DNA from: a bacterium
GTDB lineage: Bacteria > Bacillota_I > Bacilli_A > RF39 > UBA660
DNA length: 60,144 nt
NCBI GenBank assembly: GCA_004563275.1
Contig: SFSZ01000002.1
Span: 1-60,144, forward strand
Reading direction: 5' to 3'
The notes below the pieces were generated by a model. The model was not told the origin of the DNA, made no database searches, and saw only the letters and a list, made by a program, of their open reading frames with translations. Below, piece after piece: positions 1 to 60,144 of the stretch (its first letter is position 1; every line of letters starts with the position of its first letter). The position numbers and the translations under genes are program-made.

Positions 1-128
1 CCTGCGATTCCTTGAATACCCTGAATTCCTTGAGGTCCTTGAATTCCTTGCGGACCTGTGGGGCCAGTCGGACCAGGTGGTGCACAGAATGTGTAACAAC
101 ATCCTAATTCATTATTACAATCGTTCAT
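1..128 (-). CDS. Collagen-like (Gly-X-Y) surface or spore-coat protein, N-terminal part, cut by window edge
   Basis: The ATG at 126-128 is preceded by a good AGGTG ribosome binding site (131-139). The visible 42 codons encode a cysteine-rich head (four Cys within the first 15 residues, among them a Cys-Cys pair and an FCAPPG motif) followed from about residue 19 by uninterrupted Gly-X-Y triplets such as GPT, GPQ, GIQ and GIA. This is the pattern of BclA-like exosporium proteins and other bacterial collagen-like proteins, which form triple-helical filaments outside the cell or spore. The gene runs off the left edge, so length and C-terminal domain are unknown. Its promoter has a sporulation-type -10 box, which favours a spore surface role (inference). 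Confidence 0.8.
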
Positions 129-143
129 AATTTCACCTCTATA

Positions 144-171
144 TATTTTATGTTTCTTTGTGTATAAATGT
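144..171 (-). promoter_or_regulatory. Putative mother-cell sigma (SigK/SigE-like) promoter of the collagen-like gene
   Basis: On the minus strand an AC dinucleotide (170-171) is followed after 17 bases by CATAAAATA (144-152). This agrees with the SigK pattern AC-N15 to 17-CATAnnnTA known from Bacillus and partly with the SigE -10 (CATACAnT). No TTGACA-like -35 box fits. The match is by eye and the elements are short. Confidence 0.4.
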
Positions 172-172
172 G

Positions 173-197
173 AAAAAAAAGATACGATTGTATCCTT
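173..197 (-). terminator. Rho-independent terminator of the trxB-like gene
   Basis: The minus strand reads a GATAC/GTATC stem (181-185 with 190-194) with a four-base loop, followed by eight T. It starts just behind the stop codon of the reductase gene. Confidence 0.8.
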
Positions 198-1079
198 TTA
201 AATTTCTTTTATATATTTATATGCATTGATTGCAGCACTGGCACCTTCACTAGCAGCAGTTATTATTTGATATATTTCTTTTTTAGTATTATCACCGCAG
301 GCATATAGTCCTTTGATGGATGTTTCTTGATGATCATCAACTAATATGTAACCTTTATCATTTGTTATTCCTAAATTTTTAACGAAATGAGTAATTGGAC
401 CATAATCATTATTTACAAATAATCCATCTACATTTAAAGTTGTATCTTTTAATTTTATTTCTGAGATTTTTTCATTTCCAATTATTTCATTTATGTTTTG
501 GTTAAAAAATATTTCAATATTTTCTAAATTGTTAACTTTATCAACTAGTTCTTTTGGTCCGATTAATTGTTCTTTGTTAGATATTAAGTATAATTTTTTT
601 ACTAATCCTGATAAGTAGATTGCATCTTCTAATCCTCTAGGGTTTGAACTATATAGTGCAACTGTTTTATCTTTATATAGACTGCCATCACATAAAACAC
701 AATAACTTACTCCTGGAAGATTTTCATTTGGTATGTTTAATTTTTGAGGTCCTCTTCCGGTAGCAATTATTACGGCTTTAGATTTATATGTATTATTTGA
801 TGTTTCAATAACTTTGATGTTGTCTTCTAGTGTTATTTTCTGTACTTCTTCATTTACCATAGGTATTTTTAAATCTTTAAATTGTTTATAAAATTGCATA
901 GCTAAATCGGAACCATTAATATGTTCATAACCTAGGTAGTTTTCCACTTCTTTTATATTATGAAGTGTACCTCCAGGCATACCTCTTTCAATAACTAAAA
1001 CATTTAAATTACTTCTTTTGGCATATATGCAAGCATTTATACCAGCTGGTCCTAATCCTATTATAATTAAATCGTACAT
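198..1079 (-). CDS. trxB: Thioredoxin reductase-like flavoprotein lacking NADPH-binding motifs
   Basis: A 293-residue protein of the thioredoxin reductase family, which passes electrons through FAD to a CxxC pair and on to thioredoxin. FAD motifs are intact: GLGPAG at residues 8-13 and CGDN with a Q-I-I-T-A-A-S-E-G stretch near the C-terminus. The redox pair is Cys127-Val-Leu-Cys130 followed by Asp-Gly. The NADPH half is not canonical: the expected GGGxSAxEEA is replaced by ALYSSNPRGLEDA (about 141-153) and the HRRxxxRA motif by ISNKEQLIGP (166-175). That combination resembles the ferredoxin- or flavin-dependent, pyridine-nucleotide-independent reductases described from clostridia rather than classical TrxB. 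No thioredoxin or ferredoxin gene is in the window. The start has an AGGAG site at good distance; lgt lies 10 bases upstream, so the two are probably cotranscribed. Confidence 0.85.
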   Translation of the reverse strand: MYDLIIIGLGPAGINACIYAKRSNLNVLVIERGMPGGTLHNIKEVENYLGYEHINGSDLAMQFYKQFKDLKIPMVNEEVQKITLEDNIKVIETSNNTYKSKAVIIATGRGPQKLNIPNENLPGVSYCVLCDGSLYKDKTVALYSSNPRGLEDAIYLSGLVKKLYLISNKEQLIGPKELVDKVNNLENIEIFFNQNINEIIGNEKISEIKLKDTTLNVDGLFVNNDYGPITHFVKNLGITNDKGYILVDDHQETSIKGLYACGDNTKKEIYQIITAASEGASAAINAYKYIKEI

Positions 1080-1089
1080 TTTTTATCTC

Positions 1090-1905
1090 CTAATATCTTA
1101 TTTTGTCCATATTGTTGCTGTCATTATATAAATCTTCGAATTTACTTTTTCTTTTATTTATCATAAGCATAACAATGCCTATAACTATCATTGTAATTGA
1201 AACAATTTGTGCTACTTTAAATCCTGCTAACATTAAAGCATCAGTTCTACTTGTTTCAATAAAGAATCTTATTGTTCCATAACCAACTAAATATAAAGCT
1301 GTCATGGTGCCTACTTTTCTATAAGGCCCTCTTCTAATGATTAGAAAAGCTATAAATAGAATAAAGCAGGCTATTGATTCGTATAAAAATGTTGGTGTGT
1401 AATATATACCTTCAATTTTCATTCCTTTAATAATAAATTCTGGAATATGCAAACTTTGTAGATGTTCTAAAGTTGTTGCAGCTCCGTGTGCTTCTCCATT
1501 AAAGAAGTTGCCCCATCTACCAATGGCTTGACCTAATAATAGTGGTACACATATAAAGTCGGTAAATCTAATGGTTCTAGCTTCATATCTTTTAGTATAG
1601 AAAAAGATTGTTAGTAAACCACCTATTAAACCACCATGGATAGCAAGACCACCTTTCCATACTTGAAGAATTTCAGTTATGTTTTGAGAATAATAATTCC
1701 AATTAAAGATTACATAGTATAATCTGGCACATAAAAATCCAAAGATTATTGCCCAAAAGCTCATATTAAAAATAAATTCTGATTTTACATTAAATCTATT
1801 TGCTTCTTTTTTTATTAAGTATAGGCATGATACTACTGCTACTAGCATTAATAATGAGTACCATCTAAGTTCAAATTTACCTATTGTGAAAATTATAGGA
1901 TTCAT
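1090..1905 (-). CDS. lgt: Prolipoprotein diacylglyceryl transferase
   Basis: A 271-residue polytopic membrane enzyme that moves diacylglycerol from phosphatidylglycerol to the lipobox cysteine of prolipoproteins, the first step of lipoprotein maturation. The Lgt signature GRWGNFFNGEAHG is present around residues 130-142, with about seven hydrophobic segments and the usual family length. The start overlaps the stop of the upstream holin-like gene by four bases (ATGA), so translation is coupled. Probable substrates in this window are the lipoproteins encoded at 31625-32230 and 54055-54498. Confidence 0.97.
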   Translation of the reverse strand: MNPIIFTIGKFELRWYSLLMLVAVVSCLYLIKKEANRFNVKSEFIFNMSFWAIIFGFLCARLYYVIFNWNYYSQNITEILQVWKGGLAIHGGLIGGLLTIFFYTKRYEARTIRFTDFICVPLLLGQAIGRWGNFFNGEAHGAATTLEHLQSLHIPEFIIKGMKIEGIYYTPTFLYESIACFILFIAFLIIRRGPYRKVGTMTALYLVGYGTIRFFIETSRTDALMLAGFKVAQIVSITMIVIGIVMLMINKRKSKFEDLYNDSNNMDKIRY

Positions 1906-2303
1906 CTGTTACCTACTATTGTTTTTGTAATAATTGAATCTAATAAAATATTAGCAAATGAAATAAATATTGAAATAAAGAATGGAACAAACCAACCTTC
2001 TACTACAAAAGTAGATCCCATTATTAATGATGCTAGTTTTAATATTATGACATTATTAATTGGATATAATAAACCTAATGACATAACTGTTATTGGTAAT
2101 GATAGTAATTTAAATAATGGTTTAACGGTACTATTTAATATCATTATTACGATTGATGTTATGATGGCATACCCAAATGAGCTAATATAGAATCCTTTGA
2201 ATATTTTTGATGCTAGTACTAACACAGCAGAATTAATTAACAGAGTTAAGATCCATTCTACTAATGCATACTTTATACTTTTTTGTTCACTATAAATTAT
2301 CAT
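1902..2303 (-). CDS. Phage holin family IV-like (4 TM) membrane protein
   Basis: A 133-residue very hydrophobic protein with four predicted membrane helices. The central NSTVKPLFKLLSLPITVMSLG stretch matches the conserved core of the family called mycobacterial four-TM phage holin (PF04020). These are common chromosomal genes in Bacillota and the holin label does not show that they lyse cells; function is unknown. It is the first gene of the operon with lgt and trxB, has an AGGTGA site, and lies directly downstream of a strong promoter. Confidence 0.85.
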   Translation of the reverse strand: MIIYSEQKSIKYALVEWILTLLINSAVLVLASKIFKGFYISSFGYAIITSIVIMILNSTVKPLFKLLSLPITVMSLGLLYPINNVIILKLASLIMGSTFVVEGWFVPFFISIFISFANILLDSIITKTIVGNR

Positions 2304-2319
2304 TTAATCACCTATTTTA

Positions 2320-2348
2320 ATTATATAATTATTTTTTATGTTTATCAA
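2320..2348 (-). promoter_or_regulatory. Vegetative promoter of the holin-like/lgt/trxB operon
   Basis: The minus strand shows TTGATA (2343-2348), a 17-base spacer and TATAAT (2320-2325), a near-consensus housekeeping promoter ending about 17 bases before the start codon. Confidence 0.8.
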
Positions 2349-2371
2349 TTCATATAGTTTTGATATGTAAA

Positions 2372-5179
2372 CTACTTTAGTTTATCAATTAGGTATTGGC
2401 CGGTATATGAATCTTTATTTTTGGCTACTTGTTCTGGAGTTCCAGTTGCGATTACTTTTCCACCATCATCGCCACCGTTTGGACCTAAATCAACAATGTA
2501 GTCAGCACATTTAATAACATCTAAGTTATGTTCAATTATTATAACTGTATCGCCATTATCTACTATTCTTTGAAGAATTACTAATAATTTTTTGATATCG
2601 TCGGTATGTAGGCCGGTAGTTGGTTCGTCTAAAATAAAGACACTTTTTCCAGTTGGTTTCTTTTGTAATTCTTTTGCTAATTTTACTCTGGCTGCTTCTC
2701 CACCTGATAGAGTTGGAGCACTTTGACCTAATTTAATATATGATAAGCCGACATCAACCATTGTTTGTAATTTATTTTTAATTTTAGGGCTCGCATTAAA
2801 AAATTCTAAAGCTTCGGAAACTCTCATATCTAATACTTCAGATATGTTTTTACCTTTATATTTTACTTCTAGAGTTTCGGAATTGTATCTTGTTCCGTGG
2901 CATACGTCACATGGGACATAAACATCTGGTAAGAAGTGCATTTCTATTTTCTTTACGCCATCTCCCCAACATGCTTCACATCTTCCACCTTTAACATTAA
3001 ATGAGAATCTTCCTTTATCATAACCTTTAATTTTTGATTCTTTCATTTCGGCAAATAAATCTCTGATGTCATCAAAAACTCCGACATAAGTGGCGGGATT
3101 ACTTCTAGGGGTTCTTCCAATTGGATCTTGAGATATATCAACAACTTTATCGATATCATCAATACCTTTTATTTCTTTATGTTTGCCGGGAACTACCATA
3201 GTACCATATACTTTGCTTCTTAAGGATTTTAAAAGTATTTCATTTACTAAAGTACTTTTGCCGGAACCTGATACACCAGTTACTAATGTCATTGTTCCAA
3301 GAGGTATTTTTACATTAATATTTTTTAGGTTGTTTTCTTTGGCACCTTTTATTTCAATGTAATTGCCGTTGCCTTTTCGACGTTTTTTAGGCACTTCAAT
3401 TTTTAGTTCTCCGCTTAAATATTTTCCGGTTAAACTATTTGGATTTTTCATTACTTCTTCTGGAGTTCCTTTTGCTACAATGTATCCTCCTTCTGCCCCT
3501 GGACCTGGTCCGACATCTACTAGAAAATCAGCAGCTCTCATTGTATCTTCATCGTGTTCTACTACGATTAGGGTATTTCCAAGATCTCGCATTTCTTTTA
3601 AAGAGTTAATTAATCTATCATTATCTTTTTGATGTAGTCCGATACTTGGTTCATCAAGAACGTATAAAACTCCGGTTAATTTACTACCTATTTGAGTAGC
3701 TAATCTTATTCTTTGAGATTCACCACCTGATAAGGTAGATGCTTCACGTGATAATGTTAAATAACCTAATCCAACGTTATTTAAGAAACTTAATCTATTT
3801 TTTATTTCTTTTACAATTAGATTGCTTATTTGTTCTTGTTCCTTAGTTAGTTTTAGATTTTCCATAAATTCTGATAGTTCTTTAATTGAATAATTACAAA
3901 CTTCAAAAATATTTTTATGATTTATTTTAACAGCAAGAACGTTGTCATTTAGTCTAGCTCCATGACATTTTGGACATGCTTGATCAACCATAAATGTTCC
4001 AAGCCAATCTCTTATCCACTTACTATTGGTTTCTATATATCTTCTTTCATAGTTGTTAACTATTCCTTCATATGTATCTTTAACATATCTTTTGTTACCA
4101 TTTTTACTTACATATTCATAGTCTAAAACTTTATTGGTTCCATATAGAATTATATTTAATTCTTCTTTAGTAAAATCTTTTATTTTTTTAGTTAAATCTA
4201 TATTAAAGTAATCACAAACTGTTTCTAATTGAGTTAATGCCATATTTTGATCAATGCTGAATCCTTTAATTCCACCTTCCAGGATGGTTTTATTTTTATC
4301 TGGTATTAGAAGATCTAAACTTAAATGTTGTTTAATTCCTAAACCTTTACATTCGGGACAAGCACCATATGGAGCATTGAATGAGAATAGTCTTGGTTCT
4401 AATTCTGGTAGAGAGAAATTACATTCGGGACAAGCATAGTGTTCGCTCATGATAAATTCTTCACCATCGATAATATGAATTAATACTTTTCCATCAGCCA
4501 TTTTTGTGCTTATTTCGATAGCTTCAAAGATACGGCTTCTTTCATCTGGTGATACAACAATACGGTCTATTACAACATATATATTGTCTTTTTTATTTTT
4601 TTCTAATTTTATTTCTTCAGATAAGTCTGTTAATTCACCATTTACTCTTACTCTTGTAAAACCCTTTTTTCTTAAATCGTCAAATAAATCTTGATGAGTT
4701 CCTTTTTCACCATGTACTACTGGAGATAGAATTTCAATTTTTGTATCTTCGCCTAATTCAAGAACTTTATTAACCATTTCTTCAATACTTTGACTTTTGA
4801 TTGGCTTATGATGAATTGGACAATATGGTGTTCCAATTCTGGCAAATAATAATCTTAGATAATCATATATTTCTGTTACTGTTCCAACGGTTGATCTAGG
4901 ATTGTTATTTGTTGTTTTTTGATCAATAGATATACTTGGGCTTAAACCTTCGATTGAATCTACATCTGGTTTATCAGAACCACCTAAAAATTGACGAGCG
5001 TATGCACTAAGTGATTCAATGTATCTTCTTTCACCTTCAGCATAGATAGTATCAAATGCTAAACTACTTTTGCCTGAACCTGATACTCCTGTCATTACAA
5101 CTAATTTATTTTTAGGAATTTCCAAATCTATATTTTTTAAATTATTTTCTCTTGCACCTTTAATAATTATTTTATCCAT
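2372..5179 (-). CDS. uvrA: Excinuclease ABC subunit A
   Basis: A 935-residue UvrA, the damage-recognising ATPase of nucleotide excision repair, which works as a dimer loading UvrB on DNA. Both ABC modules are complete: Walker [10 protein letters not shown] near residue 31 and GVSGSGKST in the second half, signatures [13 protein letters not shown] and [13 protein letters not shown], and two Walker B LDEP motifs. The zinc-binding CPEC...CPEC and CEAC...CDVC pairs are present. No uvrB or uvrC lies in the window. The start has an AGGAGTAAT site and a possible extended -10 (TGGTAAAAT) upstream. Confidence 0.98.
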
Positions 5180-5230
5180 GATTATTACTCCTTTGCATTA
5201 GTATTTTACCACAGATTTTTAAAATTATAT

Positions 5231-5256
5231 AAAAAAAGAATGATTACTCATTCTTA
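5231..5256 (-). terminator. Terminator of the zinc-ribbon membrane protein gene
   Basis: The minus strand forms a GAATGA/TCATTC stem (5238-5243 with 5248-5253) followed by a run of T. Confidence 0.8.
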
Positions 5257-5937
5257 ATTACCAAATACTATATATTCTGCATCTATTTCAGGTTCATTAC
5301 CGTTAATTGCAGTATATTCACCATAAACTGTAATTAAATCACCTTGCATAAATCCTTGACTATAATCTTTATCTCTAAAGTTTACTTGAATAATTTGTTC
5401 GATACCATTTTCAAATAAATTAGCATTTAAACTAATTGTCATTTCATTTCCATAACCATCATCAATTCCACTTACGCTTACAACAGTTCCGATAAGTTTA
5501 ATTTTTTGATTTTTATAATCTTTTGGTACTCTTATTAAGTTTTCATAAGAAACTAACTTACAACTTGTCTTGTATTCTTCTTCATTTGATGTGTTCATCA
5601 TGTATTTATCAACAAAATAACCAGCAATTATAAATAATAAAAATACTAGTCCGAATACGATGGCAATTGTTAAACCAAAACTATTATTAGTTTGTCTTTT
5701 ACGGCAATGTGGACAGATTGTTAATCCTTTATCAAAATAATTATGACAATGAATGCACATTTGACCACTAACTACTGCTACTTCATCGGGATTCATTTCT
5801 GGTTTATCTTTTTCTAAATTTACAGTTTCATTTAATGAAATTGGTGTTTTTTCTTTTTTAGGAGCTGCTTTCTTTTTTGTTTCTTTTTTAGGTTCTCCTG
5901 ATTTTTTTGTAACTTTTTTCTTTTCTTCTTTTTCCAT
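5254..5937 (-). CDS. Membrane protein with zinc ribbon and OB-fold-like C-terminal domain
   Basis: A 227-residue protein of unknown function. In order: a Lys/Glu-rich N-terminus (to about residue 50), a double zinc knuckle CIHC...CPHC (about 60-78), one membrane helix, and an extracytoplasmic domain of about 115 residues whose pattern (ENLIRVPKDYKNQKIKLIGTV, later GDLITVYGEY) resembles tRNA_anti-like OB-fold domains found in Bacillota membrane proteins. I chose the ATG at 5935-5937 because it sits 8 bases from AAAGGAG; an in-frame GTG at 5944-5946 lies inside that ribosome binding site. Single-gene unit between uvrA and dusB with its own terminator. Confidence 0.75.
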   Translation of the reverse strand: MEKEEKKKVTKKSGEPKKETKKKAAPKKEKTPISLNETVNLEKDKPEMNPDEVAVVSGQMCIHCHNYFDKGLTICPHCRKRQTNNSFGLTIAIVFGLVFLLFIIAGYFVDKYMMNTSNEEEYKTSCKLVSYENLIRVPKDYKNQKIKLIGTVVSVSGIDDGYGNEMTISLNANLFENGIEQIIQVNFRDKDYSQGFMQGDLITVYGEYTAINGNEPEIDAEYIVFGN

Positions 5938-6006
5938 GAGTAACACTCCTTTATTCTTGTTTAAATTATATTATATTTGAAAGAATAATTCAATTACTAA
6001 TTTTAT

Positions 6007-6981
6007 TTATTCTAATGATGTTAAATAATCGTCGAGAATTTTAAAGACTTCTTCACTATTTTTAGTTTGGCATATTTCATTTTTAATACTCGCACTTTTT
6101 GGTAATCCTTTTATATACCAAAGTGCATGGGTTCTTATTTCTAAGGTTGCTAGTTTTTCATTTGATGATTCTAATAGTAATTTATAATGTCTTTTTAACA
6201 TATTTATTTTTTCTTTAGGGGTTACTTCTTCTGGCAATTTACCACTTTCTAGATATTCGACACATTCTTTAATTAGCCAAGGATTTCCTAATACTCCTCT
6301 ACCTATCATGACAGCATCACATCCTGTGTAATCAAGCATTTCTTTTGCTAAGTAGCAAGATGTAACGTCACCATTACCGATTACAGGTATATTAACTGCT
6401 TCTTTAACTTTTTTAATAATATTCCAATCTGCTTTACCGCTATAGCCTTGACTTCTAGTTCTACCATGAACGGTTATAGCTTTGGCGCCAGCTTTCTCTA
6501 CTCTTTTAGCTACTTCAACAGCATTAATATTATTTTCATCCCAGCCACTTCTTATTTTGACTGTTACTGGTACAGAAACACTTTTTACAACTGCTGATAC
6601 GATTTCTTCAATTAAATCTGGATTTTTTAGTAAAGCACTTCCTGCTTGGCTTTTTATTGCAACTTTTGGCACAGGACATCCCATATTTATATCAATAATA
6701 TCTGGATGCATTTGTTCTTCGACAAGTTTAGCTGCGGCTACAAATGACTCGATGTCACTACCAAATATTTGCTGGGCAATTGGTCTTTCTTTTTCATCCA
6801 TTTTTAGTAAATCTAAGGTTTTTTGATTTCCGAAAACAATAGCTTTATCAGAAACCATTTCGGCGTAAATTAGACCTGCTCCCATTTCTTTAATAATTTG
6901 TCTATAGGCAGTGTTACTAATACCAGCCATTGGAGCTAAAACTATTTGATTTTTAATTTCAACATTTCCTATTTTCCACAT
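6007..6981 (-). CDS. dusB: tRNA-dihydrouridine synthase (DusB type)
   Basis: A 324-residue FMN-dependent enzyme reducing specific uridines of tRNA to dihydrouridine. The Dus signature DINMGCPVPKV carries the catalytic Cys102; FMN/tRNA motifs VTVKIRSGW, ITVHGRTRSQGYSG and VIGNGDV follow in the expected order. The start overlaps the end of the pduL-like gene by 13 bases. Gene order dusB-lysS seen in Bacillus is not kept here; lysS is 27 kb away. Confidence 0.95.
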   Translation of the reverse strand: MWKIGNVEIKNQIVLAPMAGISNTAYRQIIKEMGAGLIYAEMVSDKAIVFGNQKTLDLLKMDEKERPIAQQIFGSDIESFVAAAKLVEEQMHPDIIDINMGCPVPKVAIKSQAGSALLKNPDLIEEIVSAVVKSVSVPVTVKIRSGWDENNINAVEVAKRVEKAGAKAITVHGRTRSQGYSGKADWNIIKKVKEAVNIPVIGNGDVTSCYLAKEMLDYTGCDAVMIGRGVLGNPWLIKECVEYLESGKLPEEVTPKEKINMLKRHYKLLLESSNEKLATLEIRTHALWYIKGLPKSASIKNEICQTKNSEEVFKILDDYLTSLE

Positions 6982-7532
6982 TTTTTAAATTCTACCTCAT
7001 CATTTTGATGTAAATCAAATTCTACTTCTTCATCTGTATCAATGTGAATTTCAACATAAGCAGGATCTGATATTTTGATTAATGCATCAAATATTAATTT
7101 ATCATTTTGATAAACATTTACTATTTCTTTGTTGACTAAATCTAATTTTTTAGCTGTTTCTGGGTCCATATGAATGTGTCTTTCTGCTAGAATTAATCCA
7201 CTATCTAGATTTACTTCTCCGCAAGGACCAACAAGAGTTATAGATAAACTGTTTTCTAAATCTCCACTTTGTCTTCTTGGAGGATTTACTCCAAAATAAT
7301 CGGCTTCAGTTTGAGATATTTCTATTTGATTATATGGTCTTATAGGACCTACTACTCTTACATGATTTATTATTTTATCTCCTAATTTTAAATCAACTGT
7401 ACTTGTACTAGCAAATTGGCCTGGTTGATTTAAAGGATTTCTTTCTTCTAAATGATCTGTATTAAATAATTTTAAACATGTTTCTTTAGTTATATGAACA
7501 TGTTTTTTACTTACTCCAACTGGTATAATCAT
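6969..7532 (-). CDS. pduL: PduL-type phosphate acyltransferase
   Basis: A 187-residue enzyme of the PTAC/PduL family, which exchanges CoA and phosphate on short acyl groups (acetyl- or propionyl-CoA to acyl phosphate). Zinc ligands are seen as HVHI near the N-terminus and ERHIHMD in the second half, and both duplicated domains are present. No microcompartment shell or aldehyde dehydrogenase gene is nearby and no encapsulation peptide is obvious, so it probably acts as the cell's phosphotransacetylase (inference). The ATG at 7530-7532 is preferred because GGGTGAT lies six bases upstream; an in-frame GTG at 7539-7541 overlaps that site. Confidence 0.88.
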   Translation of the reverse strand: MIIPVGVSKKHVHITKETCLKLFNTDHLEERNPLNQPGQFASTSTVDLKLGDKIINHVRVVGPIRPYNQIEISQTEADYFGVNPPRRQSGDLENSLSITLVGPCGEVNLDSGLILAERHIHMDPETAKKLDLVNKEIVNVYQNDKLIFDALIKISDPAYVEIHIDTDEEVEFDLHQNDEVEFKKCGK

Positions 7533-7566
7533 TTTTATCACCCATTTGATTATAACATAATATTTC

Positions 7567-9435
7567 TTATCTTAAAATATCAGTTATTTTCTTTTTTGAT
7601 GCAATTATTGATGGAATATAACCACTTATTTTACTTATAATAAAACTTACAATAAAGATGATAATTATTGTTTTAATATTTATGGTTATTAAAGAAGTTA
7701 ATCCAATCTTTGCATTTATAATAGGATTTATGATTTTTGAAAGTATATATAGATTTAATAATGAAATGATAGTTGAGATGAAACCTATTAAAATATTTTC
7801 AAATATAAAGATGCGTTTAATATCTTTATTTCTAGTTCCTAAGGTTTTTAAGATACCAATTTCTTGTTTTCTTTCAATCACTTCGATATATGACATAATA
7901 TTCATCATAATTATAGTAATAGTGAAAGCTGATATACTAAAGATTATTAAAACATAAGTTATTATTTTTATTATGCGGTTAATGATATCGGTTATTTCCT
8001 GAGCTTCATCAACAATTTGATACTTATTTAATACTTTTTTTATTTTTTCTTTACCTTCTCTAGTTTTAGGATATATTGAGATAGATTCTATTTTAGTGTT
8101 AATAAGTTCTGGATTATACACAATTCCATTTTGAGAAGATAGATATTCATTATTACTTTTTACGATTGCAGTTATTTTTACTTCTAAAGAATTTATTAAA
8201 ATTATTTTGTTTAAATAATCGTTATAGTTGGTGCCATGAATGTTTAAAGAATTTTGTAATTCTTCATCTATCGAATTATTATTATCAAGTAAAAGCATTA
8301 CTTCATTGTTATTTTGAGGATATGTTCCTTTTATTATTTTAAAGAGATTATTAGAAGGATTAGAGATTAATAAATTATTGTTTTCAGTCTTTTTTGAATA
8401 AGAAATACCTGAATATGTATTTTTATCTAATGATTTTAAAGTATCAATTAATTTATTATCGATGTTATTTTTTATTGTATATTTATTTATGTTTATTTCG
8501 GTTGTATTTTGAGTTTGATTTTTTAAATTATATTTATCATAGGAATATGAACTTATTATTAAAGGATAAGTATAATAATTGTTTTGATTTAGGTTATTTA
8601 TTTCTTTGTTTAATCCTTGGTTTATACTTAGAATTAGAGATAAGAAAAAAGTACTGATACTGAAAGCTAGTATTTTTAAAATATTTCGGCCCAATTTACT
8701 TTGAATGTTATTTATACATATTTTGATTATTTCTTTGTATTTCAATTTTAGTTTATGAGGTTTTAGATGATAATTATAAATTTTATGACATGGATTATTG
8801 TCTGATTTGATTTTTCCATCTTTTATTTCAATTATTCTGGTAGCATATTTTTTAGCTAATTCTTGATTATGAGTTACTACTATGACTAATTTATGTTTGG
8901 ATAAGTCTTTTAAAATTTGCATTATCTTTTCACTGTTAAATGTATCTAAAGCTCCGGTTGGTTCATCTGCTAAAATAATTTTTGTATTAGTTAGAATCGT
9001 TCTGGCGATAGCAACTCGTTGTTTTTCACCACCACTTAAGTATTTTACTTTTTTAGTTATTATTTTATCTATGTTTAATTTAGTGATTAACTTAGTAAAT
9101 CTTTTAGAATATATTTTTTTATTTGTTAACTTTAGTGGCAATTCTATATTGTCTTTTAGACTTAGATTTTTTATTAAATTATAATCTTGAAAGATATAGC
9201 TTATTATTTGATTGTGGTATTGCTGACTACTAATATTTTTAATGTTAGTTTTTCCTAAGTAAATATTTCCCGTAGTTGGCGTATCATTGTTGCCAATTAA
9301 ATTTAATAAAGTAGTTTTTCCACTTCCCGATTGTCCTAAAATACATACTAATTCATGAGGTCTAAAGTTTATAGTTATGTTATTTAATATTTTATTATTA
9401 TTTATAGTTTTAGTTATATTGTCTATTCTTATCAT
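7567..9435 (-). CDS. ABC transporter with fused ATPase and FtsX/MacB-type permease
   Basis: A 622-residue protein: an ABC ATPase of about 220 residues (Walker A GQSGSGKTTLLN, signature YLSGGEKQRVAIA, Walker B ILADEPTGALD, His of the H-loop in VVTHNQ) followed by a membrane helix, an external domain of about 200 residues and three C-terminal helices typical of FtsX permeases. Fused proteins of this type export peptides or lipoproteins or act with bacteriocin and cell-wall stress systems; the substrate is not known. The external part is exceptionally rich in Asn, Lys and Ile (AAT, AAA, ATT/ATA codons), more than neighbouring housekeeping genes. It stands alone, with an AAAGGAAG site. Confidence 0.88.
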   Translation of the reverse strand: MIRIDNITKTINNNKILNNITINFRPHELVCILGQSGSGKTTLLNLIGNNDTPTTGNIYLGKTNIKNISSQQYHNQIISYIFQDYNLIKNLSLKDNIELPLKLTNKKIYSKRFTKLITKLNIDKIITKKVKYLSGGEKQRVAIARTILTNTKIILADEPTGALDTFNSEKIMQILKDLSKHKLVIVVTHNQELAKKYATRIIEIKDGKIKSDNNPCHKIYNYHLKPHKLKLKYKEIIKICINNIQSKLGRNILKILAFSISTFFLSLILSINQGLNKEINNLNQNNYYTYPLIISSYSYDKYNLKNQTQNTTEININKYTIKNNIDNKLIDTLKSLDKNTYSGISYSKKTENNNLLISNPSNNLFKIIKGTYPQNNNEVMLLLDNNNSIDEELQNSLNIHGTNYNDYLNKIILINSLEVKITAIVKSNNEYLSSQNGIVYNPELINTKIESISIYPKTREGKEKIKKVLNKYQIVDEAQEITDIINRIIKIITYVLIIFSISAFTITIIMMNIMSYIEVIERKQEIGILKTLGTRNKDIKRIFIFENILIGFISTIISLLNLYILSKIINPIINAKIGLTSLITINIKTIIIIFIVSFIISKISGYIPSIIASKKKITDILR

Positions 9436-9483
9436 TTTACTTCCTTTAATAGTTATATTAACTAAAACTTTTTGATTTCCTTT

Positions 9484-9511
9484 AAAAAAAGATAACTTTT
9501 TTAGTTATCTT
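9484..9511 (-). terminator. Terminator of the pssA operon
   Basis: A GATAACT/AGTTATC stem (9491-9497 with 9503-9509) with a T-rich loop and a T tract on the minus strand just behind the pssA stop. Confidence 0.8.
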
Positions 9512-10141
9512 CTATTTAAAAAATATTATTTTAGCAAGTACAGCAATTATAAGTAGTATTCCTAGAACTGATAAAATAACTTTACCTTTGTCATCTAATT
9601 TCTTTATTTTTATTCTATAAATAAATGATATTCCTACTATTATAAAGAATATTGATGAAATTATAGGGAAATGTTCAAACTTATTAAAGAAACAAATTAG
9701 ATAAACAATAGGATAAATAATTGATATTGTTGTTATTGGAGCACCAATAAAATACCCTTTTTCACTTTTATTACAAATATCTAATGTGTTAAAGTAGGCA
9801 AGTCTTATCATTCCACATAGGGAATAGAAAATCATAGCTACCCAAGCTAGATAACAGTTTTTTGGTAAACATGTTACTGTTAATACTAATGGAAATACTC
9901 CAAATGAGATTAAATCTGATAGTGAATCTAATTGAACTCCATAAACATTTTGTTCTTTAGTAGATTCTCTTCTTCTTGCTAATTTTCCATCAAATGCATC
10001 ACAAATTCCAGAAAGAATTAAGCAAAATATTGGTAATAATTTATTTCCATTAATGGCAAAAACAATTCCTAATAGTGCCATTGATGTTCCTGTCATTGTA
10101 AGAAAATCACAATCACGATAGTATCCGATAATTTTTTTCAT
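9512..10141 (-). CDS. pssA: CDP-diacylglycerol-serine O-phosphatidyltransferase
   Basis: A 209-residue membrane enzyme of the CDP-alcohol phosphatidyltransferase family. The catalytic motif is complete: Asp48, Asp51-Gly52, Ala55-Arg56, Gly68, Asp72 and Asp76, with a slightly longer gap than usual between Arg and Gly. The LDSLSDLISFGV segment is typical of phosphatidylserine synthase rather than PgsA. Six or so hydrophobic segments follow. It is 11 bases behind the HAD-GtrA fusion gene and surely cotranscribed with it; no psd gene is visible. Confidence 0.88.
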   Translation of the reverse strand: MKKIIGYYRDCDFLTMTGTSMALLGIVFAINGNKLLPIFCLILSGICDAFDGKLARRRESTKEQNVYGVQLDSLSDLISFGVFPLVLTVTCLPKNCYLAWVAMIFYSLCGMIRLAYFNTLDICNKSEKGYFIGAPITTISIIYPIVYLICFFNKFEHFPIISSIFFIIVGISFIYRIKIKKLDDKGKVILSVLGILLIIAVLAKIIFFK

Positions 10142-10152
10142 ATTTTCACTCC

Positions 10153-11148
10153 TTATTTTTTTCTAAATACAATTAATTTACTTATAATGTAATTAGCAAT
10201 AACTATAATAAATTGAACAATTATTTTAGCTATTAATTCATCTATTTTCATGAATTTTACCATTAAAACTATTAGTCCGGTATCTAATAATAGTGTTAAT
10301 ACTCTAGAACCTGTAAATGAGATGAATTCTTTAATTACGTTTTTATTTTTACTTCTAAAAACAAATAATCTGTTAGTGTAGTAAGCAAATAGTACTGCAC
10401 AAATCCAAGATAAGATATTCGATGTTATTAAATCTAAATCCATGGCTTTTGAGCATAAGCCAAATGTGACAATACTTACTAGAGTTGTTAAACCGCCAAC
10501 TATTAAATAATTCCATAGTTCTTCATTTTTGTGATAAATGTCCCAACACCAATTCCATAATCTAACAATAAAATTAGGTTTATATGTTTTATAATCATAA
10601 ATTGTATTCTTCTTAATAAAATAACTTTTGTTGGCTAAGTCTAATAATGGTTTATCGTTTAAACTATCACTATACATTTCTTCAATAATAGCATCTTTAT
10701 ATAATTCTCTAAATCTTTTTACTTTTTCTTCTTTATAATTATTTGGTTTATTAAAATGTCCAGTTTTTTTATCTACATCGGAAGCTATTAAATCTTTGAC
10801 TTTTAATTCTTTACAAATTGGATTTAATAGAAATTCTGGTGATGCAGATATAATTATGTCATTCTTATGATCTTTAATCATGTAGAAGTTTTTTAGTTTT
10901 GTTTTATGCTCTTTCCAGAAGTTTTTTACTTCTTTATCAATATCATCAATATAGTTTACAAAAGAAAAAATATATTCTTTTAATTCAGTAACTGTTATTA
11001 ACTTTAATTTATATTTTATAAATTTTAATCCGATTTTTGGTAACATCTTTTTAATTTTAGGATTCTTTTTAAGACAATATTTAAAAAAGTCTACAGATGA
11101 ATCGCCATCATAAATTGTGCCATCAAAATCATATAAATATAATTTCAT
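10153..11148 (-). CDS. HAD-family phosphatase fused to a GtrA-like membrane domain
   Basis: A 331-residue two-domain protein. Residues 1 to about 190 form a HAD-IB-like phosphatase: nucleophile motif YDFDGTIYDGDSS (Asp7, Asp9), the SASPEF motif, and a late SDSLNDKPLL motif carrying the metal-binding Asp. Residues about 205-331 contain four membrane helices starting with NYLIVGGLTTLVSI, the GtrA pattern; GtrA proteins are thought to flip polyprenyl-phosphate-linked sugars. The fusion plus the pssA neighbour suggests a job in phospholipid or lipid-linked sugar metabolism (inference). A -10-like TACAAT lies just upstream. Confidence 0.85.
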   Translation of the reverse strand: MKLYLYDFDGTIYDGDSSVDFFKYCLKKNPKIKKMLPKIGLKFIKYKLKLITVTELKEYIFSFVNYIDDIDKEVKNFWKEHKTKLKNFYMIKDHKNDIIISASPEFLLNPICKELKVKDLIASDVDKKTGHFNKPNNYKEEKVKRFRELYKDAIIEEMYSDSLNDKPLLDLANKSYFIKKNTIYDYKTYKPNFIVRLWNWCWDIYHKNEELWNYLIVGGLTTLVSIVTFGLCSKAMDLDLITSNILSWICAVLFAYYTNRLFVFRSKNKNVIKEFISFTGSRVLTLLLDTGLIVLMVKFMKIDELIAKIIVQFIIVIANYIISKLIVFRKK

Positions 11149-11172
11149 ACTTCATCACAATATTATTGTATC

Positions 11173-11221
11173 AAAAAAATCAGCTTTAATAAATAGAAAG
11201 CAATCTATTTAAGTGCTGATT
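11173..11221 (-). terminator. Terminator of tagO-like gene
   Basis: A long hairpin, with ATCAGC/GCTGAT outer and AAATAG/CTATTT inner stems, followed by seven T on the minus strand. Confidence 0.85.
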
Positions 11222-12267
11222 TACTTGTCTTTTTTATTATGTTTAAATAATATGTCGGTTTTAAATATTAAAATTAATGTTATTATTAATAATATTGAAT
11301 AAAGTATGATGGCTAATTTGTTATCTCCTAGGGCATATAATATTGATATTAAAGCACATAGTAAATTAAATGCATACATTATTAATACGGTCTTTTTGGT
11401 TGATTTATTTAATTTTAATAATTGATGATGTAAATGTTCTTTATCAGGTGCTCCAATGTTTTCTCCTTTAAGTAATCTTCTAAATATTGCTAGTATAGTA
11501 TCTAGGATTGGTAAAAATAAGATTAAGATAGGAATTATTAATGATGTTACTGTAGCTCCTTTATAGCCTAATAGAGCTGTAACAGATATCATAAATCCTA
11601 AGAACATACTTCCAGTATCTCCCATAAATATAGAAGCTGGATTAAAGTTATAAGCTAGAAATCCTAGGGTTGATCCTAACATAATTACACATAATATTAC
11701 ATCTAAACCATTTAGCCTATCTAAATAAAATGCTATAACTGAGATTGTTAAAAAGAATATTGAACTGGTTCCGGCTGCTAATCCATCTAAACCATCAATT
11801 AAATTAACGGCATTTATTATTGATACAATAAGTAAGACTGCAAGTGGATAACCCCAAGCGCCAAAAACTATTTCTAAACCGAAAATACTAACCATATCGA
11901 TATAAATATGGCCATAGAATACGACAATACATGCGGCAATAGTTTGAACTAAGAATTTATATCTGGCTGGTACTGGTTTGATATCATCACAAATTCCTAA
12001 TGCGATGATTATAAAACTACCAATTAAGATTGATATCATTTGCGTTGTAACTTGGCCAAAACACATGTAACCAATTAAGAATGATAAGAATATAGCTAGG
12101 CCACCTAATCTAGGAATTGGTTTTTTATGAACTTTTCTTTCGTTTGGATAATCGATTGCGCCAATATGATGAGCAACTTTCTTTACAATTGGTACTAATA
12201 TCAAACTTGATATTAAGGTTGTTAATAGAATTAAAAATACATTATGACCATTAACTATATATGACAT
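11221..12267 (-). CDS. tagO: Undecaprenyl-phosphate GlcNAc-1-phosphate transferase (TagO/WecA type)
   Basis: A 348-residue polytopic enzyme of the MraY/WecA family that starts wall teichoic acid or other polyprenyl-linked glycan synthesis. Family motifs seen: GLAIFLSF and KKPIPRLGG near the N-terminus, LIDGLDGLAAG in the middle, NPASIFMGDTGSMFLGF with its metal-binding Asp, and the His-rich DKEHLHHQLL loop of GlcNAc-type enzymes. About ten membrane helices. Single-gene unit with AGAAGGTGAT before the ATG. Whether the product feeds teichoic acid or another glycan cannot be told here. Confidence 0.9.
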   Translation of the reverse strand: MSYIVNGHNVFLILLTTLISSLILVPIVKKVAHHIGAIDYPNERKVHKKPIPRLGGLAIFLSFLIGYMCFGQVTTQMISILIGSFIIIALGICDDIKPVPARYKFLVQTIAACIVVFYGHIYIDMVSIFGLEIVFGAWGYPLAVLLIVSIINAVNLIDGLDGLAAGTSSIFFLTISVIAFYLDRLNGLDVILCVIMLGSTLGFLAYNFNPASIFMGDTGSMFLGFMISVTALLGYKGATVTSLIIPILILFLPILDTILAIFRRLLKGENIGAPDKEHLHHQLLKLNKSTKKTVLIMYAFNLLCALISILYALGDNKLAIILYSILLIITLILIFKTDILFKHNKKDK

Positions 12268-12304
12268 ATTATCACCTTCTTTAATTATTATAACAAAATT
12301 TTAG

Positions 12305-12334
12305 CAAAATAAATAGCAAACATAAGAGTTTGCT
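12305..12334 (-). terminator. Terminator behind the membrane-anchored hypothetical gene
   Basis: An AGCAAAC/GTTTGCT hairpin (12315-12321 with 12328-12334), overlapping the stop codon, with a weak T-rich tail. Confidence 0.65.
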
Positions 12335-12980
12335 AACATTTCCAACCTTTATTATGATCTAAATTGGCAATTTTTTGAATTGTATTTTTTTCTAAATTGA
12401 TTTCAAATACTTCGACTACTTCTCCTTCTTTACCATTTGATTTTAATCCTTTGCATGAAGGAGTTCCATAATAAACTTTCTTTCCAGAAATAAGTGGTTT
12501 GGCATTACTATCGATATTTACATTTGATAAAAGAACTACATTGTTGTTTGTTACAACAGAAATAGCATTTTTTGATTCAAATAATATTCCTTTATTATTA
12601 AGACTATATGCTTCAATATCATTATTTTCTTTAAGAGAAAGTAATTGTTTATCACCTACAGAGAAATTTACTTTATTATCAACTATTTCAACATTAATAA
12701 TTTTATTATAATAATCAAATTTACCATCATTACTATCCATATTAAATATTAATTTTGGTTCGATTATTTCTTTTAATTTTTTGTGTTTAACTTTATCTTC
12801 TAGGTATGATTTTAATGTAGTTTGTGACGAATGTTCAATTTTGATTCCATTTACAATTTCAATAGATTCTTTGGAATTATCTTTTTTATTAGTAGAATTT
12901 TTTTTAATTAAAATTATTCCTACAATTAATAAGATAATAATTATAAATACACCCAGATATAATAATTTTTTATTCTTCAT
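12333..12980 (-). CDS. Membrane-anchored extracytoplasmic protein of unknown function
   Basis: A 215-residue protein not recognised. A short basic N-terminus, one membrane helix (about 6-25), a Lys/Ser/Asn-rich linker, then a soluble domain of repeated short beta-strand-like segments (VNFSVGDKQLLSL, GILFESKN, VVLLSNVNI, KVYYGTPSC), which hints at a small beta-propeller or beta-sandwich. It has two cysteines in the mature part, one of them the last residue. The ATG at 12978-12980 has a good AGAGGT site; a longer reading frame reaches back into truA but lacks one. It is probably cotranscribed with truA. Confidence 0.7.
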   Translation of the reverse strand: MKNKKLLYLGVFIIIILLIVGIILIKKNSTNKKDNSKESIEIVNGIKIEHSSQTTLKSYLEDKVKHKKLKEIIEPKLIFNMDSNDGKFDYYNKIINVEIVDNKVNFSVGDKQLLSLKENNDIEAYSLNNKGILFESKNAISVVTNNNVVLLSNVNIDSNAKPLISGKKVYYGTPSCKGLKSNGKEGEVVEVFEINLEKNTIQKIANLDHNKGWKC

Positions 12981-13030
12981 TTGGTACCTCTCTATTATCT
13001 TAATAACTATATCTTTTATTTTGAAAAATG

Positions 13031-13747
13031 TCAATATTTAACATTTCTTAAGTATAATCCATTTGGAGGAACAGTTATATAATTATGTTTTTTGCCTTCA
13101 AGCATTTCTTTGATATAAATTGGTGGCATTTTTTCTTCGCCAACTGATATTAGAGCTCCTACCATATTTCTAACCATATATCTATAGAAGCTTTTACCTT
13201 CAAACCTTATTAATAAGATGTCTTTTCTTTTATAAAATTTTATTTTATATATAACACTATTATAATTTTCTCTTTCTCCTGAAACAAATTCTTTATATGA
13301 ATGAAATCCTAAGAGATATTTTGATGCTTGTCTCATCTTTCTAATATTTAATTTATGACAATAATTATAGATATAGTCATTATCTATTGGATCGTATTCT
13401 CCTAAATTTATAACATATTCATAATACTTCTTTTTTACATCAAAACGAGCGTGAAAATTATCATTTACTTCAATAACTGAGTTAACGTATATGGCTGGAT
13501 CAATTAATGAATTTAAGGCTTCTTTTATATGATCTGTGGGGATATTAACATTTAAATCGAATGATATATATTGATTAAAAGCATGAACTCCTCGATCAGT
13601 TCTTCCAGATCCTTTAACATATACTATAGTTTTATTAATTTTAGTTAGGGCTTTTTCTAATTCACTTTGAACTGTTTTATGATTTTTTAATTTTTGAAAG
13701 CCATAAAATTTACTTCCATCATAACTGATACTTGCTAAATATCTCAT
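13031..13747 (-). CDS. truA: tRNA pseudouridine synthase A
   Basis: A 238-residue TruA, which makes pseudouridine at positions 38-40 of the tRNA anticodon arm. The catalytic motif GSGRTDRGVHA contains Asp51; the C-terminal FLYHQIR-like region reads FYRYMVRNMVG. The start codon overlaps the end of the upstream EcfA2-like gene by one base, the same linkage as in the Bacilli cluster ecfA1-ecfA2-ecfT-truA. Confidence 0.96.
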   Translation of the reverse strand: MRYLASISYDGSKFYGFQKLKNHKTVQSELEKALTKINKTIVYVKGSGRTDRGVHAFNQYISFDLNVNIPTDHIKEALNSLIDPAIYVNSVIEVNDNFHARFDVKKKYYEYVINLGEYDPIDNDYIYNYCHKLNIRKMRQASKYLLGFHSYKEFVSGERENYNSVIYKIKFYKRKDILLIRFEGKSFYRYMVRNMVGALISVGEEKMPPIYIKEMLEGKKHNYITVPPNGLYLRNVKY

Positions 13748-14364
13748 TAAAAGACACTCCTATAAATTCCTTTTAATAATTCCTTGTTATCTAAGGTATA
13801 TTCTAAATTAGCACCTTTTTCATTTGCCATATCAATGAATGTAATAATTGGAGGTTTATCTATGAAACCTTGTTTAATTGCGGTAAGAATATCACCTTGA
13901 TATTTAATAACTTTATTTTTAGATATTATAATATGTTTGGTAGTTTTATTAATAAAATTAATATCGTTAGATATTATTATAAAATTTGTTTTATGTTCAG
14001 CATTGACCGTTTTAATTAGTTTAGATATTTTAGATTTAATTTTACTATTAAAGCCTAAATCAAAATTATTTAAGATTATAACTTCTGGTTCTAGAGAGAT
14101 TGTATAAAGTAATAACGCTAATTTATATTCTCCGTAACTTAAATCATTAGTTTTTTTCTTTAATAAATCGGCGGTTATATTTAGAATTTGATTATACATT
14201 TTATTCTTAGGGATGTATCTACTTACTTTTGAATTTTTTTTTATTGTAGGAATTTTAATTTCATCTAGTAAAACTGTTAGGTCTTTGATTTCACCATAAA
14301 AGCCAATAAAATTTTTACTAGAAAAGTAGTTTGTACTAGCTTTTTTTACATACATTATTTCCAT
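13747..14364 (-). CDS. Degenerate EcfA2-like ABC ATPase homologue
   Basis: A 205-residue relative of the ECF transporter ATPase EcfA2 that has lost its catalytic motifs. The Walker A region reads GFYGEIKD (21-28), keeping three positions but with Ile for the second Gly and Asp for Ser/Thr. The signature is LSYGEYK (75-81), Walker B ends IILNN instead of ILDEP, and the H-loop is ISND. The C-terminal pattern GDILTAI...KPPIITFIDMANEKG matches the end of EcfA2, which argues for descent rather than chance. The frame is open, starts within the end of the EcfA1-like gene (10-base overlap) and runs into truA, so it is still organised as a translated gene. It cannot be an ordinary ATPase. Confidence 0.75.
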   Translation of the reverse strand: MEIMYVKKASTNYFSSKNFIGFYGEIKDLTVLLDEIKIPTIKKNSKVSRYIPKNKMYNQILNITADLLKKKTNDLSYGEYKLALLLYTISLEPEVIILNNFDLGFNSKIKSKISKLIKTVNAEHKTNFIIISNDINFINKTTKHIIISKNKVIKYQGDILTAIKQGFIDKPPIITFIDMANEKGANLEYTLDNKELLKGIYRSVF

Positions 14365-15101
14365 AATTCACCTACTAATGCTTTCATATCAAAATATTTT
14401 TCCTTTAGTAAATCATAGTAATTTAAATTGGTACTCATTTCAACAATAAAAGGAAGATGCATTCCTATTTTAGATAAATATTTATCGTCTGATAAGATAA
14501 TATCTGATGGTTCATATGCAACAACATGATTGTTATCTAAGATAATAATATCTGTTCCATATAATAATTCTTCTGGATTAGTTGTAACATTTAATATACA
14601 AATTTTATTATTTTTAGCATATTTTATTATTTTTAATTTTTGACTTGTAGTTAAGTATGTTAACATATCATCAATACCTAAAATACTTGGATTAATTATT
14701 AATAAAGATAAAATTTTAATAAATGCTTTTTCGTAAATTGTTAAATATTCAATTTTTGATTCTAGTAATTCTTCAATATCAAAAAATTTAGAAAATCTCT
14801 CAATGTTTTTATAAGCTACTTCTGGTGTTATATTTAATATATTTTGATAATATAATAATTCCTCTTTAACATAATTTGTTTTAAAATCAAAGTTATTTAA
14901 AACAGCTGCGATGTTCTTTCTTAAAAATTCAATATCTAAGTTACTTACTGGTGTATCATCTATCATTATATTGGAAGAATGAGTTTGATTTATTAATGTT
15001 TTTAAAATAAGTGTCTTTCCACTACTCATTGTTCCGATTATGTTGATAAATGGTGTTAATTTAATTTCTAAATCATAATCTTTGAAATATATTTTTTTCA
15101 T
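14355..15101 (-). CDS. Degenerate EcfA1-like ABC ATPase homologue
   Basis: A 248-residue relative of EcfA1. Walker A is intact (GTMSSGKT, residues 23-30), so nucleotide binding is possible. The Q-loop Gln is missing (VLNN), the signature LSGGQKQ is replaced by LTIYEKA (120-126), the Walker B end reads GIDDM with Asp for the catalytic Glu, and the H-loop His is absent (NVTTNP). The C-terminus SKIGMHLPFIVEMS and LVGELWK closely follows EcfA1. Expected partners EcfT and an S component are not encoded here. A ribosome binding site (GGGGTGATAA) precedes the ATG, so expression is likely; present function is unknown. Confidence 0.75.
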   Translation of the reverse strand: MKKIYFKDYDLEIKLTPFINIIGTMSSGKTLILKTLINQTHSSNIMIDDTPVSNLDIEFLRKNIAAVLNNFDFKTNYVKEELLYYQNILNITPEVAYKNIERFSKFFDIEELLESKIEYLTIYEKAFIKILSLLIINPSILGIDDMLTYLTTSQKLKIIKYAKNNKICILNVTTNPEELLYGTDIIILDNNHVVAYEPSDIILSDDKYLSKIGMHLPFIVEMSTNLNYYDLLKEKYFDMKALVGELWK

Positions 15102-15133
15102 GTTATCACCCCTGCAATTTAATTATATCACAT

Positions 15134-15166
15134 AAAAAAGCATAATAAAAATTTATTGTGCTTTTG
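15134..15166 (-). terminator. Terminator of the C-terminal processing protease gene
   Basis: An 11-base-pair hairpin (AGCATAATAAA against TTTATTGTGCT, one G-T pair) followed by a T tract on the minus strand. Confidence 0.8.
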
Positions 15167-16364
15167 TCATTTCAAATAATGCGGTTTGTAATTGATTGTC
15201 TTTTTCAGGAACGCGATCATTCATATATTCTTCTGATAGATTTACTTCAATGTCAGGAGTTAAACCAACTTCATCAATACAATTACCTTTTGGAGTTAAC
15301 CATTTGGCAGAAGTGTATTTGTACATGGTTCCATCGCTTAAGGTTGATGTTTTTTGAACTTTACCTTTTCCATATGATTTTACACCAACTAATGTTGCTC
15401 CGTAACTATATTTTAAGGCAGATGCAAGAACTTCTGAGGCAGATGCAGAACCATTATTAATTAGCATGTATACTTTATAATTACGACTTTCTTCTGTATC
15501 ATCTACAGTGTCTTCTTTAGTTAATTTATTTTGTAATGAATAGATTAATTTTCCTTTTTGTAAGAACATTTTAGCAATATTAGTTGCGTCTGATAGGTAT
15601 CCACCCGTGTTATTTCTTACATCAATAATTAAACTATTTATTTGTTTTGTTTCAAGATTAGTTAATTCTTTTTTGAATTGTTCGTATGTTGTGTCAGAAA
15701 ATTTATTTATTTTAATATAGCCTACTTTTTGATTATTATATTCTTTGATTTCGGCTGAGATTGAAGGTACATATAATGAAGCTTTTTCTAAATCAAAAGA
15801 TAATATTTTGGAATTTCTGTTAACTTCAATTTTTATTTTTTTACTTTTTTGAATTTCAGATACTGCATCGTTTGATGTTTTGTTAGCCATATCTATATCA
15901 TTTATTTTAGTTATTATATCACCTGGATGAACTCCGGCTTTTTGGGCTGGTGAATCATCAAATACATTAACTATATTTATTTTGCCAGTATCAGTTGTTG
16001 TTACTTCTATTCCAACTCCTTCATATGAACCATTTAATGAGTCATTTAAAATTGTTGTACTATTTTCATTTAAATAAGTTGAATATGGATCTCCTAGGTA
16101 ACTTAACATACCACTTATTGCAGCTTCGACTAGTTTGTTTTCATCAATGTCATCATAGTAGTTTTCTAAAATACTTTTGTATGATTTTTCAAATTCTGCT
16201 AAATATTTTGAATCATTTGAACTGAAGCAATTATCTTTTTTATTATTGTATACTACGCAGCCTGTACTAACACCCATTATTATTGATGCAACAAGGGTAA
16301 TAACAATTACTTCCCATAATTCAAATGTTGGTTTTTTGCTTTTAGTTTTTCTTTTATCCTTCAT
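15153..16364 (-). CDS. S41 family C-terminal processing peptidase with PDZ domain
   Basis: A 403-residue CtpA/CtpB-like serine protease. A basic start, a membrane anchor (about 17-38), a CtpA helical region, a PDZ domain (YEGVGIEV...AQKAGVHPGDIITKIND, about 110-190) and a protease core. The catalytic Ser is in NNGSASASEV and the general-base Lys in YGKGKVQ, the Ser-Lys dyad of this family. In spore formers CtpB cleaves SpoIVFA during engulfment, while other members trim cell-wall enzymes; which role applies cannot be decided. Single-gene unit. Confidence 0.93.
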   Translation of the reverse strand: MKDKRKTKSKKPTFELWEVIVITLVASIIMGVSTGCVVYNNKKDNCFSSNDSKYLAEFEKSYKSILENYYDDIDENKLVEAAISGMLSYLGDPYSTYLNENSTTILNDSLNGSYEGVGIEVTTTDTGKINIVNVFDDSPAQKAGVHPGDIITKINDIDMANKTSNDAVSEIQKSKKIKIEVNRNSKILSFDLEKASLYVPSISAEIKEYNNQKVGYIKINKFSDTTYEQFKKELTNLETKQINSLIIDVRNNTGGYLSDATNIAKMFLQKGKLIYSLQNKLTKEDTVDDTEESRNYKVYMLINNGSASASEVLASALKYSYGATLVGVKSYGKGKVQKTSTLSDGTMYKYTSAKWLTPKGNCIDEVGLTPDIEVNLSEEYMNDRVPEKDNQLQTALFEMTKAQ

Positions 16365-16410
16365 ATTATCATCTCATTTTAATAATAACATAAAAACAAA
16401 TTTTACAAAA

Positions 16411-16437
16411 TAAAAAAAGTGTTAATTTAACACTTTT
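16411..16437 (-). terminator. Terminator of the 16.4-16.9 kb gene
   Basis: A ten-base-pair hairpin AAAGTGTTAA/TTAACACTTT with a T tract on the minus strand. Confidence 0.85.
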
Positions 16438-16913
16438 TCATAATCTGTTACACTTTCATAATATTTAGACACTTTTCCATTTTTAATTAATACTAGAGCA
16501 GAATCTTTTACTTGTACTTCACTTGCTTTTGTTGGTTTTTTATTTGACTTATCACTTACGTAAGGGCTATTGAATTTTGTACTTAAATCAACAAAATATA
16601 TTTTTTTAGCATTATCTTTCTTTTCATAATTAGAAATTAAAGATTGATATTGTGATGCACTTGATGATGTTGAATCGTATAAGAATACGTAGTATTCATC
16701 ATAAGGTCTATTAAACATAGTTCCTACAGTGCATTCTGTATAATCAAATTCTACTGTTGATGTATCTTTATTTTTCTTTGATAAAATTGTATCTGTTAGA
16801 AAATAAAGACCAACAGCTAAAGCAATTAAGATTACAGCTATAATTATTAAATTTCTAATTTCTTTTGTGTCTTCACTATCATATCTTTGTGTTTTTAATC
16901 TTTTTTGTTTCAT
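16422..16913 (-). CDS. Membrane-anchored thioredoxin-fold-like protein without a CxxC motif
   Basis: A 163-residue protein: basic cytoplasmic tail (1-20), one membrane helix (about 22-43) and an external domain whose layout (a YYVFLYDS strand, a helix, IYFVDLS strand, ALVLIKNGKVSKYYE) follows the thioredoxin fold. The redox site region reads YDSTSSSASQY, without cysteines, and the cis-Pro is missing, so disulfide chemistry is unlikely. The only cysteine (CTVG) is near the membrane. A related lipoprotein is at 54055-54498. It has its own promoter and terminator. Confidence 0.65.
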   Translation of the reverse strand: MKQKRLKTQRYDSEDTKEIRNLIIIAVILIALAVGLYFLTDTILSKKNKDTSTVEFDYTECTVGTMFNRPYDEYYVFLYDSTSSSASQYQSLISNYEKKDNAKKIYFVDLSTKFNSPYVSDKSNKKPTKASEVQVKDSALVLIKNGKVSKYYESVTDYEKVLN

Positions 16914-16930
16914 TTTCCCACCTAGTTATT

Positions 16931-16958
16931 ATTTTAACACATATATTTAAATTTTCAA
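16931..16958 (-). promoter_or_regulatory. Promoter of the thioredoxin-fold-like gene
   Basis: The minus strand reads TTGAAA (16953-16958), 16 bases, then TAAAAT (16931-16936) with an upstream TG at the extended -10 position. Confidence 0.6.
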
Positions 16959-16961
16959 AAC

Positions 16962-16989
16962 AAAAAGAAATAGTAGTTAAACTATTTCT
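16962..16989 (-). terminator. Second (distal) hairpin terminator behind the BrkB-type gene
   Basis: A GAAATAGT/ACTATTTC stem with a T-rich tail on the minus strand. It follows another terminator by about 55 bases, with no gene between. Confidence 0.6.
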
Positions 16990-17041
16990 CAAATATTACT
17001 CCACAATATCGTTAGTTCGACAAAACTAGATTGAGATCGTG

Positions 17042-17082
17042 AAAAAATAACATGTACTAAGTAATACTCGTGTACATGTTAT
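17042..17082 (-). terminator. Proximal terminator of the BrkB-type gene
   Basis: A perfect nine-base-pair stem AACATGTAC/GTACATGTT (17049-17057 with 17072-17080) with a 14-base loop and TATTTTTT behind it on the minus strand. Confidence 0.75.
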
Positions 17083-17091
17083 TATTATGCT

Positions 17092-17952
17092 TTATTCTTC
17101 AATATTTATAGAACCTGTTTTTTCCAATTCTTCTTTTTCAACTCTAGTTGTTAAGCTTAATCCGATTACAAAAATAAAACTTAGGAAATATATCCATAAC
17201 ATTAATACTGCTATATTTGATAAGCCTGCATAGAAGATGTCATATCTAGCAAAATGAGATGTATAATATCCATATATTTCTGTTGTTAAAATCCATCCAA
17301 CTGTTGTAAATATGGCACCAAAATTAATTTGTGATGCAGGAATGTGTTTGTCAGGGGCGATAGTAAATATAGTTTTTATAAACGCAAAGATAATTAACCA
17401 AGATATGGGTCCTTGAATAATTTTTAAAATGCTCGTTATGATATTTTTTAAATTAAAGTAATCAAATGCATCTATTATTTTTTCACCAAGAAGTGGAACA
17501 ATAAGTACAAACAGATATAAAACTATTATAAGAAAGGTTAATCCAATAGCTTTGATTCTTCTTTTTAGCCATGTACTTTGTTTAATTCCATATATTTCAT
17601 TGGCTGTAATAATAATAGAATCAGCACTATTTGATGCAAAATATAACATAATTATTATCATGCAAATATAATTAAAATCTAAAGATTTACCACTAATAAT
17701 TGGAACTATTAGTTTTACTATACTTTGATCAAAATTTGCTTTTAAAAATTCTATGATTGTATCTATTGATATGTTAAAGAATGAGGCTCCATAACCAATT
17801 ATTGTTATGATTGGAACTAGGGATAATACTAAGAAAAAGGCCAGTTGTCCTGGCAAAATTGCCATTTCTGGTCTATTTAATATTTCCCAAACTTTTTTTA
17901 TGAATGCTTTAGCACGATTAATTTGTTTACTAAAGGATTTCTTTTTCTTCAT
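17092..17952 (-). CDS. YihY/BrkB family inner membrane protein
   Basis: A 286-residue protein with six hydrophobic segments and the family motif LPGQLAFFLVLSLVPIITI near residue 35, plus the late AVLMLWIYFLS segment. Members were once taken for RNase BN, which is wrong; a transport role is suspected. The start overlaps the end of the GGDEF receptor gene by 23 bases with an AGAGG site 9 bases upstream, so the three genes 20448-17092 form one operon. Confidence 0.92.
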   Translation of the reverse strand: MKKKKSFSKQINRAKAFIKKVWEILNRPEMAILPGQLAFFLVLSLVPIITIIGYGASFFNISIDTIIEFLKANFDQSIVKLIVPIISGKSLDFNYICMIIIMLYFASNSADSIIITANEIYGIKQSTWLKRRIKAIGLTFLIIVLYLFVLIVPLLGEKIIDAFDYFNLKNIITSILKIIQGPISWLIIFAFIKTIFTIAPDKHIPASQINFGAIFTTVGWILTTEIYGYYTSHFARYDIFYAGLSNIAVLMLWIYFLSFIFVIGLSLTTRVEKEELEKTGSINIEE

Positions 17953-19969
17953 TTGATTCAGCCTCTATCTCTTTATTCTCTCTCATTTGAATTGTTGCTT
18001 CATTAATTGCATCGTCTATCAATTTCAAATCATCTACTATCATACTAAAACCAAATGCAGCACCATATTCATATGGTAAATCATTAAATTCTTTAACTAA
18101 TTTCTTTAAATAATTAATTACTTGTTTTTCTTGATATCCAACTAAATATATCATAAATTCATTACCATCAGTTCTCATAATTTCAGTATTATCTAATTGG
18201 GTTTGGTGAAGAATATTAGCAGCAGCCATAATTTGTTTGTCGCCTTCTTCATGACCAAATGTATCATTTAAATACTTAATATTATTTAAATCGATAACTA
18301 TGATTGCTTGAGGATAAATAGTGTTTTGATTCCAGATATCCATTCTCTCATTTAAGTAATTTCGATTTTTTAATGATGTTAACATATCAACATATTTTAA
18401 CTTTTCGTCTTTTCTGATTTTTGAGTTCATTTTAATATGTTTCTTTGAATAGATTACAATTCCAATTACAGCAACTGAGAATGTGATAATAATTAAAGCA
18501 TATTTAGCAATTGTACTTGCAGTATTACCATTTGTTTCTGCTTGTTCATAAGATAAAAGACCACTTCTTAACATATCACTGCTACTTAATCTATTAATAT
18601 AAGATTTAAATAGTTTATAGAATGTATCAGTATTATTAACATATTTAAATGTATAATTATCAGTTGTATATCCAGTATAACTTACATAGTAATTATCTAT
18701 TTTTTTATTTTGATAATATTCATATGTTGTAGCATCTAAAGCAATTAGTGAACCTTTTTTTACTTGTTTAAGTAGATTTTTTTCACTTGTTACTTCTTCT
18801 AAGTTAATATTATTTTTTGTTTTTAAATATTTTGATAATTCACTATTTTCAATTACATAAATAGTTTCATTTGATATTTCACTTAAATCATTATATAAAT
18901 GGTTATCTTTTAAAGGACTAATTATATAAAATTTTTCATTTATGTTTGTTTTAATGAAATGATTACCTGATGTTAGTGATGTATCGTTAAAGATTAAATC
19001 AACTTTATTATTATTGAAAGCTTTGATTAAAGCATTATAGTTTTTATATTTGTTATATTTAAATTCAACTTTACTAAATTTACTAAAGTCTTTTAAATAT
19101 TCGATTATCATTCCACCATATTTTGAACTACTTAAAGTTTGATATGGGGTACTGTTTACAAATCCAAAGGTATAAACTTTATTTGTTAAAGTATCGGTTT
19201 CTAATTCAGTAAGTCCTAATTTTTCAACATATAAATTATATAGATTTGTATAATAACTTGTTTCTAAATTTTCTTTAGACCAAATATTATAGAATTTTTT
19301 AACAATTGAATTAAATTTTTCGTTATCTCCTAGTTTAATATAGTAATTTAATACTAGGTTGTCTAAATGATAAATTATATTGTAATTATTAGTTATAATC
19401 TCATCTAAATATTCATTAAGTGGAATTATCATATAATTAATATTTTTGTTAGTCATGGCTGCTAATAATTTATCTTTTGTTTCATAAGTACTAAATGTTA
19501 TTGATGTTTTATAACTTGAATTAACTCTTGAAATGCCATCAGCTAAGCCACCAATTGTTTTACCATTTAAATCAGTTATTGATGTTACAACTTCATAGTC
19601 TCTTCCTATAATTACATAGTGATCTTGATAAAATAATAAGTCATTATCAGTTATGTCTTTTGTAACAGCAAAACCAATACCAGTTCCACCACTAATTGGA
19701 GTTATTTTTTTATCTACATTTATATCATATTTATTGCTTAATTCATCTAGATAATCATAGAATACACCTTTACCATCTTTACCAAATACATTAAGGTCTG
19801 ATGGTACATTAAAGGAAACGATATTTGATTTATTATCATTTATCCATTCTTTTTCAGAAATATTTAATTTATTAGCATCATAAAAATAATTGTAATAAAC
19901 AAATATACCTATAATTGCAGCAACTACAAGCGATATAATTGTTATAATTAATTTCTTTTTTCGTTTCAT
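17930..19969 (-). CDS. Receptor with periplasmic-type substrate-binding domains and variant GGDEF domain
   Basis: A 679-residue membrane sensor. In order: N-terminal helix (about 7-27), two SBP_bac_3-like substrate-binding modules (about 40-255 and 262-475), a second membrane helix (about 485-508) and a diguanylate-cyclase-type domain starting YVDMLTSLKNRNYL. Substrate motifs of that domain are there (DLNNIKYLNDTFGHEEGD), but the GGDEF loop reads DGNEF (601-605) and there is no RxxD inhibitory site. Loss of the metal-binding Asp suggests weak or no cyclase activity. The layout means an external amino-acid-like ligand is sensed. Start ATG overlaps the upstream stop by one base with GGTGA before it. 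Confidence 0.88.
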   Translation of the reverse strand: MKRKKKLIITIISLVVAAIIGIFVYYNYFYDANKLNISEKEWINDNKSNIVSFNVPSDLNVFGKDGKGVFYDYLDELSNKYDINVDKKITPISGGTGIGFAVTKDITDNDLLFYQDHYVIIGRDYEVVTSITDLNGKTIGGLADGISRVNSSYKTSITFSTYETKDKLLAAMTNKNINYMIIPLNEYLDEIITNNYNIIYHLDNLVLNYYIKLGDNEKFNSIVKKFYNIWSKENLETSYYTNLYNLYVEKLGLTELETDTLTNKVYTFGFVNSTPYQTLSSSKYGGMIIEYLKDFSKFSKVEFKYNKYKNYNALIKAFNNNKVDLIFNDTSLTSGNHFIKTNINEKFYIISPLKDNHLYNDLSEISNETIYVIENSELSKYLKTKNNINLEEVTSEKNLLKQVKKGSLIALDATTYEYYQNKKIDNYYVSYTGYTTDNYTFKYVNNTDTFYKLFKSYINRLSSSDMLRSGLLSYEQAETNGNTASTIAKYALIIITFSVAVIGIVIYSKKHIKMNSKIRKDEKLKYVDMLTSLKNRNYLNERMDIWNQNTIYPQAIIVIDLNNIKYLNDTFGHEEGDKQIMAAANILHQTQLDNTEIMRTDGNEFMIYLVGYQEKQVINYLKKLVKEFNDLPYEYGAAFGFSMIVDDLKLIDDAINEATIQMRENKEIEAESNEEKEIL

Positions 19970-20448
19970 TATTCACCATTATCCTTTGTCCAAGAAATAA
20001 TTGTGGCATCACTTTTTTTATAACCCATCATAATAAAGCTTGCTTCTTGTTCTGATTTTGATTCTTTACTAAAGGTAAAGTTTATATCATAAAATTCTTT
20101 TTCTTCATCGGTTAGAAGATCAAGAGACTTTATTGCAATGCTTTGAGCATCTTCTTTTTTACCAGAATTTAGATATACATTAATGTAGATTAATTTTCCT
20201 TTAACATTAATTGTTACTTTATCTACCATTTTATTTTCTTTAATTCCAGCGATTACTTCTTCTTTATGTTTATCTGTTATTTTAACATTTTCTATTCCAT
20301 TTAAACGATCGCCATATGCATCAGTTTTAGTTTGATTAATAAAGTATACTAAGAATGCAACGCCAATTAGTGCAATACAAAATATACTTATTGCCATCAT
20401 GATGCAATAGATACGATTATTTTTGTAGAACCCCTTTAATTTTCCCAT
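19969..20448 (-). CDS. Small membrane-anchored protein in the GGDEF receptor operon
   Basis: A 159-residue protein of unknown function with a basic N-terminus, one membrane helix (about 13-36) and an external alpha/beta domain (VDKVTINVKGKLIYINVYL, then acidic and helical segments). It may serve the receptor whose gene begins at its stop codon (inference from coupling). The ATG at 20446-20448 has GAGGTGGAT upstream and lies closest to the strong promoter; a longer frame to 20469 lacks a ribosome binding site. Confidence 0.7.
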   Translation of the reverse strand: MGKLKGFYKNNRIYCIMMAISIFCIALIGVAFLVYFINQTKTDAYGDRLNGIENVKITDKHKEEVIAGIKENKMVDKVTINVKGKLIYINVYLNSGKKEDAQSIAIKSLDLLTDEEKEFYDINFTFSKESKSEQEASFIMMGYKKSDATIISWTKDNGE

Positions 20449-20469
20449 AATTATCCACCTCGTACTCAT

Positions 20470-20498
20470 ATTATACTATACATAATTATATAATTCAA
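20470..20498 (-). promoter_or_regulatory. Vegetative promoter of the GGDEF receptor operon
   Basis: The minus strand reads TTGAAT (20493-20498), 17 bases, TATAAT (20470-20475). Confidence 0.8.
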
Positions 20499-20528
20499 AT
20501 CAGTTTTTTTGACAAATTATTTCAAAAG

Positions 20529-22525
<1,997 letters not shown>

Positions 22526-22537
22526 TTATAGTTTTAT

Positions 22538-24616
22538 CTAACTTAATTTTTTTATACTTTTATGATTTTTCATTAATTTTTTTATACCTGATTTAAAGGC
22601 AACGGATATTAATGAACCATCTACTGATATAACGGCTCCAGTTCCATATTGTTCATGAGATATAATACTTCCAACTACAATATCATCGTTTTTATCTTCT
22701 GTATACATATCTTTTTTATTGATTATTTTTGGTTCTTTAAATGTTTCGTTTTTTTCTAGTAGATTTTCATTTATTTCAGAAATAAATCTTGATGGCATGT
22801 TTTCAGTATCTTTTCCATATAACATTCTTCTTTTAGCGTTTGTTAAATAAAGAATATCTTTAGCTCTAGTAATACCCACATAACATAGTCTTCTTTCTTC
22901 TTCGATGTTATCTTCCATTAAAGACATATTGTGAGGAAATACTCCTTCTTCCATACCGATTAAGAATACAACTGGGAACTCTAAACCTTTGGCACTATGA
23001 AGAGTCATTAATGTTACGACGTTACCATCTTCGGTATGATTAGATACATCAGCTACTAGTGATACTTCTTCTAAGAAATCTCCTAAGTTTACTGAACCGG
23101 TTCTTTCTTCATATGAAGCGGTTATACTTTTAAATTCTAGTAAGTTTTCTAATCTTATTTCATTTTCTAATGATTTAACTTGTTCTAATTCTTTTTTTAA
23201 TCCGGAGTCTTCTAAAACTTCATCTATTAATTCGGTTAAAGATAAACTTTCACTCTTTTTAATTAATTTGTTAATTATTTCTTTAAATTCTAATTCTTTT
23301 TTAGTATCTAGAGCTTCAAACATAGAAGTGTTATTTTCTTTAGCTCTTTGTTCAATTTCTTTAATTGCAGATTCGCCAATTCCTCTTTTTGGGGTATTTA
23401 TAACTCTTCTTAAACTTATTTCATCTTGAGGATTATATATTAGTCTTAGGTAACTTAGTAAATCTTTGATTTCTTTACGATTATAGAAGTAATAACTACC
23501 AAATACTTTATAAGGAATTCCTTTTGATAGGAAGACATCTTCTACTACACGAGATTGGGCGTTAGTACGATATAAGATAGCAATATCTGAGGGATTATAT
23601 CCTTTGGTTAATAAATCATTTATTTCATCAATAACTAAAGCAATTTCGTGTTTTTCATCATAGCTGCGTAAATATTTAATTTTAACTCCGTCACCTTTGT
23701 CTGAATAAAGTTTTAAGTCTTTTCTTTCTTTATTATGACTTATTACATCATTTGCGGCATCTAAGATAGTATTGGTACTACGATAGTTATGTTCTAATTT
23801 AATAGTTTTACAATTTTTAAAATCATTTTCAAAGTTAATTATATTACGATAATCAGCTTGTCTAAAGGCGTAAATACTTTGATTCATATCTCCAACAACA
23901 AAAATATTTTGATATTTATTTGCTAGTAGAACTGATAATTTATATTGAACAGGGTTAGTGTCCTGATACTCATCTATTAAAATATATTTAAATTTATCTT
24001 GATAGTGTTCTAGTGCTTCTTTGTTTTTTTGAAATAATTCTACTGGTAGTACTAGTAAATCATCAAAATCAACTGATGCACTGGTTCTAAGTTTTTCATT
24101 ATATTTATGATATACTTCAACAACAACTTTGTCCGTTGGTGTATTAAATAATTTATCTAGTTCCATGTCGGATAACATTTGATTTTTAATAAAACTAATT
24201 CTATTTCTTACATAAGATGGACTATATTGTTTTGAATCTAGGTTCATATCTTTTAGGATTCTTTTTACAATAGTATTGGTGTCATCACTGTCAATAATTG
24301 TAAAATTGTTAGGCAAATTAAAAAAAGTATTATTTTCTCTAATTATTCTAAGTCCTAAAGAGTGAAATGTTCCAATAAATGAATGACAATCACCAATAAT
24401 ATTATTTACTCTGTCTCGCATTTCTTTAGCTGCCTTATTGGTAAATGTTATAGCTAAAATATTATAATCATTTATTCCTTGATCTATTAAATAAGCAATT
24501 CTTGTAGTTAGAACTTTGGTTTTACCAGAACCAGCACCAGCCATTACTAGGACTGGTCCATCTACATGCATAACTGCTTCTTTTTGTTCTTTATTTAGTT
24601 TGTCTAATAATTCCAT
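22538..24616 (-). CDS. pcrA: ATP-dependent DNA helicase PcrA/UvrD
   Basis: A 692-residue superfamily 1A helicase. Motifs in order: GAGSGKTKVLTTRIA (Walker A), ITFTNKAAKEM (Ia), DEYQDTN (II), GDMNQSIYAFR (III), LEHNYRST (IV), MTLHSAKGLEF (V) and YVGITRAK (VI). The short C-terminal domain GSIISHEQYGTGAVISV, which binds RNA polymerase in PcrA, is present. Somewhat shorter than Bacillus PcrA in the linker before it. Likely cotranscribed with ligA. Confidence 0.97.
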   Translation of the reverse strand: MELLDKLNKEQKEAVMHVDGPVLVMAGAGSGKTKVLTTRIAYLIDQGINDYNILAITFTNKAAKEMRDRVNNIIGDCHSFIGTFHSLGLRIIRENNTFFNLPNNFTIIDSDDTNTIVKRILKDMNLDSKQYSPSYVRNRISFIKNQMLSDMELDKLFNTPTDKVVVEVYHKYNEKLRTSASVDFDDLLVLPVELFQKNKEALEHYQDKFKYILIDEYQDTNPVQYKLSVLLANKYQNIFVVGDMNQSIYAFRQADYRNIINFENDFKNCKTIKLEHNYRSTNTILDAANDVISHNKERKDLKLYSDKGDGVKIKYLRSYDEKHEIALVIDEINDLLTKGYNPSDIAILYRTNAQSRVVEDVFLSKGIPYKVFGSYYFYNRKEIKDLLSYLRLIYNPQDEISLRRVINTPKRGIGESAIKEIEQRAKENNTSMFEALDTKKELEFKEIINKLIKKSESLSLTELIDEVLEDSGLKKELEQVKSLENEIRLENLLEFKSITASYEERTGSVNLGDFLEEVSLVADVSNHTEDGNVVTLMTLHSAKGLEFPVVFLIGMEEGVFPHNMSLMEDNIEEERRLCYVGITRAKDILYLTNAKRRMLYGKDTENMPSRFISEINENLLEKNETFKEPKIINKKDMYTEDKNDDIVVGSIISHEQYGTGAVISVDGSLISVAFKSGIKKLMKNHKSIKKLS

Positions 24617-24641
24617 AATGCCTCACTATTTCTCTATAAAT

Positions 24642-24650
24642 ATTATATCA
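24642..24650 (-). promoter_or_regulatory. Extended -10 promoter of pcrA-ligA
   Basis: TGATATAAT on the minus strand (extended -10 with TG one base before TATAAT), about 30 bases before the pcrA start. The -35 element is weak (TTTAAA at 17 bases). Confidence 0.6.
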
Positions 24651-24672
24651 TTTTATGGGGTTAATTTAAATG

Positions 24673-24698
24673 AAAAAAGCCACTTTATTGTGACTTTT
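24673..24698 (-). terminator. Terminator of the XRE regulator gene
   Basis: An AGCCAC/GTGACT hairpin (24678-24683 with 24690-24695, one G-T pair) followed by six A in the plus strand, i.e. T on the transcript. Confidence 0.75.
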
Positions 24699-25668
24699 AT
24701 TTGAAACGTTCTGGTTCTTTTAATGATCCTTGTGCAATTAATTTATATAACATTTTTTCATAATTATTAGCTTGTTCGATATAGATTTGTTCATGTAAAT
24801 CGTTCTTATTAATATTAATATTTAGATATTTAGCATTGCTTTTAGTGATAATTTCACACATTTGTAATCTTTTAATAATATTTTTATAACTAACCTTATA
24901 TATACGACTATAGATTTCAATTTCTTTTTGTTCAATTTTGTTACGAAATTCACCAAACTCATTAATTAAAGATTGTCTTGGGATTAATAATGATAAAGCA
25001 AATCTTGTTGTTAAGGCATCTTTATTATTATAAGAAACCATTAGTAGTTCTCCTAAATATTTAGCAACATTATAACGTTGTTCATAGCCATTGCTTGCTT
25101 CGGGAACTGCTATTATTGGAACATTGTTAATTGTTTCATAAAAGCCTATAAAACCTTCAGTGTCTTTACTTTGAGGTATAGTTATAATCATCATGTCATG
25201 GCTTTCTAAAAGATATATTAAATTTGAAATAGGTGCGTCTACGGGAATAGTAAAAAATATTCTTAATTTAGTTGCTAGGCTTTCGGCTTCTTCTAAAGTG
25301 TTGATAATATGAACTCCAAATTTATTTTGAAGTTTTTTATCGGAAATAGAAAGGATTTCAAAATAGTTATCAATTTTATTTCGTAAAACGTTTTTAATTT
25401 TTTCTTCTTTAACGCTGGTTATGTTACTTTCTAATTTTAAATTATTAAATTTTATTTCATTATATTGTTCTGTATCCATTATTTCATTGATGGTTGTGTT
25501 ATATACTTCAGCAAATTTTTCTAGCTTTTCAAAACTAGGAGATATTTGATTTCTTTCATATTTTAAAAGACCTGGTGCAGATAGTCCTAAACGTTTTCCA
25601 GCCTCTTGCATTGATAGACTATTTCTTAAACGTAAGATTCTTAAATTTTCACCAATTGTTTTTTTCAT
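24697..25668 (-). CDS. XRE-family regulator with a catalytically dead ImmA/IrrE-like domain
   Basis: A 323-residue protein. Residues 5-62 form a Cro/C1-type helix-turn-helix (LSMQEAGKRLGLSAPGLLKYE). Residues about 115-290 follow the ImmA/IrrE metallopeptidase fold: PIIAV strand, the helix that normally carries HExxH, and the trailing FAxxLLxP motif, here FALSLLIP. The zinc motif itself is gone: the aligned residues are AKYLGE (202-207), so both His and the Glu are replaced. Functional members cleave repressors (ImmA, IrrE) or sit beside toxins; this one probably acts as a plain ligand- or partner-sensing repressor (inference). Divergent from rnr, with a palindrome in its promoter. Confidence 0.85.
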   Translation of the reverse strand: MKKTIGENLRILRLRNSLSMQEAGKRLGLSAPGLLKYERNQISPSFEKLEKFAEVYNTTINEIMDTEQYNEIKFNNLKLESNITSVKEEKIKNVLRNKIDNYFEILSISDKKLQNKFGVHIINTLEEAESLATKLRIFFTIPVDAPISNLIYLLESHDMMIITIPQSKDTEGFIGFYETINNVPIIAVPEASNGYEQRYNVAKYLGELLMVSYNNKDALTTRFALSLLIPRQSLINEFGEFRNKIEQKEIEIYSRIYKVSYKNIIKRLQMCEIITKSNAKYLNININKNDLHEQIYIEQANNYEKMLYKLIAQGSLKEPERFK

Positions 25669-25699
25669 AAGACACCTCTGTTAATATTTTTCTAAATTT

Positions 25700-25728
25700 A
25701 TTCTATCATATTAACTAGTTAAAATCAA
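25700..25728 (-). promoter_or_regulatory. Promoter of the XRE regulator with palindromic candidate operator
   Basis: TTGATT (25723-25728), 17-base spacer, TAGAAT (25700-25705) on the minus strand. Twelve spacer bases (25711-25722) form the perfect palindrome TTAACTAGTTAA, the position and size expected for an autoregulatory XRE operator. Confidence 0.65.
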
Positions 25729-25763
25729 TAAATGTTTAAATTTTATTTTTTACTGTAAAATGG

Positions 25764-25793
25764 TTTACTTTCTAAAAATTCTGTGTTTATAAT
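25764..25793 (+). promoter_or_regulatory. Promoter of rnr
   Basis: TTTACT (25764-25769), 18-base spacer and TATAAT (25788-25793) on the plus strand, 31 bases before the rnr start. Confidence 0.6.
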
Positions 25794-25823
25794 GGAGTAT
25801 ATGAGTTTACGAGGTGTTTTGGT

Positions 25824-27998
25824 ATGGAATTATTAGTTATCAAACTTAGAATTTACATTAGAGGAATGAAAAGAAAATGTCTTTCATATACAAGACTAAG
25901 CGATTTTTTAAAAGAAAATTGTGCAGAAATAGATACTGATAAAGTTATAAGAAAACTTATGGATGAAGGCATTATTTATTTAAATAATGGTTATTATTAT
26001 TGTTATGGTAATGATGTAAAAAAAGGTATCTTAAGAAAAACTAAAGATGGTAATTATTTTATTGAAGAAAGTTTTTGCTCAACAGAAAGTAATAAATTAA
26101 CCGTATTTGAAACTCATTTAAATGGTGCTATTCCTTTTGATGAAGTTGAATATAATGTTAATCATGCTGGGGATGTTGTTGTAACTAAAATTTTAAAAAG
26201 AGGTATGCCTAATGTTGTATGTCAAGTTAGGGAAAAAGAAGATGGTTCTTTATTTATTGAGCCTAAAAGAATTCGTGGTAAATTAAATATTAATCTTGAT
26301 CCAAGTGTTGTGAAAATGATTGGTAAGGGTAATTATGCTTTAATTAAAGTTGATAAAGATATGGTTAATGGTTCTTTTGATGGTGAATTTGTTAAAAGAA
26401 TTTCATTAAATGGAACGGTTTCTGATGAAATTGCTTTAATTGCATATGCGAATGGATTTGAAATTGAGTTTCCAGAAGAAGTTATGGAAGAAGCAAGAAA
26501 GATACCACAAACTGTTTTACCTGAAGAAATTGAAATGTATAAAGATAATGATTTTAGAGATGAGATGATATTCTCTATCGATCCAGTTGGTGCAAAAGAT
26601 TTAGATGATGCTGTAAGCATTAAAAAGCTTCCAAATGGTAACTGGGAAATTGGAGTTCATATAACTAATGTATCTCATTATGTTAAGCCTGGTAGTCATT
26701 TATTTCAACATGCTGCTAAAAATACTACTAGTCTTTATGTAGCTAATACTGTAATTCCTTTATATCCTGAAATATTATCTAATGGCATATTTTCTTTAAA
26801 TGAAGGTGTAGATAGATTAACTAAATCTAATATTTATGAAGTTAATCAAGATGGTGAAATTGTTAGTTTTAGAGTTTGTGATTCAATAATTAATTCTAAA
26901 AAGAAAATGAATTACGATGATGTCAATAGAATAATTTTAACTGGTGAGGTGCCGGTTGGTTATGAGCCTTTTGTTGAAGATATTAATGAAATGTGGATAG
27001 TTGCTCAAAAAATGATAGAGGCTGCTAAAAAGCAAGGAAGAGTTACCATTGATAGTAATGAACTATACAATGAATATGATGAAGATGGTAATATTATTGA
27101 AAGTGAAAAGAGACAAGCTTTACCGGCCCAACTAATAATTGAATATTTTATGGTTGGAGCCAATTGTAAGAATGCTGAATATATTGATCCAAAGGTAGTT
27201 CCATTTATGTATAGAGTACATGAAGGACCAAGTGTTCAAAAAGTAAAAAAAGCAGAAGCTATTATTAAAAGTATGAATATAGGAATAGATAATATTAAGG
27301 AATTATGCACCCCTAAACGCATTAGAGAATTTTTAATATCAATTCAAGAATCTGATAAGTTTCCTCTTATTTCTAGATTAATTGGTTCATCTTTTGCTAA
27401 AGCTGGCTATAGTACGGTAAATAATGGTCATTGGGGATTAGCCGCTTCTAAATATGGTCATACAACAAGTCCTGATAGAAGATTTTCGGATACAAGAAAT
27501 CAAAATCAAATGGATTTATTTAATGATATTCAAGCAGGAAAAGTTACATTATCTCCAGCTGATTATGAAAAACTTAAAGATGAAGTTCAGAAAGAAGCTG
27601 TTCATGCGTCTATGATGGAAGTTAAGGCAACCGTTATCGAAGAAGAATGGGAAAGAACTAAAATTGTAAATTATATGAAACAATTTATAGGTTATTCTTT
27701 TATTGCAACTATTGATGATATTAATAGTAGATATATAGCCGTCACTACTGAAGATGGTATTAGTGGTATAACTACTTATGATAAAGTTTTAGGTGATAAT
27801 TATCAATTTCATGTGGGACATTTTACAGCAGTTGGTAGAAAAACTAAACAAAAATATAAAATTGGTAATTATGTTAAAGTTACAGTGGTAGAAGTTAATG
27901 AATTATCTGGTACTATTATGTTTTCGATAGATCAAAATCTTACTAAGAGTATGAAAGATATGAGAAAAGGAGATGTATTAAAAAAAGAACGCTTATAG
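25824..27998 (+). CDS. rnr: Ribonuclease R (RNB family 3'-5' exoribonuclease)
   Basis: A 724-residue RNase R, degrading structured RNA from the 3' end and helping tmRNA-linked quality control. Layout: N-terminal winged-helix region, cold-shock-like OB folds (about 75-210), the RNB catalytic domain with FSIDPVGAKDLDDAVSI carrying the four metal-binding Asp, the later RYAHTTSPDRR-like segment reading YGHTTSPDRRFSD, and a C-terminal S1 domain. The start has GAGGTG upstream. One of the few plus-strand genes; convergent with pheT. Confidence 0.96.
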   Translation: MELLVIKLRIYIRGMKRKCLSYTRLSDFLKENCAEIDTDKVIRKLMDEGIIYLNNGYYYCYGNDVKKGILRKTKDGNYFIEESFCSTESNKLTVFETHLNGAIPFDEVEYNVNHAGDVVVTKILKRGMPNVVCQVREKEDGSLFIEPKRIRGKLNINLDPSVVKMIGKGNYALIKVDKDMVNGSFDGEFVKRISLNGTVSDEIALIAYANGFEIEFPEEVMEEARKIPQTVLPEEIEMYKDNDFRDEMIFSIDPVGAKDLDDAVSIKKLPNGNWEIGVHITNVSHYVKPGSHLFQHAAKNTTSLYVANTVIPLYPEILSNGIFSLNEGVDRLTKSNIYEVNQDGEIVSFRVCDSIINSKKKMNYDDVNRIILTGEVPVGYEPFVEDINEMWIVAQKMIEAAKKQGRVTIDSNELYNEYDEDGNIIESEKRQALPAQLIIEYFMVGANCKNAEYIDPKVVPFMYRVHEGPSVQKVKKAEAIIKSMNIGIDNIKELCTPKRIREFLISIQESDKFPLISRLIGSSFAKAGYSTVNNGHWGLAASKYGHTTSPDRRFSDTRNQNQMDLFNDIQAGKVTLSPADYEKLKDEVQKEAVHASMMEVKATVIEEEWERTKIVNYMKQFIGYSFIATIDDINSRYIAVTTEDGISGITTYDKVLGDNYQFHVGHFTAVGRKTKQKYKIGNYVKVTVVEVNELSGTIMFSIDQNLTKSMKDMRKGDVLKKERL

Positions 27999-28010
27999 GC
28001 GTTCTTTTTT
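27987..28010. terminator. Bidirectional terminator between rnr and pheT
   Basis: GAACGC/GCGTTC stem (27987-27992 with 27999-28004) with T6 on the plus strand and A6 on the other side, so it can end both convergent transcripts. The rnr stop codon lies in the loop. Confidence 0.85.
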
Positions 28011-30345
28011 AGTTTTCAATAATTTCTAATCCTTCGTCTTTAATGAATGAAATAAATTTTGTTTTGAAATCTAGTAACTCATCAGATGTTAATGTCTTTT
28101 CATTTGATCCAACTGTGTAACGAATAGTAATCTTCTTAGTTGTTTCTTCTAAATAGATATCTATTAATTCTCTATTCATGATTATTGGACTAGTAAATTT
28201 ATTTAAAGTATTATCTAAATCTTGGTAGAATGTTCCACGTTTAGTTATGATTGTATAATCTAAATAAGAACTTGGATATTTACTAATATCTTGATATTGA
28301 TATGTTACTGGTTCAACATTTTCATACTTTTCAAAATCTAAATCAATTACAACAAATGATTTTTTCTTTGATATAGCATTACTTACTTGTCTATTAAATA
28401 CATTAATATGACCAATAATGTTATTATTAACAACTATAGATAAATTTAATTCTGAATTATAGTAATTATCACATTCATCTTTTAAGAATTTGATATTAAC
28501 ATTCTTTAATTGACTAAATAAGTTATAAACAATTTCTTTAGCTAGATAATAACCTTCTTTTAGATTATCATTGTTTCTTGTTAATAAAATACTTAGATGT
28601 CTTTCTTGATTTTCACCTTGAACGGTTGTACCAATTTCGAATAAACCAAATTCATCATAAGTTTTAATGTTAATAGAAGCTGCTTCTAACATGCTTAATG
28701 ATAAATCTTTTCTTAAGGTATTATCTTCAGTTTTACCTAATAGTTTAGTATTATCAACTTCAACATTTATTTTCTTTAAAAATGATGTTTTATTCCATAA
28801 ATATGTATGAATTTCACTTAAGTTATATTTAGTAGCTAAATAATTTTTTACTTCATATTCAGTGTCATATGTTGTTTCTGGAGTACCAAATGTCATTGCC
28901 ATTTTTAATGGTACTTTATTAAAGTTTTCATAACCATAAATACGAGATATTTCTTCGATTACATCAGCAGCAATGCTTATATCTTTAGTTGATCTAAAGG
29001 TTGGAGCAATTACTTCAAATGATTTATTTTTATTTTCTACTTTAAATGATAGTGATTCTAAAATATCCATTACGGTTTTGTCATCAATATCAAATCCCAT
29101 ATATTTATATAGATAACTTTTATCTAGGGTTATATGGTTTTCTTCTTGAACTGTTGGATAGATATCAGTCATAGCAGTACCAAGGGTTGCATCAGGATTT
29201 TCATCTTTTAATAACTTAATGAATCTTCTAGTAGCAATAATTGCCATGTTTGGATCTAGGCTTTTTTCATATCTGGCACTTGCTTCAGTTCTTAGTCCTA
29301 ATCTTATTGCTGTTTTTCTTACGGTTGAGGCTTCAAAGCAAGCAGATTCTAAAACAATACTATTAGTGTCTTCTACGATTTCACTATCTAAGCCACCCAT
29401 TACTCCGGCAACTGCAAAGTATTTACCACCATTTTTAATCATTAGATCTTGATTTGTTAACTTTCTTTCATTGCCATCTAGAGTTGTGTATGTACTTCCT
29501 TCTTCAGCTAGACCTACTTCGATGTCTTTTACGACTCTTGAATCGAAAGCGTGCATTGGTTGGCCTAGTTCTAACATTAAGTAGTTAGTTAAATCTACAA
29601 TTAAATCGATGCTTCTCATACCAGCATAGTATAAGAATATTTGCATCCAAACTGGTGTTACATTGTTAGTTATATTATCTATTTTAGTACCAACATAGCG
29701 GTAACATAAATCCGGATTATTAATTTTAATTTTTAGTTTTTCACCTTCGGTTTGATTTTCTACTAAATCAAGTGGTATTAATTTATGACCAGTAATTGCA
29801 GCTATTTCCCTAGCAATACCATAATGACCCCATAAGTCTGGTCTATGAGTTAAACTTTTATTATCAATTTCAACAATTATGTCTTCTACTGGGAATAGTT
29901 TTTTGAAATCTTCACCAATTGGAGTATTATCGGGTAATTCAATTATTCCTGAATGATCATCACTGATGCCAAGTTCTTTACCACTACACATCATACCATA
30001 TGAATCTACTCCAACTAATGGTCTTTTACTGATTTCAATATCACCAATATGACCACCAATTTTTATACAAGCACTTATTAAACCAACTCTAACATTGGGA
30101 GCACCACAAACTATTTGAAGAATTTCTTTACCAGTATCAACTTTTAAAATATGTAATTTTTTTGATTCTGGGTGATCATTGCATTCGATAATTTTAGCAG
30201 TTACTACTCCATCGAATTGATTTCCTTTAACTTCAACTCCTTCTACTTCAGCAGTTCTAATTGTGAATTTATCCCAGATTGAAAGGAAATCGATATCATC
30301 ACTTTTTTCAATATGTTTTTTTAGTATATTACACGATATTTTCAT
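28009..30345 (-). CDS. pheT: Phenylalanine-tRNA ligase beta subunit
   Basis: A 778-residue PheT, the editing and tRNA-binding subunit of the alpha2-beta2 phenylalanyl-tRNA synthetase. N-terminal EMAP-like tRNA-binding domain (FDGVVTAKIIECNDHPES...ILQIVCGAPN, about 40-155), B3/B4 editing domain, B5 domain, synthetase-like core and the C-terminal ferredoxin-fold anticodon-binding domain (KYPSSYLDYTII). Eight bases behind pheS, cotranscribed under the Phe T-box. Confidence 0.97.
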   Translation of the reverse strand: MKISCNILKKHIEKSDDIDFLSIWDKFTIRTAEVEGVEVKGNQFDGVVTAKIIECNDHPESKKLHILKVDTGKEILQIVCGAPNVRVGLISACIKIGGHIGDIEISKRPLVGVDSYGMMCSGKELGISDDHSGIIELPDNTPIGEDFKKLFPVEDIIVEIDNKSLTHRPDLWGHYGIAREIAAITGHKLIPLDLVENQTEGEKLKIKINNPDLCYRYVGTKIDNITNNVTPVWMQIFLYYAGMRSIDLIVDLTNYLMLELGQPMHAFDSRVVKDIEVGLAEEGSTYTTLDGNERKLTNQDLMIKNGGKYFAVAGVMGGLDSEIVEDTNSIVLESACFEASTVRKTAIRLGLRTEASARYEKSLDPNMAIIATRRFIKLLKDENPDATLGTAMTDIYPTVQEENHITLDKSYLYKYMGFDIDDKTVMDILESLSFKVENKNKSFEVIAPTFRSTKDISIAADVIEEISRIYGYENFNKVPLKMAMTFGTPETTYDTEYEVKNYLATKYNLSEIHTYLWNKTSFLKKINVEVDNTKLLGKTEDNTLRKDLSLSMLEAASINIKTYDEFGLFEIGTTVQGENQERHLSILLTRNNDNLKEGYYLAKEIVYNLFSQLKNVNIKFLKDECDNYYNSELNLSIVVNNNIIGHINVFNRQVSNAISKKKSFVVIDLDFEKYENVEPVTYQYQDISKYPSSYLDYTIITKRGTFYQDLDNTLNKFTSPIIMNRELIDIYLEETTKKITIRYTVGSNEKTLTSDELLDFKTKFISFIKDEGLEIIEN

Positions 30346-30353
30346 GTTTTCAC

Positions 30354-31364
30354 CTACCTTACATTAAAGTTTTCTAAGTATCTTAAATCTCCTGAATTAA
30401 GTACTCTTATATCATTAATTTTATATTTCATCATTGCTAATCTTGTTAAACCAATACCAAAGGCAAAGCCACTATATTTTGTGCTATCTATGCCACTTTC
30501 TTCTAAGACATTTGGATGAATCATTCCACATGGACATAATTCTAACCAACCAGAATTTTTACATGTTGGACATCCTTTACCGTCACAAATTGTACATGAA
30601 CAATCTAATTCAAAACCTGGTTCAGTAAATGGAAAATAACCTGGTCTTAATCTAACTTTAATATCTTTATGGAATACTTCTTTTAAAATTCCTTCCATGG
30701 TATAAATAAGATTACTAATTGAAATATTTTCATCAATTACCATTCCTTCTAATTGGAAGAATGTATTTTCATGGCATGCATCTAAATCTTCATTACGGAA
30801 GCATCTTCCTGGAGCACATAGTTTAATTGGTGCACCATGTTTTTGCATTCCTCTTACTTGAAGGGCACTTGTTTGAGTACGTAAAAGCATACCATTATCT
30901 AACCAATATGTATCTTGCATATCACGTGCTGGATGTGTTTTAGGAACATTTAAAGCTTCAAAGTTATAATATTCAGTTTCCATTTCAGGACCAGATAATA
31001 CCATGAATCCCATGTTTTTTAGAATGTTTGATACTTCTCTACCAACAAGTGTAACTGGATGCAAAGAACCATGTTTACATTTGCAAGGAATAGTTGGATC
31101 AAATGTTAATACTTCTTTACTATTTGATGCTTCGTCTAATTTAGTTGCAAATAATTCTTCAAAGTCTTTTTTGATCTTATTAAATAATGGACCATATTCC
31201 TTTTTGTCTTCAACTGACATATTTTTGATTTCTGACATGTAATTAGCTAATTCACTCTTTTTTCCTAAATATTTAGATTTAATATTTAAGAAATCATTTT
31301 CATTTTTGATTAGATTAGCTTCTTGTTTAGCTCTTTCTACTAAATCTTTTAATTGTTCTTTCAT
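30354..31364 (-). CDS. pheS: Phenylalanine-tRNA ligase alpha subunit
   Basis: A 336-residue class II synthetase subunit. N-terminal coiled coil (about 1-85), motif 2 region PGRCFRNEDLDACHENTFFQLEGM, and motif 3 SGFAFGIGLTRLAMMKY. It carries two extra CxxC pairs (CSCTICDGKGCPTC and CPCG), a zinc-site variation seen in some Bacillota. The ATG at 31362-31364 follows GGAGGT by five bases; a codon earlier in frame lies inside that site. Confidence 0.97.
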   Translation of the reverse strand: MKEQLKDLVERAKQEANLIKNENDFLNIKSKYLGKKSELANYMSEIKNMSVEDKKEYGPLFNKIKKDFEELFATKLDEASNSKEVLTFDPTIPCKCKHGSLHPVTLVGREVSNILKNMGFMVLSGPEMETEYYNFEALNVPKTHPARDMQDTYWLDNGMLLRTQTSALQVRGMQKHGAPIKLCAPGRCFRNEDLDACHENTFFQLEGMVIDENISISNLIYTMEGILKEVFHKDIKVRLRPGYFPFTEPGFELDCSCTICDGKGCPTCKNSGWLELCPCGMIHPNVLEESGIDSTKYSGFAFGIGLTRLAMMKYKINDIRVLNSGDLRYLENFNVR

Positions 31365-31377
31365 TTTTACCTCCATT

Positions 31378-31587
31378 AAAAAAATTCATAAACTAAAGGA
31401 CGACTTATAGCCGTGGTACCACCTTAATTCATGAATTACATGCTCTTATTCGGATAACGCCTGTCTGCGATTAATGCTCCTATATTGAAATTCATTACAT
31501 ACTTTAATTTATAAATACTCTCAGCTAATAATATTTACTCTCTTTAAATTGGTATGTAACTACTTAGATATATTCTTCGCATTACAA
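31378..31587 (-). promoter_or_regulatory. T-box riboswitch, tRNA-Phe specific, in front of pheS
   Basis: On the minus strand the antiterminator core AAGGTGGTACCACGG (about 31410-31424) contains the invariant T-box. The terminator pairs the stretch around ATTCATGAATTAAGG with CCTTTAGTTTATGAAT before a T tract. Stem I shows AAGAGAG, the AGTA S-turn and, opposite, GAAT followed by codon TTC and A (31487-31489), the Phe specifier. Uncharged tRNA-Phe should favour antitermination. Confidence 0.92.
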
Positions 31588-31592
31588 TTTTG

Positions 31593-31621
31593 ATTTTAAC
31601 ATTAAATAATCGTTAAGTCAA
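31593..31621 (-). promoter_or_regulatory. Promoter of the pheST T-box operon
   Basis: TTGACT (31616-31621), 17 bases, TAAAAT (31593-31598) on the minus strand, just upstream of the T-box leader. Confidence 0.8.
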
Positions 31622-31624
31622 TTG

Positions 31625-32230
31625 TTAATATGCAGTATTTATGTAGGTTTTATAGTTATCATAGGGGATTTCTTCATATTTTTCATTATATGGATGAGAT
31701 ATTTTAATTTTAGTTGTATCTTTACTATATAAATTATTTAAATTATTTGTAGATACTCCAACTACTTCATTATTTTGATAATAAACAAAAGAAATTGATA
31801 GCTCATTTAATGTAAATTTTGAATTATTAGTAACATATACTTCGTAATTACCTTCAGCGTTGTGTGTTTCTAAATTTATTTCATTTTCATAAGTATCTTG
31901 ATATTTAGAGATATTAGGGATTACTTCAATAGTTTTGGAATCATAATTATTGGGTGTTTTAAATAATTGATAAACTATTTCATGATTAGGAGTAATTGCA
32001 TTAATTGTTGATTCATCTTCAGATATTTTATTTTTATCTTTGTCATAAAAAATAGTTTTGATAGTTAAATCTATATTTTCTGTATTCTTATTAGTTATAA
32101 AGTATATTAAACGATTATCTTTGCCAGTTGCTTCTTTGATATTTATATTTCCTTTTAGGGAGTCATCACCTTTTTTTGTGCAGCCAAATGTACATAATAA
32201 GCACAATAATAATATAAGCATTTTTTTCAT
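31625..32230 (-). CDS. Lipoprotein with two beta-sandwich-like repeats
   Basis: A 201-residue lipoprotein. The signal peptide ends in the lipobox TFGC with Cys at residue 17. The mature part appears to hold two similar domains of about 85 residues (LIYFITNKNTENIDLTIKTIFYD and YEVYVTNNSKFTLNELSISFVYY), the pattern of FxLYD-type immunoglobulin-like domains on Gram-positive surfaces. Function unknown. AGGTGATAC lies before the ATG. It stands between the pheST promoter and the YfcC gene; no terminator of its own is obvious. Confidence 0.75.
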   Translation of the reverse strand: MKKMLILLLCLLCTFGCTKKGDDSLKGNINIKEATGKDNRLIYFITNKNTENIDLTIKTIFYDKDKNKISEDESTINAITPNHEIVYQLFKTPNNYDSKTIEVIPNISKYQDTYENEINLETHNAEGNYEVYVTNNSKFTLNELSISFVYYQNNEVVGVSTNNLNNLYSKDTTKIKISHPYNEKYEEIPYDNYKTYINTAY

Positions 32231-32253
32231 TGTATCACCTATCTTTATTATAC

Positions 32254-32278
32254 AAAAAAAGACACAATGTGTCTTCTT
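32254..32278 (-). terminator. Terminator of the YfcC transporter gene
   Basis: An AAGACACA/TGTGTCTT inverted repeat with a T7 tract on the minus strand. Confidence 0.8.
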
Positions 32279-32281
32279 TAA

Positions 32282-33679
32282 TTAACAAATAATTAATAAT
32301 AATACAACAATTATTGCTAACATAATAAGTAAGAATTTCCAAATATATTTCATCCATTCTTTATATGAGATTCCTAAGTATGATAATCCCATTAAAAGGA
32401 TAGCTGAAGATGGAATGAAAAATCCTACATAACCATATGTTAATTGTAATATTAAAGCAATTTGATCTGTTAAGTCTGCAAATTTAGTTGTTAAGAATGT
32501 TCCAATTAAATTAACAGTGTATGAATATTCTACAGTAAATGCTGATGTTAATAATCCTGAAATTGTAGTTAGCAATGCATTAAATTTATCACTTAATGAA
32601 ATAATCCAATTTACAATTGTAGGGATTACTGGGAACATAGCTGTGAATTCTAATGTTAAGTAAGATAATAATAGTAATACTACCATTTTACCTACTTTTT
32701 TAAATCCTTCACCATATGCTGTAATAAATTCATCCATACTGATATGATAAATCCATTTTACTAATAATGAAGCAATTAACATAATGATTTGAATACCAAA
32801 GATATCCCAAGAACCAAATTCTTTAACAGATCCTAAAATATATCCGAAGATTGGTGAATCAAATACTTCATATTGTAAAATGTTTTCTGTTGCTGTTTTA
32901 AACCAAGTAATGCCAAATACTTCTTCCCATGGTAAATATGCCATGATAGATACTATAGCTGTTAAAACAAGTACTATAGCTAAAGGCCATACTTTGTCTT
33001 TTTTAGTAACATTAGTTTCTTCAAACATGTCTTTAATTTCTTCGTCTTTTGTAGGTTTATGTTTAACAAGACGTATTACAGTAAAGATATTAAATACAAC
33101 ATATGTTAAACCAAATACTAATAATTTAGCCCATAATAATGTACTATATTCTACTGATAAGTATTGAACATTAACTCCTACAATTTTAGTACTATATACT
33201 GTACCTAAAGCACCAATTAATATAGAACCAAATGTTGTAACGAATGCTGTAATTTTATCTAAGCCCATTTTTCTCATTGTTGTAATAAAGAATGGAACAA
33301 CAGCTATTAATAAAATGTATTCATTTGTTACAGCAGAAATTGCAGCAATAATGAACGAAACTACTAATGTGAATAATATTTCCTTTCCTTTAAATGTTTC
33401 TGCCATGTTTGCAGTTAATTTTTGGTATCCGGCAGTTTTAGATAATACTTGATAGAAACCACCTAAGACAAATAAGAATGTTACTAATACAGTAAAATAA
33501 TACATTCCTAATAATCCATAAGTGAAGAAATCAAATATACCAACTCTTGTTATATCATTTGAAGTTAATTCAGCACCAGAGAAATATCCTTGGGGAATAA
33601 CCCATGTTAATAAAACAGAAATTAGTACCATGATACCTGCAATCTTAACTAAATCATGTTTTTCTGCAAATTTTTTCAT
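32282..33679 (-). CDS. YfcC/DcuC-family membrane transporter
   Basis: A 465-residue protein with about 12 membrane helices, matching the YfcC branch of the C4-dicarboxylate anaerobic carrier family (ISVLLTWVIPQGYFSG at the N-terminus, FTLVVSFIIAAISAVTNEY, SAILLMGLSYLGI near the end). Members take up or exchange amino acids, peptides or dicarboxylates; the substrate here is open. Single-gene unit with a perfect GAGGAGG site and an extended -10 (TGTTATAAT) upstream. Confidence 0.85.
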   Translation of the reverse strand: MKKFAEKHDLVKIAGIMVLISVLLTWVIPQGYFSGAELTSNDITRVGIFDFFTYGLLGMYYFTVLVTFLFVLGGFYQVLSKTAGYQKLTANMAETFKGKEILFTLVVSFIIAAISAVTNEYILLIAVVPFFITTMRKMGLDKITAFVTTFGSILIGALGTVYSTKIVGVNVQYLSVEYSTLLWAKLLVFGLTYVVFNIFTVIRLVKHKPTKDEEIKDMFEETNVTKKDKVWPLAIVLVLTAIVSIMAYLPWEEVFGITWFKTATENILQYEVFDSPIFGYILGSVKEFGSWDIFGIQIIMLIASLLVKWIYHISMDEFITAYGEGFKKVGKMVVLLLLSYLTLEFTAMFPVIPTIVNWIISLSDKFNALLTTISGLLTSAFTVEYSYTVNLIGTFLTTKFADLTDQIALILQLTYGYVGFFIPSSAILLMGLSYLGISYKEWMKYIWKFLLIMLAIIVVLLLIIC

Positions 33680-33750
33680 TTATAACCTCCTCTATTAACA
33701 TTATAACATTATTAGATATAAATAAAAAAGTTTTTTTGCATTTTTCGACT

Positions 33751-33777
33751 AAAAAAAGCCTATAATTAGGCTTTTTT
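33751..33777 (-). terminator. Terminator of lysS
   Basis: An AAAGCCTA/TAGGCTTT stem with four-base loop and a T tract on the minus strand. Confidence 0.85.
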
Positions 33778-35250
33778 CTTCATTGTTGGAAATAATATTA
33801 CGTCTCTGATGCTTGTTGATTCAGTAAAGAACATAACTAAACGATCAATTCCGTATCCAATTCCACCTGCTGGGGGCATTCCATATTCTAAAGCTTCGAT
33901 GAAATCCATATCAATATCGTTAGCTTCATCGTTACCAAGTTCTCTTTCTTTTAATTGATCTTCAAATCTTTCTAATTGGTCAATAGGATCATTTAACTCA
34001 GTATACGCATTTGCAAATTCTTTACCACCAATAAATAATTCAAAACGATCTACAAAACGAGGATCTTCTGGATTTCTTTTAGTTAATGGAGATATTTCAA
34101 CTGGATGGCCATATAAGAATGTTGGTTGGATTAAGGTTTCTTCAACGTATTTTTCAAAGAATAGATTAATAATATGTCCAACGTTCTTTTGATGTTCTTC
34201 AACTTCAATATTATGTTCTTTAGCTAATTCTAAAGCTTCTTCTATTGTCATTTCTTTTTGGAAATCAATTCCAGTTTGTTCTTTGATAGCATCTACCATG
34301 CTAACTCTTTTCCATGGACCTTCTAAATCAATTTCATTGTCATTCCAGTTATATGTATATTTTCCAAATACTTCTTTAGCAATGGTTTTAAACATATTTT
34401 CTGTCATTTCCATCATGCCTTCTAGATTTGAATATGCTTGATATGCTTCCATTAAGGTAAATTCTGGATTATGCATTGGATCCATACCTTCATTTCTAAA
34501 GGTTCTACCAATTTCATAAACTGATTCCATACCACCAACTAATAGTCTTTTTAAAGGTAATTCTAAGGCTATTCTAAGGTACATATCCATATCTTGAGTA
34601 TTATGATGAGTTATGAATGGTCTAGCAGATGCTCCGGTTAAAAGGGTATTTAAAATAGGGGTTTCAACTTCAGTAAATCCACGATTATCCATAAAGTTTT
34701 GTATACATCTAATAATTCTAGGTCTAGTAAAAGCTACTTTTTTAGAATCTTCATTCATGATTAAGTCAACATATCTACGACGATATCTTTCTTCAATATC
34801 AGTTAAGCCATGGAACTTTTCAGGTAATGGTCTTAAGGCTTTTACTAAATGAGTATATTCTTGGCATTTTAAAGTTATTTCACCAGTTTGGGTTTTCATA
34901 ACTTTACCAGTTACACCAACAATATCACCAATGTCGGCAGTCTTAAATAGTGTATAAGTTTCTTCTCCTACATCATTAATAGAAATATAAATTTGAACTT
35001 TACCACTTTTATCTTGAATACTGAAGAATGATGCTTTACCCATTTTACGAATAAACATAATTCTTCCTGCTACTGTATAGACATCATTAATGTTTTCAAA
35101 TGCATCATGTTCGACATCTTGATATTTTTCTTTGATTTCAGCGGCTAAAGCGGTTCTTTCAAAGCGATGACCAAATGGATCAATTCCTTGTTCTCTAATT
35201 TTTTGAGCTTTTTCTCTTCTAATTAATTCTTGATCAGTAAATTCTCTCAT
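33766..35250 (-). CDS. lysS: Lysine-tRNA ligase (class II)
   Basis: A 494-residue class II LysRS: N-terminal OB-fold anticodon-binding domain (about 55-145), motif 1 around [11 protein letters not shown], motif 2 [17 protein letters not shown], and motif 3 [13 protein letters not shown] near the C-terminus. Full length, with an AGAAGGATT site before the ATG and its own T-box leader. Confidence 0.97.
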
Positions 35251-35270
35251 AATAATCCTTCTTTCTAAAA

Positions 35271-35474
35271 TAAAAAAAGTTAATGATTAAAGGGACGAAT
35301 AGTCGTGGTACCACCCTTCTTCAATCATTAACTGATCCTCTTAATTGATAACGGTAATTTACCGGATAACTCACTCCAAGGTTTTTATTCATATTACTTT
35401 ACCATTAACTTACACCAACCGTTAACTCTCTATAAGTAAGACATAATATTACTCGTCCTCTTCTTTGATTTATG
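35271..35474 (-). promoter_or_regulatory. T-box riboswitch, tRNA-Lys specific, in front of lysS
   Basis: The minus strand carries AAGGGTGGTACCACGACT, the invariant antiterminator sequence. The terminator pairs GTTAATGATT with AATCATTAAC before a T7 tract. Stem I has the AGAGAG element and, at the position equivalent to the Phe leader, GAAT followed by AAA and A (35384-35386), a Lys specifier. Lysine T-boxes in front of lysS exist but are less common than many others. Confidence 0.9.
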
Positions 35475-35479
35475 CCTAG

Positions 35480-35508
35480 ATAATACTATAAAAAATATAA
35501 TTTGTCAA
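35480..35508 (-). promoter_or_regulatory. Promoter of the lysS T-box transcript
   Basis: Consensus TTGACA (35503-35508), 17 bases, TATTAT (35480-35485) on the minus strand. Confidence 0.85.
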
Positions 35509-35511
35509 ACA

Positions 35512-35539
35512 GAATATTTTATTTTTATTTACATAATTT
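35512..35539 (+). promoter_or_regulatory. SigE-like sporulation promoter of gerQ
   Basis: GAATATT (35512-35518) fits the SigE -35 consensus KMATATT, followed after exactly 13 bases by CATAATTT (35532-35539), which keeps CATA and the final T of CATACAnT. In B. subtilis gerQ (ywdL) is transcribed by SigE. The expected start site falls very near the ribosome binding site, which is a weakness of the call. Confidence 0.5.
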
Positions 35540-35556
35540 ATATAGAGGTGATTTTA

Positions 35557-35895
35557 ATGAATGGTGCTTATTATCCAAATGCTAATTATCAAGGAGATAT
35601 GAATTTAAATAATGCTCCTATTGGTAATGATGTTGATAATGAACAAAGTTATATTGAAAATATTTTAAGATTAAATAAAGGAAAAAGGGCTAAGGCATAT
35701 TTTTCTTTTCCGGATTCTAACACTTGGAGAGATAAAATATTTGAAGGTATTATTGAAGAAGCTGGTAAAGATCATTTAGTTATGAGTGATCCTAAGACTG
35801 GTAAATGGCAACTAATTTTACTAATCTATCTTAACTTTGTAGAGTTTGATGAAAAGATTGTTTATAATCATTCTTATTCAGAGATAACTTATTAG
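35557..35895 (+). CDS. gerQ: Spore coat protein GerQ
   Basis: A 112-residue homologue of GerQ, a coat protein needed for the cortex-lytic enzyme CwlJ to work in germination and cross-linked by transglutaminase. The family core is very well kept: YIENILRLNKGKRAKAYFSF (about 33-52) and IIEEAGKDHLVMSDPKTGKW (about 70-89), ending YLNFVEFDEKIVY. The N-terminal part is shorter and Asn-rich rather than Gln-rich. The ATG at 35557 is preferred: the GTG at 35548 belongs to the GAGGTG site. Its end overlaps the convergent MBL gene by 18 bases. Confidence 0.92.
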   Translation: MNGAYYPNANYQGDMNLNNAPIGNDVDNEQSYIENILRLNKGKRAKAYFSFPDSNTWRDKIFEGIIEEAGKDHLVMSDPKTGKWQLILLIYLNFVEFDEKIVYNHSYSEITY

Positions 35896-36393
35896 ATTGT
35901 TTATTTCTTCTTTTAATGTTGTTTTAGGACCATGACCAGGATATATAATTATGTCTTGGTCATATTTTATTATTTGAGAAATACTTTTTTGCATTTCTTG
36001 AAAATTTCCAGAAGGTAAATCATATCTTCCGATGCTTCCTTTAAAAATAAAATCTCCACAAAATAGATTTTTATCAAAGAGATAACTTACTAAATCACTT
36101 TTATGTCCAGGAGTTTTGATAACTTTAAAAGAGAATGAACCGATGGTGTTAATATCTTCTTTTAAGTTGGAGATATCATAGACGGGACAGTTATATTTTT
36201 CTTTTATAGTGTTTAATGCTCCTATATGATCAAAGTGATAATGGGTAATTAGAATACCAATTACTTCTTTATTTATTTCGTTTATTATTTTATTTGGTTC
36301 ATCTCCGGGGTCAATTATTAGAGTTTGATTATTTTTAGTCAAGATATAACAGTTAGTTTGTAATGGTCCAACTACGATAGTTTTAATTTCCAT
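35878..36393 (-). CDS. MBL-fold hydrolase (YqgX/glyoxalase II-like)
   Basis: A 171-residue metallo-beta-lactamase-fold protein. The metal motif THYHFDHIG, then TPGHKSD and FCGDFIFKGSIGRYDLP, and the late YPGHGP give a complete binuclear site typical of the YqgX/GloB-like branch (hydroxyacylglutathione- or bacillithiol-type thioester hydrolases). Substrate unknown. Convergent with gerQ and divergent from the lemA-like gene. Confidence 0.9.
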   Translation of the reverse strand: MEIKTIVVGPLQTNCYILTKNNQTLIIDPGDEPNKIINEINKEVIGILITHYHFDHIGALNTIKEKYNCPVYDISNLKEDINTIGSFSFKVIKTPGHKSDLVSYLFDKNLFCGDFIFKGSIGRYDLPSGNFQEMQKSISQIIKYDQDIIIYPGHGPKTTLKEEINNLISYL

Positions 36394-36450
36394 TTTTTAT
36401 CACCTTAGTAAGTATAACATAAAATATTTGTATTTTTTTGAATTATTATA

Positions 36451-36459
36451 TGCTATAAT
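36451..36459 (+). promoter_or_regulatory. Extended -10 promoter of the lemA-like gene
   Basis: TGCTATAAT on the plus strand (TG one base before TATAAT), 17 bases before the start codon; no good -35 box. Confidence 0.6.
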
Positions 36460-36475
36460 TATTTAAGGTGAAAGT

Positions 36476-37024
36476 ATGGATGGTATTATGACTATACTTC
36501 TTACAGTTGTAATATTGGTAGGAGTAGTTACAATTATTTATATTGTTAATTTTAATAATTTACAAGCTTATAAGATTAAGATTAATGAAGCAGAAAGTAT
36601 TATTGATGATTTATTAAGAAAAAAATATGATAATTTATTATTAATTAAAGATGTTATTGTAGAAGAAACTGATGTTGATGCAAAGGTTTTTGATGAACTA
36701 AAAAGATTCAAAACTATGAATATTTCAAGTTTTGATTTTGAAAGAAAACTTACAGAAATTAATAATTTAATTGATAAAATTAAATCTGATTATGAAAATT
36801 TAAATAGTGATGTTAGATTTAATAATTATTATACAGAAATTTATGAATGTAATGAAAAATTAGAAGCTACTAAGAGTTTTTATAATAAATATACTAATTT
36901 ATTAAATAAAACAATTAAGAAGTTCCCTTCAAATATTATTGCTTTTATTCATCATATTAAAGTACAGACTTTCTTTGATGGAAAAGATATGTTTGATGAT
37001 GATATAAATGATTTTAAGTTATAA
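36476..37024 (+). CDS. LemA family membrane protein
   Basis: A 182-residue protein with one N-terminal membrane helix (about 4-24) and a long helical, coiled-coil-like body. The C-terminal stretch YNKYTNLLNKTIKKFPSNII followed by an FF-containing end is the LemA signature (NxxxxxFPsnxxA). The usual lemA partner, a TPM-domain protein, is not next to it. Role in the envelope is unknown. AAGGTGAAAG precedes the ATG. Confidence 0.8.
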   Translation: MDGIMTILLTVVILVGVVTIIYIVNFNNLQAYKIKINEAESIIDDLLRKKYDNLLLIKDVIVEETDVDAKVFDELKRFKTMNISSFDFERKLTEINNLIDKIKSDYENLNSDVRFNNYYTEIYECNEKLEATKSFYNKYTNLLNKTIKKFPSNIIAFIHHIKVQTFFDGKDMFDDDINDFKL

Positions 37025-37026
37025 AA

Positions 37027-37060
37027 AAGGATTAATCATATGATTAGTCCTTTATTTTTT
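37027..37060 (+). terminator. Terminator of the lemA-like gene
   Basis: A nearly perfect palindrome GGATTAATCATATGATTAGTCC followed by TTTATTTTTT on the plus strand. Confidence 0.75.
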
Positions 37061-37566
37061 ATCTTAAAGATTTTATTAAAATCGTTATCTATTTTTGATG
37101 TTTGTTTGGTTATATTAATTAATTATTAAATTAGATAACCCATAAAATCTATTATTATCACCTTCTTTCTTGTAATGACAATTTAGTTATGTTTAATTTG
37201 GTTTGTATAATATGATTTATAATTTACTCAGCATGAAGTAAGGTATATACTTAAGAGATTTGGAGGTGCTGCAAATTAAATATAACTTTTTATTGGTATA
37301 TTTTTAATAATCTATTCCATACTTTTTTCTCTTTTATAAACGTGTAATTATGAATAGTAGTATTATTAATATACTTGTTTATCTTTAAAATATTGGAGTG
37401 AATTATATTTTAAAGTTGTCATTAGGAGTGTTAATAGTACCGAGTAGTTGGGTTATTTTATAAGTAGGTTATATATTTACTATTAACTGGATATTAATCC
37501 TAACTCCTGTAATAAGGATATAAAAGTTATTTGAAAATAATGTGAAAATAAAAAGTTTTTTAAATG
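37061..37566. other. About 500-base non-coding stretch with long inverted repeats and decayed frames
   Basis: No intact gene is seen on either strand. An 8-base inverted repeat GTTATCTA/TAGATAAC lies at 37084-37091 and 37132-37139. A stronger structure spans 37424-37508: AGGAGT pairs with ACTCCT and, directly inside, GTTAATAGTA with TACTATTAAC, with a small GGAT/ATCC hairpin in the 3' arm, i.e. a branched fold. In the plus frame starting near 37242 the translation looks membrane-protein-like (for example KLSLGVLIVPSSWVIL at about 37413-37460) but is cut by several TAA codons. So it may be a structured RNA or the remains of a small membrane protein gene. No match to tmRNA, RNase P RNA or SRP RNA landmarks was seen. 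Confidence 0.5.
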
Positions 37567-37593
37567 AAAAAAAAGACTTTACATAGTCTTTTA
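37567..37593 (-). terminator. Terminator of ung
   Basis: An AAAGACT/AGTCTTT hairpin (37572-37578 with 37585-37591) with an A8 tract in the plus strand, overlapping the ung stop. Confidence 0.8.
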
Positions 37594-38250
37594 TAATTGC
37601 CAATTAATTGGTTCTAATCCATGGGCATCTAAGAAAGCATTTGTTTTACTAAAAGGATGACTTCCAAAGAATCCACTACTAGCACTAAATGGTGATGGAT
37701 GTGTAGATTCTAAAATTAGATGTTTTTTGTTAGTAATAAATTGTTTTTTACTTTTTGCAAAATTACCCCATAAGATAAATACAACTGGTTCTTCTTTTTG
37801 ATTTAATACTTTAATAATATAATCTGTTAAATTGCTCCATCCAATATCTTTATGACTATTTGGCATATCTTTTATTACGGTTAATGAAGAGTTTAATAGA
37901 AGTACACCTTCTTTGGCCCATTTTGTTAAATCACCACAGTTTGGTTCTTCGATGCCTAAATCGTCATATATTTCTTTATAAATATTTTTTAAAGAGGGTG
38001 GAAGTGTAACACCTTTTTGGACTGAAAAAGATAAGCCATGGGCTTGATTTTCTCCATGGTAGGGATCTTGCCCTACTATTACAACTTTGGTATTTGAATA
38101 TGGAGTTAATTTTAAAGCATTAAAAATATTATTTTGAGTTGGATAAATTGTTTTGGTTTGATATTCGTGTTCTATGATGTGCCAAAATTTATGAAATCCG
38201 GGACTATTCCAAACTATTGATAATTTTTCATCCCAATCGTTTCCAATCAT
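37591..38250 (-). CDS. ung: Uracil-DNA glycosylase (family 1)
   Basis: A 219-residue Ung, excising uracil from DNA. Catalytic water-activating motif GQDPYHGENQAHGLSFSV (Asp in GQDPYH), the LLLNSSLTV strand, and the minor-groove loop HPSPFSAS with its catalytic His are all present. The start overlaps the stop of the upstream small membrane protein gene by four bases (ATGA). Confidence 0.97.
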   Translation of the reverse strand: MIGNDWDEKLSIVWNSPGFHKFWHIIEHEYQTKTIYPTQNNIFNALKLTPYSNTKVVIVGQDPYHGENQAHGLSFSVQKGVTLPPSLKNIYKEIYDDLGIEEPNCGDLTKWAKEGVLLLNSSLTVIKDMPNSHKDIGWSNLTDYIIKVLNQKEEPVVFILWGNFAKSKKQFITNKKHLILESTHPSPFSASSGFFGSHPFSKTNAFLDAHGLEPINWQL

Positions 38251-38567
38251 ACTAATTTCCTTTCTTGATTATATAAATATAGTGCGGTTAATCCACTTTC
38301 ATTTAAGAAAAATATCAATAACAATACCACGACTTTTATTAAAAACAATAAATTTGTAAATCTTTTGAGTTTATTTCTTCCAATCAAATTAGAACATAGA
38401 AATATTGTTGATACAGTTAGAATTGAACAAAGACTAAATACTGTACTAATTGTTTTAATATGCATATCATTTTCTGCTAACCATAGTTCTAGAAAATTGT
38501 AATAAATTCCGTCTGCTAGAGCTAATAAAGCGAGAATAATTAATATTCTTTTGATTGTTTTATTCAT
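38247..38567 (-). CDS. Small three-TM membrane protein, possibly an MFS N-terminal remnant
   Basis: A 106-residue hydrophobic protein with helices at about 8-26, 40-60 and 72-93. The GIYYNFLELWLAEN turn followed by a second and third helix recalls the first part of major facilitator transporters, but nothing follows: the frame stops inside the ung start codon. It is either a genuine small membrane protein translationally coupled to ung or a stable truncation. No specific function is claimed. Confidence 0.55.
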   Translation of the reverse strand: MNKTIKRILIILALLALADGIYYNFLELWLAENDMHIKTISTVFSLCSILTVSTIFLCSNLIGRNKLKRFTNLLFLIKVVVLLLIFFLNESGLTALYLYNQERKLV

Positions 38568-38574
38568 AATTACC

Positions 38575-39000
38575 TTAATACATTAATTTATTAGAAACTG
38601 CCCAAGGAATGAAATGATCTTTTATAGCAGTTGATACATATGAATCATCATCTTCTAAGCCAAACCATTTATACTCGATTATTTCTTCGTTAGGGATTAA
38701 TTCAACATTTATTTCTTTTTTAGCTAACATCATATGCATTTCAATTGTTAATGATGGGTCTGATAAAGCTGGTTCTCTAAAACATAGAATTTCTTCTAAT
38801 TCATATTCTTCAATATCAAAGCCATTACCTATTTCTTCTCGAATTTCTCTTCTAGCAGCTTCTTTAAAAGTTTCACCTTTTTCAACTCCGCCACCTACTA
38901 ATGTGTATTTTCCTTTTTTAGAACTTCTTTGTGACATACTTATTAATACTTTTCCGTCTTTTATAAAAGCGGTTCCAACAACATAAATTAAATCTTCCAT
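38575..39000 (-). CDS. NUDIX hydrolase
   Basis: A 141-residue Nudix enzyme. The box GGGVEKGETFKEAARREIREE-IG fits GX5EX7REUXEEXGU with all metal-binding Glu kept. Substrate (oxidised nucleotide, sugar nucleotide or other) is unknown. The ATG at 38998-39000 is preceded by TGAGGT, which overlaps the rlmH stop codon; a longer frame reaches back into rlmH but lacks its own site. Probably cotranscribed with walJ and rlmH. Confidence 0.9.
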   Translation of the reverse strand: MEDLIYVVGTAFIKDGKVLISMSQRSSKKGKYTLVGGGVEKGETFKEAARREIREEIGNGFDIEEYELEEILCFREPALSDPSLTIEMHMMLAKKEINVELIPNEEIIEYKWFGLEDDDSYVSTAIKDHFIPWAVSNKLMY

Positions 39001-39007
39001 TTTTACC

Positions 39008-39442
39008 TCACTTATGATATGTTTCATTATTTATTATTTTAAATGCGCGATATATTTGTTCAAGTAGTATTCCTCTAAATAAACCATGAGGAAAAGTTAA
39101 ATCGCTAAATGATATTTTGTTATTAACTTTTGATAAAACTGATTCATCAATTCCATCGGAACCCCCAATGATAAAGTCGATGTTGCCGTAAGTGGCAAGA
39201 CTTTTATCAATAAAATTAGAAAAAGAAGGAGAGTTAAATTTTTGTCCATCTAAGGTTAACGCTACTTTTAATGAACGAGTATTTAACTTAGATAATATTC
39301 TCTCGCCTTCTTCTTTTTTGCTATCATCTTTTAATTCTATTAGTTCTATTTTGTGATACTTGTTAATTCTTTTTAAATAATCTTCTATCATATTAACTAA
39401 ATATTTTTCTTTTAATTTACCTATACATATTATTCTTATCAT
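39008..39442 (-). CDS. rlmH: 23S rRNA (pseudouridine1915-N3)-methyltransferase
   Basis: A 144-residue SPOUT methyltransferase acting on pseudouridine 1915 in helix 69 of assembled 70S ribosomes. Recognised by the IRIICIGKLKEKY start, the SAM-binding knot FIIGGSDGID, LTFPHGLFR and the C-terminal EQIYRAFKIINNETYHK. Four-base overlap with walJ; the walJ-rlmH neighbourhood is shared with Bacillus (yycJ and yydA). Confidence 0.97.
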   Translation of the reverse strand: MIRIICIGKLKEKYLVNMIEDYLKRINKYHKIELIELKDDSKKEEGERILSKLNTRSLKVALTLDGQKFNSPSFSNFIDKSLATYGNIDFIIGGSDGIDESVLSKVNNKISFSDLTFPHGLFRGILLEQIYRAFKIINNETYHK

Positions 39443-40203
39443 ACTTCTATAAGGTCCGTTCTTTCTTCTTGTTTTGCAACAACAATATTATTAAATTTAA
39501 TATTATTTTCAACAAATTCTTTATTTAATGTTTCTAAAGCTAGTTCAGGTGTATTATTTTCTTCACTTAAATGGGCTAAGATTATTTCTTTAGTATTTTC
39601 ACCAATTAATTTTGTTAAATAGAATGCGCTTGATTCATTTGATAAGTGACCAACATCGCTACTAACTCTAGCTTTTAACCACTTTGGATATCTTCCATGC
39701 ATTAGCATTTCAATATTATGGTTACTTTCAAAAATATATATTGTTTTATTTTGCAGTTTTTTAAAATACTTTTGATTTAAATATCCAGTATCAGTTATTT
39801 GAACTACTGATGAATTTCCTTGTGTTACTATGTATCCACGACTATCTGATGTATCATGAGATGTTTTAATATTTTCTATAACTAAATCTTCTAACTCTAG
39901 ATTATCTGTTAATAATAGTATATTTTCATAATTTTTTAAATAATCTAAATCTTTATACATTAATTCGGTTAAAACTATTGTTGGTTTATAACTTTTGACA
40001 ATTGTTTTTAAAGCACTAGTATGATCAGCATGAGTATGGGTAATTAATATGTAATCAATATCTTTTAATGATAAGTTTATTTGATTTAATGCAGTTTCTA
40101 GATATTTTTGATTTTTTCCAGCATCTATTAATATTTTTACTCGATCCGTAGTAATTAGTGTTGAGTTGCCTTTAGATCCACTTGCTAAAACACTTACTAG
40201 CAT
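39439..40203 (-). CDS. walJ: MBL-fold hydrolase WalJ (YycJ)
   Basis: A 254-residue metallo-beta-lactamase-fold protein with the YycJ start SVLASGSKGNSTLI and the metal motif THTHADHTSAL, then DVGHLSNESS and LAHLSEENN. In Bacilli the gene follows the walRK two-component operon and the protein acts as a 5'-3' exonuclease affecting mismatch repair; walRK is not in front of it here. Its start overlaps the end of the M23 peptidase gene by seven bases. Confidence 0.93.
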   Translation of the reverse strand: MLVSVLASGSKGNSTLITTDRVKILIDAGKNQKYLETALNQINLSLKDIDYILITHTHADHTSALKTIVKSYKPTIVLTELMYKDLDYLKNYENILLLTDNLELEDLVIENIKTSHDTSDSRGYIVTQGNSSVVQITDTGYLNQKYFKKLQNKTIYIFESNHNIEMLMHGRYPKWLKARVSSDVGHLSNESSAFYLTKLIGENTKEIILAHLSEENNTPELALETLNKEFVENNIKFNNIVVAKQEERTDLIEV

Positions 40204-41702
40204 GAAAATGCCGCCTTACATGGATTTAAATAATTATTATTTTGATCTTGTATTGCAAAGTGTAAGTGAGTCCCAGTTGATGAACCACTATTTCCCATGT
40301 AACCAATTTGTTTACCTCGAGTTACTTTATCTCCTACTTTTACTTTTAATTCTTTAGTAATATGGGCATATATGATTGTATATTTTCCTTCATTATATGA
40401 TACTCTTATGTAATTTCCCCAGCTTTGACCACATCTACTTCCGTAATATCCTTGGTTTGAACATGTGTTATTTGTAGCAACTACTACACCATCAGTTGCA
40501 GAATAGATTGGAGAGCCAAAACCAGTACCTGAGATATCAATACCATTATGGTGTTTACCCCAACGCCATCCGAATCTACTGGTTATAACATATGGACTTA
40601 CTGTTGGCCAATACCATTCCTCATTTCCAGTATTAATATAATTTCCACCAGAACTATATGATTTAGTTCCTCTTACAACGATTTTGTTAATTGCAGGAGA
40701 TATTTCTTCTGATTTAGTAATATATAATTGTTCAACAGCTCCGTTTTTATATTGAATTCTTTCTGTAACTCTTAATAAACCGTTACTTCCTTCTTGAAGG
40801 ACTTTTTGAGTTCCGTAATAAAGTGAACTATCTTCTTTATATTCAGTGGTGTATTTATTAGTAATATCTTCTACTACTTCTACTTCATGTACTACATTAA
40901 TAAGGGGTGAAATTAATCCGATTGATACTTCTTGATTTTTTGTTAATAAGATATTTTGACTTGGTATAGTTGGATTAGCAATTAAGAATTCTTCAATACT
41001 TAAGTTGTTTTTATCAATTATGTCATCAATTGAATCACCATCTTTAACGATATACGTTTTTTGTTTTTCAGTTGTTCCAAATAACATATATTGACTTAAA
41101 TCGTTTGAATTAGTAAATATTTGTTCTTCAGTACTAATATAGGCCTTTCTTATTGTTACTTCTTCTTCCCAATAGATTGAATCTATTAATTTACCAACGT
41201 CAGTTATTTCTTCTTGAGTATTATCTTTATAAGCTTGTAATTCAGTGGTTCCAACAAAGGCAGCTACTGTATTATAAAATGCATCTTCAAAATAATCTTT
41301 TTTTAGTGCATAAATTGTTATTGGTTTTTTGTTTTCATCTTTATATTTTATTGTTACAGCATATCCATCAATTGTGAATGGATTTTTGTGTTCAATAATA
41401 TTATATACTTGTTCAGATGTTAATATATTTTCATGATAAGTTGATACTTTTTCGATTACTAATCCTGATGGGGGATATACTTTATCAACTTTATATTTAT
41501 TTTTTATTTCATTTTGTTTATTATCTACTAATTTTAAAAATTCATCTTCTGAATTTAAATATCCAATAGATTCTCCATTTAGATAAACTTCATATACATC
41601 AACTGGAGCAGCTAATGTTTCTTTTTTAGCACCTATAAAAAATAATAGCATACTAAGTATTAAAGTCATTGTAATGGAAAGTAAAATATCTTTAGTTTTC
41701 AT
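40197..41702 (-). CDS. Secreted M23 peptidase with LysM and G5 domains
   Basis: A 501-residue cell-wall enzyme or spore/cell-division factor. A signal anchor (about 5-27), a long N-terminal region, a LysM domain (TYIVKDGDSIDDIIDKNNLS, about 220-265), a G5 domain (GTQKVLQEGSNGLLRVTERI, about 300-350) and a C-terminal LytM/M23 domain with zinc ligands in HHNGIDI, and HLHFAI. The intact His/Asp set suggests an active endopeptidase cutting peptidoglycan cross-bridges. The ATG at 41700-41702 follows AGAAGTGAT; an in-frame GTG overlaps that site. Confidence 0.93.
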   Translation of the reverse strand: MKTKDILLSITMTLILSMLLFFIGAKKETLAAPVDVYEVYLNGESIGYLNSEDEFLKLVDNKQNEIKNKYKVDKVYPPSGLVIEKVSTYHENILTSEQVYNIIEHKNPFTIDGYAVTIKYKDENKKPITIYALKKDYFEDAFYNTVAAFVGTTELQAYKDNTQEEITDVGKLIDSIYWEEEVTIRKAYISTEEQIFTNSNDLSQYMLFGTTEKQKTYIVKDGDSIDDIIDKNNLSIEEFLIANPTIPSQNILLTKNQEVSIGLISPLINVVHEVEVVEDITNKYTTEYKEDSSLYYGTQKVLQEGSNGLLRVTERIQYKNGAVEQLYITKSEEISPAINKIVVRGTKSYSSGGNYINTGNEEWYWPTVSPYVITSRFGWRWGKHHNGIDISGTGFGSPIYSATDGVVVATNNTCSNQGYYGSRCGQSWGNYIRVSYNEGKYTIIYAHITKELKVKVGDKVTRGKQIGYMGNSGSSTGTHLHFAIQDQNNNYLNPCKAAFSC

Positions 41703-41715
41703 ATTTATCACTTCT

Positions 41716-43062
41716 TTACTTGTTTTCTTCTTTTTTGATGTAGTTTCTAAAGTTGCTCATATCCCTTTCAAATAATAATTCGATGGTACCTGTTCCACCG
41801 TTACGATGTTTACCGATAATTAATTCTGTAATTGATACATTTGAACTATCACCAGCTGGTTTATTATAATAATCATCACGATATAAGAATGCAACAATGT
41901 CAGCATCTTGTTCTATTGAACCTGATTCTCTTAAATCACTCATGATTGGTCTTTTGTTTTCACGTAGTTCAACACTACGAGATAACTGTGCTAAAGCAAT
42001 TACTGGTATTTTTAATTCCATGGCCATCGTTTTTAAGGAACGAGATATTTCTGATACTTCTTGTTGACGATTTCCTTCGTATTTAGCACTACCTGTAATA
42101 AGCTGTAAGTAATCGATTACTACTAAGCCTAAGCCTTTTTCTTGGGTAGCTAAACGGCGACATTTGGCTCTTATTTCGGAAATAGTCATACCTGATGAAT
42201 CTTCAATATAAAGGTTAGTATCTCCAAGTTCGCTCATTGCTTCATTTACTTTTTTCCAGTCGTTGTGTTCCAAACGGCCAGTTTTTAATTTATTTTGTTC
42301 TATTCCTCCGGCAGCTGCAATCATACGCAATGCAAGTTGTTCTGCACTCATTTCCATATTGAATATTGCTACTGCTTTATCTGTCTTTTGTGCAGCATTT
42401 ACTGCTAAATTTAAACCAAATGCTGTTTTACCCATGGCAGGTCTTGCTGCTAAGATAATTAATTCATTTGGATGAAAACCGCTTGTTAATTTATCTAAAT
42501 CATAGAATCCTGAAGGTATACCAGTTATTTCATTTTGATTTTTAGCTAGACGTTCAAGTTCTTGTTGAGTGCTACGCATTACTTCGCCAATTGTTTTAAA
42601 TTCGCCAGCTTTTCTTGCTTTAGTTACACTAAATATTTTTCTTTCAGCATCATCAATTAAATCATTGGTATTTTCTTCTTCATCGTAAGCACTAGATGTG
42701 ATTGTATTGGTAACATCTATAAGTTTTCTTCTAAGTGCTTTTTCTCTTACGATATCAATGTAATAATCAACATTAGCTGCGGTTATTACTGAATCTATTA
42801 CTTCACTTAAGTATTCGATTCCACCAATAAGATTGATAGAACCTTTTTTTTCAATTTCATTTTTTACTGTTGCAGAATCAAGTGGTATTTTACTTTGATG
42901 TAAAGATTTAATTGCATCAAAAATTCTTCTATTAGGCTCGCTAATAAACATATCTGAATCTAACTCTTCACACACTTTATCTAGCGCATAATTGGTTAGA
43001 AATGAGCAACCTAAAACAGCCATTTCGGCTTCTAAATTTTGAGGCAATTTTCTTTCTGCCAT
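41716..43062 (-). CDS. dnaB: Replicative DNA helicase DnaB
   Basis: A 448-residue hexameric helicase of the replication fork (called DnaC in Bacillus). N-terminal DnaG-interacting domain (PQNLEAEMAVLGC) and RecA-like core with Walker A AARPAMGKTAFG, Walker B LGLVVIDYLQLI and the H4 loop. No intein. One base behind rplI, the conserved rplI-dnaB order. Confidence 0.98.
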   Translation of the reverse strand: MAERKLPQNLEAEMAVLGCSFLTNYALDKVCEELDSDMFISEPNRRIFDAIKSLHQSKIPLDSATVKNEIEKKGSINLIGGIEYLSEVIDSVITAANVDYYIDIVREKALRRKLIDVTNTITSSAYDEEENTNDLIDDAERKIFSVTKARKAGEFKTIGEVMRSTQQELERLAKNQNEITGIPSGFYDLDKLTSGFHPNELIILAARPAMGKTAFGLNLAVNAAQKTDKAVAIFNMEMSAEQLALRMIAAAGGIEQNKLKTGRLEHNDWKKVNEAMSELGDTNLYIEDSSGMTISEIRAKCRRLATQEKGLGLVVIDYLQLITGSAKYEGNRQQEVSEISRSLKTMAMELKIPVIALAQLSRSVELRENKRPIMSDLRESGSIEQDADIVAFLYRDDYYNKPAGDSSNVSITELIIGKHRNGGTGTIELLFERDMSNFRNYIKKEENK

Positions 43063-43063
43063 A

Positions 43064-43507
43064 TTACACCTCTTTAACTACTACTTTTGCTTCAGCTTTA
43101 ACTTTTTTGTGTAAGTTTATTTCAACTAAATGTGTCCCCAATGTATCGATTGGATTTGTTATATTAATTGTTTTTTTATCTACTTCTATTTTTAGTTCTG
43201 CTAATTTCTCAGCAATTTGTTTTGAAGAAATAGTACCAAATATTTTACCATTTTTTCCAGTTTTTGCATTAAAAATTAGTTCTTTTTTTTCAATTTTTGC
43301 TTTTATTTCCTTACATTTCTCAATTAATGCCTCTTCATCGGCATTTCTTTTGGAAATTTGGTTATCTAAAATGTTTTTACTTGCAGGTGTATATTTTACT
43401 GCTAATCCATTTTTAATAAGAAAGTTTTGAGCGTATCCATCACTTACTTCGATAATTTGATCTTTTTTTCCTTGTTTTTTTACGTCTTTTAATAAAATTA
43501 CTTTCAT
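43064..43507 (-). CDS. rplI: 50S ribosomal protein L9
   Basis: A 147-residue L9. N-terminal domain [21 protein letters not shown] with the typical [13 protein letters not shown], long connecting helix and a C-terminal rRNA-binding domain starting near [11 protein letters not shown]. Normal length. The upstream gdpP gene found in Bacillus is absent; a TATAAT with TG lies 30 bases before the start. Confidence 0.97.
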
Positions 43508-43554
43508 GATATAAAAACTCCCATCTAACCAAGGTTATTATAACAAATATTTAT

Positions 43555-43582
43555 AAAAAAAGATACCCTTACAGGTACCTAT
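43555..43582 (-). terminator. Terminator of the ABC-F gene
   Basis: GGTACCT pairs with AGATACCC (one G-T pair) around a five-base loop, followed by T7 on the minus strand. Confidence 0.75.
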
Positions 43583-43597
43583 TAAATGATGGTTATT

Positions 43598-45166
43598 TTA
43601 CCAGTGGTTCCATTCATTTCTAAAGATTAATCCTTCTGGAGTGAGTTCGTAAATTTCATTGCATACTTCATCAATATATTTACGATCGTGACTTACACTA
43701 ATTATTGTTCCTTTAAACTCTTTTAAAAGTTTTCTTATTACGGGATTTGATAATGGACTTAAGTTTCTAGTTGGCTCATCTAAAATCAAAACATTGGATT
43801 GATCTAAGATTAGCTTTATTAGCAATAGTTTAGCTTTTTGACCACCAGAAAGATTTTCAATTTTTCCTAAAACTTCTTCTTTAGTAAATTTTAAACTTCC
43901 TAGATATGTTCTAACTTGAGTTTGAAAATCTTTTGATTTATCATTTTCTGTCAAAAGTTCGAGTGGAGTTTTATCTAAATCTAATAGTTCATCATAATTT
44001 TGTGACATATATCCGACTTGTATATCTTCTCTAGTTTTTAAATCTTCATAAACTTTTTTTATAAAAGTGGTTTTACCAGCACCATTTCGGCCAATTATTA
44101 CAACATGTTTACTGCCAAATATGCTTAAACTAACATTGCGTGATAATTCTTTTTCTCCTTGAACTAGAGATGGTATAGAAATATCTAATACCATTTTTCC
44201 AGATGGAATTTCTTTAGTCACAACGTTTTTAATAGTGATTGCCTCTTCAACATCTGGTATTTCAGTGAAATTTTCTTTTTCTCTCTCATATCTTTTTTCT
44301 TGAGATTTTAGTGATTTCATTTTTTTCTTTAGTAAAGCTGCCCCATGAGGGTCTGCTCTAGTGATATTTTTCTGCTGATATTCAACTTTTTGATAAACTT
44401 CTCTAAATCCAGCCATCTGTTTATTGTAATCACTTTGTTCTTTTCTTGCAACCATTTCTTGATGTGATAATGTTCTATTTCTTAACTCTATATAGTCTTT
44501 GTATCCTTCATAACTGACTGTATGTCTACAGTCAGTTTTTTTCTTTGTAGATTCTAAATGAATAATTCCAGTTGCCGTGTTTTCTAGTAGGGTTTCATCG
44601 TGGGAAACATATAATATGGCTGCATCAGAGTTATTTATGAAATTTTCTAACCATTCTAAAGTCTCAATATCAATGTCATTGGTTGGCTCATCCAGTAATA
44701 AAACATCAGGTTTTTTACACAAAATTTTAATAATTTGAATTTTGACTTTCTCACCACCAGACAAAGTTTTTATTTTCCTATCTTCTTCTAGCATTTCATC
44801 GTCCAATCCAAATTTAGCAAATAAACTATAGATGTCAGTTAGATAGTTGTAATTATCAAAATTAACGTCTTCATCTGGATTATCTTTTAGAAAATAATCT
44901 ATTACACTGCTCTCTTTCCATTTATCTTGAAGAGATTGTTCAAGGTATCCAATATGAAGTCCTTTTGTATTTACTTGTCCAGTTACTGTTGCATATTCCA
45001 TTACTGTTTTTTGATCAGTAACTAATTTTAATAAAGTGCTTTTGCCATTTCCTTCTTCTCCGATTATTGCCATTTTTTCTTTAGGGTGTAACACAAATGT
45101 AAAATCTTTAATTATTGGTCTATTATCTTTTTTTATAATTATACTAACTTTATTAAATTCCAGCAT
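43598..45166 (-). CDS. ABC-F family ATPase (ribosome-associated)
   Basis: A 522-residue soluble protein with two ABC domains and no membrane part. ABC1: Walker A GEEGNGKST, signature TLSGGEKVKIQI, LLLDEPTNDID. Linker (about 235-300) rich in Arg/Lys and Gln, the ribosome-probing part. ABC2: GRNGAGKTT, NLSGGQKAKLLL, LILDEPTRNLSPLSNP. ABC-F proteins either tune elongation or protect ribosomes from antibiotics; the last motif is reminiscent of some resistance-type members, but resistance is not claimed. The ATG at 45164-45166 has AAGGAGA upstream; a longer frame to 45208 overlaps the rpsR terminator. Confidence 0.9.
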   Translation of the reverse strand: MLEFNKVSIIIKKDNRPIIKDFTFVLHPKEKMAIIGEEGNGKSTLLKLVTDQKTVMEYATVTGQVNTKGLHIGYLEQSLQDKWKESSVIDYFLKDNPDEDVNFDNYNYLTDIYSLFAKFGLDDEMLEEDRKIKTLSGGEKVKIQIIKILCKKPDVLLLDEPTNDIDIETLEWLENFINNSDAAILYVSHDETLLENTATGIIHLESTKKKTDCRHTVSYEGYKDYIELRNRTLSHQEMVARKEQSDYNKQMAGFREVYQKVEYQQKNITRADPHGAALLKKKMKSLKSQEKRYEREKENFTEIPDVEEAITIKNVVTKEIPSGKMVLDISIPSLVQGEKELSRNVSLSIFGSKHVVIIGRNGAGKTTFIKKVYEDLKTREDIQVGYMSQNYDELLDLDKTPLELLTENDKSKDFQTQVRTYLGSLKFTKEEVLGKIENLSGGQKAKLLLIKLILDQSNVLILDEPTRNLSPLSNPVIRKLLKEFKGTIISVSHDRKYIDEVCNEIYELTPEGLIFRNEWNHW

Positions 45167-45207
45167 TTTAGTTCTCCTTATAATATATTTTCTACTTATT
45201 AAATGCA

Positions 45208-45236
45208 CAAAAAAATAGAAGGCGTGCTTCTATTTT
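45208..45236 (-). terminator. Terminator of the rpsF-ssb-rpsR operon
   Basis: An AATAGAAG/CTTCTATT hairpin with a CACGC loop and T7 on the minus strand. Confidence 0.85.
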
Positions 45237-45445
45237 ACAAATGGTATTAAAGCCATAAAACGTGCTCTTTTAACTTGTTTAGAAATATATCTTTGATGTT
45301 TAGCGCATGCTCCAGTCATTCTACGAGGCATAATTTTGCCTTTATCATTAATATATTTACTAATTATGTTAACATCTTTATAATCAACGTCTTTGCCAGC
45401 ACACATTTGACAAATCTTTTTCTTTTTACGATAAAATTCAGCCAT
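45230..45445 (-). CDS. rpsR: 30S ribosomal protein S18
   Basis: A 71-residue S18, pairing with S6 in the 30S platform. Recognised by the basic RKKKKICQMCAGKDVDYKDV start and IMPRRMTGACAKHQRYIS core. It has the CxxC...C cysteine set (zinc-type paralogue). Third gene of the conserved rpsF-ssb-rpsR operon. Confidence 0.98.
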   Translation of the reverse strand: MAEFYRKKKKICQMCAGKDVDYKDVNIISKYINDKGKIMPRRMTGACAKHQRYISKQVKRARFMALIPFVK

Positions 45446-45457
45446 TTTTAATCCTTT

Positions 45458-45910
45458 CTAAAATGGTAAATCGTCATCACTAAGTACTACTTCTGAACCA
45501 AAGTCTTTAAATGGATCTTCAGTTATATCAGATGTTTCGATAGGATTTGAATTTACATTTTCTTGTGGCATTCCATCAGAAGAATTACCACCATTTCTAC
45601 TGCCTAAGAATGAAATATTGCTTGCTGCAACTTCTGTTACATAAACTTTTCTTCCATCTTGACCATCATAATTTCTTGTTTGGATACGACCAGTTACTCC
45701 AACTAGTGATCCTTTTGTACAAAATTTACATAAATTTTCTGCTTGTTTTCCCCAGATTACACAGTTAATAAAATCTGTTTCTCTTTCGCCATTTGCATTA
45801 GTAAATTGACGCGAAACTGCTACTGTAAAAGAACAAGTAGTATTACCAGTACTTATAGTTCTAAGTTCTGGATCTTTTGTTAGTCTTCCAACTAAAGTAA
45901 CATTATTCAT
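45458..45910 (-). CDS. ssb: Single-stranded DNA-binding protein
   Basis: A 150-residue SSB: OB fold (NNVTLVGRLTKDPELR, FINCVIWGKQAENL), an Asn/Gly/Ser-rich linker and the acidic C-terminal tail ending DDDLPF that recruits partner proteins. Between rpsF and rpsR as in most Bacilli. Confidence 0.98.
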   Translation of the reverse strand: MNNVTLVGRLTKDPELRTISTGNTTCSFTVAVSRQFTNANGERETDFINCVIWGKQAENLCKFCTKGSLVGVTGRIQTRNYDGQDGRKVYVTEVAASNISFLGSRNGGNSSDGMPQENVNSNPIETSDITEDPFKDFGSEVVLSDDDLPF

Positions 45911-45913
45911 TTA

Positions 45914-46204
45914 TTACTCCTCATCTAGTTTAATAATTTGATGTCTTAATATGTTTTCATTAAGTCTAGCTTTACGATCAAATTCAGCAATTGCTTCATG
46001 ACTAGCTTCAACTGTTAATACATAATAAAAACCACTAATTTCTTTTTTGATTGGGTAAGCTAATTCTCTTTGTCCCATATCTTTAGAATTTTCTACTTTA
46101 CCTTTCATGTCAGTAATAATAGATGTTAGAGATTCAACTGTTGATTTAACAACTGATTCTTCTAAAGTAGTTTTTACGATAAACATAATTTCGTATTTGT
46201 CCAT
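45914..46204 (-). CDS. rpsF: 30S ribosomal protein S6
   Basis: A 96-residue S6, first gene of the operon (YEIMFIVKTTLEE start, RELAYPIKKEISGFYYV core, LRHQIIK end). A GGAGGA site precedes it. The leader contains a probable S6:S18 autoregulatory hairpin. Confidence 0.98.
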   Translation of the reverse strand: MDKYEIMFIVKTTLEESVVKSTVESLTSIITDMKGKVENSKDMGQRELAYPIKKEISGFYYVLTVEASHEAIAEFDRKARLNENILRHQIIKLDEE

Positions 46205-46206
46205 TT

Positions 46207-46264
46207 TTCTATCCTCCTTCTGGTCTATTCGGCTTTGTATAACAAAGCAAGGAGCTTTCGCTCA
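46207..46264 (-). promoter_or_regulatory. Probable S6:S18 complex-binding leader
   Basis: In the minus-strand leader a GCTTTG/CAAAGC hairpin (46232-46237 with 46243-46248) is followed directly by CGAATAGACC. A CCGA run after a short apical stem is what I recall of the S6:S18 motif reported upstream of rpsF in many bacteria, through which the two proteins repress their own operon. The identification rests on local sequence and position only. Confidence 0.5.
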
Positions 46265-46270
46265 CGAAGT

Positions 46271-46299
46271 ATTATAGCATACACTTTAATTATATGCAA
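46271..46299 (-). promoter_or_regulatory. Promoter of the rpsF-ssb-rpsR operon
   Basis: TTGCAT (46294-46299), 17 bases, TATAAT (46271-46276) with an extended TG, on the minus strand. Confidence 0.85.
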
Positions 46300-46301
46300 A
46301 T

Positions 46302-46330
46302 AAAAAAGTGTTAATAAATTAGCACTTTTA
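46302..46330 (-). terminator. Terminator of ychF
   Basis: An AAAGTG/CACTTT hairpin (46305-46310 with 46323-46328) with a 12-base loop and T6 on the minus strand. Confidence 0.7.
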
Positions 46331-47425
46331 AACATTAAATCTAAAGTAAACAATATCGCCGTCTTGCATAAGATATTCTTTACCTTCTAAACGCATTTTT
46401 CCAGCTTCTTTTACTTTTAATTCACTGCCACATTCTTTTAAATCATCAAATGACATTATTTCAGCTTTAATGAATCCTCTTTGGAAATCTGAATGGATAA
46501 TTCCGGCACATTCTGGTGCTTTCATTCCTTTTTTAAATGTCCATGCACGGCATTCATCTTTTCCGGATGTAAAGAATGTTTGTAATCCTAATAAATCGTA
46601 TGTGGCAAATATTAGTTTATCTAAACCACTATTGGAAATGCCCATTTCTTTTAGGAATTCAGCTTTGTCATCGTCATTCATTTCAGCTAGTTCACTTTCC
46701 ATTTTTGCACATACAACTATGACACTAGCATTTTCTTTTGAGGCATATTCTGATACCATATCTGTATATTTATTGTGTCCTAAAATAGCATCATCTTCGT
46801 CAACATTGGCCATATAAATAATTGGCTTTAATGTTATTAAGCAAAATGGTTTTAGGACTAGTAATTCATCTTTATCAAATTCTAATCTTCTTAAAGGGAT
46901 ATTATGGATAAGAGCATCTTCACATTTTTTTAAGGTTGCAAACTCTAGTAATTCTCCTTTATCTTTAGTCATTTCACATTTTTTAGCTATTTTACCAATT
47001 CGATTTTGAACTATTTCTAAGTCACTGATTGCTAATTCTAAATTAATGATTTCAATGTCTCGGATTGGATCTATTTGTCCTTCTACATGAATAATATCTC
47101 CGTTTTCAAAACATCTTACTACTTCAACTATAGCATCTACTTCTCTAATATGACTTAAGAATTTATTTCCTAATCCTTCTCCTTGAGATGCACCCTTTAC
47201 TAGACCAGCAATATCAGTAAATTCATAAGTTGTAGGTATTGTTCTTTCTGGCAGATATAGATTTTCTAGATATTCTAATCTTGAATCTGGTACAGTTACT
47301 ACTCCAACATTTGGATCTATTGTAGCAAAAGGATAGTTTGCAGCTAAAATATTCTTTTTAGTTATGGCATTAAATAATGTGCTTTTTCCGACATTTGGTA
47401 ATCCAACTATTCCTGCTTTTAACAT
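46328..47425 (-). CDS. ychF: Ribosome-associated ATPase YchF
   Basis: A 365-residue Obg-family protein. G1 GLPNVGKSTLFNAIT, G3 DIAGLVKGAS and the altered G4 (NVDE in place of NKxD), which makes the family ATP-specific, followed by a coiled coil and the C-terminal TGS domain (FFTSGKDECRAWTF to the end). Linked to ribosome function and stress response. Two bases behind the ATP-grasp gene. Confidence 0.97.
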   Translation of the reverse strand: MLKAGIVGLPNVGKSTLFNAITKKNILAANYPFATIDPNVGVVTVPDSRLEYLENLYLPERTIPTTYEFTDIAGLVKGASQGEGLGNKFLSHIREVDAIVEVVRCFENGDIIHVEGQIDPIRDIEIINLELAISDLEIVQNRIGKIAKKCEMTKDKGELLEFATLKKCEDALIHNIPLRRLEFDKDELLVLKPFCLITLKPIIYMANVDEDDAILGHNKYTDMVSEYASKENASVIVVCAKMESELAEMNDDDKAEFLKEMGISNSGLDKLIFATYDLLGLQTFFTSGKDECRAWTFKKGMKAPECAGIIHSDFQRGFIKAEIMSFDDLKECGSELKVKEAGKMRLEGKEYLMQDGDIVYFRFNV

Positions 47426-47427
47426 TT

Positions 47428-48423
47428 TTATTTCTCACTTTCTAGGATTTCTTGTTTGATTTTTTCTAAATCTGGTTTTACTCCTCTTTTATATAGTACT
47501 TGGATGATGTCCATTCCGGGACCACGGTTTCCTTCAATTAATAATGGGCCGTTGTCTGTTATGGCTACATCCCAACCAACGATGTTTACTTTATCATTAA
47601 CTTTGGCTGCTTGGCAAGTCATTTCGACAATTTCTTTCCAGTAAGGTATTTTAAATCCATCTACTTTTACATGAGTTGCGGATGTATATTCACTTTCATT
47701 GTTTTTCTTGTCAATTGTAGGGCCTTCTAATACTCCTTTTTCAATGTTAACTTTTACTCCACATCCGCCTTGGTGAAAATTATCAACAATTGATTTGCCG
47801 GAACCAATACGAACTACAGCAAAAATAACTTCAGCTTTGCCTTTGATACATTTAGTAACTACTCTTACTGTGTTTATACTGTTTGGGCTTAGTTTTGACC
47901 ATTCTTTGTTTTGAATTACTAGTTCTTCAATAAGACAATTATCTTTTTTTAGATTTTCGTAGAATTCATTTATGTCTTTAATATCTTTTGTATCTATTTT
48001 TTCAACATTAGCTCCACCTAAACCAGTTATAGGTTTTCTTACTACTGAATCATGACTTTCAATAAACTTTTTTACTTTAGGTAGACCATCGTCATAACTT
48101 ACACATTTTCTTTTGGTAAATTTTTTAAAATTTTTATGAAAATTTACTTTATTTGAGAAAAATGGAGCATATTCCCAGTTGGCTGCTAAACGATAAAATT
48201 CATGTTGATAGCCAATTGTTGCATATTCTTTTCTTTCTTTCCATGATTTGTCATAAAATTTATAATTTACATAATCTTGTAAGCCCGATTTACAAACTAA
48301 GCAAGATAATCCAGTATCAATAAACATTAATATTGGACTTTTACCATTTGTTTTTGATAAAACTTTTAAATCATCATAGTATCTTTTATAGTTTCCTTTT
48401 AGGGCAAATTTTAATAATCCCAT
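47428..48423 (-). CDS. Sugar-transfer-associated ATP-grasp protein
   Basis: A 331-residue protein of the ATPgrasp_ST family. ATP-grasp features: VRKPITGLGGANVEKI (nucleotide loop), NTVRVVTKCIKG, GGCGVKVNI, and the metal-binding GWDVAITDNGPLLIEGNRGPG. Members occur in envelope polysaccharide clusters and probably ligate a carboxylate to an amine; the substrate is unknown. The ATG at 48421-48423 has AGGAGTGAT upstream; an in-frame GTG overlaps it. Likely cotranscribed with ychF. Confidence 0.88.
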   Translation of the reverse strand: MGLLKFALKGNYKRYYDDLKVLSKTNGKSPILMFIDTGLSCLVCKSGLQDYVNYKFYDKSWKERKEYATIGYQHEFYRLAANWEYAPFFSNKVNFHKNFKKFTKRKCVSYDDGLPKVKKFIESHDSVVRKPITGLGGANVEKIDTKDIKDINEFYENLKKDNCLIEELVIQNKEWSKLSPNSINTVRVVTKCIKGKAEVIFAVVRIGSGKSIVDNFHQGGCGVKVNIEKGVLEGPTIDKKNNESEYTSATHVKVDGFKIPYWKEIVEMTCQAAKVNDKVNIVGWDVAITDNGPLLIEGNRGPGMDIIQVLYKRGVKPDLEKIKQEILESEK

Positions 48424-48459
48424 AGTTATCACTCCTATGTTTTAGTATATCATATTTTG

Positions 48460-48488
48460 AAAAAAAGATTGACATAACGTCAATCTTA
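48460..48488 (-). terminator. Terminator of the HtrA-like protease gene
   Basis: AAGATTGAC/GTCAATCTT nine-base-pair stem with T tract on the minus strand. Confidence 0.85.
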
Positions 48489-49595
48489 ATTTGCTTTTTC
48501 AGTTAATTTAATATTTAAAGTTTCTTCTTTTGTTCCTCTTATTATTGTTACTTTTACTTTGTCACCAACACTATATGTATATAAATAGTATTTTAAGAAT
48601 GAAGAATTTTTGATATCGTGATCGCCAAATTTAGTAATTACATCGCCTTGTTTAATGCCCGCGTTATCGGCAACGCTTCCTTTTTGGACGTATGCAACTA
48701 CAGCACCTTCTTTAATAGATGAATTAATACTAAATCCGTATTGGTACATAGCTTCGGTATTATTAATATCAACAAAGCCTATTCCTAATAATGGTCTTTC
48801 AATTTTTCCATCAGTAATAATGTTTTCAGCAACTTTAGTAGCATCTTCAATTGGAATAGCGAAGCCCATTCCTTCAACTCCACTACTTACTAATTTCATA
48901 TTAGTAATTCCGATTACTTCTCCGTTAGAGTTAGCAATTGGTCCACCTGAGTTTCCAGAGTTTATTGCAGCATCGGTTTGAATAACTTTCATAACCCAAC
49001 TATTTGTATTATTACTTCCTGAATTTACTTCTACTAATCGGTCTTTACCACTTAGGATTCCTCTGGTTACAGTCCAAGAGTATTCTGATTCTAAAGGTGC
49101 ACCGATAGTAAATACTGTATCTCCTAATCTTGCTTTTTCTGAAGAACCTAAGTCAGCAACTTTAATAATTTTATCTTTATCTATTGATAATACAGCAATA
49201 TCTGCATATTCATCTGATCCAACTACTTTAACATTGTATGTCTTATCATTTGTAAATTTAACTTTTATTGTGTCATATCCCGATACAACGTGATGATTTG
49301 TTAAGATGTATGCGGTATTACCTTCTACTTTATAAACAAAACCTGTTCCACTACTTTGTAAATATCCTTTTTTGTAGCTTCCTACAACTACAACTGAGTC
49401 ATATAATTTTTCTACTGCATCTGCTATCCCATTTTCATTTATTGTTACTTCTTTTTCTAGCTTATTAACTACTGTTTGGCTAAATAAACCATGTTCAGTA
49501 ATGAAGTAATACATTACACCAGCGCCTAATAATAAACATACTGTAGCGATTATTGGTATGATTATTCTGTTATTGTTTTTACTTTTCTTTTCCAC
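48486..49595 (-). CDS. htrA: HtrA/DegP-like membrane-anchored serine protease
   Basis: A 369-residue S1C protease: cytoplasmic tail, one membrane helix (about 11-31), chymotrypsin-like domain with catalytic His in LTNHHVV, Asp in EYADIAVL and Ser in NSGNSGGPI, and one C-terminal PDZ domain (AVVAYVQKGSVADNAGIKQG). It handles misfolded proteins at the outer membrane surface. In Bacillus htrC follows walJ; here the gene is 8 kb away. A GAAGGTGAAAA site precedes the start. Confidence 0.95.
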   Translation of the reverse strand: MEKKSKNNNRIIIPIIATVCLLLGAGVMYYFITEHGLFSQTVVNKLEKEVTINENGIADAVEKLYDSVVVVGSYKKGYLQSSGTGFVYKVEGNTAYILTNHHVVSGYDTIKVKFTNDKTYNVKVVGSDEYADIAVLSIDKDKIIKVADLGSSEKARLGDTVFTIGAPLESEYSWTVTRGILSGKDRLVEVNSGSNNTNSWVMKVIQTDAAINSGNSGGPIANSNGEVIGITNMKLVSSGVEGMGFAIPIEDATKVAENIITDGKIERPLLGIGFVDINNTEAMYQYGFSINSSIKEGAVVAYVQKGSVADNAGIKQGDVITKFGDHDIKNSSFLKYYLYTYSVGDKVKVTIIRGTKEETLNIKLTEKAN

Positions 49596-49605
49596 ATTTT
49601 CACCT

Positions 49606-50535
49606 TCAATAATTTAAAATATCTTTGTAATTTACTGGAAATCCCATCGTTTCCAATACTTTATTTACACTTATTGTGTGTAATTTTCCAGCAAGTATAT
49701 CTAACTCATAACTAAATTCACTAACTAATAATCTAAATTCATCTGGTCTTAATAATCTTTTTAATATTATTATTAAAGCAAATAAATCATCTTTACCGTA
49801 TATGTATTCTCCATCTAGAATTGGAATATCAAGTGCTGCGTGATATTTTGTATCATCAATTTCTTTTTGAGTCCTATGATCTAACAAGATATCTTCATGA
49901 GCACATAAATTACGGTAATTAGCAAGTATTGGTAAATATGTTATAAGATTTTCAACACTTACATTGTAAATATCTGATATTGCTTCTTGATCTGCTCTTT
50001 TCATAATGGTAAATAATTCACTAACTATTCCGAATGACAGAACTTTAACGACAATCCATAATGGAACATATCCATAATTATTTATGTAATGACTGGTAGC
50101 TGCATGTTGTGAACCGTTAATTCTAATTTGTCTTTTCATCTTTTTTAACAGGTCATTAACTTGACGTTGTTTTTCGGGATTACTGGTAAAGTTAGAACTT
50201 TTTAAATAATCTTTTTCACGATAACCATATTGTTTTGATAATTGATATGAGAAAATACTTTTCATATTATTTTCAATAATAAGTAAATTTTTAAATATTA
50301 TGTTTCTTATTTGACGGTCAAAGTTAAATACTGCATACAATTCCTTAAAATTAGTATTTGGAAGAAATTGTCTATTAACATTGCTTTTAAAAAATAAGAA
50401 ACGATATCCACTTAAAAAGAAATAATTTTCTCTTATCAAAATATCTTTAGCAAAATCAATATCATCTATAATCATGCCTTTATTTTGAAGTATTAATATT
50501 TGCTCATCAATTGTTCTAAATACTTTTACTTTCAT
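49606..50535 (-). CDS. Abi family (AbiD/AbiF-like) HEPN protein
   Basis: A 309-residue member of the Abi_2 family (PF07751), linked to abortive phage infection. N-terminal pattern TIDEQILILQNKGMIIDD and NYFFLSGYRF, the NFDRQIRNIIF helix and the catalytic HEPN motif YRNLCAHE with Arg208 and His213 (R-x4-H), the signature of HEPN ribonucleases. Many members need no partner gene, and none is seen. It sits between htrA and cwlD with its own extended -10 promoter, so it looks like a small independent defence insertion in a housekeeping region (inference). Confidence 0.88.
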   Translation of the reverse strand: MKVKVFRTIDEQILILQNKGMIIDDIDFAKDILIRENYFFLSGYRFLFFKSNVNRQFLPNTNFKELYAVFNFDRQIRNIIFKNLLIIENNMKSIFSYQLSKQYGYREKDYLKSSNFTSNPEKQRQVNDLLKKMKRQIRINGSQHAATSHYINNYGYVPLWIVVKVLSFGIVSELFTIMKRADQEAISDIYNVSVENLITYLPILANYRNLCAHEDILLDHRTQKEIDDTKYHAALDIPILDGEYIYGKDDLFALIIILKRLLRPDEFRLLVSEFSYELDILAGKLHTISVNKVLETMGFPVNYKDILNY

Positions 50536-50553
50536 TATTCCACCTATTATAGA

Positions 50554-50562
50554 ATTATATCA
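50554..50562 (-). promoter_or_regulatory. Extended -10 promoter of the Abi gene
   Basis: TGATATAAT on the minus strand, about 20 bases before the start codon and its AGGTGG site. Confidence 0.55.
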
Positions 50563-50611
50563 CATATTGCACTTAAATAATACTTGTTTAATATGAAAAA
50601 TTTATGAAATA

Positions 50612-51268
50612 TTAACTAAAATACTTAATTATTGATTGAGTTATAACTGCAGATAATTCTTTTTGGTATTTGGGATTTGTTAAATTTGTCAAATCTTTTT
50701 TATTTGATAAAAAGCCACATTCAACTAAGATTCCTGGTATGTTTAACTTATTATACATATAAGTATTGGTAGTTATTTTTATTTTACGTTTTGAATTGGT
50801 AAATCTATTTAAGTCTTCTTGGATTGTCTTGGCCATTTTTTCATTTTTGGAATTTGCATTTGAATAAAAAACTTGAGGACCATAATATTTGGGATTTGAA
50901 TAATTATTTTGATGAACTGAAATATACATATCAGCATTAGAATTATTAATTAATGCGATTCTGCTATCAAAATCGCTTTTTTTACGCCTGGTAGCATTTG
51001 GTTTACTTAAATCAGCATCATCGGTTCTAGTTAATAATACTACTGCTCCAACATTTTCTAATTCTTTTTTTAATTTGTAAGTTATTGCTAAATTGATGTC
51101 TTTTTCTTTTATTTCATTTGCTGATGCTCCAGCATCTTTACCACCATGGCCACTATCAATAATTATAGTTTTTCCAACTAGAGGAAAGGTTGTTACATTA
51201 GCTTTAACTTTAAATATTGTTAATATAATAAAACAAGTAATTAATAATATTATTAATATTTTCTTCAT
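50612..51268 (-). CDS. cwlD: N-acetylmuramoyl-L-alanine amidase (CwlD-like)
   Basis: A 218-residue amidase_3 enzyme with an N-terminal signal anchor (about 3-22). Zinc ligands: His in IIDSGHGGKDAGA, Glu in IKEKDIN and His in SVHQNNYS; the catalytic Glu is in ILVECGFLSN. Size and domain content match CwlD, which makes muramic lactam in spore cortex so that germination enzymes can recognise it. With gerQ it supports endospore formation. Ribosome binding is weak (AAAG). Confidence 0.85.
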   Translation of the reverse strand: MKKILIILLITCFIILTIFKVKANVTTFPLVGKTIIIDSGHGGKDAGASANEIKEKDINLAITYKLKKELENVGAVVLLTRTDDADLSKPNATRRKKSDFDSRIALINNSNADMYISVHQNNYSNPKYYGPQVFYSNANSKNEKMAKTIQEDLNRFTNSKRKIKITTNTYMYNKLNIPGILVECGFLSNKKDLTNLTNPKYQKELSAVITQSIIKYFS

Positions 51269-51281
51269 ACTTTATTGTATT

Positions 51282-51308
51282 AAAAAAATGACAAAATAAT
51301 GTCATTTT
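51282..51308 (-). terminator. Terminator of yitT-like gene
   Basis: AAATGAC/GTCATTT stem with eight-base loop, T7 on the minus strand. Confidence 0.8.
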
Positions 51309-52150
51309 AATTGTTTTTCTTTTTTTAGAGTTACATTTTTATTTAATGATTCATATGTATCAATAATTGAAATAAAGGCATTAGGATCGATAATACTTAT
51401 ACCTTCTCTAATACGGTAATAATCTTTTGTATCGATTACTGACATAATGATTTTGCTTTTTTGATTGGAATATCCACCTTTTACACTGAATTCTGTATAA
51501 TCATAGTTTAAATCATTAATAATATAGTTTTTAACTTCTTTTTCTTTTTCAGTTATGATAAAGAATGTTTTTGAAGAACTAACACCAATTTTAGATTTTG
51601 TAGCTAAATAGTGAATCATAAATACAGTGATAGCACTATATACCATAAAATTAAAATCTAATGTAATAAATGTCAGAATTAAAATAATTGCTTCAACTAT
51701 ATAAGTAAATATTCTATTTCTAACTTTTTGAATGCCATGAATTAAGTCTTGAATGATTTCTAAACCACCAATACGATAACCTTCTTTATAAATCATATTA
51801 TTTCCGTATCCAGTTAGGAAGGAACCCGTTATGACCGCTATGATTGTTTCCATTTGCTCCATTATTTGAATGTTATTATATTGATCAAAAATATATATAA
51901 ATATTGGAATTAAAATACTAGGAATTAAATATCTTTTTGCTCCTTTAGTACCTGAAATTATATAACTGATAGTTAAAAAGAAAAGATTAAATATTAAAAT
52001 AAATATTGATGGTTCACAATTAAATTTAAAATTTAATAATTCGCCAATTCCAAATATTCCATTTGATACTATTTTGTATGGAAGAAATATAAAACTATAT
52101 GATAGTGCGATTATTAGTGATCCTATAACTAAATTAAAATACTTTTTCAT
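51302..52150 (-). CDS. YitT family membrane protein (DUF161 plus DUF2179)
   Basis: A 282-residue protein with five or six membrane helices (YKIVSNGIFGIGELLNF, the VITGSFLTGYGNNMIY helix, GGLEIIQDLI) and a C-terminal cytosolic DUF2179 domain (about 205-275; SKTFFIITEKEKEVKNYI). Function unknown; paralogues are numerous in Bacilli. Three bases behind prfB, so cotranscribed. Confidence 0.92.
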   Translation of the reverse strand: MKKYFNLVIGSLIIALSYSFIFLPYKIVSNGIFGIGELLNFKFNCEPSIFILIFNLFFLTISYIISGTKGAKRYLIPSILIPIFIYIFDQYNNIQIMEQMETIIAVITGSFLTGYGNNMIYKEGYRIGGLEIIQDLIHGIQKVRNRIFTYIVEAIILILTFITLDFNFMVYSAITVFMIHYLATKSKIGVSSSKTFFIITEKEKEVKNYIINDLNYDYTEFSVKGGYSNQKSKIIMSVIDTKDYYRIREGISIIDPNAFISIIDTYESLNKNVTLKKEKQLK

Positions 52151-52153
52151 TTT

Positions 52154-53246
52154 TTACCTCTTTATTCTTAAATAAGCTTCCATGAATGGAAGTATATTAC
52201 CATTTAACACCCCATCTGCGTTATAATCTTCATAATTTGTTCTAACATCTTTTACTAATTTATACGGTTCTAATGTATAATTTCTTATTTGACTGCCAAA
52301 TTCAATGTTAATATGACTTTTTAATTTATCAATATCTTTTTCATTTGATTGTTCTAATAATTGTTCTAATTTACTTGTTAATACTGACATTGCAGTTGCT
52401 TTATTTTTTATTTGACTTCTTTCATTTTGACATGTTACTACAATGCCGGTTGGAATATGAGTAATTCTTACTGCTGAATCGGTAGTGTTTACACCTTGTC
52501 CACCTTTTCCACTACTTCTATATACATCTACTCTGATATCGTCAGGATTGATAGTAACATTAGTTGTTTGCTCTAATTCTGGAATGACTGTTACTGCCGC
52601 AAATGATGTATGTCTTCTGGCATTTGAATCAAATGGACTAATTCTTACTAAACGATGAACGCCTTGTTCTCCTTTGAAATATCCATAAGCATGATCACCA
52701 CTTATTTTTATTGTAACACTTTTGATGCCAGCCTCTTCTCCTTTTTGGAAATCCAGTTCTTCATATGTGTAATTATTTTTATCACAAAACATTTCATACA
52801 TTCTTAATAACATAGATGCCCAATCACAAGCTTCAGTACCACCAGCACCAGGATGAATTTCTAAATAACATGAAAGATTATCATATTTTCCATTTAAGAG
52901 CATTTCAGTTTCTAATTTTTCGTAATCAGATTTAATATTATTAAAATTTTCTTCTAATTCATTAACCTCATTTATATCGTTGTCATTTAGGATTGACAGT
53001 AAATCTAATGAAGAAGCAATATTACTTTTTAATTCATTAAATTTATTTACTAATTTTTTTAAATTGGTTAATTCATTGTTGATTTGATTTGCTTTGGTTG
53101 GATCTGACCAAATTCCTTCTTCTTGTAATTTTTGTTCTAATTCACTTATTTTAAGATTTTTATTATCTAAGTCAAAGTGACCTCCCAAGTGAGATTAGTT
53201 TTTCATTAATTAATAAATATTCATTGGTTAAAGTTATTTTATCCAT
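52154..53246 (-). CDS. prfB: Peptide chain release factor 2, expressed by programmed +1 frameshift
   Basis: RF2 releases peptides at UGA and UAA. A first frame starts at the ATG at 53244-53246 (site AAGAGGTG) and encodes 24 residues, ending with CTT and the stop TGA (53172-53174). Slipping one base at CTTTGA continues as Asp-Leu-Asp-Asn-Lys in the main frame, giving about 363 residues. An internal Shine-Dalgarno-like GGGAGGT lies just upstream of CTT, as in other bacteria. The main frame shows the SPF tripeptide in RISPFDSNARR and the GGQ motif in SGKGGQGVNTTDS. RF2 thus limits its own level, and UGA is a stop codon here. Confidence 0.96.
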
Positions 53247-53299
53247 TGTTTTCACCTCTTAAAGTATAACAAAAATATTTATTTTGATAAAGTTTTATT

Positions 53300-53995
53300 T
53301 TAGTCACAATTGTCTTTTAATGATAATGGAATTTTATAAGTAGTTATTTTACCATTTTTATCAGTTGCATTTATAAGTAATGATAATGTATTTTCTTTAT
53401 AATTATGGCAAGTTCTGATGTAGTTATCGATGTGAAATGATGTGTCTGATAAAAATTCTTCTAATAAAATTGGATCATCTTGATTATATATGATTGAATC
53501 AATTTTTGTTTCAGTTAAATTATTTGTTTCGTATAAGATACATTCTATTTCGGTATATTCCGTGTTATCGGTTCCACCACAATAATTAATGCTAGATATA
53601 TATATTGATGATTTCTTATCGTTATAAGCGATACTGCCTGTAATATTGAAATGATCGCAGTTTGCAGTAAGAGTTTTAAATTCAAAATTATTTTTTTTGT
53701 TTAGTAATATTATGGTAATTATAAAAATTATAATTAACAAAATTACAGTAAATATTATATATTTAATTGATTTATTCTTGATTGGGGTTAGATTGCCATC
53801 TAATAAATCATTGATATCAATATTATAATCATCACATATTTGTTTTAAAAGTGACATATCAGGTAAATTTTTACCATTTTCCCATTTGCTTACTGCTTGA
53901 TATGTTACGTTATATTTTTCAGCAAAAGCTGATTGAGTTAAATTGCTTTTTTGACGAATTTCTTTGATTGTTTTGCCAATTTTTTCTTGGTTCAT
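53300..53995 (-). CDS. Membrane-anchored XRE-family regulator
   Basis: A 231-residue protein. Helix-turn-helix at residues 5-60 (NLTQSAFAEKYNVTYQAVSKWE), then one membrane helix (about 78-99) and an external domain of about 130 residues (HFNITGSIAYN, beta-rich) not recognised. Such one-component membrane regulators sense the outside and bind DNA from the membrane. AAAGGA precedes the start. It begins the accessory stretch up to 57 kb. Confidence 0.82.
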   Translation of the reverse strand: MNQEKIGKTIKEIRQKSNLTQSAFAEKYNVTYQAVSKWENGKNLPDMSLLKQICDDYNIDINDLLDGNLTPIKNKSIKYIIFTVILLIIIFIITIILLNKKNNFEFKTLTANCDHFNITGSIAYNDKKSSIYISSINYCGGTDNTEYTEIECILYETNNLTETKIDSIIYNQDDPILLEEFLSDTSFHIDNYIRTCHNYKENTLSLLINATDKNGKITTYKIPLSLKDNCD

Positions 53996-54027
53996 ATAAT
54001 CATTCCTTTGCTGATAATATTATATCA

Positions 54028-54055
54028 TAAAAAAAGAGTAAATAATTACTCTTAT
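54028..54055 (-). terminator. Terminator of the rhodanese/lipoprotein pair
   Basis: An AAGAGTAA/TTACTCTT hairpin with four-base loop and T7 on the minus strand. Confidence 0.8.
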
Positions 54056-54498
54056 TAAGTTAGATATATATAGTTGTTAAGCCAATTATCAAATTTTGTC
54101 TCATCTTGATATATTTCATAATCTGCATCACTCTCAGCATCTAGATATGTTATTATTTTACCATTTTTAATAATAACTACTGATGGGGCAAATTTTACTG
54201 TATCAGAAATAAATGTTTTTTTCATTTCGTCATAAGTTAATGAATATACGTCCAATTTGTATTTTTTGAATACATTTTTAAATATATCTTCACATGGAGT
54301 TGGAAATGTACAAAAGTAATTATATGTATATACAATATAACTTTCTTTTTGCTCTTCTAATTCTTTGATTGTTTTTGATGTAGCTGAGATAAAGTCTCCT
54401 TGGTTATAATATTTTTTATCAAGATAGAATTTGTTAGAATTAGAACATCCTGTTAATAAAATAATTCCAACTATTAGCAAGAATATTTTTTTCTTCAT
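54055..54498 (-). CDS. Thioredoxin-fold lipoprotein with atypical C-x5-C
   Basis: A 147-residue lipoprotein with lipobox LTGC (Cys18). The mature part follows a thioredoxin-like layout: strand YIVYTYNYF, a possible active-site loop CTFPTPCED with two Cys five residues apart instead of CxxC, and the cis-Pro strand FAPSVVIIKNGK. It may be a redox or bacteriocin-accessory-like protein at the outer face of the membrane; activity is unproven. It starts two bases behind the rhodanese gene, so the two probably act together. Confidence 0.7.
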   Translation of the reverse strand: MKKKIFLLIVGIILLTGCSNSNKFYLDKKYYNQGDFISATSKTIKELEEQKESYIVYTYNYFCTFPTPCEDIFKNVFKKYKLDVYSLTYDEMKKTFISDTVKFAPSVVIIKNGKIITYLDAESDADYEIYQDETKFDNWLNNYIYLT

Positions 54499-54499
54499 A

Positions 54500-55195
54500 T
54501 TATGCCTTATGAAGTGAAGTAAAATCTATATCATGATAGTTTACTTTCCAAAAGTCGTATGTTGGTTCTGAGAATGATTCGTTTTTTACTTTGACATTGT
54601 TATCACCATTATAATACCAATATCCACCAATGTTATAAATTTTATCTTTATCCCAACCTAAGGCAATAAGCATTTTCTTTGTGTCTCCAGCATAACCACC
54701 AGCACCACACATTAAAAATATAATCTTATCTTTAGGAAATAAATATTCTAAAATTTGCATTGATTCTTTATAATTTGCTTTGTAAGAGTTATCTTTTAAA
54801 GTAAATAATGTTTTACCTTGATAAGTATTACCGATTTGTTCTGGTAAATTATTAACGTTAACTAAATATGGATATGGTACAACTTCAAAGCCTTTTATAA
54901 ATCCTGAAAGATATGAATCACCACCTATTTCTTCATAATTAGCTGGATCTTTTAACATTCTAACGTCACGATAAACGATGTCAGTTCTATTTAAGTAGTT
55001 GTCAATATTTGATTCATTAATATTTTTGTCGATACCAAAATCTCCTCTTAAGCCTGTTGTTACTTCTGGTTTTGGTAATGGTTTAATAGTATTTTGTTTT
55101 TCACTATTAGTATTAATTATTATATAGGTTATTAACCCAATAATTATTAAGACCATAACTATAATAATAATTTTGGAATATTTTTCCTTTTTCAT
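54500..55195 (-). CDS. Membrane-anchored rhodanese-like protein
   Basis: A 231-residue protein: basic start, one membrane helix (about 8-27), a Pro-rich linker and an extracytoplasmic rhodanese domain (about 70-210). The active-site loop is FLMCGAGGYAGDTKKML with one Cys, the family's sulfur-carrying or redox residue. The preceding aspartate-rich YRDVR motif also fits rhodanese. Two ATG codons stand in tandem; the second leaves five bases after AAAGGAG and is preferred. Function outside the membrane is unknown. Confidence 0.75.
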   Translation of the reverse strand: MKKEKYSKIIIIVMVLIIIGLITYIIINTNSEKQNTIKPLPKPEVTTGLRGDFGIDKNINESNIDNYLNRTDIVYRDVRMLKDPANYEEIGGDSYLSGFIKGFEVVPYPYLVNVNNLPEQIGNTYQGKTLFTLKDNSYKANYKESMQILEYLFPKDKIIFLMCGAGGYAGDTKKMLIALGWDKDKIYNIGGYWYYNGDNNVKVKNESFSEPTYDFWKVNYHDIDFTSLHKA

Positions 55196-55255
55196 CATTG
55201 CTCCTTTCTTGAATTAAATATATATTATTTTAAAAATATAATACATATATTAAGA

Positions 55256-55288
55256 GTTGAAAAAACTCAACTAGAGGTTGAGTTTGAT
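55256..55288 (-). terminator. Terminator of the CmpB-type gene
   Basis: An ACTCAAC/GTTGAGT hairpin with a CTCTA loop and T6 on the minus strand. Confidence 0.85.
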
Positions 55289-55819
55289 TTCTTTGCATAA
55301 TGCTTTTAAATGTTTAAAGCTTCTAATAACATCAACAAAGATCATAATATAGAAACATAATAAAAGTATATATATAAGTGGATTATTATGAATGGTTATA
55401 TAGTTTATTATTTTTAAAATTTTATCTCCTAAAAGGAAATAATACAAAACACTAACTAGAGCCCATATTAATGAATATAAGGGACATATTACTCCTTTAT
55501 AATTTCCCCACTCATTACTGTAATCCCAAAGTTTTTTAGGAGTATTTATAAACATAAGTCCACCAATTAATTCAATAAGTACCATTGATATAGTCATAGT
55601 TATAATAGATAGATATGCCGGAAGATTATATTTGTTAAATAAGTAATATATTAGAGTTAGTAAACATAATCCAAAACCATAAATAGGTAAATATGGTCCA
55701 TGCAAAAAACCGGGATTATTCCATCTTCCATGAATTATTTTTCGATAAAATAATTCTATAATCCAACCTACTGTGCTTCCTAAAAAAAACAAAAACAAAA
55801 AATTTTCAACTAGATTCAT
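55271..55819 (-). CDS. CmpB-type putative ABC transporter permease family membrane protein
   Basis: A 182-residue protein with five hydrophobic helices and the family pattern GSTVGWIIELFYRKI followed by NPGFLHGPYLPIYG and KLWDYSNEWGNYKG (PF06541). The family name says ABC permease, but there is no ATPase partner here and the role is not established. Single-gene unit. Confidence 0.85.
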   Translation of the reverse strand: MNLVENFLFLFFLGSTVGWIIELFYRKIIHGRWNNPGFLHGPYLPIYGFGLCLLTLIYYLFNKYNLPAYLSIITMTISMVLIELIGGLMFINTPKKLWDYSNEWGNYKGVICPLYSLIWALVSVLYYFLLGDKILKIINYITIHNNPLIYILLLCFYIMIFVDVIRSFKHLKALCKEIKLNL

Positions 55820-55913
55820 TAAACCACCATTATACTTCTATGATACCCAAATTTTAATAATTATACTATTACAATTTTTAAAATATTTAATTATATCCTA
55901 CAAAATTATTAAA

Positions 55914-56033
55914 TTAGTTGTTATTTAATTCAATTATGCTGGTTGCTGTTTCACATGGTTGAACTTTATTTTCACAACCAGTTAATAACACAAATGATAA
56001 TAATAATGCACTCAATAATAATATCTTTTTTAT
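55914..56033 (-). CDS. 39-residue lipoprotein-like peptide with ATA where a start codon is expected
   Basis: The minus-strand frame reads ATA then KKILLLSALLLSFVLLTGC and a short tail, i.e. a textbook lipoprotein signal peptide with lipobox LTGC at the right distance and a 20-residue mature part containing a second Cys. A GCAGGTG site lies four bases upstream of the ATA, and an extended -10 box before that, so everything but the start codon is in order. It is either a recently silenced gene (ATG to ATA) or one using a very weak AUA or a downstream TTG start. Too short to be recognised. Confidence 0.5.
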   Translation of the reverse strand: MKKILLLSALLLSFVLLTGCENKVQPCETATSIIELNNN

Positions 56034-56052
56034 TTAACACCTGCCTTAGTAA

Positions 56053-56061
56053 ATTATATCA
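56053..56061 (-). promoter_or_regulatory. Extended -10 promoter of the mini-lipoprotein
   Basis: TGATATAAT on the minus strand, about 20 bases upstream of the ATA codon. Confidence 0.5.
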
Positions 56062-56113
56062 TATAATAGTACAAAATATTAAATCATTTATGATATACTA
56101 ATTATAATAAGGA

Positions 56114-57017
56114 ATGGTTTGAAAAGAAGAAAAAAGATTTGGAAAAAGAAATTGAATTGGCGAAAGAAGAACTGTTCGTTCCTAATAAAAAGAAACGAAT
56201 TTTAAAGTGTATTTTTATAATATTATTATTTATAATTGTTTGTTTTTTAGCTTTTATTTATTTTTTTAAAAAAGATGATAATAATGTTGAAGTTAAAGTA
56301 AGAGATAAATAAGTATTCTTTGATGCTCTAGCATTAGAGATGACTATCAATGAAGAAAGAAGTATTAATATTAATCTTAAAGAGGGGTTAAATGCAAAGG
56401 AAATAGTTTTTACAGCGGATGATGATAAAGTTACTGGTAAGTGTGAAAATACTACATGTAAAATAAAGGCTAATAAAATTGGACTTAGCAAGATAACCGT
56501 TAGTATTGGAAATGAGAAAGATACTATTCCAGTTAGAGTTGTTAAAAATAAAAAGATTTATGCTTATACTTATGGAAATTCTTATAATGATTATGGAATG
56601 TATGTTTCTGGAGATGAAGATAGTGAAGGTAAATTATTATATACCTATACATGCAAATCTTTAGATTGTAAGATAATTACATATTCATATAATATTTTAA
56701 TAAAAGATAGTGATGGCTATCATTTAATTAATCCTAAGACAAAAAAAGATATTGCTACTAAATTAGATTATAGTAAATATGAAAGAATAGATATGGTTGA
56801 TAGTAATAGTACTGTATATGGTTTTGTCTTAAATGATAAATATTTTTATTCTGTTAAAAGTAATAAAAATACAATAAAAATTAATGATAAAAATCAGTTA
56901 GAATATGTTAAGTATTCATTTGATAGTAATGATAAATATAAAGCTACTAAAGTTTATTCAGATTATAATAATACTGTTATTGAAGTGCTTTTTGATAATT
57001 TACTCGTAATAAAATAA
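56114..57017 (+). pseudogene. Broken gene for a membrane protein with an Ig-like (Big2-type) domain
   Basis: Two open stretches lie in the same plus frame. The first (56117-56309) encodes a Lys/Glu-rich segment, a membrane helix (ILKCIFIILLFIIVCFLAF) and a linker; the second (56313-57017) an Ig-like domain (VFTADDDKVTGKCENT...KITVSIG) and a tail of about 140 unrecognised residues. They are separated only by TAA at 56310-56312. The only start with a ribosome binding site (AAGGA, ATG at 56114-56116) is out of frame by one base. The later ATG at 56340 has no site. Two lesions make decay the simplest reading. Sequencing error is the alternative. Confidence 0.6.
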
Positions 57018-57040
57018 GCCTTTGGGGCTTATTTTTTTTG
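57010..57040. terminator. Bidirectional terminator between the broken gene and ttcA
   Basis: An AATAAGCC/GGCTTATT hairpin with T8 on the plus strand and a shorter T-rich tail on the minus strand. Confidence 0.75.
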
Positions 57041-57862
57041 ATCATAATCATCTAGGAAACTATTATAAACTCCATCTTTTTTAGTTCCTAGAACACAATT
57101 TAAATTAATGTTGTCCAGTGATTTAAAAATGTTGTAATCGATATCTTTATTTTTCTTTCTTAAGGTTTTTATTAATTCTTTCATTTCTTTTCTTTTACTT
57201 GTTCCATCATTTATTAGCGAACATCCTTCTGTAAAACGACAGGCACAATTTATGAATGTTAATTCATTATAATTTCGCCAAGAAATAATAGCATCTTCTT
57301 TTACTAAATATAGAGGTCTAATTAATTCAATTCCTTCATAATTATCAGAATGTAGTTTAGGCATCATTGTTTTAATTTCTGAACCGTAAAACATTGATAA
57401 AAGGGTTGTTTCAATAACATCATCGAAGTGATGACCTAAAGCTATTTTATTACATCCTAATTCTTGAGCTTTATTATATAAATAACCTCTTCTCATTCTG
57501 GCACATAGATAACATGGGCTTTTTGAATCTACATTGGCAACAACATCAAAGATATCACTATTAAATAGTTCAATAGGAACATTTAATGTTTTAGCATTAT
57601 CAATTATAAAGTCTCGATTATACTCATTATATCCAGGATCCATAACTACATAATGGGCGGTAAAATTAATTTTACCATGACGATTTAATTCTTGGACGCA
57701 TTTAGCCAGAAGAAATGAATCTTTTCCCCCACTTATACAAACCATGATGTTATCATCTTCTTCAATTAAATTATAATCTTGAACCGCTCTAACAAATTTA
57801 CTCCATATTTCTTTACGATATTTTTTAATTATAGAGCGTTCGATTTCTTTATATTTTTCCAT
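57029..57862 (-). CDS. ttcA: TtcA-family tRNA 2-thiocytidine synthetase-like protein
   Basis: A 277-residue PP-loop ATPase of the TtcA/TtuA class that thiolates tRNA. PP-loop CISGGKDSFLLAKC, the central SPCYLCARMRRG CxxC expected to hold an iron-sulfur cluster, and GHHFDDVIETTLL. A further Cys cluster (NCACRFTEGC) lies near the C-terminus. The gene overlaps the end of the cysteine desulfurase gene, which can supply the sulfur. Two starts are possible; the ATG at 57860-57862 is 10 bases from AAGGAG, whereas the ATG at 57869-57871 is only one base from it. Confidence 0.88.
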   Translation of the reverse strand: MEKYKEIERSIIKKYRKEIWSKFVRAVQDYNLIEEDDNIMVCISGGKDSFLLAKCVQELNRHGKINFTAHYVVMDPGYNEYNRDFIIDNAKTLNVPIELFNSDIFDVVANVDSKSPCYLCARMRRGYLYNKAQELGCNKIALGHHFDDVIETTLLSMFYGSEIKTMMPKLHSDNYEGIELIRPLYLVKEDAIISWRNYNELTFINCACRFTEGCSLINDGTSKRKEMKELIKTLRKKNKDIDYNIFKSLDNINLNCVLGTKKDGVYNSFLDDYDQKK

Positions 57863-58982
57863 TTGATTCATACTCCTTATATAAGTTGTCTATTTCTTTT
57901 AGAAAAATGTTAATTTCTTCTTCGGTAGTAAGTTCTGATAAACTAACACGAATAGATGATGTTGATAGTCCTTTATCATTGGTTAAAGCATATACTAATT
58001 TTGATGGAGTTTCGATTGGACAACAAGATGTCTTGGTTGAAACATATATTTCTTTATTTTCTAAATAATTTTGAATATCGATTGATTTTATTCCTTTAAT
58101 ACTAAAATTAATGGTAAAGGGAATAGATGATTCTCTGCTGTTAATTGTTATATTTTTATATTTTTTAAGTTTATCTTTTATAGTTTTATTTAATTTTGAT
58201 ACATATTCATAATTTTCTTTTTCATTTTTTAACGCTAAACTTAGGGCTTTATCGCAAGCAACTATGGAAGCTAATTCTGGAGTGCCACTTCGATAGATTG
58301 TTGTAGATTTTCCACCATTAATTTGAGGTTTTAAACTGATATTTTGTTTTTTTATTAAAATACTTATTCCTGGTAATCCGTAAAATTTATGAGGTGTGAT
58401 TGTTACTAAATCAACATTTGAATAATCAATATCTACTTTTCCAATTGATTGGGAAGCATCTGAATGAAACACACAATTAGGATAGTCTTTTAATAATTTT
58501 CCAATTTCTTCGATTGGTTGTTTTAGTCCTATTTCACTATCTACTGAACATACACTAACTAAAATAGTATCTGGTCTAAGCATTTGTTTTAAAGTTTCTA
58601 TATCAATTAATCCGTCATGATTAATAGGAATTAATTCAACTTCAAAGCCTTGTTCTTGCATAGTTGTTGCAGAGGCAATTATTGAATTATGTTCTAGAGC
58701 ACTTAAAAGAATGTGTTTTCCTTTATTACGATATCTTTCACATATACCTTTTACTACTAAATTATTTGATTCACTAGCTCCTGAGGTGTATATTATTTCT
58801 TCTTTATTAACTTTTAAGTTACTTGCTATATTTCGGGTGCACTCATCAATGATATTTTTAGCTTCTCTTCCTAATTTATGTGAAGAATTAGGGTTAGCAA
58901 AATATTTAATTGAAGCATCATAAAATGTGTCTAAAACTTCTTTTTTTACTGGAGTGCTGGCAGCATAATCTAAATAAATCAT
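57849..58982 (-). CDS. Cysteine desulfurase (NifS/IscS family)
   Basis: A 377-residue PLP enzyme releasing sulfur from cysteine. Start IYLDYAASTPV, SGASESNN, the SDASQSIGK region, the PLP Lys in VTITPHKFYGLPG and the catalytic loop Cys in STKTSCCP. In front of a ttcA-like gene it most likely feeds tRNA thiolation (inference). The ATG at 58980-58982 has a perfect AAGGAGG site; the longer frame to 59045 has none. Confidence 0.94.
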   Translation of the reverse strand: MIYLDYAASTPVKKEVLDTFYDASIKYFANPNSSHKLGREAKNIIDECTRNIASNLKVNKEEIIYTSGASESNNLVVKGICERYRNKGKHILLSALEHNSIIASATTMQEQGFEVELIPINHDGLIDIETLKQMLRPDTILVSVCSVDSEIGLKQPIEEIGKLLKDYPNCVFHSDASQSIGKVDIDYSNVDLVTITPHKFYGLPGISILIKKQNISLKPQINGGKSTTIYRSGTPELASIVACDKALSLALKNEKENYEYVSKLNKTIKDKLKKYKNITINSRESSIPFTINFSIKGIKSIDIQNYLENKEIYVSTKTSCCPIETPSKLVYALTNDKGLSTSSIRVSLSELTTEEEINIFLKEIDNLYKEYESNGKI

Positions 58983-59006
58983 AATGTCCTCCTTTTTAAC
59001 AAAAGT

Positions 59007-59015
59007 ATTATAACA
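59007..59015 (-). promoter_or_regulatory. Extended -10 promoter of the cysteine desulfurase-ttcA operon
   Basis: TGTTATAAT on the minus strand, 25 bases before the start; -35 weak. Confidence 0.55.
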
Positions 59016-59033
59016 TATAATTTTATAATTAAA

Positions 59034-59056
59034 TAAAAAACTCATATAAATGAGTC
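59034..59056 (-). terminator. Terminator of the two-TM small protein gene
   Basis: An ACTCAT/ATGAGT hairpin with T6 on the minus strand. Confidence 0.75.
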
Positions 59057-59242
59057 TTACTTGTTCTTAGCTACATATTTCGCTGATAAAACAATTCCTA
59101 TTAGATTAACACCTATAGATATTCCTACTAATAAACCAGAAACAAAATCATTAATATTAATATTTTCAGTTAAGAAATGATTAGTTATATATAGTAGATT
59201 TCCTATTATTATTAATATAATACTTATTTTTAAATCTTTCAT
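59057..59242 (-). CDS. Small two-TM membrane protein
   Basis: A 61-residue protein with two membrane helices (about 5-23 and 33-54) joined by a polar loop, ending in a basic tail. Not recognised. The ATG at 59240-59242 has AAAGGA six bases away; the longer frame overlaps the DUF4362-like gene and lacks a site. Probably cotranscribed with that gene (13-base gap). Confidence 0.6.
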   Translation of the reverse strand: MKDLKISIILIIIGNLLYITNHFLTENININDFVSGLLVGISIGVNLIGIVLSAKYVAKNK

Positions 59243-59255
59243 ACTTTTCCTTTTT

Positions 59256-59975
59256 TTATTTTGAGATGGTAAATACGGTACCATTCTTAAAATTATTTTC
59301 ATTTATTTCTTCATTATTTAAAACTAAATATGTTTTATTTTTATATTTATAATTACTTAAATATTTATATTTTTCTAGTGATAATTCTTTGTCAGTTTCA
59401 GTTGCATATTTATCTCTGCTATAATCCGTTACTAAATATAAAAAATCATTATAATATAACAAATCATAAATTAGTAAGTCTCCTTCAATAGTTGTTTCTA
59501 CAATTCTAATGAAGGAATTTTTATGATTGTTGTATTCGTTTAAAAAATCTTCATACTCTTTTTTATTGATAATTTTATTTGTTAAGATTAAGCAATTATC
59601 TTCTTCTGCTTGAGTAACAGTATAACTTGATGGAAGTGAATTAATGTTTTTATTTTGTGTTAATGAAATTTGATAGAATGTTTCAATGTCAGTTATTTCT
59701 TGGGGTTCTGATGGCAAATCGTATTTCATAAACCATGAACCAAATTTAGAACCTTTATTATTTGAGAATGGTTCGACGGGTGAAACATTTACATATCTAA
59801 TTATTTTATATCCTAAACCATAATATGTTACTTTTGAGTCATCTTTGTTAATTACCTTTATGCAGTGTTTTGGTTCTATATTGTTGTTATAATTTTTTAA
59901 ATCCATAAAATATGTGAAAATTGATAAAGTTATTAACAATATTATTGCAGTTAGTAGTAATTTTTTTCTTTTCAT
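59256..59975 (-). CDS. Membrane-anchored or secreted DUF4362-like protein
   Basis: A 239-residue protein: N-terminal signal or anchor helix (about 5-24), a middle part of unknown fold (YGLGYKIIRYVNVSP), and a C-terminal 85 residues (FIRIVETTIEGDLLIYDLLY, then VTDYSRDKYA) resembling DUF4362 proteins of Bacilli. Function unknown. The ribosome binding site GGTGATT lies within one arm of a nine-base inverted repeat (59981-60015). Confidence 0.65.
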   Translation of the reverse strand: MKRKKLLLTAIILLITLSIFTYFMDLKNYNNNIEPKHCIKVINKDDSKVTYYGLGYKIIRYVNVSPVEPFSNNKGSKFGSWFMKYDLPSEPQEITDIETFYQISLTQNKNINSLPSSYTVTQAEEDNCLILTNKIINKKEYEDFLNEYNNHKNSFIRIVETTIEGDLLIYDLLYYNDFLYLVTDYSRDKYATETDKELSLEKYKYLSNYKYKNKTYLVLNNEEINENNFKNGTVFTISK

Positions 59976-59980
59976 TTAAT

Positions 59981-60015
59981 CACCAATTTAATTATATAAA
60001 AAAGAGAAATTGGTG
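59981..60015 (-). promoter_or_regulatory. Hairpin that can hide the ribosome binding site of the DUF4362-like gene
   Basis: Perfect nine-base inverted repeat CACCAATTT (59981-59989) and AAATTGGTG (60007-60015). On the minus strand the downstream arm contains the GGTG of the ribosome binding site, five bases from the ATG. No T tract follows, so it is not a standard terminator. Confidence 0.45.
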
Positions 60016-60144
60016 TAAATACATCTTTTTTTATATATTTCTTTCGATAAATAGAATGATGCCCTTGCTTTTGATCAACCAATATAGAAAGCAATATGAA
60101 TTATGTTGCTAGCTAGTTCTTCTTTGGTAACTCCATTCTTTTTA
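59988..60144 (-). pseudogene. C-terminal end of a carboxymuconolactone decarboxylase (AhpD-like) gene with a nonsense codon
   Basis: The minus frame entering from the right edge reads KKNGVTKEELASNIIHIAFY then IG, a stop TGA (60075-60077), and SKARASFYLSKEIY. This is the conserved C-terminal helix pair of the CMD family, in which a Trp normally follows IG before a P/S-K-A; here the TGG codon has become TGA. The rest of the gene lies outside. Because UGA is a stop in this organism (prfB), the gene is probably inactive. Confidence 0.65.

Follow-up and report, generated by a model that had tools for sequence, protein, structure and literature searches.

Two genes for ATPase-like proteins related to EcfA1 and EcfA2 (here A1 and A2) lie directly in front of truA in the window, the whole 60,144-nucleotide stretch of DNA analyzed here. 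The pair is probably a remnant of EcfA1-EcfA2 that has stayed under selection after loss of the transporter, as a pseudo-ATPase scaffold or regulator working outside transport. The homology of the two proteins, their loss of motifs, the absence from relatives of EcfT and of the S-component families searched, purifying selection, models with the EcfA fold, conservation of the C-terminal domains and linkage to truA are all established by the analysis. The preliminary description had taken the locus for a single "ghost" operon, which is not borne out: the pair is a conserved family, with 114 relatives of A1 and 85 of A2 in a protein search at E <= 1e-3, most of them about 248 and 205 aa long, and a few members of this set being fragments or ordinary EcfA. 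RF39, an uncultivated order of Bacilli, is characterized in the available part of PMC12306168 as genome-reduced, with many auxotrophies, and the available part of PMC8046335 gives ecfA1-ecfA2-ecfT-truA as the ancestral order in Bacilli.

The locus and its two ATPase-like proteins

Reading along the minus strand of the window, a gene for an S41 protease is followed by those for A1, A2 and TruA (Table 1). When coordinates and frames were re-read, the order first reported for these last three, with tight overlaps and no ecfT between, proved exact; the A2 stop and the truA start have one base in common, and there is no room for an ecfT between the two genes. Three EcfT profiles run against all 149 stop-to-stop frames of the window that reach 60 codons or more detected no EcfT (best 9.9 bits), and the TruA of the window matches TIGR00071 at 200.8 bits (cut-off 142.85).

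Table 1. Features of the pseudo-ATPase and truA locus (window coordinates)
Feature	Position	Strand	Basis
EcfA1-like pseudo-ATPase (A1), 248 aa	14355..15101	minus	frames, NCBIfam, motifs, structure model
EcfA2-like pseudo-ATPase (A2), 205 aa, without Walker A	13747..14364	minus	frames, profile match
truA, tRNA pseudouridine(38-40) synthase, intact, 238 aa	13031..13747	minus	TIGR00071
A1 Walker A, GTMSSGKT, the sole nucleotide-binding motif that is whole	15012..15035	minus	alignment
A1 C-terminal domain, residues about 206-248	14358..14486	minus	information content
A2 C-terminal domain, residues about 166-205	13750..13869	minus	information content
A1/A2 overlap of 10 nt, ATGGAAATAA	14355..14364	minus	A1 end (W-K-stop) and A2 start (M-E-I) on the same bases
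AGGAG in the last A2 codons (Arg-Ser of IYRSVF), putative truA ribosome-binding site	13757..13761	minus	likely function, judged from sequence

Four other minus-strand stretches of the window drew attention. Between truA and the glycosyltransferase-4 gene lies a TTG-start frame (12333-13034) that looks membrane-anchored or lipoprotein-like and is absent from that place in loci L196 and L197, and at 16422-16913 there is a membrane-anchored frame of 163 aa with no Pfam match, a similar frame being found at the same place in both of those loci. Positions 17930-19969 combine an SBP_bac_3-like stretch (24.0 bits, under the cut-off of 26.4) with a C-terminal GGDEF domain, and at 10153-11148 an N-terminal half resembling HAD phosphatases is, by eye, fused to a GtrA-like membrane C-terminal half.

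A genome scan with TruA led to one relative, L001, in a metagenome-assembled genome of uncultured Erysipelotrichaceae bacterium RUG12877, which has A1-A2-truA with no ecfT between. A window-like A1 is present in all four genomes analyzed from its genus, and every one of these loci reads A1-A2-truA. In the two loci followed further out (L196 and L197) the gene order, by eye, resembles that of the window over six genes: a frame of 160-164 aa, S41 protease, A1, A2, truA and a glycosyltransferase-4-like gene. Of 385 genomes sampled from the order, 54 encode proteins resembling the window A2 at E <= 1e-12.

The two proteins are relatives of EcfA1 and EcfA2, C-terminal domain included, and profiles, PDB matches and models agree on this. 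The best NCBIfam model for A1 is ECF_ATPase_1 (TIGR04520; E 7e-22, 78.1 bits, below the equivalog cut-off of 315) and that for A2 is ECF_ATPase_2 (TIGR04521; E 2e-9, 36.8 bits, below the equivalog cut-off of 330). Pfam ABC_tran matches A1 at 34.8 bits, and no Pfam family matches A2 at E <= 1. The structure model of A1 is confident (pLDDT 88.0, pTM 0.84) except for its last 18 residues, which are poor; its nearest solved structures are EcfA/CbiO chains, while a PDB profile search with A2 returned EcfA2 mixed among many other ABC proteins. Both models fold as EcfA in a comparison by VIA-align, the list used there spanning many ABC families, with unlisted ABC families also conceivable as matches.

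Motif alignment confirmed the reported loss of Walker A, of the Walker B glutamate and of the H-loop histidine from A2, in which ILNN stands in place of DE and the H-loop reads ISND, and the Q-loop and signature are gone as well. A1 had been said to keep only its Walker A, and the alignment agrees as to the Q-loop, the signature (LTIYE in place of LSGGQ), the catalytic glutamate and the histidine (H-loop VTTN), all of them lost, but the Walker B aspartate is also kept, in ILGIDD, where the glutamate has become aspartate. The A1 Walker A itself, GTMSSGKT, is well preserved: residues G23, S27, G28 and K29 are invariant in an alignment of 29 sequences, and G28 and K29 stand at 90% or more in a larger set of 58. 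Taking a working ABC ATPase to need Walker A, the Walker B glutamate and the H-loop histidine in one subunit, neither member of the window pair has them all.

EcfT, S-components and catalytic sites across the family

The loss was followed through 145 genomes of one GTDB family, a sample of that family reached through a rumen relative. EcfT (PF02361) exceeds its cut-off in 50 of them, and truA was found in 135. The truA loci of 121 of these were analyzed with their upstream DNA, the other 14 truA-positive genomes being left out (3 had fragments only and 11 ranked among the weaker half of the matches), and with the window they make 122 loci. Two A-type frames precede truA in 111 of the 122, with EcfT adjacent in 51; no pair is in view in the other 11, two of which lie at contig ends and nine of which are truly without it. 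Three of the 111 pairs were set aside (G130 with a split frame, G125 at a contig end and G120 with wrong frames), so that 108 were classified, from 107 genomes and the window: EcfT is full in 41, decayed in 11 and absent in 56, the window among these last. The frame split in G130 (L139), a full-EcfT genome, divides A2 into 301 and 92 aa and is either a pseudogene or an assembly error.

A complete cis ATPase site (Walker A, Walker B glutamate and H-loop histidine) is found in 33 of the 41 pairs with full EcfT, in none of the 11 with decayed EcfT and in one of the 56 without it. Five of the 11 decayed EcfT score below 100 bits, and six consist of a hydrophobic frame of 194-228 aa in the gap between A2 and truA. 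Remnants of EcfT of 194-228 aa, in frame between A2 and truA and with part of the membrane domain gone, were seen at L153, L171, L158, L175, L120, L143, L163, L179 and L123; the two tested against Pfam (L153 and L175) were not recognized. EcfT is thus indeed missing at the window, as had been stated, but this is the last stage of a stepwise loss, of which 11 relatives still show remnants, and not the result of a single deletion; decayed EcfT and gradual loss of motifs supply the intermediate states for which a check of relatives had been proposed. On the TruA tree, in which few branches are well supported, parsimony requires 15 or more changes in EcfT presence; a sign test on this tree, with only 3 independent pairs on well-supported branches, was not significant.

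A second EcfT elsewhere had also been suggested as a thing to look for. A decayed-EcfT profile made from the family matches 66 of the 145 genomes. It finds nothing in the other 79, among them G001, the closest relative genome searched, where neither PF02361 nor this profile detected an EcfT; a distant EcfT was rejected for G001 on these grounds.

The proteins shorten as the transporter disappears, lengths being counted from the first possible start codon. Median lengths with full EcfT are 269 aa for A1 and 280 aa for A2, and the minima without EcfT are 149 and 181 aa; A1 and A2 shorten jointly (Spearman 0.51, n=56, p 7e-5, not corrected for kinship). Among the 56 pairs without EcfT, A1 shows the Walker A pattern in 46 and A2 in six. 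Eight of the ten A1 failures have no Gly-Lys core, and two differ only at the first glycine. The eight that lost the Gly-Lys core, A1 forms of 149-157 aa among them, still have A1, A2 and truA side by side.

Of the S-component families searched, PF12822 is over cut-off in 3 of the 145 genomes, PF07155 in 2 and BioY (PF02632) in none. PF07456, which we take to belong to the same Pfam clan as the S-components and of which one member also matches PF12822 just under cut-off, occurs in 31 of the 145, of which 25 are classified as full-EcfT, none is otherwise classified and 6 are unclassified. This S-like family, of the Gx type, is therefore present in 25 of 41 full-EcfT genomes vs 0 of 66 others (Fisher p 6e-14, not corrected for kinship); since among the classified genomes it is missing wherever full EcfT is missing, transport seems, as far as sequence can tell, to have been lost as a whole together with EcfT. 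PF07456 is absent from 16 of the 41 full-EcfT genomes, for which one has to suppose either a different S-component or incomplete assemblies. G001 has no S-component of the four families PF12822, PF07155, PF02632 and PF07456. At L188, L190 and L192 the PF07456-type gene adjoins one for a small lipoprotein, FMN-binding-like by eye. Separate three-gene S-A-T operons with a motif-complete ATPase were found in two of the 145 genomes, G127 (L194) and G093 (L195), both of which are among those over cut-off with PF12822 or PF07155, and in G127 this operon exists besides the dead A1-A2 pair at truA.

Among the 30 best of 177 genomes matched through A1, A2 is next in all 30, and then comes truA in 21, EcfT in 7 and a contig edge in 2; where truA loci have no EcfT at all, the pair stands directly before truA in 56 of 65. 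Upstream of A1, 38 of the 105 pairs with a neighbor in view have a short-chain-dehydrogenase-like gene (20 of 55 among those without EcfT), and the others have various genes. In G101 (L121), G067 (L142) and G028 (L180) such a dehydrogenase-like gene, elsewhere the most frequent neighbor of A1, lies 2-5 nt before truA and the pair is gone, from which it follows that the pair can be cut out cleanly. A whole-genome search of these three with an A2 profile gave only ordinary ABC matches (best 98 bits); true A2 proteins score 217 (G006) and 200 (G034) with the same profile. The nine of 122 loci without the pair indicate that truA does without A1-A2.

Selection and the retreat of conservation

The dN/dS check proposed for both frames gives values that are not near 1. 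Estimated by NG86 on four pairs of EcfT-less species, with synonymous sites near saturation in several, dN/dS is 0.10, 0.18, 0.43 and 0.14 for A1, 0.18, 0.25, 0.33 and 0.05 for A2, and 0.07, 0.18, 0.50 and 0.15 for TruA, so that the values for A1 and A2 together (0.05-0.43) fall largely within the TruA range (0.07-0.50). Among the A1 matches listed, which cover 386 genomes, none has an internal stop; in a neutral simulation a stop-free pair persists in 2.6% of runs at 0.05 changes per site and in 0.2% at 0.1. Together with the intermediates, these results support the earlier argument for selection rather than simple decay. Constraint has nevertheless been partly relaxed, since A1 and A2 evolve faster without EcfT: at equal TruA divergence both have lower similarity where EcfT is absent than where it is present, A1 identity, for instance, being 0.34 without EcfT vs 0.43 with it where TruA identity is near 0.58.

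The Walker/Q-loop half has lost much of its conservation, which has retreated towards the C-terminal domain. For A1 in EcfT-less pairs, the fraction of information content retained is 0.40 in the Q-loop block (76-90 of the reference), 0.64 in the whole N-terminal part and 0.93 in the C-terminal domain; the corresponding values for A2 are 0.58 for the N-terminal part and 0.80 for the C-terminal domain, the last 10 residues being excluded from both C-terminal figures. Those residues were left out of the argument because the overlap and the likely ribosome-binding site lock them: the 10-nt overlap of A1 and A2 occurs in 102 of 108 pairs. The near-invariant tails "LWK" of A1 and "IYR" of A2 were likewise dropped as signs of protein constraint, on account of this overlap and of the AGGAG in the window A2. 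The low-confidence last 18 residues of the A1 model fall in the C-terminal domain that is claimed to matter.

Possible roles of the pair

Compared with the ecfA1-ecfA2-ecfT-truA system of Bacilli, the window locus has the same gene order, EcfA1 and EcfA2 homology that takes in the C-terminal domain, and the EcfA fold; it differs in having no EcfT, in that both ATPase sites are dead, in the absence of an S-component of the four families from its nearest relative genome G001, and in an A2 about 75 residues below the full-EcfT median of 280 aa. SufC, ABC-F and RLI are ABC ATPases without membrane domains that hydrolyze ATP. The window proteins resemble these in being soluble, of the ABC fold and outside transport, and some ABC ATPases free of membrane domains appear among their distant matches, but the window pair descends from transporter ATPases and has no catalytic residues. 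In degenerate-site ABC transporters one site still works and the membrane domains are retained. As far as the available part of PMC7756269 describes them, one of their subunits keeps nucleotide-binding residues without the catalytic glutamate, as A1 does, whereas in the window both subunits are incomplete and a membrane subunit is lacking. A full-text search of the open-licence literature found no published description of an ATPase pair kept without its transporter.

The course of events that we favor would comprise decay of the catalytic residues, disappearance of the S-component and an EcfT that shrinks and then vanishes, with A1 and A2 remaining in frame, overlapping and before truA in most EcfT-less loci. 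The C-terminal domain of ECF ATPases is a dimerization domain, and to judge from the sequences A1 and A2 may still form a heterodimer through it. In most species A1 could probably hold a nucleotide and would be unable to hydrolyze it, so the dimer would act as a soluble scaffold or regulator and not as a motor. Of the "nucleotide-binding scaffold" suggested at the outset, the first term is upheld by the A1 Walker A pattern in 46 of the 56 EcfT-less pairs and limited by the eight without the Gly-Lys core; as these are still linked to truA, nucleotide binding cannot be what the pair does in general. The lack of EcfT and of an S-component of the four families in G001, together with dN/dS, supports a role outside transport. 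Given the translational coupling to truA, the foremost candidate for a partner is TruA or the handling of tRNA, and one tentative possibility, the least certain step of the explanation, is that the partner is TruA or the tRNA/translation machinery from the same message.

The alternative that survives best, possible though on balance doubtful, is that the role outside transport has nothing to do with truA, the partner being for example a membrane or stress protein, and that truA is an inherited neighbor. The available part of PMC8046335, in giving the ancestral order of Bacilli, allows the adjacency to need no new reason, and truA does without the pair in nine of 122 loci; on the other side, A1-A2 keeps its place in front of truA while the gene on the far side of A1 changes from pair to pair. 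The scaffold part is common to this alternative and to the retained pseudo-ATPase pair that we favor, and it is the partner that differs.

The main rival, and only a partial one, holds that the frames stay open just to deliver ribosomes to truA, the proteins being idle. The 10-nt A1/A2 overlap in 102 of 108 pairs, the AGGAG in the window A2 and the 1-nt overlap with truA are what such a leader would show, and it would account for both the open frames and the linkage. It leaves unexplained dN/dS of 0.05-0.43 over whole genes, conservation of the C-terminal domains beyond the last 10 residues and the kept P-loop of A1; protein-level constraint and the nine pair-less loci, in three of which a different gene immediately precedes truA, speak against it as the whole story, which makes it improbable.

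That the pair still drives transport, with an unrecognized EcfT or membrane partner, is less probable again. EcfT does decay beyond the reach of Pfam in the two remnants tested, A1 keeps its P-loop, the search of its own genome covered the 60-kb window, and the 16 of 41 full-EcfT genomes without PF07456 suggest that an unrecognized S-component may exist. The decayed-EcfT profile, however, finds nothing in G001 or in 78 others of the 145 genomes, G001 has no PF12822, PF07155, BioY or PF07456 proteins, neither subunit has the catalytic glutamate or histidine any longer, and little conservation is left in the Q-loop/coupling block of A1. Plain pseudogenes, decaying slowly in shrinking genomes, would fit the gradual loss of motifs and length, the partly relaxed rates and the clean loss in nine of 122 loci, but were rejected as the least probable reading of all, with dN/dS resembling that of TruA and not near 1, A1 matches that, as listed from the 386 genomes, are free of internal stops, near-constant lengths in the clade of the window and confident structure models.

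A bolder proposal, rather unlikely on the present evidence, is that EcfA1-EcfA2 has an old second job, independent of transport and tied to TruA or translation, which predates the loss of the transporter. Repeated loss of transport, with the pair mostly staying, would then have laid this job bare, and the minimal cores of about 150 residues for A1 (with no nucleotide site) and about 180 for A2 would still be kept for it. If this were so, the ecfA1-ecfA2-ecfT-truA order of Bacilli would reflect more than shared transcription. The family would provide a natural series, densely sampled, of a transporter taken apart, with its substrate subunit, its catalysis and its membrane subunit lost while the ATPase pair stays under selection. 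Such a series would point to the C-terminal domain of EcfA as the part that matters without transport, and it would offer constructs for testing what EcfA1-EcfA2 does beyond transport, possibly with TruA, across the Bacilli.
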